Assembly: GCA_018263435.1 (NCBI GenBank)
Contig: JAANXD010000093.1
Coordinates: forward strand, 1-34,146
Length of the DNA: 34,146 nt
From: Candidatus Scalindua arabica
GTDB taxonomy: Bacteria > Planctomycetota > Brocadiia > Brocadiales > Scalinduaceae
Direction of reading: 5' to 3'
Positions 1 to 34,146 of the stretch are shown piece after piece; the first letter of the stretch is position 1; every line of letters begins with the position of its first letter. A model generated the notes under the pieces. That model had not been told where the DNA came from. It made no database searches and saw nothing but the letters and a program-made list of their open reading frames with translations. A program made the position numbers and the translations under genes.

Positions 1-636
1 TGAACCTAATTAATATCTCTTTAAAGAAATGTGAGATCATAATGCTGTGTACAAATCCAAAGAAGCACCAGAGGAATACTAAATAGACTACATCCTTCAT
101 GCCTCATTTTAGCATAAAAATCAGGTTCATCTCCCAATTAGTTGACAAAGCCGTATGCTAGATTCGTACTAAGTTGTCTAATATCTTAGGCTTAAGCCTT
201 TATAGTAATATGGTCTATTAATCTTTTTGTTTGTTCTTATTAGTAGACAAATCTGGGCTACCGTATAAAACAGAGTAAAAGAAATAATAACAATAAGGTT
301 ATCATCTATTACTTGCACTTATCTACACATGCAGATATCAGCTTAAACTATTGATATAACAAGTGTTAATATAAAGAGATTGTGTGTTTTCTCCAACTAA
401 TTGGGAGATGAACCAACTTTTTTTATGTCTTTAGCCTTGAACATTATTCTAGAAGTATGTATATTAGTATTTATACACTTTTCAGGATATCACGAATGAA
501 GAAAGTACTCTAATAATATAGTCAGGCAAGAGGTCAGAACATTTACTGGTCCGGGGCAAGATGTCACGGCTATTTTGCGATTATTTCTGTGTAAAATAGT
601 GTCAAGATACAATGTTATAAGTGAGAGGAATATTAA
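1..636. other. Non-coding left end
   Basis: Apart from the inverted-repeat element at 124-414, this AT-rich stretch holds no ORF with a plausible start and codon use. The only annotated-length frame here (490-690, minus) overlaps the following receiver gene and has no recognisable protein features. The stretch probably contains the promoter of the two-component genes that start at 637, but I cannot place it with confidence. Confidence 0.5.
124..414. mobile_element. MITE-like element with 21-bp inverted ends
   Basis: The arms at 124-144 and 394-414 are perfect 21-bp reverse complements; the left arm begins GGTTCATCTCCC and the right arm ends GGGAGATGAACC. The interior of about 250 bp is AT-rich, has no credible ORF, and holds a 12-bp palindrome (AGGCTTAAGCCT) near 188-199 and partly matching TTGTCTAATAT / TTAGTAGACAA segments. 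Long perfect ends around a short non-coding core are what a miniature inverted-repeat element looks like. I see no convincing target-site duplication: the flanks are AAAAATCA and AACTTTTT. I cannot assign an IS family. Confidence 0.5.
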
Positions 637-1089
637 ATGGAGAATGATGAAGAAGTAAGCATAATTATCGCAGATGATGATGAAGGGCATGCATCACTTA
701 TTATGAAGAATTTGAAGCGTGCGGGTTTCAAGAACAATTTCCTGCATCTCAAAGATGGCCAGGAAGTTCTGGACTTTTTATTTCAAAGGGGTAATGAACC
801 TCATAGAGTATCAGGTAATGCCTATCTTTTACTGCTGGATATCAGTATGCCTAAAGTCGATGGAGTTGAGGTGCTGCGTCAGATCAAGGAGGATTCAGAA
901 CTGTCTAAGTTGCCTGTGATCATGGTTACTACTACAGACGATCCACGGGAGGTAGAAAACTGTCATAGAATTGGTTGTAGTGTTTACATTACTAAACCGG
1001 TTGATTATGATAATTTCACTGAAGCAATCAGGAAATTGGGACTTTTCCTTACAATAGTAAGAGTACCAAAGATAAATGAGGTAACTTAA
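637..1089 (+). CDS. Stand-alone response regulator receiver protein (Rcp1-like)
   Basis: This 150-residue protein is a single CheY-like receiver with no output domain. Seen in the sequence: the acidic cluster ADDDEG at residues 12-17, the predicted phospho-acceptor D68 in LLLLDISMP, the switch threonine region at 98-100 (MVTTTDD) and the conserved lysine K120 followed by proline. The segment between the first strand and D68 is longer than in CheY, as in Rcp1-like regulators that pair with phytochrome or PAS hybrid kinases. It ends 4 bp before the next gene, a hybrid kinase, so the two are almost certainly co-transcribed and work in one phosphorelay. The start is supported by GAGAGG about 7 bases upstream of the ATG. 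The signal sensed is unknown. Confidence 0.93.
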   Translation: MENDEEVSIIIADDDEGHASLIMKNLKRAGFKNNFLHLKDGQEVLDFLFQRGNEPHRVSGNAYLLLLDISMPKVDGVEVLRQIKEDSELSKLPVIMVTTTDDPREVENCHRIGCSVYITKPVDYDNFTEAIRKLGLFLTIVRVPKINEVT

Positions 1090-1093
1090 TTAA

Positions 1094-2992
1094 ATGGAAG
1101 ACAAAACAAACAAACCTTGTTCGATTCTTGTTGTGGAAGACGATGAAGGCTTGGCTCGTCTGATTGCTAAGAGCCTGAAGAATACAGGCTTTGATGTGGG
1201 GGTTGTCCATAATGGTGTGCAGGCAGTTGACCGAGTTGTTAACAACCCGGTCGGTCTTATGCTGCTGGATTACAAGTTGCCGGATATGTCAGCGAAACAG
1301 ATTGTCGACACCCTTAAAGAGCGAAAGTTTGAAATTCCGTTCATTATAATGACTGGGCATGGAGATGAGAGGGTAGCCGTAGAGATGATGAAGGCCGGCG
1401 CCAGAGACTACATAGTGAAACAAGGTGAATTCTTTGAACTTTTACCTTCGGTGATAAAATGGGTCTTTGAGGAGTTACAAAGTAAGATGAAATTAGCTCA
1501 AGCAAACAGAGCGTTGGAAGAATCAGAGAAAAAATATAGATCCTTTGTGGATAACGCTCTTGTTGGAGTGTACAAAGCTAATCTAAAGGGCGACATTCTT
1601 TACGCAAATAAAGCCTTGACAAGGATATTTGGATATAAATCACCAGAAGAAATGATGTTGGATAATATACGGCAGTCACCTGAAAACGAAAAAAACTGGA
1701 AGATATTAATAGATAAACTTCAGAAGAGTGGCGAGGTTAAAAACCTCGAAGTGAAAGTAGTTACAAAGACTGGGCAGACTATAAACTTAATCCTGAGCGG
1801 GTCTCTTGCTGGGGACGTATTAACCGGAATGGCTATAGATATCACCGAGAAGAGAGAGTTTGAGAGGCAGTTGCTGCAGTCGGAGAAATTAAAGGCTATG
1901 GGCGTAATGGCTGCAGGGATTGCTCACGACTTTAATAATGTGCTTGCGATTATCCAGGGTAATGCTCAGTTGCTGCAAATTAGCGGTGGTGATGATAATG
2001 AAGAATTGTTGAATGGGCTTCGTACTATATGCAGGGCTGTAAAGGACGGTACAGAAACTGTGCGTAGAATGAGTGAATTTACCAGGATGGAGAAGGGTAC
2101 GTCTAAGTTTGTGTCGGTTAATATGCTGGAAATAGTGAAACAAGCAGTTGATTTCGCAAGACCCAAATGGAAAGATTTAGCCCATGCCAGTGGCGTGACT
2201 TATGATCTTGACCTTGAAGGCCTGAATTCAGTACCGGATGTATTGGGAAAACCTTCAGAGTTAAGAGATGTAATAACAAACATGATAAATAACGCCCTTG
2301 ATGCAATGCCCGAAGGCGGCCGAATCTCCTTTAGAATGTGGAATGAAGATAATACTGTCTGTACGAGTATTTCCGATAATGGCAATGGTATGTCAAAAGA
2401 AGTTCAGATGAGCATATTTGATCCATTTTACTCTACCAAGGGTGTTGAAGGTAGCGGATTGGGCATGAGTGTTGCCTATGGTATAATAGAGAAACATGGC
2501 GGTAAGATAGATGTAGAAAGCCAGGTTGGAAAGGGTACTATTTTTACAATAAGATTACCTATAGCTGTGGAAACGATACATGCAGAAAAATCTCCTGAAC
2601 CCGTTAATGATATTAGTGCAAGGGCCAGTAATTATCGAGTCCTGGTAGTGGATGATGTGAAGGAGATAAGCGATTTGCTGAATATGTTTTTGAACAGACA
2701 GGGTTATAACGTTGATAGTGTTGAAAGTGGCGCTGAGGCCATTAAGATGTTGGAAAAGGAAAGTTATGACCTGCTTCTCTGTGATTTAGGCATGCCGGAA
2801 ATCTCTGGTTGGGATATGATAAGAGCAACCGAATCACTTGAGAGAAAACCAAAGATAGGTTTGATAACCGGGTGGGCAGATAAGATCGAGTCCTTAAAAA
2901 ATGAAGATATGGGTGTAGATTTTGTTGTTGGTAAACCCATTGACTTTTCGATATTATCCGGGCACATAAAAGAAGCATTGATAATAGAATAG
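1094..2992 (+). CDS. Hybrid sensor histidine kinase, REC-PAS-HisKA-HATPase-REC
   Basis: This 632-residue protein has no membrane segment or signal peptide, so it is predicted to be cytoplasmic. Order of parts: N-terminal receiver (residues about 10-125, acceptor D59 in LLDYKLPD); short coiled linker; PAS domain (about 145-255, beginning EKKYRSFVDNALVGVYKAN); dimerisation and phosphotransfer domain with H278 in GIAHDFNNVLA; ATP-binding domain with the N box (NMINNALDAMPEGG), G1 (SDNGNGM), F box (FDPFYSTKG) and G2 (GSGLGMSVAYG); and a C-terminal receiver (about 515-632, acceptor D564 in LCDLGMP). A kinase that receives phosphate at its N-terminus and carries a second receiver at its C-terminus suggests a multi-step relay, with the upstream 150-residue receiver as a likely partner. 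No DNA-binding output protein is adjacent, so the final target is unknown. Confidence 0.94.
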   Translation: MEDKTNKPCSILVVEDDEGLARLIAKSLKNTGFDVGVVHNGVQAVDRVVNNPVGLMLLDYKLPDMSAKQIVDTLKERKFEIPFIIMTGHGDERVAVEMMKAGARDYIVKQGEFFELLPSVIKWVFEELQSKMKLAQANRALEESEKKYRSFVDNALVGVYKANLKGDILYANKALTRIFGYKSPEEMMLDNIRQSPENEKNWKILIDKLQKSGEVKNLEVKVVTKTGQTINLILSGSLAGDVLTGMAIDITEKREFERQLLQSEKLKAMGVMAAGIAHDFNNVLAIIQGNAQLLQISGGDDNEELLNGLRTICRAVKDGTETVRRMSEFTRMEKGTSKFVSVNMLEIVKQAVDFARPKWKDLAHASGVTYDLDLEGLNSVPDVLGKPSELRDVITNMINNALDAMPEGGRISFRMWNEDNTVCTSISDNGNGMSKEVQMSIFDPFYSTKGVEGSGLGMSVAYGIIEKHGGKIDVESQVGKGTIFTIRLPIAVETIHAEKSPEPVNDISARASNYRVLVVDDVKEISDLLNMFLNRQGYNVDSVESGAEAIKMLEKESYDLLLCDLGMPEISGWDMIRATESLERKPKIGLITGWADKIESLKNEDMGVDFVVGKPIDFSILSGHIKEALIIE

Positions 2993-3210
2993 AATCACAA
3001 GATTCAGTTAACAAATAACCAACACTTACCTCTAACTCTTACCACTAGTATCTAGTTCCTGCTTTTAATACAAGAATCTTACCCCATACTTCTTGTCCCT
3101 CTCTTCAATCTTCTTTTTTCTGCCTACTGCATATTGCCTCTTGCTTCTCCCTTTGCATTCTTCCTCGCAACTAGTAACCCGCAACCCGCCACTCTTTTTT
3201 CGCCTTTAAC

Positions 3211-3241
3211 TTCCGTGTTTTTCCGTGGTTAATTTCTCTTT
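3211..3241. repeat. Dispersed intergenic repeat (CCGTGTTTTTCCGTGGTTAA type)
   Basis: This stretch resembles the 5189-5253 repeat (CCGTGTAAATCTGTGGCTAA) and other intergenic copies in the window. It belongs to a pyrimidine-rich non-coding gap (2993-3258) that has no ORF or RNA I recognise. Confidence 0.45.
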
Positions 3242-3258
3242 GACTCACGTTCATAGCG

Positions 3259-3741
3259 ATGGTAACATGTGGCTTTGTTTTTTTCAAAACACTAAACTTA
3301 ATGGTCTATAATAATATACTTACGCCTGAAAAAATGGTTGGGCGTACGGCAAATTTGACGATTTTTCTGGGAATACTCTACGCAAGCCTGAGCATTGCCG
3401 CCGTTTCAGGAATCACTTCTCTCTCAACAAGGGGATACGGGGTACAGAGTATTATCATAGGATGTACGATAGTTGGATCAGGATACGGCATCCGTTACGG
3501 AAGCAAAGTATGCTTGTACATGGCAACTGTTTTATTCGGGATGTTAGCTGCGTATTTCATGTATAATTTCGTGATAAACAAATCGATTAATTCAATAGTA
3601 CGTTTTACGTTCAGTGTATTTGCAGTCACCACGCTTGCCAGGACTATTCCGGCAATGGCCTGGTTAAAGGCTTATGGATCTTCACCGGACAGGAGCAGTC
3701 GTTATAAAGACTTTTTCTTAAGGCGCACACAACATAAATAA
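3259..3741 (+). CDS. Small integral membrane protein, unknown function
   Basis: Up to 160 residues, with about four hydrophobic segments (roughly residues 30-50, 60-75, 82-105 and 112-135), a glycine-rich central part and a basic C-terminus (SSRYKDFFLRRTQHK). I do not recognise a family. The start is uncertain: the first ATG has no ribosome-binding site, and the ATGs at 3301 (residue 15) and 3334 (residue 26, MVGRTANL) are both reasonable. The gene lies 35 bp upstream of argG on the same strand and may be co-transcribed with it, although argG has its own strong ribosome-binding site. Topology suggests an inner-membrane protein with a short cytoplasmic tail. Confidence 0.6.
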   Translation: MVTCGFVFFKTLNLMVYNNILTPEKMVGRTANLTIFLGILYASLSIAAVSGITSLSTRGYGVQSIIIGCTIVGSGYGIRYGSKVCLYMATVLFGMLAAYFMYNFVINKSINSIVRFTFSVFAVTTLARTIPAMAWLKAYGSSPDRSSRYKDFFLRRTQHK

Positions 3742-3776
3742 GATAATATAGATACAGACATCAACAAGGAGAAAAA

Positions 3777-5051
3777 ATGGGAACCGACAAAAAGAAAGTT
3801 GTCCTGGCGTATTCAGGCGGGCTTGATACATCTGTCGCCATAAAGTGGATACAGGAAAAGTATGACATGGACGTAATAGCCCTGACCATTGATCTGGGAA
3901 CTGAAAAGGATCTGAGACCGGTAGTGGAAAAAGCAGTAAAGACAGGCGCATGCAAGTCAATGATCATAGATGCAAAGGAGGCCTTTATTCACTATTTCAT
4001 CTTTCCTGCACTTCAGGCCGGAGCCCTTTACGAAGGAACATACCCTCTTGCAACCGCACTTGGCAGGCCATTGATAGCAAAACTGCTGGTCGATACAGCA
4101 AAGGCAGAAGGCGCCTGTGCCGTAGCACACGGATGCACTGGAAAGGGAAATGACCAGGTCAGATTTGACATTGCCATACACACGCTGGACCCATCTCTAC
4201 AGATAATTGCACCATTAAGAGAGTGGAATATGACCAGAAATGAAGCCATGGATTATGCCCGGAAGAATAATATCCCCGTTGACGTAAGCACTCAGAACCC
4301 TTATAGCATAGATGAAAACATCTGGGGGAGAAGCATTGAATGCGGAATACTTGAAGACCCATGGGTGGAACCACCCGAAGATATATACAAATTGACAAAA
4401 AATGCAAACGATGCCCCTGATGAACCAACATATGTAGAAATCGGCTTTGAAAATGGAATCCCTTTAACTCTGAACGAACAGGGGATAGGTGGTACAGACC
4501 TTATAAACGAACTTAATAAAATAGCCGGTGAGAATGGTATAGGAAGGATTGATCATCTTGAGAACCGACTTGTCGGCATAAAGTCCAGAGAGATCTATGA
4601 ATCCCCTGCCGCCATAGTGCTCCACAAGGCCCATCAGGCACTGGAAGAAATAGTCATGACAAAAGATACTCACAGATTCAAGGATATGGTTTCAACGCAT
4701 TATTCAGATATGGTTTATAACGGCTTGTGGTTTTCAACATTTCACCAGGACCTGGCAGCTTATATATTAAGTAACCAGCGATTTGTTGTCGGTACTGTCA
4801 GGCTGAAACTATTCAAGGGTAACTGTATTGTAGTCGGCAGAAAATCACCGTTATCATTGTACGACCACTCACTCGCCACTTATGACGCCGGAGACACCTT
4901 TGAACATGAAGCGGCAGCCGGTTTTATCAAGATCCATGGCCTGCCGACAAAGACCCAGGCACAGATTCAACTTAAGGCACTGAAAGAAGGTGAAATTATT
5001 CCCTCAATCATGCCGCCCAGAGTCGAGCCGACAGATGTAATGGAGAAGTAA
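3777..5051 (+). CDS. argG: Argininosuccinate synthase
   Basis: ArgG joins citrulline and aspartate with ATP to give argininosuccinate, the penultimate step of arginine synthesis, in the cytoplasm. The 424-residue length is slightly above the usual 400 or so. Visible signatures are the N-type ATP pyrophosphatase loop AYSGGLDTS (residues 11-19), the acidic strand ALTIDLGTEKD, the citrulline/aspartate-binding segment HGCTGKGNDQVRF, and SIDENIWGRSIECG further on. The start is fixed by AAGGAG seven bases before the ATG. No other arginine gene is adjacent, so it seems to be a stand-alone unit or paired only with the small membrane protein upstream. Confidence 0.97.
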   Translation: MGTDKKKVVLAYSGGLDTSVAIKWIQEKYDMDVIALTIDLGTEKDLRPVVEKAVKTGACKSMIIDAKEAFIHYFIFPALQAGALYEGTYPLATALGRPLIAKLLVDTAKAEGACAVAHGCTGKGNDQVRFDIAIHTLDPSLQIIAPLREWNMTRNEAMDYARKNNIPVDVSTQNPYSIDENIWGRSIECGILEDPWVEPPEDIYKLTKNANDAPDEPTYVEIGFENGIPLTLNEQGIGGTDLINELNKIAGENGIGRIDHLENRLVGIKSREIYESPAAIVLHKAHQALEEIVMTKDTHRFKDMVSTHYSDMVYNGLWFSTFHQDLAAYILSNQRFVVGTVRLKLFKGNCIVVGRKSPLSLYDHSLATYDAGDTFEHEAAAGFIKIHGLPTKTQAQIQLKALKEGEIIPSIMPPRVEPTDVMEK

Positions 5052-5205
5052 AAGGAATTCCTTAATTCCTCATAATAAGTTTGAAGTGCCTAAAGTGAGC
5101 TAAAGTTGTGAAAACCACGCTAAACGTGGTAAACAATTTATTTAACTTTAGATTTTATTGAGTTTTGAGTCTTCTAAATCCCTTTATCCGTGTAAATCTG
5201 TGGCT

Positions 5206-5230
5206 AATTAATTCTTTTGTTTTTCTTTGC
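5206..5230. repeat. 25-bp intergenic repeat, copy 1
   Basis: AATTAATTCTTTTGTTTTTC followed by TTTGC occurs here and again, perfectly, at 5566-5590, on either side of the 62-residue gene. The flanking text (TTTGCGTACTTTGCG, CCTTAGCGGTGAA) matches in reverse complement the CACCGCAAAGCCGCTAAGCG block near 18522, so this is one member of a dispersed repeat family. Confidence 0.7.
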
Positions 5231-5318
5231 GTACTTTGCGCCTTAGCGGTGAATAATCTGTTTTTTCCTGTTCATATAAAAGACTTATCAGGGATTAGCC
5301 TGTCGGCAGGTCCCTGTT

Positions 5319-5507
5319 TCAGCCGCCTATCTTTATTTGTGATATGTTCAGCAGTTCCATTTCATTCTCTACCAGATATCTTATCTGATCTTCTGCATCA
5401 AGCTCGTTCTCCGATTCTGCACTGATAATGAATATCTGCTCTCCTCTTTCTATATCTTCGCCTTTTTCTCCTATTCCAAGCTCTACTCTTACTCTGAATT
5501 CGTACAT
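5319..5507 (-). CDS. Small acidic protein, 62 residues, unknown function
   Basis: The frame encodes an acidic protein beginning MYEFRVRVEL and ending ISQIKIGG. It has no membrane segment, signal peptide or cysteine. It is supported as a real gene by a strong ribosome-binding site on the minus strand (AAGGAG, about 9 bases before the ATG) and by protein-like composition with alternating beta-strand and helix patterns. I do not recognise a family. Perfect copies of a 25-bp repeat lie on both sides of it (5206-5230 and 5566-5590), so it could have moved as a unit or simply lies between repeat copies. Confidence 0.65.
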   Translation of the reverse strand: MYEFRVRVELGIGEKGEDIERGEQIFIISAESENELDAEDQIRYLVENEMELLNISQIKIGG

Positions 5508-5565
5508 TTTTTATTTTCTCCTTTTTAAAAGATTTCAATCAAGTTTAGAAACCGTTAAAATACAA

Positions 5566-5634
5566 AATTAATTCTTTTGTTTTTCTTTGCTCTCTTCAAT
5601 CGTAAATCCCAAATCGTAATTCGTAAATCAAAAT
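5566..5634. repeat. 25-bp intergenic repeat, copy 2, plus CGTAAATC block
   Basis: Positions 5566-5590 repeat 5206-5230 exactly. They are followed by AATCGTAATTCGTAAATCAA (5612-5631), a segment found again near 13530-13550 between hisD and hisC. Both places are intergenic and non-coding. Composite arrays of such short blocks are typical of dispersed intergenic repeats rather than genes. Confidence 0.6.
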
Positions 5635-5636
5635 AC

Positions 5637-6131
5637 CTATCCTCCACCTGTATCAGTAAAATCCAATGGCCCTTCCATGTCCTTATTAAAACTTTCATGA
5701 CATGCATCACATGACTCTACCAGATTATCAAATTCCAGATTTGCATTAATACGGTCTTGTCTTTTACCGCACATAATCAATTTATTTATGGCACTGTTAA
5801 ATTTGTTGCTTAATACAGAAAACTCTTCTGAAACATCAGGAGTCTCAATCATATATAGTGTAACACAACTGAAACCTATACCCTCTTTGAGTTCATTAGT
5901 CCACATATCCACTTCAACCCAGTTATTGTTTCCTACTGCCCTTGACAGCCGCCTCATCGTTATAGCCGCCTTCTTCATTGCCCCTGCCAGAGCGCTCTGC
6001 TCTGGAGCGTCTGCCTGCTGTTCCTCAACCTCTTTAACCTCTTCAATCTTAACCTCCTCAGACTTCTTACAGGAAGCAATGATCGTAATGGTCCCCAGAA
6101 TTAATGCCAGAATTATTAATGAATGCTTCAT
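5637..6131 (-). CDS. Cytochrome c'-like lipoprotein with one haem-binding motif
   Basis: This 164-residue secreted protein has an N-terminal hydrophobic stretch ending in a lipobox (IIASC, C21), so it is predicted to be anchored to a membrane on the periplasmic side. A short charged linker rich in E, K and V follows, then a mostly helical domain. Near the C-terminus lies a single c-type haem motif, CDACH (C141 to H145), followed by ESFNKD. A four-helix domain with one CxxCH close to its C-terminus is the layout of class II cytochromes (cytochrome c'). The start is well supported by AAGGAGGAA before the ATG. It is followed in the same direction by the 62-residue gene and preceded by the ChaN-like lipoprotein gene 22 bp away, so these are probably one operon. 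Electron-transfer partners are not shown by the sequence. Confidence 0.8.
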   Translation of the reverse strand: MKHSLIILALILGTITIIASCKKSEEVKIEEVKEVEEQQADAPEQSALAGAMKKAAITMRRLSRAVGNNNWVEVDMWTNELKEGIGFSCVTLYMIETPDVSEEFSVLSNKFNSAINKLIMCGKRQDRINANLEFDNLVESCDACHESFNKDMEGPLDFTDTGGG

Positions 6132-6153
6132 TTTTTATTCCTCCTTTTAGTAC

Positions 6154-7452
6154 CTATTTTTTCCCATGTCCTTTTGTCTCGAAGAATGTCACCTCTACAA
6201 ACATTTTCTCCTCCCCGCGCAATATCTCTATCAGGCAGGTATCCCCCGCCTTCTTCTGGCGCACATGGTAGATTACATCAAATACCTTTCCTACGTTCTC
6301 ACCGTCCATTGACAGGATGATATCTCCGGCCTTCAATCCGGCCTTCCAGGCAGGACTTTCTTCCCGCACACTTTCAATAGCAACCCTGTGCTCCTGTTCT
6401 GTTTCTTTCTTCTCTTGCTTACCTTGTTCTTTTTGCTCTTCCTTCTCTTCCTCTTCTTTTTTATCGTAAGCTTTTCGGATAATAACACCAAGCATTACTT
6501 TTGGTTCTTTATCCTTTGCCAGCTCAACGACATTCACATAATCTGCAGGCTGGAGGGGTATATCGCTTGCAAAGAGCGGGTGATCATCTTCGGGACTCAG
6601 ATCCCTCAACTCGTATGTTGTTATAGTAATGTATGGAAGATGGTTGCTTCGATACACCCTTTTAGGAATACCAAAATGATAGATGATATGGCCTCCACCC
6701 GCGAACACCAGCAGATTCCTGCCTTTACCATCCGGAGAAGAGAGATACTTCAATATGCTGTCGGCCATAACATCCTCCCAGACGCACTGGATCAGATAAA
6801 ACCTTTCGAAGGCTTCGCTCATATCGGTATCCCCGTGTCCCTTCATTATCTTTTCCAGGTATCTCCTGTGATAGATGTCGGTAGTATCTATTTCCGGCAA
6901 AGCCTTTCGTTCTTCTTCGCTTAAACCCTCAATCCCTTTCCTGCTAATCTTTTTCTGGAATGCTCTCTTTATGTTCAGGGCAACAACCGGAATCTTATTG
7001 TCACGTACAAAATCCATTATACCTTTATAATGTTTATAATCATACCCCCACTCACCATCCCAGTCTGTCGAAAACAGTAATTCCTTTTCACTGATCTCAC
7101 CGCCTGTCCATTTATCAAGGATATCCTGATACGGCCTCTTAAACATCTCCATGCCGACCGCTATATTGCCGCCGTTTCTCTTATAAAATTCCTCGAGTAC
7201 CCGAAGCTCTAATTCATGAGATTCTTTGTTTGAATGAGACTCGCCTACATAAACAATCCTTGTCCCGTCAAGGGAATCGGCAAGCTGTGCAAAGGTTATC
7301 TTCTCACCGGTAGCAATATGAACAATATCCCCTGCGTTTATCTCAGCAGGAAAGTTCCTCAACCTGTCGGTTTCCACAATACTTGTAACCGAGTGGCACC
7401 CCATGCCCATTACAATAATTACTGCAATAAATAATAATTTTCTGTTTAACAT
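6154..7452 (-). CDS. ChaN-like (haem-binding/Tiki superfamily) lipoprotein with C-terminal PDZ
   Basis: This 432-residue lipoprotein has a signal sequence ending in GMGCHS (lipid-modified C19). Residues about 50-290 match the ChaN/DUF399 family: VYVGESHSNKESHELELRVLE near the start, then GMEMFKRPYQ, and later LLVFAGGGHIIYHFGIPKR. ChaN proteins are iron-regulated lipoproteins that bind haem, and their fold is related to Tiki/TraB-type hydrolases. A 30-residue linker of almost only K, E and Q follows (about 335-365). Then comes a PDZ domain (about 365-425) with SPAWKAGLKAGDIILSMDG. The PDZ could recruit a peptide or partner protein. The neighbouring c-type haem lipoprotein gene downstream suggests a role in haem or metal handling at the cell envelope. 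Whether it is an enzyme or a haem carrier cannot be told from sequence. Confidence 0.85.
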   Translation of the reverse strand: MLNRKLLFIAVIIVMGMGCHSVTSIVETDRLRNFPAEINAGDIVHIATGEKITFAQLADSLDGTRIVYVGESHSNKESHELELRVLEEFYKRNGGNIAVGMEMFKRPYQDILDKWTGGEISEKELLFSTDWDGEWGYDYKHYKGIMDFVRDNKIPVVALNIKRAFQKKISRKGIEGLSEEERKALPEIDTTDIYHRRYLEKIMKGHGDTDMSEAFERFYLIQCVWEDVMADSILKYLSSPDGKGRNLLVFAGGGHIIYHFGIPKRVYRSNHLPYITITTYELRDLSPEDDHPLFASDIPLQPADYVNVVELAKDKEPKVMLGVIIRKAYDKKEEEEKEEQKEQGKQEKKETEQEHRVAIESVREESPAWKAGLKAGDIILSMDGENVGKVFDVIYHVRQKKAGDTCLIEILRGEEKMFVEVTFFETKGHGKK

Positions 7453-7593
7453 TTGTTTTAACCAAGATAATAGGACACTGATTTTCGCAGATAAAGAAGA
7501 TTAAAAAGTAAACACTCAAGGAGTTTCAATGATATATATTTCTGAAATGTAATATTGCAGAATCTGCCCGTATCCCTTCTTCATCATTGTAAC

Positions 7594-8517
7594 TTACTTC
7601 AACACTTTCTTAGCTGTTCTGACTTTGTACAAAGATTGATCTTCACAAACTTTCATACTACCTGAATTACTATTAGTCATTTTCTGGAAAATCAACTTCG
7701 TTTTGATTGACGAATAGTTAATTTCTGCCTTTAAGTATCGTACAGTCATACGGCAATACTCTTTATCTATGTCTACACCAATGCTATTTCGGCTACATCT
7801 TAAAGCTGCAATCATCGTTGTTCCAGAACCGCAAAAAGGATCCAGCACAGTATCACCATAAAAGGAAAACATTCTAACCAAGCGAGTTACTAATTTGAGT
7901 GGAAATGGAGCAGGATGATTCTTCGTAGAAGCACCAGTTATATTCCATATTTGCCTAAACCAATCATTAAATTCTTTTTTTTCAATTTTACTTTGGTTTC
8001 TTTGTTCTTCAGAAGGTTTTCGATATCCTCCTGGTTTTCGTTGCATTAAAATGTATTCCATATCATTTTTGATAATAGCATTGGGTTCATAAGGTTTACC
8101 CAAGAACTTTGTACCGTTGGATACCTCAAGGTTTGCATTTGATATTTTATGCCAAATGATTGGGTTGAGATTATCAAAACCAATTTTCCTGCATATTACC
8201 GAAATATCAGCGTGTAAAGGAAAAACAAGATGTCGTCCGTATTTACGTCGTGAAACGCAAACATCACCTACGACACATACTAATCTACCACCCGGAACTA
8301 GAACTCTGAATACTCCTTTCCACACTTTCTTTAGTTCTTTTAAGAATGTTTCATAATCATCTATATGGCCTAATTGATCGGAATTTTCATTGTAACGTTT
8401 AAGGTTCCAGTATGGTGGGGATGTTACCACGAGATGAACAGATTCGTTTGGCAAAAATGATAGGTCTCGCGAATCTCCATGTATCAGTTTTTGATAGGTT
8501 CCATTAATGTTAATCAT
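7594..8517 (-). CDS. Type II DNA methyltransferase, beta-class, SPPY type
   Basis: This 307-residue protein is the modification half of a restriction-modification pair. The catalytic motif IV is TSPPYW (residues 32-37) and the S-adenosylmethionine motif I is DPFCGSGTT (226-234). Motif IV before motif I defines the beta class. SPPY rather than DPPY or NPPY is the form usual for N4-cytosine methylases, so N4-methylcytosine is the most likely product, but N6-adenine cannot be excluded. Its ATG overlaps the stop of the upstream nuclease gene by four bases (ATGA), so the two are translationally coupled. No separate controller protein is present. The pair has AT-rich codon use compared with the flanking his and propeller genes, which agrees with horizontal gain. 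Confidence 0.92.
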   Translation of the reverse strand: MININGTYQKLIHGDSRDLSFLPNESVHLVVTSPPYWNLKRYNENSDQLGHIDDYETFLKELKKVWKGVFRVLVPGGRLVCVVGDVCVSRRKYGRHLVFPLHADISVICRKIGFDNLNPIIWHKISNANLEVSNGTKFLGKPYEPNAIIKNDMEYILMQRKPGGYRKPSEEQRNQSKIEKKEFNDWFRQIWNITGASTKNHPAPFPLKLVTRLVRMFSFYGDTVLDPFCGSGTTMIAALRCSRNSIGVDIDKEYCRMTVRYLKAEINYSSIKTKLIFQKMTNSNSGSMKVCEDQSLYKVRTAKKVLK

Positions 8518-9242
8518 TCTACAAAAGTCCTAATATGAGAAGAGAGAGATTTTGCAAAGTTAGAAAAGGTAAGTTCCCTTGAAGGTTCCTTATAAATACC
8601 ATTAATCCCATTAACACTATCAGAGGTAATAAATGATGCAGAAGTATAATGACGTTCGCGAACAAGTTTTTTACAAAATAACTCATATCTCTTCATATAT
8701 GAAGCTCCTACAAATTCAGAAAACACCTTAAAGTGGGGTTCTTTTACACTTACCGGACGTTTTGAAGCTTCACAGTCTTCAAGCATAAAGAAATAACCAA
8801 GAAATGGCTGAGTATCTCCATTAAATGCACCTTCTCTGAATGCTGTCCACAGATCAAGAGCGCTTCCCATAGCTTCTTCTGTTCTGTTATTAAAATTGTT
8901 ACCGAATGAAGGTCCAACTTGAGATTTCGCCTCTACCGCAGCGACTAAATGACCATCTTTGATAACAAGTAAATCCCATTCCTTAGTTGGCCGAAAGAAT
9001 CCTGGCAATTCTAATGATTTCTTCTGGTAAACATACTTCCTTTCAATTCCAGTATCTAAGATTATATTTGTAAAAAGATTTATAAATCCATCCATTTGAG
9101 TCCCACCGGTCACGGCGCTCCTTAAACCAGCATCAGAGGACCCTTTCTTCTTTTGTCGTTCCCTTTGTTTTTTTCGTGTAACCCAGTAATGAGTAACTGC
9201 GACAGCTACCTGTTGATCTAAGTTGTCAATGTTTTTTGGCAT
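8514..9242 (-). CDS. Type II restriction endonuclease, XhoI/PaeR7I family
   Basis: This 242-residue nuclease carries the hallmark of the PaeR7I/XhoI family: KEWDLLVI (D90) and then VEAKSQVGPSFGNNFNNR (E104, K106), which together form the PD-(D/E)xK active site with D90, E104 and K106. The family cuts C^TCGAG, so this is the predicted target; I noticed one CTCGAG in the window, at 7192-7197. The gene is followed by the methylase with a 4-bp overlap, so nuclease comes first and methylase second. The N-terminus is basic (TRKKQRERQKKKG) and includes GGTQMDGFINL, as in the family. Length is normal for the family, and no truncation is seen. Confidence 0.92.
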   Translation of the reverse strand: MPKNIDNLDQQVAVAVTHYWVTRKKQRERQKKKGSSDAGLRSAVTGGTQMDGFINLFTNIILDTGIERKYVYQKKSLELPGFFRPTKEWDLLVIKDGHLVAAVEAKSQVGPSFGNNFNNRTEEAMGSALDLWTAFREGAFNGDTQPFLGYFFMLEDCEASKRPVSVKEPHFKVFSEFVGASYMKRYELFCKKLVRERHYTSASFITSDSVNGINGIYKEPSRELTFSNFAKSLSSHIRTFVE

Positions 9243-9464
9243 GGTGTAATCGGCTTTTAGATATTTCTATAATCTTAGTTATAAAGAGAATATTAAACTG
9301 GTTTATTATTTTTGCAAAAGCAGTGATTTATCAATGCTTAATAAACGCCTGAACCTACAGAAACTATTTTGTAAATGTATATAATGAAACAGGTTTTGTC
9401 AATAATGATAAGATACTAAATGAAATGGTTTCTTTTGGGGGGGCGTCTTATTATCTTAATATTC

Positions 9465-9674
9465 TCAAACTGTTTCAATGTAATCACAGATGGTGGTTGG
9501 TTCGGGTACTGACAGACCGTCTTCTTTTAAGCCGTCAATGTGAAATGAAATTGCTTCCTTGATATTTTCTTCAGCTTCGCTAACTGTCGAACCAGTAGAA
9601 ACACAACCAGGCAAATCCGGAACATATGCCGAATAATTTTCCGGACCTTTTTCAATGACTATGGCATAACGCAT
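9465..9674 (-). CDS. hicB: HicB-type antitoxin
   Basis: This 69-residue protein has the short HicB fold: MRYAIVIEKGPENYSAYVPDLPGCVSTG and an EEAxxNIKEAIxxHIDGL-like helix (EAEENIKEAISFHIDGL). Such a degraded RNase H-like domain binds and neutralises the HicA toxin. It lacks the C-terminal DNA-binding helix of longer HicB proteins, so autoregulation would need the complex or another factor. It lies 3 bp downstream of hicA on the minus strand, giving the toxin-first order usual for HicAB. A repeat-like AT-rich gap separates the pair from the restriction-modification genes. Confidence 0.92.
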   Translation of the reverse strand: MRYAIVIEKGPENYSAYVPDLPGCVSTGSTVSEAEENIKEAISFHIDGLKEDGLSVPEPTTICDYIETV

Positions 9675-9677
9675 ATC

Positions 9678-9869
9678 TTATCCTTTCTTTAATTTGGCTT
9701 GTTTGTAGATGCTATTCAAAGTTCCGGGCATGAGATCATCAGACAATTTACCTGGAACCGTGACACGCCCTTTTTTGACTGTATGTTTATACTGTCTATG
9801 ACTACCTTTTGTTTTGACCCAATACCATCCATCTTCTTCAATTAGTTTTATGATATCACGAACTTTCAT
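9678..9869 (-). CDS. hicA: HicA-type mRNA interferase toxin
   Basis: This 63-residue protein has the double-stranded-RNA-binding-like fold of HicA: MKVRDIIKLIEEDGWYWVKTKGSHRQYKH, with the catalytic histidine H24 in GSHRQY, followed by VTVPGKLSDDLMPGTLNSIYKQA. HicA cleaves mRNA in a ribosome-independent way and is held in check by HicB. All family hallmarks, including the active histidine, are present, so the toxin looks functional. It lies directly upstream of hicB and is the first gene of the pair. Confidence 0.93.
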   Translation of the reverse strand: MKVRDIIKLIEEDGWYWVKTKGSHRQYKHTVKKGRVTVPGKLSDDLMPGTLNSIYKQAKLKKG

Positions 9870-9904
9870 TTGTTAACATACTTTATGTACAACTATATCT
9901 TCGA

Positions 9905-10050
9905 TTACGTATGTTTTTATCCGTATAAATCTGCGCCTGCCCTGTGAAATTTGAAGTTATTTCACTGGGGTTTATCCCTGCCCCCGTCCGAACGCCCGCC
10001 TGCCATTCGTCGGGCAGGGATTCATCCGGGCGGGCGACGGTTTGTTTGGC
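9905..10050. repeat. GC-rich dispersed repeat with nested hairpins
   Basis: The segment starts with ATCCGTATAAATCTGCG, continues with GTGAAATTTGAAGTTATTTCAC (an imperfect hairpin) and then a GC-rich stretch in which GCCTGCC and GGGCAGG pair. Its composition is sharply higher in GC than the neighbouring hicAB genes. It is non-coding. A related GC-rich patch (GCCAGAATGCGCGTCGGGCTGGCG) lies at 20001-20040. Confidence 0.5.
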
Positions 10051-10065
10051 GGGAGCGTCCTATCA

Positions 10066-11271
10066 TTACGGATAGATCTCCATCTTTTCCCCGATCGCAT
10101 AGAGCTTACCGTCCGTTGAGGCTATATATACAGTCCCATCCTTATCTATTGAAGCAGATGATTCTATGGCACCGCCTGTTTCAACGAACCACTTCATGGT
10201 ACCGTCGCTGTTTACGGCGTAGAATTTCTTGTCTCGCGAACCCACATAAATAACGCCATTGGCATCAATTGCCGGCGAAGACATTACTGAATATTTTGTT
10301 TCAAACGTCCACTTAAGCGTACCGTCAGGATTTACAGCATAGAGGCGCCCGTCTCCGGAACCTATATAAATCGTACCGTCCAGCGCCAGTGCGGTGGATG
10401 AATCAATATCATATTCGGTCTTATACTGCCATTTCAGGTGACCATCCGGATTAAGGGCGAAGAGATTCGCATCCTCTGAACCGAAATAGATAGTCCCATC
10501 ATCTCCAATTGAAGGTGATGATTCAAGCAGGTAATGTGTCCCGAATGACCACACTGCCTTGCCATCAGGATTGAGGGCAAACATATAGTAATCTTCTGCA
10601 CCGCAATAAACCATACCATCATTCCCTATCGCAGGTGATGACCATATGTGGTCTGCCACCTTGTATTCCCACATGTGCTTGCCTTCCGCGTCCACGGCAT
10701 GTACCCTGTCATCCCAACCTCCAAAGTAAATGGAACCGTCATCGCCAATTGCGGGAGAGGAGATAATGCCTCCGTTTGTCTTGTGTTTCCATTTCAGTTT
10801 GCCGCCCGGATAAAGCGCATAGAGGTATTTGTCCCAGGAACCAAAATATATAACACCATCAACATCGATTGCCGGCGTTGAATCCACTTCAGCCCCTGTC
10901 TCAAATTTCCATTTCAAAGTTCCGTCAGGATTCAGGGCATAGAGATGTTTGTCCTGCGATCCGAAATATATAGTACCATCTATACCTATTACGGGAGACG
11001 ATGATATTGGTGCACCGGTCTGAAATGTCCACTTTATGCCATTTGTCTCTGGACCTGCATAAGGACTGCGTCCCGTATGATGAAGGTCATGACGATGCAT
11101 CGGCCATGGTGTGTGTGCAACCCTTTCCCCGAAGTATTGAGGTGAGACGTCCTTCGCCTGCTCATCCGACCATGCAGTCCGGACAGAAGCATATAAAAGA
11201 ACACCAAGAATCATTAACGCAAAAGACAGCGTATATACATGTCTAAAAACAATCTTGTTGTATATTGTCAC
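10066..11271 (-). CDS. Secreted PQQ-like beta-propeller, eight 40-residue blades
   Basis: This 401-residue protein has a signal-anchor or signal peptide (residues about 10-34, HVYTLSFALMILGVLLYASVR) and a short segment PWPMHRHDLHHTGRSPY. Eight repeats of exactly 40 residues follow, from about residue 79 to near the end. Each repeat has the pattern LKWxFxT, SSPAIGxDGxIYFGS, and LYALNPDG. This is the PQQ/WD-like propeller type with blade motif W-x-F. Catalytic quinoprotein residues and the CxxCH of quinohaemoproteins are absent, so it is more likely a binding or assembly scaffold than a dehydrogenase. The start is GTG (11269-11271), preceded by AAAGGGGA. It stands alone between hicAB and the his cluster. 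The near-identical repeats suggest recent expansion. Confidence 0.85.
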   Translation of the reverse strand: MTIYNKIVFRHVYTLSFALMILGVLLYASVRTAWSDEQAKDVSPQYFGERVAHTPWPMHRHDLHHTGRSPYAGPETNGIKWTFQTGAPISSSPVIGIDGTIYFGSQDKHLYALNPDGTLKWKFETGAEVDSTPAIDVDGVIYFGSWDKYLYALYPGGKLKWKHKTNGGIISSPAIGDDGSIYFGGWDDRVHAVDAEGKHMWEYKVADHIWSSPAIGNDGMVYCGAEDYYMFALNPDGKAVWSFGTHYLLESSPSIGDDGTIYFGSEDANLFALNPDGHLKWQYKTEYDIDSSTALALDGTIYIGSGDGRLYAVNPDGTLKWTFETKYSVMSSPAIDANGVIYVGSRDKKFYAVNSDGTMKWFVETGGAIESSASIDKDGTVYIASTDGKLYAIGEKMEIYP

Positions 11272-11346
11272 AGAAAAATCCCCTTTCGGTTTTGTTATTG
11301 TTTATATTTACAGAAGGAATGATGAAAACCTGCAGATGGCTGTTAC

Positions 11347-11937
11347 TTACAGAACGCCCTTTGTCGAGGGAACCTCATCAGTTCGTTCATCAATTCTCGT
11401 CGCCCTGTCAAGGGCCTTTGCTACACCTTTGAAAATCGCTTCTGCGATGTGATGTGCATTTTCACCGTACGGAACATCAACATGGAGATTCAGTCCTGCA
11501 TTAACAGTAAATGCCTCCAGAAATTCCTTAATGAGTTCAGAATCAAAATCACCAATCTTCTTTGAATCCAGCTTTGCATTGAAGACAAGTGCCGAACGCC
11601 CGCTGATGTCAATAGCTATATTTGCCAACGATTCCTGCATAGGAACGCTGACATTGGCAAAACGAGTTATGCCCGCTTTATCACTTAAAGCCTCTTTCAC
11701 AGCCTGGCCCAGACAAATACCAACATCCTCAACTGTATGATGGAAATCTACGTTGGTATCACCTTCCGCTTTAATCTCCAAATCAAATAGTGCGTGTTTT
11801 GCAAACAAATCCAGCATATGATCAAGGAAGCCTATACCGGTTGATACAGAGCGCTTCCCCTCACCGTCCAGATTAAGCGACAGGCTGATACTGGTCTCAC
11901 TGGTCTTTCTGTCTATGTTCGAAGTTCTCTTTCCCAT
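11347..11937 (-). CDS. hisB: Imidazoleglycerol-phosphate dehydratase
   Basis: HisB removes water from imidazoleglycerol phosphate to give imidazole-acetol phosphate in histidine synthesis. The 196-residue length is that of the monofunctional enzyme, without the phosphatase domain. The metal-binding histidine motifs are visible: [26 protein letters not shown] and the C-terminal [17 protein letters not shown]. The gene lies 17 bp downstream of the PaREP1-like gene and in the same direction as hisC and hisD, so these probably form one transcript. All catalytic His and Glu residues I can check are present. Confidence 0.97.
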
Positions 11938-11954
11938 AATTAACTGTTTCTTTC

Positions 11955-12332
11955 CTATGGCAACTTTAGTTCAAATCTTGTTTGCATGCGTTTTACAAAT
12001 CGTCTGATAATCTTAGCACCACTCTGTATGGCTTCAGGGGGGTCACTGTTTTCATAGAAATTCTGATGAAGTCCTTCTCCAACCAGTATTATACTGTTAA
12101 GGCTTTCGTCTTTTAGTTCTCTGGAAATATTGGTTAAATAGAATTTGATCCCAGCATGAGTCTTTATAGTCTTATTGCGCTTTGCTGCAACCGCCTTAAT
12201 AATTGTAACTAATGCTCCCCACAACTTTTCAGATGCTTGTGAATAATCCTTATCTTCAAGAAGTTTGTCTGCATCCTTCAAGTATTTTTGAGAAAGAGTA
12301 AGATATCGATTTATTCTTCCATTAGATTTCAT
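11955..12332 (-). CDS. PaREP1/HEPN-like helical protein
   Basis: This 125-residue protein is all alpha-helical. Its N-terminal half ([43 protein letters not shown]) closely resembles the PaREP1 family, which is known mostly from archaea and scattered bacteria and is structurally HEPN-like. I see no clear RX4-6H ribonuclease motif of toxin-type HEPN proteins, so activity as an RNase is not supported. The gene sits between hisC and hisB with short gaps (21 and 17 bp) in the same direction. It is therefore transcribed with the histidine genes although it has no known role in that pathway. It may be an inserted accessory gene. Confidence 0.7.
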
Positions 12333-12353
12333 TTTTTATCCATGAATTCGTGT

Positions 12354-13415
12354 TTATATAATTCTGGTCAACTCATCAAGCAAGGTGTCTATTTCTTCAT
12401 CTGTTCCAACCGTGATCCTCAGGCAGTCGTCCAGTCTTGGCTGTTCAAAATATCGAACTAGTATCTTTCTTTTCCTCAGTTCCTGATAAATCTCTTTTGC
12501 CTTATTGGCATCCCGACACTTGATCATAACAAAGTTTGCCTGAGATGGGTATACAAAAAATCCCAATTTCTTGAGTGAATCTATCAGGCGTCCTCTTGTC
12601 TTCTTAATCCGGGCAACGTTTTCCCTGAATGTTTCCTGATCGCCCAGCGCTGCAACCGCAGATATCATACTGAGCCTGTCAACGTTATACGAATCCTTGA
12701 CCTTCATCATACCACTAATCAAATCTTCATGAGCAACAGCAAAACCCAGACGCATTCCGGCCAGGGAATAGGATTTGGAAAGTGTGCGCAGGACAATGAG
12801 GTTTGGGTGTTTATCCACAAGCCTCATACAGTTATCATCGGCAAAATCTACATACGCCTCATCAACCACTATTACACCTTCTATCTTTCCGGCAACTCCA
12901 GACACCTCTTCAACCGGAATTATTGTCCCGGATGGTGAATTTGGATTGCATATAAAGGTAACGGCAGCGCCCTCTACTACAATTTCTCCCGGCAGAGTAT
13001 AATCTTCGAGAAAATCTATAACACACTCTTCTGCATCCTGGATCTCTGACATGGTCTTATACAAGAGATATGACGGATACGGGTAAACAACTTTCTTGCC
13101 CTCTCCCACAAAACTTCTGATTATTATGGTCAAAAGTTCATCAGATCCGTTGCCAATCATAACCCTTTCAGGCTTTGTACCAAAAACCTCCGCGACTTCC
13201 TCTCTTGCACTTGTGGCAACTGGATCAGGATACAACCTCAATTTTTCACTTACCTCATCCTTCAATGCGGCAATAACCTTTCTGGATGGAGGGTACGGAT
13301 TTTCATTTGTATTGAGTTTGATGTACTGGCCGTCCTCCGGCTGTTCACCGGGAACATACCCTCTCATCTTATCAATATTTTCTCTGAAATAATTTGTTTG
13401 TGTCTTAGTTTTCAT
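12354..13415 (-). CDS. hisC: Histidinol-phosphate aminotransferase
   Basis: HisC is a class II fold-type I PLP enzyme that moves an amino group from glutamate to imidazole-acetol phosphate. The 353-residue length is normal. Visible features are KLNTNENPYPPS near the start, ICNPNSPSGTI, DEAYVDF, and the PLP-lysine segment LRTLSKSYSLAGMRLGFA with the Schiff-base lysine in SKS. The C-terminal arginine that binds the carboxylate is in CLRITVGT. It is downstream of hisD on the same strand. A 154-bp gap containing a dispersed repeat separates the two. Confidence 0.97.
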   Translation of the reverse strand: MKTKTQTNYFRENIDKMRGYVPGEQPEDGQYIKLNTNENPYPPSRKVIAALKDEVSEKLRLYPDPVATSAREEVAEVFGTKPERVMIGNGSDELLTIIIRSFVGEGKKVVYPYPSYLLYKTMSEIQDAEECVIDFLEDYTLPGEIVVEGAAVTFICNPNSPSGTIIPVEEVSGVAGKIEGVIVVDEAYVDFADDNCMRLVDKHPNLIVLRTLSKSYSLAGMRLGFAVAHEDLISGMMKVKDSYNVDRLSMISAVAALGDQETFRENVARIKKTRGRLIDSLKKLGFFVYPSQANFVMIKCRDANKAKEIYQELRKRKILVRYFEQPRLDDCLRITVGTDEEIDTLLDELTRII

Positions 13416-13449
13416 TTTCTTAAATTAATAGACCACTCCTGACATATGC

Positions 13450-13555
13450 TAGTGTGAACGCACAAGAAAACACGGACAAACAAGTTTGTCCATGCCACCT
13501 GTTTCCTGTTTTTTATATCGTAAATCTGAAATCGTAATTCGTAAATCAATCTATG
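13450..13555. repeat. Dispersed repeat between hisD and hisC
   Basis: The segment includes GGACAAACAAGTTTGTCC, a perfect 8-bp stem with a 2-base loop. It then has AATCGTAATTCGTAAATCAA, which is shared with the 5612-5631 copy. There is no ORF. It interrupts an otherwise compact histidine gene cluster and might affect mRNA stability or partially terminate transcription. Confidence 0.55.
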
Positions 13556-13569
13556 TTCTAAATAAATCT

Positions 13570-14913
13570 TTAATCTTCCACCCTTATGCGTACCGAATTG
13601 GCATGGGCCTGCAGGCCTTCCGACTCTGCAATTGTAATTATGTCATTGGCTGACGACCTCAGAACATCTTCTGAATACGAAATAATACTTGTCCTTTTAA
13701 GAAAATCATTCACAGACAGGCCGGAGAAAAACCTTGCTGTTCCGCCTGTTGGCAAGACGTGCGAAGGCCCGGCAATGTAGTCACCAGCAGCTACAGGAGT
13801 GAATGATCCGGTAAATATAGCGCCTGCATGTTTTATCCCGGACAACACTTCTTCTTCGTTTTTAACTATCACTTGCAAATGTTCCGGTGCCAGGGTATTC
13901 GAAATATCAACTGCCTCATTCAAATCTTTTGTGAGTATGATAAAACCAAATCTATCTAAAGACTCTTTAATCAGATCACTGCGAGGCAAGGTCTCAATCT
14001 GTCTGGATAACTCCTGCAACACTCCATTGACAAGCTCCTCAGAAGAAGTAACTAATATCGAAATACCGGGAGCATGTTCTGCTTGCGACAGCAGATCAGA
14101 CGCAACATACGCATGATTAGCAGTCTCATCAGCTATTATGAGCACCTCGCTTGGCCCTGCCAGCATATCTATGCCGACATGCCCATATGCCTCTCTCTTG
14201 GCAAGCGTTACAAATAAATTACCGGGACCGACAATCTTGTCCACCTTCGGGACGGTTTGAGTACCATACGTAAGTGCGGCTATTGAATGTACACCGCCAA
14301 TCATATAAACTTCATCTACATTTGTCTCCCTGCACGCAACCAGTCTCTCAGGAGAAATCTTTCCATCCCTGCCGGGTGGAGTTACTACAACGATTTTTTT
14401 TACCCCGGCTACTTTCGCTGGCATAGCATTCATTAATACCGAAGACGGATATGATGCTGAACCCCCCGGAACGTAAATTCCAACATTTTCGATGGGATCA
14501 TATTTAACGGTTATCCTGGCCCCATTTGAATCCAGTGATTCAGGCTCACTTAAGCGAATATGCTCCTGAAATGTTCGAATGTTTTCCCTGGCATTCTTGA
14601 TAGCGCTTATAAGTCCCGGAGACACTTTTTTATAAGCAGCCTCAATTTCAGAAGTCTCAATTCTAAATCTTCCCGCAGGTAAATTTATACCCTCAAACTT
14701 TTCCGTATAATACTCCAGAGCCTTATCACCCTTTTCTTTTACGTCCTTAACAACACGCTTGACGCTTTCTTCGGGAGACAATGGTTCGCCAAAGACCTCT
14801 TTGGTTTTTGCTTCCATCACATCTGTAACTGTGCCAGCAAATATGCTCATCCCCTGCTTGATGTTTTCAATCTTGTGCCGGAGATTACCTTCTTGTGATC
14901 TTAATATTTTCAT
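13570..14913 (-). CDS. hisD: Histidinol dehydrogenase
   Basis: HisD is the zinc enzyme that oxidises histidinol to histidine in two NAD-dependent steps, the last of the pathway. The 447-residue length is typical of the family. Recognisable segments are [69 protein letters not shown] (zinc-ligand region), APEHLQV and [21 protein letters not shown]. The first gene of the his group here is hisD, followed on the same strand by hisC, a PaREP1-like gene and hisB. The start at 14913 fits [11 protein letters not shown], although the ribosome-binding site is weak. Confidence 0.97.
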
Positions 14914-15029
14914 AGTCGTTTAGAGTTTTGATTAGTTGTCTTACGTATATTCATGTTTAACATATGACTTTAAATACGAATTGGCAAGGAAAAATGTCTG
15001 TGTTCAGGGACGGTTAGGACAAGTATCTC

Positions 15030-15332
15030 TCATGATGTTGCAGATTGCAATCTAATTGGATTGACGTCAAAATTGTTGCCTCTTTTCTTTAGATGCCAAA
15101 GATCATATGCGTTTTGTAAGCGCAACCAATGCTCCGCATCTGGCTTGCCCAGTGTCATTTCCAACCTTAATGCTATTTCAGGAGTTATTGTGCCCTGGCA
15201 ATTGATGATCCTGGAGAGTGTATTGCGGTTTACTCCCAGCCTGACTGCCGTTTCCGATATAGATAATCCTACAGAATCCAGAACAAGTTCCTTTAGGATT
15301 TCTCCGGGATGCGCAGGATTATACATACTCAT
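15030..15332 (-). CDS. higA: HigA-type antitoxin (XRE family)
   Basis: This 100-residue helix-turn-helix protein has the HigA/VapI signature NPAHPGEILKELVLDSVGLSISETAVRLGVNRNTLSRIINCQGTITPEIALRLEMTLG, ending with WLRLQNAYDLW. It neutralises the adjacent HigB and probably represses its own promoter. It follows higB by 11 bp. A related HigBA pair is encoded at 32278-32846 in an integron cassette. The two antitoxins share the overall pattern but differ at many positions, so they may not cross-neutralise. Confidence 0.94.
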   Translation of the reverse strand: MSMYNPAHPGEILKELVLDSVGLSISETAVRLGVNRNTLSRIINCQGTITPEIALRLEMTLGKPDAEHWLRLQNAYDLWHLKKRGNNFDVNPIRLQSATS

Positions 15333-15343
15333 AATACTCCTCC

Positions 15344-15622
15344 TTAATGGTAGTCCTCATAATGTACGCTCTCAGCGTTAGAATCAATAAACCTGAAAGT
15401 TATTCTCCAATTTCCACTGACCTTAACTGACCAAATACCCTTTCTGCTTCCTTTTAATTCATGCAATTCAAGCCCTGGCAGATCCATATCATCAATTCTT
15501 TCGGCCTGATCCAAGTTGGATAGTATTAAACGCAATCGTTTGGCATGCTGCACAATTATCCCTGATTTGTTCCCCACTTGGAAAAAACGATTTAATCCCT
15601 TATGTGCGAAACTTTTGATCAT
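15344..15622 (-). CDS. higB: HigB-type (RelE superfamily) mRNA interferase toxin
   Basis: This 92-residue toxin has the RelE/HigB pattern: MIKSFAHKGLNRFFQVGNKSG, then DMDLPGLELHELKGSRKGIWSVKVSGNWRITFRF and the terminal VHYEDYH. HigB cleaves mRNA at the ribosome. Toxin-first order with higA immediately downstream is the usual layout of this family. Length equals that of the cassette-borne copy (92 residues). The GNWRI..F and YEDYH segments are shared with it and contain the basic and histidine residues that usually support catalysis. Confidence 0.94.
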   Translation of the reverse strand: MIKSFAHKGLNRFFQVGNKSGIIVQHAKRLRLILSNLDQAERIDDMDLPGLELHELKGSRKGIWSVKVSGNWRITFRFIDSNAESVHYEDYH

Positions 15623-15777
15623 GTAACCATTATAACCCTTGCCGTTACACTCTGCAACCTGCAGAATACATAATTATCTAATTTATTGCCAAGCATACCA
15701 TGCTTTTATAACTTCAAATTGGTTCTATCATTTTTTTCGCGACAGCCAAATAAATAATAATGCACCGTACTCTGTTA

Positions 15778-16224
15778 CTATCCTCCAACCTCAACAGCAC
15801 GTACCATATCACCCACTGATATCGGGCCCAATTGCGGTACACCCGTAACCTGAGAGGTGTTTACGTTTAGTTTTTCATTACTGAGCCTGGCGCCTCCCGG
15901 TCTTGCCGTCATGGACTCAGCCATCATAGCCCCGCTGAGAGTCTGTGCACCCTGAGACTCACGTTCTTTAGATGATGCCTCTTTCTCTCCGGCAACACAG
16001 GTGGAAAATTTATCCTGGACATGGGATACAAAGATATAATCCTTGACGTGTTCCAGTTTTCCCAGGGCTTTGCCACTATCCGGATCTTTTACCTCGTCAT
16101 CACTCTGCACAAAGACCACAAAGACCATACCGTTCACCACATCATTATCTCTGCCGACGTTAATTACTATACTGTATTCATCAAGTATTTTGGCTACCTT
16201 ACCTTCTATCTTCTCCATATCCAT
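15778..16224 (-). CDS. Small beta-barrel-like protein, FlgT-C/CsgG-associated type, unknown function
   Basis: This 148-residue protein has no signal peptide. Its N-terminal half (IEGKVAKILDEYSIVINVGRDNDVVNGMVFVVF, then GKLEHVKDYIFVSHVQDKFSTCVA) has the pattern of the small barrel seen at the C-terminus of FlgT and similar proteins, in which VxxGMxFxV recurs. The C-terminal part ends in TGVPQLGPISVGDMVRAVE, which suggests a second strand pair. The middle (about 75-115) is polar and probably disordered. The start has a good ribosome-binding site (AGGAGATGATTT ATG). I can give no function. No flagellar genes are nearby. Confidence 0.55.
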   Translation of the reverse strand: MDMEKIEGKVAKILDEYSIVINVGRDNDVVNGMVFVVFVQSDDEVKDPDSGKALGKLEHVKDYIFVSHVQDKFSTCVAGEKEASSKERESQGAQTLSGAMMAESMTARPGGARLSNEKLNVNTSQVTGVPQLGPISVGDMVRAVEVGG

Positions 16225-16371
16225 AAATCATCTCCTTTCTTTCGCCGATCTGCCTCATTATATTTTACCCCCCTTCTTTGTCAAGGAGAATTGAATTGGC
16301 ACACTCATTCATAAATGGTTTCTTGACCACTTTATGCACATGCGTTATAATTCCGACCTAGCTGAGACAGA

Positions 16372-16419
16372 CCTCTCTTTCGAGAGGATTCCAATTCTGG
16401 AATCCTCTCGAAAGAGAGG
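16372..16419. repeat. Perfect 21-bp inverted repeat, 6-base loop
   Basis: Arms 16372-16392 and 16399-16419 are exact reverse complements around AATTCT. The outer part (CCTCTCTTTCGAGAGG) is itself nearly palindromic. It lies between divergent genes, so it cannot be a terminator for either in the usual sense, and no T-run follows on the plus strand. It is more likely a mobile palindromic element or a structured regulatory site. Confidence 0.6.
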
Positions 16420-16509
16420 CTGATCATGTTTATGTCACGAATGATAGCTGAATTATTTAATATTTTGTACGATATTCATCATTTTTCAGAAACCTCTTAA
16501 ACTTAAAAA

Positions 16510-17475
16510 ATGCCAATAGTTGCTGGTATTGATGAAGCCGGTTACGGTCCCACATTAGGCCCATTAGTATTATCAAAGGTCGTGATGGGAATACCGGCTG
16601 AATATCATCATGAGACAAACATCTGGCATGTCCTTAAAGATGCTATTTCTGAGAAAACACAAAAACGGGGAAATCGCATAGTTGTTGGTGACAGCAAGAA
16701 GCTATATCAGCAGAAAACGGGATTAAAAATACTGGAGGAGGCAGTTCTATCCTTTATCTGGCATACAAAAGGCCCGGTAGCAAAATTTACAGATTTACTA
16801 AAACTATTGTCGGACTACGATGACAATGTTTTTAACAAATACCCATGGTATAAGGGAAGAGACCTTGATCTGCCGGTTGCATCAAATGTGTCCGCAATCA
16901 TGAATTATGCAGACAACTTTAAGCACACTGCAGTCCTGCAGGATGTGAGTATACTTGATATTAAGAGCCATTTTATTTGTGTGTCTGAGATAAACAGGCA
17001 AATAGAGCTTGATGGTAACAAATCTCTGCTCCTCTTCAAAAGCTGTATAAGGCATCTTAAAGAAGTATTTGAACATTATGGTAGACACAAACCAAAAGTC
17101 TTAATAGATAAACACGGAGGAAGAAACTATTACGAAAGACTGCTTGTACAGAATTTTGAAGGATGTAAGGTAGACTCAATTACAGAAGGAAATCCGTTGT
17201 CAACCTACAATATTAATAATGCGGACAGAAAGATGGATGTATCTTTTGTTGTAGGTGCAGACTCAAAACATTTCCCAACTGCACTTGCATCAATGTTCAG
17301 TAAATACATCCGTGAATTATTTATAAAATTATTCAACTCATTCTGGCAGGAGAAAGTACAGAACATTAAGCCGACTGCCGGTTATCCGGAAGATGCCAGG
17401 CGGTTTTTGTCTCAGATCCATGATATAAGAAGCAAGTTGAATATAAGTGATGATATTTTAATTAGAGTTAAATAA
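16510..17475 (+). CDS. RNase HII-like protein
   Basis: This 321-residue protein carries the RNase HII active-site signatures in order: AGIDEAGYGPTLGPL (D8, E9), GDSKKLY (D61), VLIDKHGG (D200) and GADSKHFPTALASMFSKYIREL (D251), the last matching the IAAASI.AK helix of bacterial RNase HII. The family removes ribonucleotides from DNA and RNA primers. It is longer than classical RNase HII (about 200 residues), mainly through an insertion between D61 and D200. The identity of the true replication-repair RNase HII therefore remains open. There is no ribosome-binding site of note before the ATG. The gene ends 20 bp before asd and is probably co-transcribed with it. Confidence 0.8.
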   Translation: MPIVAGIDEAGYGPTLGPLVLSKVVMGIPAEYHHETNIWHVLKDAISEKTQKRGNRIVVGDSKKLYQQKTGLKILEEAVLSFIWHTKGPVAKFTDLLKLLSDYDDNVFNKYPWYKGRDLDLPVASNVSAIMNYADNFKHTAVLQDVSILDIKSHFICVSEINRQIELDGNKSLLLFKSCIRHLKEVFEHYGRHKPKVLIDKHGGRNYYERLLVQNFEGCKVDSITEGNPLSTYNINNADRKMDVSFVVGADSKHFPTALASMFSKYIRELFIKLFNSFWQEKVQNIKPTAGYPEDARRFLSQIHDIRSKLNISDDILIRVK

Positions 17476-17495
17476 AAAAAAGGAGTGTATAAAGA

Positions 17496-18506
17496 ATGGG
17501 AGTTAATGTCGCAGTAGTAGGTGTTACCGGGGCTGTAGGAACTGAGATGCTCAAGGTACTTGAAAGAAGAGATTTCCCTGTTGACGAATTAAGGCCGCTT
17601 GCTTCAAGCCGTTCGGCAGGTAAGAATATTACATTCCGTGGCAAAGATGTACAGGTACAGGAATTAACAGCAGATTCATTTGAAGGAATAAACATCGGGC
17701 TATTTAGCGCCGGAGGCAGCATAAGCAAGGAGTTTGTGCCTTATGCTATAGATAAAAATTGTGTTGTCGTGGATAACACCAGTGCATTCAGAATGGACGA
17801 GGGTGTACCGCTGGTTGTACCGGAAGTAAACGCAAACAGAATATCGGAACATAACGGCGTAATTGCAAATCCAAACTGTTCAACGATACAACTTGTTTCA
17901 GTTTTAAAACCGATACATGACGCGGTAAAAATCAGGAGGGTGGTAGTTTCAACTTATCAGGCAGTATCCGGAGCAGGCTATAATGCCCTGGTAGAATTAA
18001 AGAAGGAAACCGAACATATACTTTCTGAGAAGAGTGAAGAATTTAATCGCAGTATATTTCCTCATCAGATAGCATTTAATGCCCTGCCTCAACTACCTCA
18101 GAGTAATGCCTTTCATCCAAACGGATATACAGATGAAGAGATGAAGATGATTAATGAAACAAAGAAAATCCTGGAGGACAGTTCATTCCGCATAACAACC
18201 ACCACCGTAAGGGTACCCGTATACAGGGGACACAGTGAGTCGGTGAACATAGAAACGGTGGGAAAGCTGAGCGCCGATCAAGCCAGGGACTTATTAAGCA
18301 AGGCAGAAGGTGTCGTGGTCATTGACGATCCGTCAAAGCAATTATATCCACTGGCAACTGATGCCGCCGGTAAAGACGAGACCTTCGTCGGGAGAATAAG
18401 GGAAGACGATTCTGTTGAGAACGGATTGAACATGTGGGTTGTAAGCGATAATTTACTAAAAGGTGCAGCCCTTAACGCAGTCCAAATTGCTGAAAAGTTG
18501 ATATAG
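17496..18506 (+). CDS. asd: Aspartate-semialdehyde dehydrogenase
   Basis: Asd reduces aspartyl phosphate to aspartate semialdehyde with NADPH, the branch point to lysine, threonine, methionine and peptidoglycan diaminopimelate. Residues 5-15 (VAVVGVTGAVG) are the nucleotide-binding loop. The active-site cysteine C128 is in NPNCSTIQLV. RVPVYRGHSESVNIE holds the substrate-binding R and catalytic H. The 336-residue length is normal for the bacterial type. A strong ribosome-binding site (AAAGGAG) precedes the ATG. The repeat and truncated budA remnant downstream are not part of its function. Confidence 0.97.
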   Translation: MGVNVAVVGVTGAVGTEMLKVLERRDFPVDELRPLASSRSAGKNITFRGKDVQVQELTADSFEGINIGLFSAGGSISKEFVPYAIDKNCVVVDNTSAFRMDEGVPLVVPEVNANRISEHNGVIANPNCSTIQLVSVLKPIHDAVKIRRVVVSTYQAVSGAGYNALVELKKETEHILSEKSEEFNRSIFPHQIAFNALPQLPQSNAFHPNGYTDEEMKMINETKKILEDSSFRITTTTVRVPVYRGHSESVNIETVGKLSADQARDLLSKAEGVVVIDDPSKQLYPLATDAAGKDETFVGRIREDDSVENGLNMWVVSDNLLKGAALNAVQIAEKLI

Positions 18507-18519
18507 AATAATAGAAACG

Positions 18520-18590
18520 ATTCACCGCAAAGCCGCTAAGCGCGCAAAGAATACTTTCTGTCCGACTGTTCTACAGTCGGACAGAAAAGA
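18520..18590. repeat. Dispersed repeat with 15-bp perfect hairpin
   Basis: CACCGCAAAGCCGCTAAGCG, a block found in reverse orientation near 5230-5250, is followed by arms 18555-18569 and 18573-18587 that pair perfectly around TCT. There is no T-run on either strand, so it is not a good intrinsic terminator. It lies exactly between asd and the start of the truncated budA, within about 20 bp of the break. Confidence 0.6.
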
Positions 18591-18599
18591 TAAAAGTAG

Positions 18600-19034
18600 T
18601 TCTACTACGATCAACTAAAACTATTTCTGAACAGTATGTTGCCGACAGAAAATATCTTTTATGCATTCAAAATTGAAGGGACGTTTGAGTATATCAAGGC
18701 AAGGAGTGTTCCCGGGCAGAATAAACCGTATCCACCGCTTGTCGAAATAGTAAAGGACCAGCCAATATTTGAGTTTCATGACGTAAAAGGTACATTAGTG
18801 GGATTTTGGTATCCGAGTTACATGAAGGGGATAAATGTTCCCGGTTATCATTTTCACTTTATTACTGAAGATAAAAAGGCAGGAGGACATTTGCTTGAGT
18901 GTCAGACGCAAAATGTAAGGATCGGACTTGATTATACTTCCAACTCGTACCTGGCGTTGCCGGAAGATGAGGAATTCTATAAAGCAGAATTGTCTAAAGG
19001 AAATCGGGCGGTGTTAGAAAAGGTGGAAAAATAA
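18600..19034 (+). pseudogene. budA: 5'-truncated alpha-acetolactate decarboxylase (C-terminal half)
   Basis: The frame matches the C-terminal half of BudA, the zinc enzyme that converts acetolactate to acetoin. The sequence NIFYAFKIEGTFEYIKARSVPGQ, KPYPPLVEIVK and GINVPGYHFHFITEDKKAGGH is characteristic, with the zinc-binding histidines H72, H74 and H85 (counted from the ATG at 18636) all present. The full enzyme is about 235-260 residues; only 132 remain after that ATG. The family match continues upstream of the ATG in the same frame (DQLKLFLNS, from 18609) and ends at a stop at 18597, where the hairpin repeat begins. So the N-terminal half has been lost. No ribosome-binding site precedes the ATG. 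It is probably non-functional, though the metal-binding core is intact. Confidence 0.85.
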
Positions 19035-19134
19035 ATAAAATAAGGAGAATGCCGGGTAGTTTTCTTGAAATTTCTATCCATGCTATCCTCCTTATTAAAT
19101 TTTATGCCTTATCCCGCAGAGGTCCTGCAAGAAA

Positions 19135-19323
19135 TTAATCTTCAATAGCTATACATTCAACAGGGCACTCTTCTGCTGCCTGTCTACAGGTTTCCTCTGC
19201 TCCGCCTGGAACAGAATCACCTTTTACAACAGCTATATCATCATCCATATCAAAAACCTCCGGACATGTTTGCGAACAAAGTTCACAACCGGTACATTCG
19301 TCAGCATCTACTATTGCCTTCAT
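19135..19323 (-). CDS. Single-cluster [4Fe-4S] ferredoxin
   Basis: This 62-residue ferredoxin begins MKAIVDADECTGCELCSQTCPEVF. I chose the ATG at 19323 and not the in-frame one at 19338, because the ribosome-binding site AAGGAGGAAGTA lies exactly between them. Cysteines C10, C13, C16 and C53 (in ECP) have the spacing used to hold a single [4Fe-4S] cluster. C20 and C46 match the pair that forms a disulfide in the Thermotoga maritima-type monocluster ferredoxins. It is an electron carrier in the cytoplasm. It is the only gene on the minus strand between the truncated budA and the riboswitch region, and its partners are not indicated by its neighbours. Confidence 0.92.
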   Translation of the reverse strand: MKAIVDADECTGCELCSQTCPEVFDMDDDIAVVKGDSVPGGAEETCRQAAEECPVECIAIED

Positions 19324-19572
19324 TACTTCCTCCTTCAATTAAAAAAATAATAAATTGGTTTCTTTTACTAGCAAAATCCGACCCAATTCCTTATGCAAAT
19401 ATATTAGGACAATCACTGTTTCAATATAATTAATCCTTATTAATTGTCAAGTTTTTTTATATAGCAAAATAACTTAAAATTCCAATAATATATTCTGGCA
19501 ATCTAATCGTAGCTAAGTACTGATATCCTTTTTACATAGGGAAATGTATTGTAAAAACTAATGTGTTTTTTC
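19324..19572. other. Non-coding gap before the riboswitch promoter
   Basis: AT-rich, with no ORF and no RNA structure that I recognise. It must contain the promoter of the ferredoxin gene (reading left). On the right it adjoins the riboswitch promoter at 19573-19601. Confidence 0.4.
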
Positions 19573-19601
19573 TTGACAGTAGTTCCTGCGGTTTCTATAT
19601 T
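19573..19601 (+). promoter_or_regulatory. Sigma-70-like promoter for the riboswitch leader
   Basis: TTGACA (19573-19578) and TATATT (19596-19601) are separated by exactly 17 bases. Transcription would start near 19608, about 50 bases upstream of the first cobalamin aptamer. Confidence 0.7.
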
Positions 19602-19658
19602 CAACACAACAAAACGACTGAAATACATTTAGTTATGTACTTTGAAAATTTAAATCCG

Positions 19659-19849
19659 TTTACGGGTGCTCGCATATTGCGACATAATAGGGAAGTCCCT
19701 TAAAGGGCACGGACCCGCCGCTGTAATCGGCTACTAAGACTGCATTTCACGATTTATTTCGTGATAACAGGCCACTTCGCCCGGCTTTGACCGGGGTGGG
19801 AAGGCGCAGTCATTAGGATGACCCGATAGTCAGAAGACCTACCCGTAAA
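19659..19849 (+). promoter_or_regulatory. Cobalamin riboswitch 1
   Basis: The aptamer closes with a perfect 9-bp stem (TTTACGGGT at 19659-19667 with ACCCGTAAA at 19841-19849). Conserved parts are visible in order: GGGAAGTCCC, CGGACCCGCCGCTGTAATCGG, GCCACTTCGCC / GGGAAGGCGC, AGGATGACCCGA, and the B12-box variant AGTCAGAAGACCTACC. It is followed by an intrinsic terminator at 19927-19962, so it is a transcription-terminating switch. No gene starts directly after the terminator. The next feature is a second cobalamin riboswitch. Confidence 0.9.
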
Positions 19850-19926
19850 TGCTTCACATTAACTCTTCGAAGGTAAAGAAGGTGAAGGAACGATACGTCT
19901 TTTATCACATAACATACTCAACATAA

Positions 19927-19962
19927 AACCCGGATCTTCCCATCGAAGATTCGGGTTTTTTT
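19927..19962 (+). terminator. Intrinsic terminator of riboswitch 1
   Basis: A 13-bp stem (AACCCGGATCTTC with GAAGATTCGGGTT, one G-T pair) with loop CCATC is followed by seven T. A CTTCAC/GTGAAG pair just upstream (from about 19852) could take part in the alternative structure. The spacing from the aptamer suits B12-dependent termination. Confidence 0.88.
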
Positions 19963-19979
19963 ATTGGTGTAATAAATCA

Positions 19980-20108
19980 GCCCATAAAACTCCCGTCCCC
20001 GCCAGAATGCGCGTCGGGCTGGCGAACGGCTTGGCCGGGCAGGCACATAAAGACACAAAAAAACTTTCGTGGTATTTCGTGGTTTTCGTGGGTAAAGGAG
20101 GTGATCAT
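19980..20108. repeat. Dispersed repeat and orphan ribosome-binding site
   Basis: GC-rich patches (GCCAGAATGCGCGTCGGG) precede CGTGGTATTTCGTGGTTTTC and then AAAGGAGGTGATC (20094-20106), which is complementary to the conserved 3' end of 16S rRNA over 13 bases. No start codon with a usable frame follows: TTG CAA TAA ends at once. It may be a remnant of a lost gene start. Confidence 0.45.
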
Positions 20109-20137
20109 TTGCAATAACGTTTTATAAAAACTTTTAC

Positions 20138-20336
20138 TGTGTGTCAGATACAAGGAAATCCCTGCCGAATTAGACCTCGGCCAAAAGGAGCTGCCCCGCA
20201 ACTGTAATCGGTGACGAAATCTGCAGAATACCACTGGAAAATGTAAGCCATTTAAACGGTTTAAACAGTTTAAACGGCTTTCCGGGAAGGTGCAGAGATT
20301 AGGATGATCCGAAAGCCAGGAGACCTGTCTTACACG
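20138..20336 (+). promoter_or_regulatory. Cobalamin riboswitch 2
   Basis: AGGAAATCCCTGCCG, GAGCTGCCCCGCAACTGTAATCGG, GGGAAGGTGC, AGGATGATCCGA and the B12 box AGCCAGGAGACCTGTC are present in the order of the class. The variable arm near 20235-20280 carries three TTTAAAC repeats. The closing stem (GTGT near 20140 with ACAC near 20332) is followed by a run of seven T. The start codon of the outer-membrane protein lies 43 bases after the aptamer with ribosome-binding site AAAGGAGG, so control could be at translation initiation. The T-run also allows short-range termination. Confidence 0.9.
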
Positions 20337-20378
20337 TTTTTTTCTAACACTTTTTTCCGAGGGGAAAAGGAGGTTTAC

Positions 20379-21653
20379 ATGAAGTATTTTTATTATCTAC
20401 CGCATTTGTTTATTATTTTACTTTCCTGTAATACGGTGTATGCGGCGGTAACCGATGAAGAATTTGAGACATTAAGCAGGCAAGTAAAAAGTATGGAGAA
20501 AACCATTAGCAGGCTGGAGAAATATCTCGATAAGGTTGAAAGTATTGAACCGGAGGTTGCGAGACCTTCTTCAGAAACAAAACCAGCACAAATTCAGGAT
20601 ATTTCTTCTGATGACAAAAAGGACATTGCTAAGGCTGAAGAGAGGTTTGAAAAAAAGTTTAGTACACTGGAAGATATGGTTTATGAACTGAAAGACAGGG
20701 CCTCCCTCATGGATGTAACTGATGAAATAAGACGTGTTCAGGAATATGTATGTCGAAAGGGGCATGTCTTTCCTGCACAGAGTGAAAATAAAAAATGCCC
20801 TAGTTGCGGCTTGAAGCAAAAGAAAAGATCCCGATTCAAACTATTTAAATTTGCCAGACGAGAGAGTATATCAGAAAGGATTTCAGCTGCAGTTGAAGAG
20901 GAACTTGAGAGACGTGTAATCATTGGAGCCAGCGGTACAGGAATTTTCCAACAATTAGTAAATAGTGATAGACAGGGAAGGAGTGTTGATAGTAGCGGAA
21001 AGAAGAGTTTTGTAGAAGGTTCTACTGATCTGCTGTTTATAGCTAAACCACTTCTTTATACTACTTTTTTCCTGGATCTCGAATCGATAGGAGGCAATGG
21101 ACCCGGTATGCTGGCATTTTTTGATACAAGAAGTGGATATACATTTGGGTTTGGTATGCAAAGCATTGACAATTCAGGTACCAATATCACTGATGGTATT
21201 TATGGTATTGCTGAGATCGGGTACAGGTCTCACCTCTTTTTTCAACAGGAAGGAAACTATCGCCTGTGGGGAAAGACAAAAGGTGGAACGGAAGATAACA
21301 ATGGTTTTGGCGTAAGCATAGATCAGAATCTTTCCACCCGGCTAACGGCATTTGGGCGTTATGGAGCTAATGAATCGGAGGATAATGATGCAAGTATTGA
21401 AAGCGCATGGAGCGCCGGTCTCCGGCTCAGATCTCTATTCTTTTCAAGGGTTAATGATGAAGTAGCCATTGCATTCGGCATGTTAGACATAGTTGATGGA
21501 GATGAAGAGAGCGCGGCAGAGGTTTATTATAAATTCCAGGTTAACGATCGCTTTGCCGTTACACCAAGCTTTCAAGCAGTATTTGATCCCGCTGGAAAGG
21601 GCTCTAATGATACTGCTGCTGTAATAGGTATTAGAACACAGGTAGAATTCTGA
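20379..21653 (+). CDS. Outer-membrane porin-like protein with coiled coil and Cys/His ribbon, B12-riboswitch controlled
   Basis: The real start is the ATG at 20379, preceded by AAAGGAGG; an in-frame ATG at 20304 lies inside the riboswitch and is rejected. The 424-residue protein has a signal peptide (to about residue 22, NTVYAA). Then come a heptad-rich coiled coil (about 25-115), a ribbon-like motif CRKGH ... CPSCG (C125, H129, C140, C143) and a basic stretch KKRSRFKLFKFARR. The C-terminal half (about 205-424) is rich in alternating aromatic and polar residues and ends in phenylalanine, as in outer-membrane beta-barrels of the OprB/carbohydrate-porin kind. Control by a cobalamin riboswitch suggests a role in uptake of corrinoids or a substitute for a B12-dependent route. 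It has no TonB-receptor plug. The metal bound by the Cys/His motif is unknown. Confidence 0.75.
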   Translation: MKYFYYLPHLFIILLSCNTVYAAVTDEEFETLSRQVKSMEKTISRLEKYLDKVESIEPEVARPSSETKPAQIQDISSDDKKDIAKAEERFEKKFSTLEDMVYELKDRASLMDVTDEIRRVQEYVCRKGHVFPAQSENKKCPSCGLKQKKRSRFKLFKFARRESISERISAAVEEELERRVIIGASGTGIFQQLVNSDRQGRSVDSSGKKSFVEGSTDLLFIAKPLLYTTFFLDLESIGGNGPGMLAFFDTRSGYTFGFGMQSIDNSGTNITDGIYGIAEIGYRSHLFFQQEGNYRLWGKTKGGTEDNNGFGVSIDQNLSTRLTAFGRYGANESEDNDASIESAWSAGLRLRSLFFSRVNDEVAIAFGMLDIVDGDEESAAEVYYKFQVNDRFAVTPSFQAVFDPAGKGSNDTAAVIGIRTQVEF

Positions 21654-21771
21654 GTTTCTAATATGATACCTGTGGACGCTTGAACTTAATTCACGAAGAC
21701 AAAGGCTTAAATAAATCTATTTCAGAAGATATGGCTAACTACTCGAAAGTCATTGTTTGAAAGGAGGCAGA

Positions 21772-21800
21772 TTGACAAGGTTCGGTATACTTATTCTATT
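21772..21800 (+). promoter_or_regulatory. Candidate promoter for the YVTN propeller gene
   Basis: TTGACA (21772-21777) and TCTATT (21795-21800, four of six consensus bases) are 17 bases apart. They would start a transcript about 45 bases before the ATG at 21851, so the propeller gene may not depend on the riboswitch. Confidence 0.45.
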
Positions 21801-21850
21801 GTGAATTTCGAAAATATTTGAAACCTTTATTTAATAGGAGGAAAAGTGCG

Positions 21851-23047
21851 ATGTTAAAAAGTTTGAAGATGTTTAATATGGGTATCTTTGTTTGTTGCAT
21901 GATCACAATATCCTGGATTTTTGCATTGGTTAGTCAGGCAGAACAGGTAAGTTTTGATCCTAAATCCGTAGTGTTTGTTACCAATCGTGATTCCAGTGAT
22001 GTTACCGTAATAGATATGAATACGGATGTGATATTAGACCGCATTGCGTGCGGTGACTGGTCAAATCCACATATGGCCGTTGTGACTCTGGACGGGAAAA
22101 ATTTACTGGTAACAGGTACAAACTCCAATTTTGTCGCAATCATTGATTTAGAAACCAGAGAACTTTCAAAAGTCAGGCTGGGATTGATGCCCGAGCATTT
22201 TGATATTACACCTGACGGTAAATATGCATATATTGGAAATATGGCTGCAGGATGTGTGTCTGTAGTTGATATCGAAGCCAAAGAAGAGATAAGCAGGCTC
22301 ACCGGTTTCTTTGAACCACACGGCATTGTATGTCTGCCTGGCAGCTCTAAGGTTTATGTCTCTAATATGGGAGCACATGAAGTCGCAGTTATAGATGTTG
22401 AAAAACAGCTGGTTGCATCAAGGATGGAAGTAGGGAGTGCGTATGTAATGGCCAGGGTAGACATGGATAGCAAGATGGCTGAAGTCGTAGGAATCGCAAA
22501 TCCTACATTGACAACCGACGGCCGTTACGCCTATGCCGCAGACGGTGATTCAGATCAGGTTGCCGTTATAGATACTTTAGATGACAGCATAATCACAACA
22601 ATTCCTGTAGGAGATGATCCCTGGCGTGCCTATGCATCACCGGATGGATTGAAGATGCTTGTACCAAACAATGGAGACGAAACTATCTCCGTGATCGACA
22701 CAACCACCAATGAGGTGATAGCTACCTTTCCCGGTGGCGCGGATATGACGGGAGTCAATTTTGTAAACGGAGGGGAAAAAGCTTACGTCATAAGCAGAGG
22801 AGATAATGCAGTATATATATTTGACATGGAAGAGATGAGAGAAATAAAGAAGGTTAAACTCGGCTTGAATGTGAGCCCTGAGACTGCATCAACGACACTA
22901 GATGGTAAAAAGGTATATCTTGCGGCATCTCGCAGGAATTCAGTCTTCGTCTTTGATGCAGATACTGACGACTATAAGGAGATATCTAACGTCGGTCTTT
23001 CACCATGGGCAGTAACAATTATTGGTGCAAACAATTATTGTCATTGA
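21851..23047 (+). CDS. Secreted YVTN-family beta-propeller
   Basis: The start at 21851 is fixed by AATAGGAGG upstream; a longer in-frame start at 21818 has none. The 398-residue protein has a signal peptide (MLKSLKMFNMGIFVCCM...SQAEQ). It then has repeats of the YVTN type: VFVTNRDSSDVTVIDMNTDVILDRI, KVYVSNMGAHEVAVIDVE, KMLVPNNGDETISVIDTTTNEVIATF and others, each about 40-45 residues, giving a seven-bladed propeller. Such proteins act as periplasmic binding or scaffold proteins. No haem or quinone motif is visible. The gene lies between the riboswitch-controlled barrel protein and the NosL-like protease and may form a functional group with them. Confidence 0.85.
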   Translation: MLKSLKMFNMGIFVCCMITISWIFALVSQAEQVSFDPKSVVFVTNRDSSDVTVIDMNTDVILDRIACGDWSNPHMAVVTLDGKNLLVTGTNSNFVAIIDLETRELSKVRLGLMPEHFDITPDGKYAYIGNMAAGCVSVVDIEAKEEISRLTGFFEPHGIVCLPGSSKVYVSNMGAHEVAVIDVEKQLVASRMEVGSAYVMARVDMDSKMAEVVGIANPTLTTDGRYAYAADGDSDQVAVIDTLDDSIITTIPVGDDPWRAYASPDGLKMLVPNNGDETISVIDTTTNEVIATFPGGADMTGVNFVNGGEKAYVISRGDNAVYIFDMEEMREIKKVKLGLNVSPETASTTLDGKKVYLAASRRNSVFVFDADTDDYKEISNVGLSPWAVTIIGANNYCH

Positions 23048-23132
23048 TGTGATTATTTGGACGCAGATTTTCGCAGAATTATTATCTTTAAAATCATGAT
23101 AATATGCGTTCATCTGCGTCCTAAATTTAATA
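23048..23132. repeat. ATCTGCGTCC inverted repeat
   Basis: GGACGCAGAT (23059-23068) and ATCTGCGTCC (23112-23121) are perfect reverse complements with about 43 bases between. The words ATCTGCG and TTCGCAGA occur in other intergenic regions (near 7470 and 9925), so this is a dispersed repeat family. It lies between the YVTN propeller and the next gene and could form a hairpin in the joint transcript. Confidence 0.55.
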
Positions 23133-24719
23133 ATGATCTACAAGATAAAAGGCCTTAAGCTATTACTATTGTTTTTCCTCAATATCCTTGTGCTGAGTTC
23201 GGCTTATTCACACGAACCAGACGGGAATGCTCCCATACGCCCAGCAGTGACAAATCATCTTAAAGAGACGGAAGAATACAGGACCACTCTTTCATATTAT
23301 CCTGTTGGTGATACCGGAATCTTCGATTTCACAGTTCGAGTTGAAAAAATCAGTTCAGGATCTTATTACAATCAAGAACTTGAGTTTAAGATCGTTGACC
23401 CTCAAGGCATAGAAAGAATTTCTTACATACCCTTTTTAGATAATGAATACAATTATAGAATGAGACAGGTTTTGAAGGACAAGGGACAGTATGTCTTTAT
23501 AGTACAGTTTATCCGGGAAGGAAGAGACCATGAAATAACATTTCCGTTCAAAGTAGAAGAATATAATATTGAAAACATGTGTGCATGGTGTCGCATGTTA
23601 GTAACAAATATAAAAACTGCATATTTTTTAACCCTGAACGGTGACGATAAAAAATCTTGTTGTATTCATTGTGCCTTAAATTATATAAATAAATTTAATG
23701 ATAAATTTATATCAATGAAATCTGTGGATTATTACAGCGAAGAGAAAATTGACAGCCAAAAGGCCTGGTATATTAATGGCCCTGATATCATTCTTAAGGA
23801 TTCAATGCCACCCTATGTAGTTGCTTTCAGTACAATAGAGTCCGCAAGGGATTTCCAGAAGACATACGATGGAAAGATTGTTGACTTTAACAGATTGAAA
23901 TACGAGGTTTTAAGAAAAGAAGATCCCGAATTCTCACCGAAAGAGGATGAAGATATACTCCTTTTGGAAGAACTTATTCTCAGGATAAAAGAAAACTACT
24001 ACAAAGATATTGACGTTAAAGAGTTGATCGAATTATCCATCAAAAACATAACAACTTCCCTGGACCAATATAGTTCGCTCAAAGAAATTAAACCTTCTTC
24101 TCTCGATTTCATAAGGGGCTTTGAAAGAGATGAAACAATATCCGACACAAGAATTATTAATGATAATATAGGGTACATCAAGATTAAGCATTTTGGAAGG
24201 AGGACAAAGGAAGGTTTTAAAAAGGCTTTGACAGATATAATAGATATAGACCTCCGCGGATTGATAATTGATCTGAGGGATAATCCGGGAGGAAGCCTGG
24301 AAGAGACTATTCAAGTAATGGAATTCTTTATTCCGGAAGGACGTCTTTTAGCAACTGTTAATAGTAAAGGGAAGACAAAATATTTCTCCAATAATAACGA
24401 AGAGTTTGGGTATCCTTTGGTGATATTGATTAATAATAATACAGCGAGCAGTGCTGAGATATTTGCCTCAACCTTACGTTACCATAATAAGGCAACGCTT
24501 GTGGGTACAAATAGTTATGGTAAGGGAACAATACAAAAGGCATTTCCATTAAACTACAATCATACCTTAATTCTTACTATTGGTGAATTCGACCTTGCTG
24601 ATGGCGCTACGCTGCAGAATTCAGGAATTAAGCCAGATTATGTTATTGAAGGTGATGAGGAGCAAATAACATTTGCAATAGAACTCATTGAGAAATGGAA
24701 AGGAAATTCAAATCAATAA
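23133..24719 (+). CDS. Secreted NosL-like domain fused to an S41 (C-terminal processing) protease
   Basis: This 528-residue protein has a signal peptide (to about residue 26, SSAYSHEP). An all-beta domain follows (about 45-145). Then comes a NosL-like domain with C150-A-W-C153-R-M155, a second set C176 C177 I H179 C180, and FSTIESARDFQKTYDGKIVDFNRL. NosL proteins carry copper for the nitrous oxide reductase cluster. The C-terminal third (about 275-528) is an S41 serine protease: S439 in TASSAEIF, K464 in SYGKGTIQ and Q468. The spacings (25 and 4 residues) are the same as in the Ser-Lys-Gln triad of CtpB. The PDZ domain that should lie before the catalytic core is missing: only about 45 residues separate LDQYSSLKE from GYIKIKHFG. 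A NosL/S41 combination is new to me. No nitrous oxide reductase gene is near. Confidence 0.8.
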   Translation: MIYKIKGLKLLLLFFLNILVLSSAYSHEPDGNAPIRPAVTNHLKETEEYRTTLSYYPVGDTGIFDFTVRVEKISSGSYYNQELEFKIVDPQGIERISYIPFLDNEYNYRMRQVLKDKGQYVFIVQFIREGRDHEITFPFKVEEYNIENMCAWCRMLVTNIKTAYFLTLNGDDKKSCCIHCALNYINKFNDKFISMKSVDYYSEEKIDSQKAWYINGPDIILKDSMPPYVVAFSTIESARDFQKTYDGKIVDFNRLKYEVLRKEDPEFSPKEDEDILLLEELILRIKENYYKDIDVKELIELSIKNITTSLDQYSSLKEIKPSSLDFIRGFERDETISDTRIINDNIGYIKIKHFGRRTKEGFKKALTDIIDIDLRGLIIDLRDNPGGSLEETIQVMEFFIPEGRLLATVNSKGKTKYFSNNNEEFGYPLVILINNNTASSAEIFASTLRYHNKATLVGTNSYGKGTIQKAFPLNYNHTLILTIGEFDLADGATLQNSGIKPDYVIEGDEEQITFAIELIEKWKGNSNQ

Positions 24720-24811
24720 GGTAGTTTATGTCCCGGAGGATTGAATGAACGTCAGGCGGACGGCACAGGCAGGCATAGTCATTACCAGATTATAATCCAG
24801 GAAATCGAACA

Positions 24812-25279
24812 CTATTTTACAGCCCCAGCCTCCACGAGCAAACTAGTGATCTTTTTTTGATCATTTATTTCTGCCGCAATCTTAAGAGCTGTATTACCAT
24901 CCTTATTTTTCACACTCACATCAGCCCCAGCGTTTATCAAGGCTTCCACCATATTTACTTGCCCATGCCATGCAGCAATTATCAGGGCAGTGTCGCGTTT
25001 CCTGTTCTTCGCATTCACATTAGCCCCTGCATCTATAAGGATCTTTGCTATATCAACTTTACTACCGGCGGCTGCATGCATCAGCGCAGTATTGCCATTT
25101 TCGTCTTTTATATTTATATTTACATCCCCACCTTCAGCCAGTACACTCTTTACAGTATCAGTATCACCATTGATTGCTGCATACTTCAAGCGTACTACCT
25201 TACTGTCCATTACGCATCCGGATACAAGTATGATTGTGACTACTCTTAATAAGTATTGTACAAATCTGAATTCCATCAT
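24812..25279 (-). CDS. Ankyrin-repeat lipoprotein
   Basis: I start at the ATG at 25277-25279, which yields MMEFRFVQYLLRVVTIILVSGC, a clear signal sequence with lipobox LVSGC. A longer in-frame start (25390) adds 37 residues of mixed character. The rest is four ankyrin repeats of about 33 residues (GNTALMHAAAGSKVDIAKILIDAGANVNAKNRK type) ending near residue 190 of the long form. Ankyrin repeats bind protein partners, and with a lipid anchor this one acts at a membrane outside the cytoplasm. The ribosome-binding site is weak for either start. The function is otherwise unknown. Confidence 0.8.
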   Translation of the reverse strand: MMEFRFVQYLLRVVTIILVSGCVMDSKVVRLKYAAINGDTDTVKSVLAEGGDVNINIKDENGNTALMHAAAGSKVDIAKILIDAGANVNAKNRKRDTALIIAAWHGQVNMVEALINAGADVSVKNKDGNTALKIAAEINDQKKITSLLVEAGAVK

Positions 25280-25450
25280 TTTAATGCCAACCAGACTAAT
25301 AGGTAAACTTAGCAATACAGCCCATGACGAATTACTGTAATTGTCTTGTTTCTTCGGAAAGCAGTTATAGAAGTCCGGAATCTTCTGCAAATTAGAATAC
25401 TGGAATAAAGATATGACGAAGCAATAATTCTTTCCTAAGTAATCACTGAT

Positions 25451-26338
25451 ATGAATACCTTGAACAATCCCAAAGCTGGAGTACCGAGAAGATATGAGTT
25501 CAAACTACACGGCTGGATAGGCATCTTCTTAATCTTATTTGCAGAATCTGGCGTCATCCTTCAACACAATTTTTACTTATCACACCGTATAAGTATATGG
25601 ACCACACCCTTATGCTGGTGGGGATACATCTTTTTGATCGATGCTATAATCTTCAGACTAAAGGGTAGCTCGCTCATCTGTAACAGAAGAAGAAATTTTC
25701 TGCTTCAGCTCCCCCTCTCCATATTGATCTGGCTGATGTTTGAGGTTTACAACCTGCACCTTGCTAACTGGAAATATGTTGGCCTGCCGACTAACCCGGT
25801 AGAACTTTATTTAGGTACAGGATTGTCATTCGCAACTATAATGCCCGGACTGTTCCTAACGTCAGAACTTCTGAATACACTTCGTATCTTTGATAGATTT
25901 CATATAGCAAAACTTAAAGTAACAAACAGGATAATTTATGGGGGAATTGTACTTGGTTTCTTTTTTGTAATAGCTCCATTATTACTACCGGAAAGTTCTG
26001 CAAAGTATCTATTCGGCCTCGTATGGACAGGCTTTGTGATGCTGCTGGAGCCGATTGTATACTCAAGCAGGGGAGATTCACTGTTAAGGGATTTAGAGAA
26101 TGGAACTTTAAAAAGAATACTCTCGCTGTTTACGGCCGGATTTATCTGTGGATTCCTGTGGGAGTTCTGGAACTTCTGGGCAGCATCAAAATGGGTTTAT
26201 ACTGCACCCTTCATGCAGGACCTTAAGATATTTGAGATGCCTGTTGCAGGTTTCCTGGGCTTTGGCCCCTTTGCCTGGGAATATTTCGTTATGTATAATT
26301 TTGCCAGGTTATTGTTGAGAAGAGATTCAGATAAATAA
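25451..26338 (+). CDS. Multi-pass membrane protein, unknown function
   Basis: This 295-residue protein has about seven hydrophobic segments and is rich in tryptophan. The C-terminal segment LWEFWNFWAASKWVYTAPF, then EMPVAGFLGFGPFAWEYFVMYN is very conserved-looking and resembles the sequence pattern of some lycopene-cyclase-like or carotenoid-related membrane proteins, but I cannot make this assignment. There are no signal peptide, no known catalytic motif and no cysteine cluster. The gene is convergent with the metal transporter. No other pigment genes are in the window. Confidence 0.55.
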   Translation: MNTLNNPKAGVPRRYEFKLHGWIGIFLILFAESGVILQHNFYLSHRISIWTTPLCWWGYIFLIDAIIFRLKGSSLICNRRRNFLLQLPLSILIWLMFEVYNLHLANWKYVGLPTNPVELYLGTGLSFATIMPGLFLTSELLNTLRIFDRFHIAKLKVTNRIIYGGIVLGFFFVIAPLLLPESSAKYLFGLVWTGFVMLLEPIVYSSRGDSLLRDLENGTLKRILSLFTAGFICGFLWEFWNFWAASKWVYTAPFMQDLKIFEMPVAGFLGFGPFAWEYFVMYNFARLLLRRDSDK

Positions 26339-26345
26339 CGAGCTT

Positions 26346-27062
26346 TTATAATCCAAGAAATCTAATCGCTATTCCACAAAGACATATTGTAGCCCCTGCC
26401 AGGACATGAGTGTACCGTTCCAGCCTTCCCATAGGTAGTAGATTTGCGCCCAGAGACAGGAGTATGACTATACTCAGCATAGTCATAATCGTTACTACAC
26501 CGAAGACACCCGTTACCAGCACCAAACCAAAAGCGCTGTTCTTTGCCGCCGGGTATATCAGCAACGGGATCAAGGGTTCACAAGGCCCGAATACAAAGAT
26601 TGTAAAGAGTATCCATGGAGTAAGGTTCGTTGCCTTTTCCCCCTTATGGACATGTAATTGATCTTCATTATGTTTGTGTTTATGTTTGTGAATCGGCATA
26701 CTCACGTCACCATGCGCATGCCAGTGTTTGTGCGACCTGTTCTTTCGCGCCATGAATACTCCCCATACAAGATATCCTGCTCCAAACGTTATAAGCAACC
26801 ATGCCGCAATTCCACCACGGAATGATTCTACTGCCCCTAACTTATTAATAGAAATCCCCAGGGCGATACCTATAATGCCTAATACAACAGAACTAAGCAC
26901 ATGACCTGCACCACACAAAGCGGTTATATATGTTGTTTTGACCAGAGACCATTTCTTTGCCCGGGACATCACAATAAACGGCAGATAGTGGTCAGGGCCA
27001 AGCAGTGTATGAAACAGGCCTATAGATGCAGCCGTAATGGTGATAACGGTTAATTCGTGCAA
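26346..27062 (-). CDS. Nickel/cobalt transporter-like membrane protein (NikR-linked)
   Basis: This 238-residue protein has six or so membrane segments and a histidine-rich loop (about residues 110-140; KHWHAHGDVSMPIHKHKHKH) that points to divalent metal binding. The first segment holds LFHTLLGPDHYLPF, with H18 and D24-H25, an H-x5-D-H pattern reminiscent of the HX4DH signature of NiCoT permeases and of UreH-like proteins. It lies downstream of nikR on the same strand with a 62-bp gap that holds two direct copies of TTTAGTAGCA (27075-27084 and 27095-27104). Regulation by NikR suggests nickel transport; direction of transport is not shown by sequence. Confidence 0.75.
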   Translation of the reverse strand: MHELTVITITAASIGLFHTLLGPDHYLPFIVMSRAKKWSLVKTTYITALCGAGHVLSSVVLGIIGIALGISINKLGAVESFRGGIAAWLLITFGAGYLVWGVFMARKNRSHKHWHAHGDVSMPIHKHKHKHNEDQLHVHKGEKATNLTPWILFTIFVFGPCEPLIPLLIYPAAKNSAFGLVLVTGVFGVVTIMTMLSIVILLSLGANLLPMGRLERYTHVLAGATICLCGIAIRFLGL

Positions 27063-27124
27063 TTTTCTAATTCCTTTAGTAGCATATAAATAATTTTAGT
27101 AGCACTTTCTCGTTAAAAAAATAT

Positions 27125-27544
27125 TCAGCGTAAATCTTTACCCAAAGTAGCAGTTGTCAGCTTCCCGTGCTTTACACCTTTAGTGCCGATAAGTCTGTCG
27201 GCTATTATCTTAATTTCCCTGGCTTTTCCCTTAACGACCAAAACCTCCAAACAGTTATGGGCGTCGAGGTGAACGTGTAAAGTAGAAATCATAGCGGTAT
27301 GATATTTATGCTGAATACTTGTAAGGATATCAGGTAATTCACGTTTGTGATGATTGTATATGATTGTAATGGTACCGACAGTTTCTCCTGTTCCAACTTT
27401 CCACTCTTTTTCAACCAGATTATTCCTTATCAGATCCCTGATAGCCTCTGACCTGTTCGCATAACCTTTTTCATTAATATACTTGTCAAATTGTTTAAGA
27501 AGCTCGGAGTCCATTGAAACCCCAAACCTGACGGTATCTTCCAT
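27125..27544 (-). CDS. nikR: Nickel-responsive regulator NikR
   Basis: NikR is a ribbon-helix-helix repressor that binds DNA when it holds nickel. The 139-residue protein has the N-terminal DNA-binding part ([36 protein letters not shown]) and the ACT-like metal domain. The nickel ligands H79, H90, H92 and C98 are present with the same spacing as H76, H87, H89 and C95 of the E. coli protein. It probably represses itself and the transporter gene 62 bp downstream through the palindrome at 27565-27591. Confidence 0.95.
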
Positions 27545-27564
27545 AATTCAAATCTGTTCTTACC

Positions 27565-27591
27565 GTGTTATAATTACTAAAATTGTAACAC
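27565..27591. promoter_or_regulatory. Predicted NikR operator
   Basis: GTGTTATAATT and AATTGTAACAC form a palindrome with a 5-base centre and one mismatch. The outer GTGTTA and TAACAC words are 15 bases apart. It lies about 20 bp upstream of the nikR start, which is the right place for autoregulation. The half-site words agree with GTGTTAC-type NikR motifs reported for anaerobes. Confidence 0.7.
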
Positions 27592-27668
27592 TATTTACAT
27601 AAAAATCAATGGATATTTTTGCCATTCCTACCTCATTCTACATATGAAAAAGGTAGCCGTGCTCAACA

Positions 27669-27751
27669 GGTTGAGGAAAACTTATAAAATATTAACCACC
27701 CCGTTTCCCCTCCTTGCGAAGGAGGGGATTAAGGGGAGGTTTTCCTCAACC
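27669..27751. repeat. Nested inverted repeat element
   Basis: Outer arms GGTTGAGGAAAAC (27669-27681) and GTTTTCCTCAACC (27739-27751) are perfect. Inside are CCCCTCCTT and AAGGAGGGG (27707-27715, 27719-27727) around GCG, and AACCACCCC / GGGGAGGTT arms. The whole 83 bp can fold into one long hairpin. The inner block (CCCCTCCTTGCGAAGGAGGG) is a repeat seen widely in environmental bacterial genomes. No ORF. Confidence 0.7.
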
Positions 27752-27880
27752 AAAAACCTTCAAAATATAAAATAAATGATATTACCCGGGCCTGGTCTTC
27801 TTCCGTATTTTTGTCTTGATGTTTCATTGGATTGTATCTATATTGTTTACAAACTTAAAATACTCCTTGGAGGCATCAAT

Positions 27881-28375
27881 ATGGCAGACACACACTCACT
27901 TGACATTGTATGTAAGGTAGAAATGCACGAGGTTAAAAATGCTGTCGACCAAGCCAGAAAGCAACTGGCGGTAAGATACGATTTCAAGGGAAGCAAGTCA
28001 TCGATTACCTTAAACAAAGAAGATTCAATAACTTTGATTGCCGATGATGATTATAAGCTCAAAAGCCTGACAGATATATTAAAAGAAAAACTCGTGAAGA
28101 GGGAGATTCCCTCAAAAGCACTTAATTTTGGAAAGACCGAAAATGCACTGGGAAACACCTTAAGACAGGTTATCACTTTTCAGTCAGGGATTCCTATGGA
28201 CAAAGCTAAAGAAATCGTCAAATTTATTAAAGGCATGAAAATGAAAGTACAGTCACAAATACAGGAAGATAAGATTCGGATATCAGGAAAAAAGATAGAC
28301 GATCTACAGACAGTTATGCAGTCAATCAAGGATCAGGATTACGACTTTGCTGTACAATTCGAGAATTACAAATAG
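27881..28375 (+). CDS. yajQ: YajQ family nucleotide-binding protein
   Basis: The start is at 27881 (MADTHSLDIVCKVEMHEV), with CTTGGAGG upstream; an earlier in-frame ATG lies in the repeat-bearing intergenic region and is rejected. The 164-residue length is usual for this family. Recognisable parts are AVDQARKQLAVRYDFKGSKSSITLN near the N-terminus and VRISGKK-like IRISGKKIDDLQTVMQSIKDQDYDFAVQFENYK at the end. The two domains are RNP-like. YajQ proteins bind nucleotides and in some bacteria cyclic di-GMP, and act in stress and regulation. Confidence 0.96.
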   Translation: MADTHSLDIVCKVEMHEVKNAVDQARKQLAVRYDFKGSKSSITLNKEDSITLIADDDYKLKSLTDILKEKLVKREIPSKALNFGKTENALGNTLRQVITFQSGIPMDKAKEIVKFIKGMKMKVQSQIQEDKIRISGKKIDDLQTVMQSIKDQDYDFAVQFENYK

Positions 28376-28432
28376 ACACAAATTAGCACGAAAAAAGAAG
28401 TATGGTTTTTATTTAATTCGGACAAACTTGCT

Positions 28433-28894
28433 CTAGATCCTAACCCCTACCTTTTTAAATTCTCTCTCGCTGTACAACATCACATAATCATCCAGACCGG
28501 TTTTTTGTTTTATACTTTCGATAACGTTTTCACACTCTTCATCTGTGTAACCGTGGATCATAGTAAAGACGTTATACTCCCAACCTGGAAATGTCGGCCG
28601 TTCATAACAGTGCGTTACCTCCTCAAAGGCCGCCATAATCGGCCCACATTCTTCAACCCTCTCACTCGGCACCTTCCATACCGTCATGGCATTGGAATTT
28701 ATGCCTATCTTCCTGTGAGCGATAGAGGCTGCAAGGCGCCTTATCTTCCCGTTTTCCAGCAGTACCTTTAACCTTTCTATTACTGCATCCTCTGTCATAC
28801 CAAGTCCATCAGCTATGTCTTTATATGGGGTCTTTGTCAGGGGCAAACCGTCCTGCATATATTTTATCAGCTTAATGTCTAAATCTTCTGTCAT
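28433..28894 (-). CDS. ahbB: AhbB/NirL-like siroheme decarboxylase subunit
   Basis: This 153-residue protein has an AsnC/Lrp-type winged helix (to about residue 58) and a second AsnC-like ligand domain. Key segments: GKIRRLAASIAHRKIGINSNAMTVWKVP and VTHCYERPTFPGWEYNVFTMIHG, which are typical of the AhbB and NirL class. With AhbA it removes two carboxyl groups from siroheme to give didecarboxysiroheme, an intermediate of the alternative haem b and haem d1 pathways. The start has AAAGGA upstream. It is 48 bp downstream of the AhbA-like gene. Confidence 0.9.
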   Translation of the reverse strand: MTEDLDIKLIKYMQDGLPLTKTPYKDIADGLGMTEDAVIERLKVLLENGKIRRLAASIAHRKIGINSNAMTVWKVPSERVEECGPIMAAFEEVTHCYERPTFPGWEYNVFTMIHGYTDEECENVIESIKQKTGLDDYVMLYSEREFKKVGVRI

Positions 28895-28942
28895 AAATAG
28901 TCCTTTTCAATATATTTCATCATTCCAGCAGGAAAAACAGAA

Positions 28943-29410
28943 TCAGTATATCTTGAATTTTACGCCTATCTTAAATTTCCTTGTTGTCGGCAGCATGCGA
29001 ACTTCAAAACCTGTACGACTCTCTATCTCTTTAATATTTTCTTCAAGCTTTTCCGGTGATGGCGCCGACATCGTAAACCAGATATTGAGAGGAAGTTCTC
29101 TGTTCTTCCCTTTTCTCAGATAATTATGAGAGACGCCACTATACCCGTTTATTACCTCGGCTACATCTTCTATTCTGTCCTCCGGAACCTGCATCGCCGC
29201 AAGTGTTGCAGAGTTTCCAACAGCCTGGGTATTTATGATAGGAGCAAGACGGCGAACGTATTTCTCCTCAATCATGGACTTTACCCTGTCAATAATCAGG
29301 TCTTCATCAAGTTCCAGTTCTTTGGCAAGGTCAAGAAACGGCCTGTGTGTTAACGGAAGATTTGTTTGAAGCCTCTGAAGTATTTTCTTATCAGTTTCGC
29401 TTAATGCCAT
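28943..29410 (-). CDS. ahbA: AhbA/NirD-like siroheme decarboxylase subunit
   Basis: This 155-residue protein has the same domain layout as the next gene: winged helix to about residue 55, then an AsnC-like domain. Diagnostic segments are YVRRLAPIINTQAVGNSATLAAMQVPE, SGVSHNYLR and LNIWFTM. The two subunits form a heterodimer that decarboxylates siroheme. They are also predicted to bind haem, possibly as a redox sensor. No other haem d1 gene (nirJ, nirF, nirE) lies nearby. The ribosome-binding site is weak. Confidence 0.9.
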   Translation of the reverse strand: MALSETDKKILQRLQTNLPLTHRPFLDLAKELELDEDLIIDRVKSMIEEKYVRRLAPIINTQAVGNSATLAAMQVPEDRIEDVAEVINGYSGVSHNYLRKGKNRELPLNIWFTMSAPSPEKLEENIKEIESRTGFEVRMLPTTRKFKIGVKFKIY

Positions 29411-29828
29411 GTTGTTAAATTATCCATCTTTTAGAAAGAACTTACGCGACTGTTTTTGTCACGCCTAACTTGGATAAACCAGAATAACAGGAGTTTAGTA
29501 AATTACAAATCTCAAATAATAAATCCCAAACAAATTTCAAATCACAATGCCCGAATGACCAAAACCAGACTTCGGCGAACTCAATCGAGCCGTTTGCTCG
29601 CCCTGTTAAATATATCTTTGTATTTTATTGGTCTTTATGAAAAATGTAACTTTTGAAAGTTGTAGCAAAGACCTCATCCAAATAATTTAATAGGGTAAAG
29701 AATTTTGTGCTTGTTTATTGGTATTTGTTTGCTATTTGGAATTTGTCATTTGGTGCTTATCAGACATCCTGAAAACCTCTATTAATAAATATTTTGCCAA
29801 AAATGGTCAAAAAACTTTCATTAAGTGC
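29411..29828. repeat. Intergenic stretch with inverted AAATCCCAAA / TTTGGxATTTG repeats
   Basis: Non-coding. CAAATCTCAAATAATAAATC ... AAATTTCAAATCACAATG in the left part and TTTATTGGTATTTG...GCTATTTGGAATTTGTCATTTGG in the right part are roughly inverted copies of each other. A 418-bp gap separates the iron-sulfur protein gene from ahbA. This type of block is a dispersed repeat and not a gene. Confidence 0.5.
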
Positions 29829-30863
29829 CTAATTGTTCATTCCAGAATGCACAACCTCTTTATCGTTTACATTTTTCTGTGAAATATTATTCTTATCCCT
29901 CAGCCTTTTTTTGAATTCATCAATACCAATTTTCCTGACCAGTTCTCCAAAACGCTTTTCTCTCTTCTCATTCAGTATTGCCTCTACACAGACATCAAGG
30001 GCATTGAGTACTTCAGTCTCATCTGCAAACTCTGTTAGATCTTCTGCAAATATGGGATGTCTGCCCAGCTTTCCGCCAATCATCACACGGAAACATTTCT
30101 TCTCTGTCTTTATAGTACCGGTAGGACAAACCTCAGCACAAAGACCGCAGTGTACGCAGCGATCATAATTAATCGTGACAACCCTTTCCTTGTTTTCAGG
30201 TTGTCCGGAATTTCCCTCACTGGCCTCCACCATACTTTCATTTGACATTCCCGTGATCCTGATTGCGCCTTCCTTACAGGCCCTTAAGCAATTTCCACAT
30301 CCATTGCATGCAAAATTCTCATCGACATATACCTTTGCCCTCACATGTAAACCAAAATCCCTTATCTGAGGCATGGAACAGCAATTCGGACAACTGGCTA
30401 TCGCAATCTTCAGTCTCTGGTGAGGGAGGATCTTACCATCAATTCTCTTTATCAGTTTTTTACTGAATTCCACCTCTTTGAGCCTGTCCTTTATTTTCTG
30501 TGAAATTCCTTTGATTTCTGCTATCAGAAACGGACAATCTACATCCTCTCCACGACATATATCAACATGGTACATCGTGGGATATCCATCTTCCTCTTCA
30601 TATTCATCAGACCTTTTCAGGATTTCAAACTTATCGTCACCTGCTTCTACGTCTAAAGAGAACGGATTTGTGTTTACTGTACCTTTTTTATTTTTAACAC
30701 TTCCTGTTCCCATAAAGCTTGCCTTTGCATCCTCTACATCCTCTACAGAGACAATACTCTTTCCCTTTTCACTTGCATGCTTCTCTATCTTTGAACGTGC
30801 TAGCTTTCGTACAAATATGGGTATTTTCTCAAGCCTCATACTCGCCTCTTTATCCCACTCCAT
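29829..30863 (-). CDS. Iron-sulfur protein: PCP_red domain, sulfite-reductase-like half, two [4Fe-4S] motifs
   Basis: This 344-residue cytoplasmic protein starts with a PCP_red-like helical domain (residues 1-52; EWDKEASMRLEKIPIFVRKLARSKIEKHA), known from protochlorophyllide reductase subunits and some sulfite-reductase-like proteins. A sulfite/nitrite-reductase-like region follows (about 95-180) with ASCPNCCSMPQIRDFG (C158, C161, C162). Then come two ferredoxin motifs: CNGCGNCLRAC (from C186) and CVHCGLCAEVCP (from C236). It then continues as sulfite-reductase-like sequence. The catalytic siroheme ligands of a complete enzyme are not all present, so it could be an electron-transfer or metal-handling protein. 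The ribosome-binding site is AAAGGGAG. It precedes ahbA and ahbB on the same strand. Confidence 0.75.
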   Translation of the reverse strand: MEWDKEASMRLEKIPIFVRKLARSKIEKHASEKGKSIVSVEDVEDAKASFMGTGSVKNKKGTVNTNPFSLDVEAGDDKFEILKRSDEYEEEDGYPTMYHVDICRGEDVDCPFLIAEIKGISQKIKDRLKEVEFSKKLIKRIDGKILPHQRLKIAIASCPNCCSMPQIRDFGLHVRAKVYVDENFACNGCGNCLRACKEGAIRITGMSNESMVEASEGNSGQPENKERVVTINYDRCVHCGLCAEVCPTGTIKTEKKCFRVMIGGKLGRHPIFAEDLTEFADETEVLNALDVCVEAILNEKREKRFGELVRKIGIDEFKKRLRDKNNISQKNVNDKEVVHSGMNN

Positions 30864-31203
30864 AAAGCTACAACTCCCTTTAAAAACAGAAAATTACAGA
30901 AATAATATCTTTTGTGTTCCGTGTAGCAAAAAAATCAAAACCTTAATTATATTTTAAACAAAATTTTAGTCAAACAAAAACTAAAACTAAGAACACATTA
31001 ATTTAATCCCTTGGATCTTACACAACAACATAACCTCTATCTGTATTTCTCTTTTCCAATAGAATATTTAATTGACACAATAGTGCTATAATAATATATT
31101 AATAATCATGATTTACCAGATAAAGGTACTATAATACAGCGTTTAAGCTGTATAATCTATGTTGGAAACTAAATTAACTGCAATATTATAGGAGGTATTA
31201 ATT
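30864..31203. other. Non-coding gap before the mobile region
   Basis: AT-rich, with no ORF. TACAGCGTTTAAGCTGTA near 31136-31153 is a perfect 6-bp stem around GTTTAA. I see no recognisable RNA. It separates the chromosomal iron-sulfur gene from the broken mobile genes at 31204. Confidence 0.4.
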
Positions 31204-31377
31204 ATGCAAATTCAGCAGGCGGTTTCATTTCAGGAAGCCTTGGATATAATAGAATCAATTGATATAGTGAGAAATCGATTAATCGAAGGAAACAGGCACG
31301 CGGTCATTTATGGCAGGGAAGATTTTACTCCTGCATACTTGATGAAAGACACACGTATGCAGCAATCAGATACGTAG
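31204..31377 (+). pseudogene. Broken antitoxin-like ORF, fused to transposase sequence
   Basis: A strong ribosome-binding site (ATAGGAGG) precedes MQIQQAVSFQEALDIIESIDIVRNRLIEG. This resembles a family of small antitoxin-like proteins in which FQEALDIIESL is followed by about 13 residues and then IVRHRLIE. Here that middle part is missing and the reading frame runs on into the transposase DNA out of frame, ending at 31377. So it is an internally deleted and truncated gene. The family assignment rests only on pattern and may be wrong. Confidence 0.4.
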
Positions 31378-31685
31378 AAAATAATCCTGTTCGAGCTGGT
31401 ATAGTGAGAAAACCGCAAAGGTATAGGTGGTCGAGCGCAAGTAGTCATGTAGACAAGAAGATAGATACTGTTTTATCTCAAGATTGTTTTTTGGAAAATG
31501 AGATAGAAGACTGGTCTGAGTATTTAAGAGAAAAAGAAGATGAGCAAATCATAATGAACATAAGGAAATGTTCAATGACGGGAAGGCCTTGCGGTAACGA
31601 TAGTTTTATGAAAAAGTTTGAGAGATTGTTTGGTAGAAGATTAAGGGCTTTACCATGGGGGAGGCCACGAAAGAACATAAAATAG
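31263..31685 (+). pseudogene. C-terminal remnant of a REP-associated tyrosine (Y1) transposase
   Basis: The frame contains GHLWQGRFYSCILDERHTY, AAIRYVENNPVRAGIVRKPQ, YRWSSASSH and the C-terminal TGRPCGNDSFMKKFERLFGRRLRALPWGRPRK, all typical of REP-type IS200-like transposases. The N-terminal half with the HUH motif is absent: a stop at 31260 precedes the frame, and the sequence before about 31290 belongs to a different gene. It is therefore a non-functional remnant. GGAGCTGTCCCTATT after the stop is a common tail of such genes. Confidence 0.85.
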
Positions 31686-31718
31686 GAGCTGTCCCTATTA
31701 TGAGGAGATGCTTACAAC

Positions 31719-31725
31719 GTTGAAA
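31719..31725 (+). other. Degenerate attC/attI-like core at left edge of array
   Basis: TGCTTACAACGTTGAAA ends in a GTTRRR-like core and shares TGCTTA...AACGTT with the right ends of the attC sites at 32196 and 32959. The last base is A instead of a pyrimidine, and the rest of the site is missing. It is the natural left border of the first cassette, but the match is weak. Confidence 0.3.
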
Positions 31726-31751
31726 TAGTAGATTATCATTAGGAGGCAACG

Positions 31752-32057
31752 ATGGCAAAAAAGATATTAGATCCAATTCATCCGGGTGAAATTCTGATGG
31801 AAGAATTTCTCAAACCTATGGGTATTAGTCAGTACAGGCTGGCTAAAGATATTAATGTACCCGCACGCAGAATAAATGAGATTGTTCAGGGAAAACGTTC
31901 TATAACTCCAGATACAGCTTTAAGACTATCAAGGTTTTTTGGTCTTTCAGAAAGGTTTTGGATAAATCTTCAGGCAAGATACGATCTTGAAATGGAAAAA
32001 GATAGATTAAAGAATCGACTTGAAGAAGAAGTGCATGTTTACACTTCTGTAATATAA
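31752..32057 (+). CDS. higA: Solitary HigA-type antitoxin in cassette 1
   Basis: This 101-residue HTH protein has the HigA/VapI pattern: DPIHPGEILMEEFLKPMGISQYRLAKDINVPARRINEIVQGKRSITPDTALRLSRFFGLSERFWINLQARYDLE. A ribosome-binding site, TTAGGAGG, is nearby. There is no toxin ORF upstream or downstream within the cassette, so it is an orphan antitoxin or the remainder of a pair. It is followed by attC 1. It differs clearly from the two HigA copies that do have HigB partners in this window. Confidence 0.9.
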   Translation: MAKKILDPIHPGEILMEEFLKPMGISQYRLAKDINVPARRINEIVQGKRSITPDTALRLSRFFGLSERFWINLQARYDLEMEKDRLKNRLEEEVHVYTSVI

Positions 32058-32078
32058 ACAATTTTACCGCAAACCTGC

Positions 32079-32202
32079 ACATAACAATCGCTTGAAGCCA
32101 ACCACCAATAACTATGCGATTTAACATTTATTGAGGCTGCCGCTCCAAGCATCTCTTGCAAGCATACGCACAGGTGGTGGTTGCTTATGTGAAACGTTAG
32201 GC
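32079..32202 (+). other. attC site 1 (end of cassette 1)
   Basis: R'' is ACATAAC (32079-32085) and R' is GTTAGGC (32196-32202). The inner arms AAGCCAACCACC and GGTGGTTGCTT pair with one extra C on the left, as in attC sites with extrahelical bases. Length 124 bp. Confidence 0.85.
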
Positions 32203-32277
32203 GTAAAATATAAATATAATTTTATGAATTGCATAGATTTTGCTTGTTGCGTGTAGCGCAATGTGCTATCATCAAAT

Positions 32278-32556
32278 ATGATTAAATCATTCAGGCATAA
32301 GGGGCTCAGGAAGTTTTATGAAACCGGTAATAAAGCAGGTATTAAGAGTAGCCATAACAAAAAATTACGAATACAGTTAATAGCGTTAAATACAGCAACT
32401 TGTATTGAGGATATGGACTTACCAGGTTTTCGACTTCATCAGTTAAAGGGAAAGAGAAAAGGATACTGGGCAATAGATGTTAGTAAAAATTGGCGAATAG
32501 TATTTAAGTTTGAAGAAGGCAATGTTTATGTTGTTGATTATGAGGATTATCACTAA
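32278..32556 (+). CDS. higB: HigB-type toxin in cassette 2
   Basis: The start is the ATG at 32278 (MIKSFRHKGLRKFYETGNKAG), giving 92 residues as in the copy at 15344-15622. A longer in-frame start (32263) has no support. Conserved parts are DMDLPGFRLHQLKGKRKGYWAIDVSKNWRIVFKF and VDYEDYH at the end. Its stop TAA overlaps the ATG of higA by one base (TAATG), so the two are translationally coupled. It is the first gene of cassette 2. A toxin-antitoxin pair in a cassette is known to stabilise integron arrays. Confidence 0.93.
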   Translation: MIKSFRHKGLRKFYETGNKAGIKSSHNKKLRIQLIALNTATCIEDMDLPGFRLHQLKGKRKGYWAIDVSKNWRIVFKFEEGNVYVVDYEDYH

Positions 32557-32846
32557 TGAATATGTTTAACCCACCCCATCCAGGTGAATTTATCAAAGAA
32601 GTTTTTCTTGAACCGTATGGTATTAGTTATCGTACTGTTGCCGCAAAGTTAAAGGTGTCTCCATCAACATTTCATCGTTTGATAAAAAAACAAAGCAATA
32701 TTACACCGGAAATGGCTTTACGTCTTTCCAAAACTTTAGGACGCTCGCCGGAAAGTTGGTTAATTATGCAAGACAATTATAATTTGTGGCAGGCAAAACA
32801 AAATTTAAACATTGATGAAGTAGAAAAATTGACCATACCTGCCTAA
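32556..32846 (+). CDS. higA: HigA-type antitoxin in cassette 2
   Basis: This 96-residue HTH protein starts MNMFNPPHPGEFIKEVFLEPYGISYRTVAAKLKVSPSTFHRLIKKQSNITPEMALRLSKTLGRSPESW. It shares the NPPHPGE, ITPEMALRL and LW segments with the chromosomal HigA at 15030-15332. Its stop codon lies inside the R'' box of attC 2, which leaves almost no spacer and is usual for integron cassettes. Autoregulation of higBA is likely. Confidence 0.93.
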   Translation: MNMFNPPHPGEFIKEVFLEPYGISYRTVAAKLKVSPSTFHRLIKKQSNITPEMALRLSKTLGRSPESWLIMQDNYNLWQAKQNLNIDEVEKLTIPA

Positions 32847-32965
32847 TAATCGCATGAAGCCAACCACCAATAACTATGCGGTTTAATATTTATTGAGGCT
32901 GCCGCTTCAAACCTCTCTTGCAAGCATTATGCACAGGTGGTGGTTGCTTATGCGTAACGTTATGC
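32841..32965 (+). other. attC site 2 (end of cassette 2)
   Basis: R'' GCCTAAT (32841-32847) and R' GTTATGC (32959-32965). The inner arms are AAGCCAACCACC and GGTGGTTGCTT, as in attC 1, and the central loop is closely related. Length 125 bp. The R'' box is complementary, with one mismatch, to the R' that precedes cassette 2 (GTTAGGC). Confidence 0.85.
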
Positions 32966-32987
32966 TAATAAATAATTGGATATATGT

Positions 32988-33290
32988 ATGACAAATCACA
33001 TTCAAATTGGAAAATCAATTGTTAAAAACTACTCAGATTATGCAACAACAAAAACTATTGATGATAGAACTGAATATTTCCCTACACTAATAGTAATTAT
33101 CAAAGGAATTATTGAATCTGATACTGATAAAAAAGAGCAAATAGAAATAGAAAAAGTTCTTATAGATTTTGCAAAAGAGCTTTATATCAAATCATGGATA
33201 AAACATGCGATAGAAGATGAAGATAGTCCAGATTTAGATCAGGAAAAAGAAGCTGCCATTAGTGAATTTGAACATTATTATTATGGATGA
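32988..33290 (+). CDS. Cassette 3 protein, unknown function
   Basis: The start is the ATG at 32988 (MTNHIQIGKSIVKNYSDY), not the TTG upstream at 32976, which gives 100 residues. It is an acidic, helical protein ending FEHYYYG, with no signal peptide or known motif. It lies between attC 2 and attC 3 and so is the only gene of cassette 3. Cassette genes of unknown function are common. I do not recognise this one. Confidence 0.75.
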   Translation: MTNHIQIGKSIVKNYSDYATTKTIDDRTEYFPTLIVIIKGIIESDTDKKEQIEIEKVLIDFAKELYIKSWIKHAIEDEDSPDLDQEKEAAISEFEHYYYG

Positions 33291-33297
33291 TATCAAA

Positions 33298-33425
33298 GCA
33301 TAACCAATCGCTGAAGCTAACCCCTCTATCATGTGCGATTCTTGAGTTTTTCGATCCTTTGTTAATTTTTATTATTTTTCATAGTTTTATTGGCTAAGCG
33401 GGTTAGCTTACTTCAGTCGTTAGGC
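33298..33425 (+). other. attC site 3 (end of cassette 3)
   Basis: R'' GCATAAC (33298-33304) and R' GTTAGGC (33419-33425). The inner arms AAGCTAACCC and GGGTTAGCTT pair perfectly over 10 bp. R'' is exactly complementary to the R' that precedes cassette 3 (GTTATGC). Length 128 bp. Confidence 0.88.
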
Positions 33426-33435
33426 GAGAAGAAAT

Positions 33436-33984
33436 ATGATCGATCTCACAAAAGAACAAATAGACTGTGCTCTCCTGCGAGTCGAAGATGGATTGAGAAA
33501 GTATCTTTCATTGCAAGATAGCCTGGAAAATGTCGATGTATCGAAAGATCAAGATTTTCAAAAACGATTCAATCATTTCTATCGCATACGAAGAAATAGA
33601 AACTGGCAGTCACAGTTTTATAAGTTGCTCCAAGAAAAAAAGAAAAAAGGAGTTGCATTCGCATATGCACTCAAGACAATAAATAGAAACACCGGAAGGC
33701 TAGAGGCTTCGTTTGCAAGCAAGCTCGTCGCAACAATTCATCCCGATAAGCCAGTTATTGATAAATTTGTTCTCGACAATGCAGATCTTAAATTGCCATA
33801 TTCGTCTGCAAATGACAGGGAAGCCAAAATACTATCTGTCTATAATCTGTTACAGAAAAGAATTGAGGACTTTCTAATAACAGAAAACGGAGCGTATCTC
33901 GTAAGGAGATTTAGAGAAAAGTATCCAAAAGAGAAAATCACTAATATGAAGATGGCGGATCTTGTGTTATGGCAAGCCAGATAA
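33436..33984 (+). CDS. Cassette 4 protein, unknown function
   Basis: This 182-residue protein starts MIDLTKEQIDCALLRVEDGLRKYLSLQ. It has a basic middle (RIRRNRNWQSQFYKLLQEKKKKG) and a segment GRLEASFASKLVATIHPDKPVIDKFVLDNADLKLP. The last segment resembles proteins that pair ASFASKL with a following DxxV, seen in accessory-region and cassette proteins, but no catalytic motif is recognisable. It begins 11 bp after the R' of attC 3 and ends just before the R'' of attC 4, which is how cassette genes are packed. No function is assigned. Confidence 0.8.
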   Translation: MIDLTKEQIDCALLRVEDGLRKYLSLQDSLENVDVSKDQDFQKRFNHFYRIRRNRNWQSQFYKLLQEKKKKGVAFAYALKTINRNTGRLEASFASKLVATIHPDKPVIDKFVLDNADLKLPYSSANDREAKILSVYNLLQKRIEDFLITENGAYLVRRFREKYPKEKITNMKMADLVLWQAR

Positions 33985-33987
33985 ATC

Positions 33988-34113
33988 ACCTGACAAGACA
34001 TGAAGCTAACCGCCAAACTAACCATGCTTTTCAAGAATATTCCTGACTTTCTTTCTACAGCTTCTTTGATATCATATCATTCGAACAGAGGTAACTTGCG
34101 ATTCACGTTAAAC
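33988..34113 (+). other. attC site 4 (end of cassette 4)
   Basis: R'' ACCTGAC (33988-33994) and R' GTTAAAC (34107-34113). The left inner arm GAAGCTAACCGCC matches that of attC 3, but the right arm (GGTAACTT) has lost bases. Length 126 bp. A further cassette should start at 34108 and run out of the window. Confidence 0.65.
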
Positions 34114-34146
34114 AACAGATTGAAACCAATGAACAAAAAGCAAAAA

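Follow-up and report, generated by a model that had tools for sequence, protein, structure and literature searches.

Two cobalamin aptamers lie in tandem upstream of an outer-membrane porin gene of Candidatus Scalindua arabica. The locus raises the question whether B12 acts twice on the same gene, first on transcription and then on translation, or whether one of the aptamers is a remnant or a separate unit. The window, which is the whole analysed stretch of 34,146 nucleotides, was examined together with related genomes. One promoter and one leader with two independent cobalamin OFF switches of anciently diverged types, the first terminating transcription and the second blocking translation, is very probably the correct reading of this architecture.

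Anatomy of the leader

The features of the leader and of the genes under it are presented in Table 1. The order of promoter, aptamer 1, terminator, aptamer 2 and porin ribosome-binding site, as given in the preliminary description, was reproduced with its coordinates, and the leader length of about 770 nt was also confirmed when counted from a start near 19608.

Table 1. Positions of the leader elements and downstream genes in the window.
Feature	Position	Strand	Details
Promoter TTGACA-17-TATATT	19573..19601	+	11/12 consensus matches; conserved in Scalindua leaders
Cobalamin aptamer 1, transcription type, L5 GACCC	19647..19860	+	RF00174, 72.7 bits
P13/L13 of aptamer 1	19852..19887	+	CUUCAC..CUUC / GAAG..GUGAAG; L13 GGU can pair with L5 ACC
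Intrinsic terminator 1	19925..19966	+	stem 19925-19959, U-tract to ~19966
Dispersed-repeat material in spacer	19985..20095	+	largely absent from relatives
Extended Shine-Dalgarno (SD) AAGGAGGTGATC and mini-ORF TTG CAA TAA	20095..20117	+	SD 20095-20106, codons 20109-20117
Cobalamin aptamer 2, translation type, L5 GCCCC	20120..20346	+	RF00174, 73.7 bits
P13/L13 of aptamer 2	20354..20373	+	UUUCC 20354-20358 with GGAGG 20369-20373; L13 GGGG 20361-20364
OprB-family outer-membrane porin gene, 424 aa	20379..21653	+	ATG 20379, GGAGG 20369-20373
Second gene, YVTN/YncE-like beta-propeller protein	21818..23047	+	
Third gene, NosL domain and S41 peptidase domain	23133..24719	+	

Both aptamers gave full-length matches to RF00174 (E ~1e-16), far above the gathering score of the covariance model, 31.5 bits, and they were the only matches in the whole 2.69-Mb genome. 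The gap between them is 259 nt. Terminator 1 has a 15-pair stem of -21 kcal/mol (z -6.7). The end of aptamer 2 adjoins the ribosome-binding site of the porin gene; the hairpin at this site was weak when assessed by folding alone (z -0.3). No gene was found on the sense strand of the spacer, where all ORFs were at most 36 aa, in agreement with the earlier claim of an empty spacer, and the -35/-10 scan detected no promoter-like site from terminator 1 to aptamer 2.

The spacer contains an inserted repeat (TTTCGTGG-type and GC-rich parts) of which eight other partial copies are present in the genome. The whole spacer was lost in G002, G008 and G010. A function of the spacer as a whole was rejected, as it is mostly dispersed repeat here and is deleted in these three genomes. 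Two further ORFs of the window matched only parts of Pfam profiles. The alpha-acetolactate decarboxylase ORF at 18636-19034 corresponds to the C-terminal half of its profile (100-218 of 219), and the sole Pfam match of the 321-aa ORF at 16510-17475 covers 22 residues of ribonuclease HII.

The porin, the propeller and the NosL-plus-S41-peptidase genes follow in a row at 20379-24719. The nearest named relatives were MAGs of Planctomycetota and Candidatus Scalindua, whose porins are 85% and 82% identical, respectively. Among the 45 first downstream proteins scanned under such leaders, 27 had a TonB-receptor plug domain and 15 belonged to the OprB porin family, and 13 of the second downstream genes matched YncE-like propellers. 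In several families the porin and propeller genes occur together again under such a leader; the operon is a candidate non-TonB uptake system for corrinoids or cobalt.

The tandem pair in related genomes

A search for RF00174 covered 59 related genomes, and the close same-strand pairs were tallied. After one of 47 pairs had been dropped as a weak overlapping double match (G019, L062), 46 genuine pairs remained, distributed over 41 of the 59 genomes and four families. A gene between the paired aptamers was found in none of the 46. An intrinsic terminator follows aptamer 1 in every pair, with some U-tracts overlapping aptamer 2, and an almost invariant platform, UUUCCGAGGGGAAAGGAGG with a start codon after it, lies 3' of aptamer 2 in 41 pairs (40 by scan and G009 read by eye). 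As to the other five second aptamers, four carry another platform of the terminator type, and the platform of one is similar to the first type. The order of terminator and then RBS was detected also in the class-level outgroup genomes G064, G066 and G071. The comparison of the locus among relatives, suggested in the preliminary description as a check, thus supported the terminator-first and RBS-second order. Among 159 genomes sampled from the phylum, most of them outside the class, a single close pair outside the class (G145) was present among the matches listed, which gives a rough contrast. Far from being a curiosity, the predicted switch with its two stages has been passed down throughout a bacterial class. 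At two loci the second switch is naturally knocked out: an insertion interrupts aptamer 2 in L087 (G007), and L124 (G058) has lost the greater part of it.

In a maximum-likelihood tree of 89 aptamers, the second aptamers formed a clade separate from the first ones (support 100/99), and the first aptamers fell into two groups, type A, which is promoter-proximal (96/96), and type B of Brocadiaceae (84/92). The separation into supported clades indicates that the pair is an old, co-inherited unit and not the product of repeated recent duplication. The L5 and L13 loops also differed by type, GACCC occurring with GGU in 57 cases, GUACC with GUA in 20 of 22, and GCCCC with GGGG or GGGA in 49 of 51. 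The L5-L13 kissing loop is a known feature of cobalamin riboswitches (PMC9600662), and the concerted change of both loops between types supports it here; the loop complementarity is present in both window aptamers (GACCC/GGU and GCCCC/GGGG).

These data bear on the alternative, raised earlier, of an orphan aptamer 1 left behind by a deleted gene; such an aptamer would have lost control of the porin. The SD and start codon after terminator 1 (20095-20117) could be the stump of such a gene, and single type A aptamers with a terminator, an SD and a gene do exist. However, the pair was kept in four families and in the class outgroups with the intervening gene never found, the promoter and terminator of aptamer 1 are still conserved, and no promoter for the porin was found other than the one before aptamer 1. 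An orphan is very improbable on these counts and is rejected.

Alternatively, aptamer 2 may be transcribed from its own promoter, aptamer 1 being a short stand-alone RNA. The separate promoter directly before aptamer 2, which the preliminary description named as a refuting result, was looked for and was absent: within 130 nt 5' of the aptamer, TTGACA/T preceded 30 of 31 promoter-type first aptamers and 36 of 37 single aptamers, whereas it was found before 0 of 40 translation-type second aptamers. Promoters of other types would be invisible to the -35/-10 scan, but terminator 1 runs straight into aptamer 2 in seven pairs, including the close relatives G002 and G008, which leaves no space for a second promoter. 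Two transcription units are accordingly very unlikely. Both the orphan and the two-transcript readings fail on the lack of an intervening gene and of a second promoter and on the abutting terminators of the relatives. The sequence scan located a promoter before unit 1 only, and a single transcript is predicted.

Mini-ORFs at the junctions

Tiny ORFs of one to five codons often sit between the parts of the leaders. In the window, AAGGAGGTGATC (20095-20106) is a near-perfect complement of the usual tail of 16S rRNA, and TTG-NNN-TAA occurs at the same spacing in five Scalinduaceae leaders, those of the window and four others. In Brocadiaceae, an SD with an immediate start-stop (ATG TAA, ATG TAG or GTG TAG) was found 12-26 nt before the aptamer in 18 of 22 type B units. 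In tandem type B units the motif was observed in 13 of 15, compared with a shuffle mean of 0.16, and the background elsewhere on the same strand was 0.015 per 125 nt. It was detected before neither promoter-type first aptamers (0/31) nor single aptamers (0/37). G059 (ATG TAG) and G061 (ATG TGA), neither of which was used in finding the pattern, also carry the start-stop. The use of all three stop and two start codons suggests that the start-stop pair, and not its letters, is under selection.

The SD and start-stop were found just 5' of aptamers other than the first of a transcript, e.g. L064, L070, L080, L148 and L150, and many type B units with a start-stop come after a gene within an operon. 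The start-stop is missing at some junctions, and family f2 keeps GGAGG without a usual start codon.

A second ORF of the type B units (L064-L086) lies 3' of the aptamer, begins about 7 nt after GGAGG and has 3-5 codons in all. Its SD, GGAGG, is inside the 3' arm of P13, and its stop lies 1-4 nt 5' of the CCC in the terminator stem. This terminator-abutting ORF was present in 18 of 22 type B units (in G026 with the second GTG taken as the start) and in three other genomes; a corresponding short ORF was looked for in the aptamer 1 platform of the window and was absent. When a stop codon was shifted so as to lie 5 bp ahead of an intrinsic terminator, termination decreased from about 90% to under 10% (PMC4824070). 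On this basis, B12 might control termination through its control of a ribosome. In the type B leaders of Brocadiaceae, B12 would hide the SD of the five-codon ORF in P13; without B12, the ribosome would read this ORF and halt 1-4 nt before the terminator, so that termination would fail. At the other junctions, including that of the window, the start-stop may park a ribosome just 5' of the next aptamer, blocking Rho or upstream ribosomes. That ribosomes are built-in parts of the B12 leaders, as a gated antiterminator in type B and as a start-stop road-block elsewhere, is a tentative proposal, to which we give slightly less than even credence.

The nearest precedent is M. tuberculosis, where small ORFs, which are translated uORFs in that organism, likewise interact with the B12 riboswitches of metE and ppe2 (PMC11260477). 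For metE no intrinsic terminator was found, and ppe2 uses termination-reinitiation (PMC11260477). In contrast to metE and ppe2, the ORFs described here are start-stops or of 3-5 codons, are placed at the junctions and, in the case of Brocadiaceae, stop immediately 5' of an intrinsic terminator. No description of bacterial start-stop ORFs before riboswitches was found in the open-access literature.

Proposed two-stage switch and its relation to known systems

The anatomy of the leader, the order of its parts, the single promoter and the conservation can be read from the sequences, whereas we infer ligand binding, termination and translation control. With cobalamin bound, aptamer 1 would dock its L13 loop and terminator 1 would end transcription. 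In the transcripts that read through, the L5-L13 kissing loop of aptamer 2 would favour the P13 hairpin UUUCC/GGAGG; the hairpin would cover the Shine-Dalgarno of the porin and translation would be blocked. The net effect would be that an outer-membrane gene, probably for uptake, is shut when B12 is plentiful. For two equal and independent OFF switches, the calculated 90-to-10% ligand range narrows from 81-fold to about 40-fold and the repression factors multiply, thus the main benefit to be expected is a tighter shut-off.

A classical antiterminator was also looked for. The 5' arm of P13 is complementary to the 3' arm of the terminator in many leaders, and the pairing is weak: in the window the candidate resulted in about -8.6 kcal/mol versus -21 for the terminator. 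The pairing was also barely specific, with values of -8.3 for the own and -7.4 for the cross-family arms.

The two aptamers may prefer different corrinoids, in which case the leader would be a two-input NOR gate and not one signal read twice. The two types differ in L5/L13 and fall into separate clades, and corrinoid or isoform preference can vary among cobalamin riboswitches (PMC9600662; PMC11260477). Both aptamers, however, match the one RF00174 model well above threshold, and we consider the NOR gate rather unlikely.

A review lists 26 tandem AdoCbl riboswitch doublets, only as pseudo-cooperative (PMC9481103). Similarly to the pair described here, each has a single leader with two complete cobalamin riboswitches, no ORF between and a gap below 300 nt. 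The doublets are listed without a split between transcription and translation, whereas here the split is conserved in 41 of 46 pairs and four families. Bi-mechanism architecture is listed in the same source for SAM riboswitches only, namely SAM-II/SAM-V and some SAM-II/SAM-II tandems (PMC9481103). As in those tandems, which use the same ligand for a first unit with a terminator and a second unit at the RBS, the window contains two complete riboswitches of the same class without an ORF between them and a terminator in the first unit. The conserved UUUCCGAGGGGAAAGGAGG and start codon would fit a second unit that acts on the RBS. The SAM tandems belong to another ligand class, whereas both units are here of one Rfam family. 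Aptamer 2 resembles the translational riboswitch of the E. coli btuB type, as represented in PMC9600662 (citing Lussier 2015), in having L13 in the RBS hairpin and an outer-membrane target. It differs from that account in that a transcriptional unit precedes it and that, in the window, a porin takes the place of BtuB as the target. No paper describing tandem cobalamin bi-mechanism leaders was found in the open-access literature.

In a class that includes anammox lineages, many outer-membrane genes regulated by B12 would have the same-class tandem of transcription and then translation control as their inherited default. The intact pairs, the spacer-less pairs and the pairs with one aptamer broken or lost provide a natural series for studying why two switches are kept. 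The mini-ORFs are the part most worth testing, as they make it testable whether ribosomes inside riboswitch leaders may act as gated antiterminators or road-blocks.
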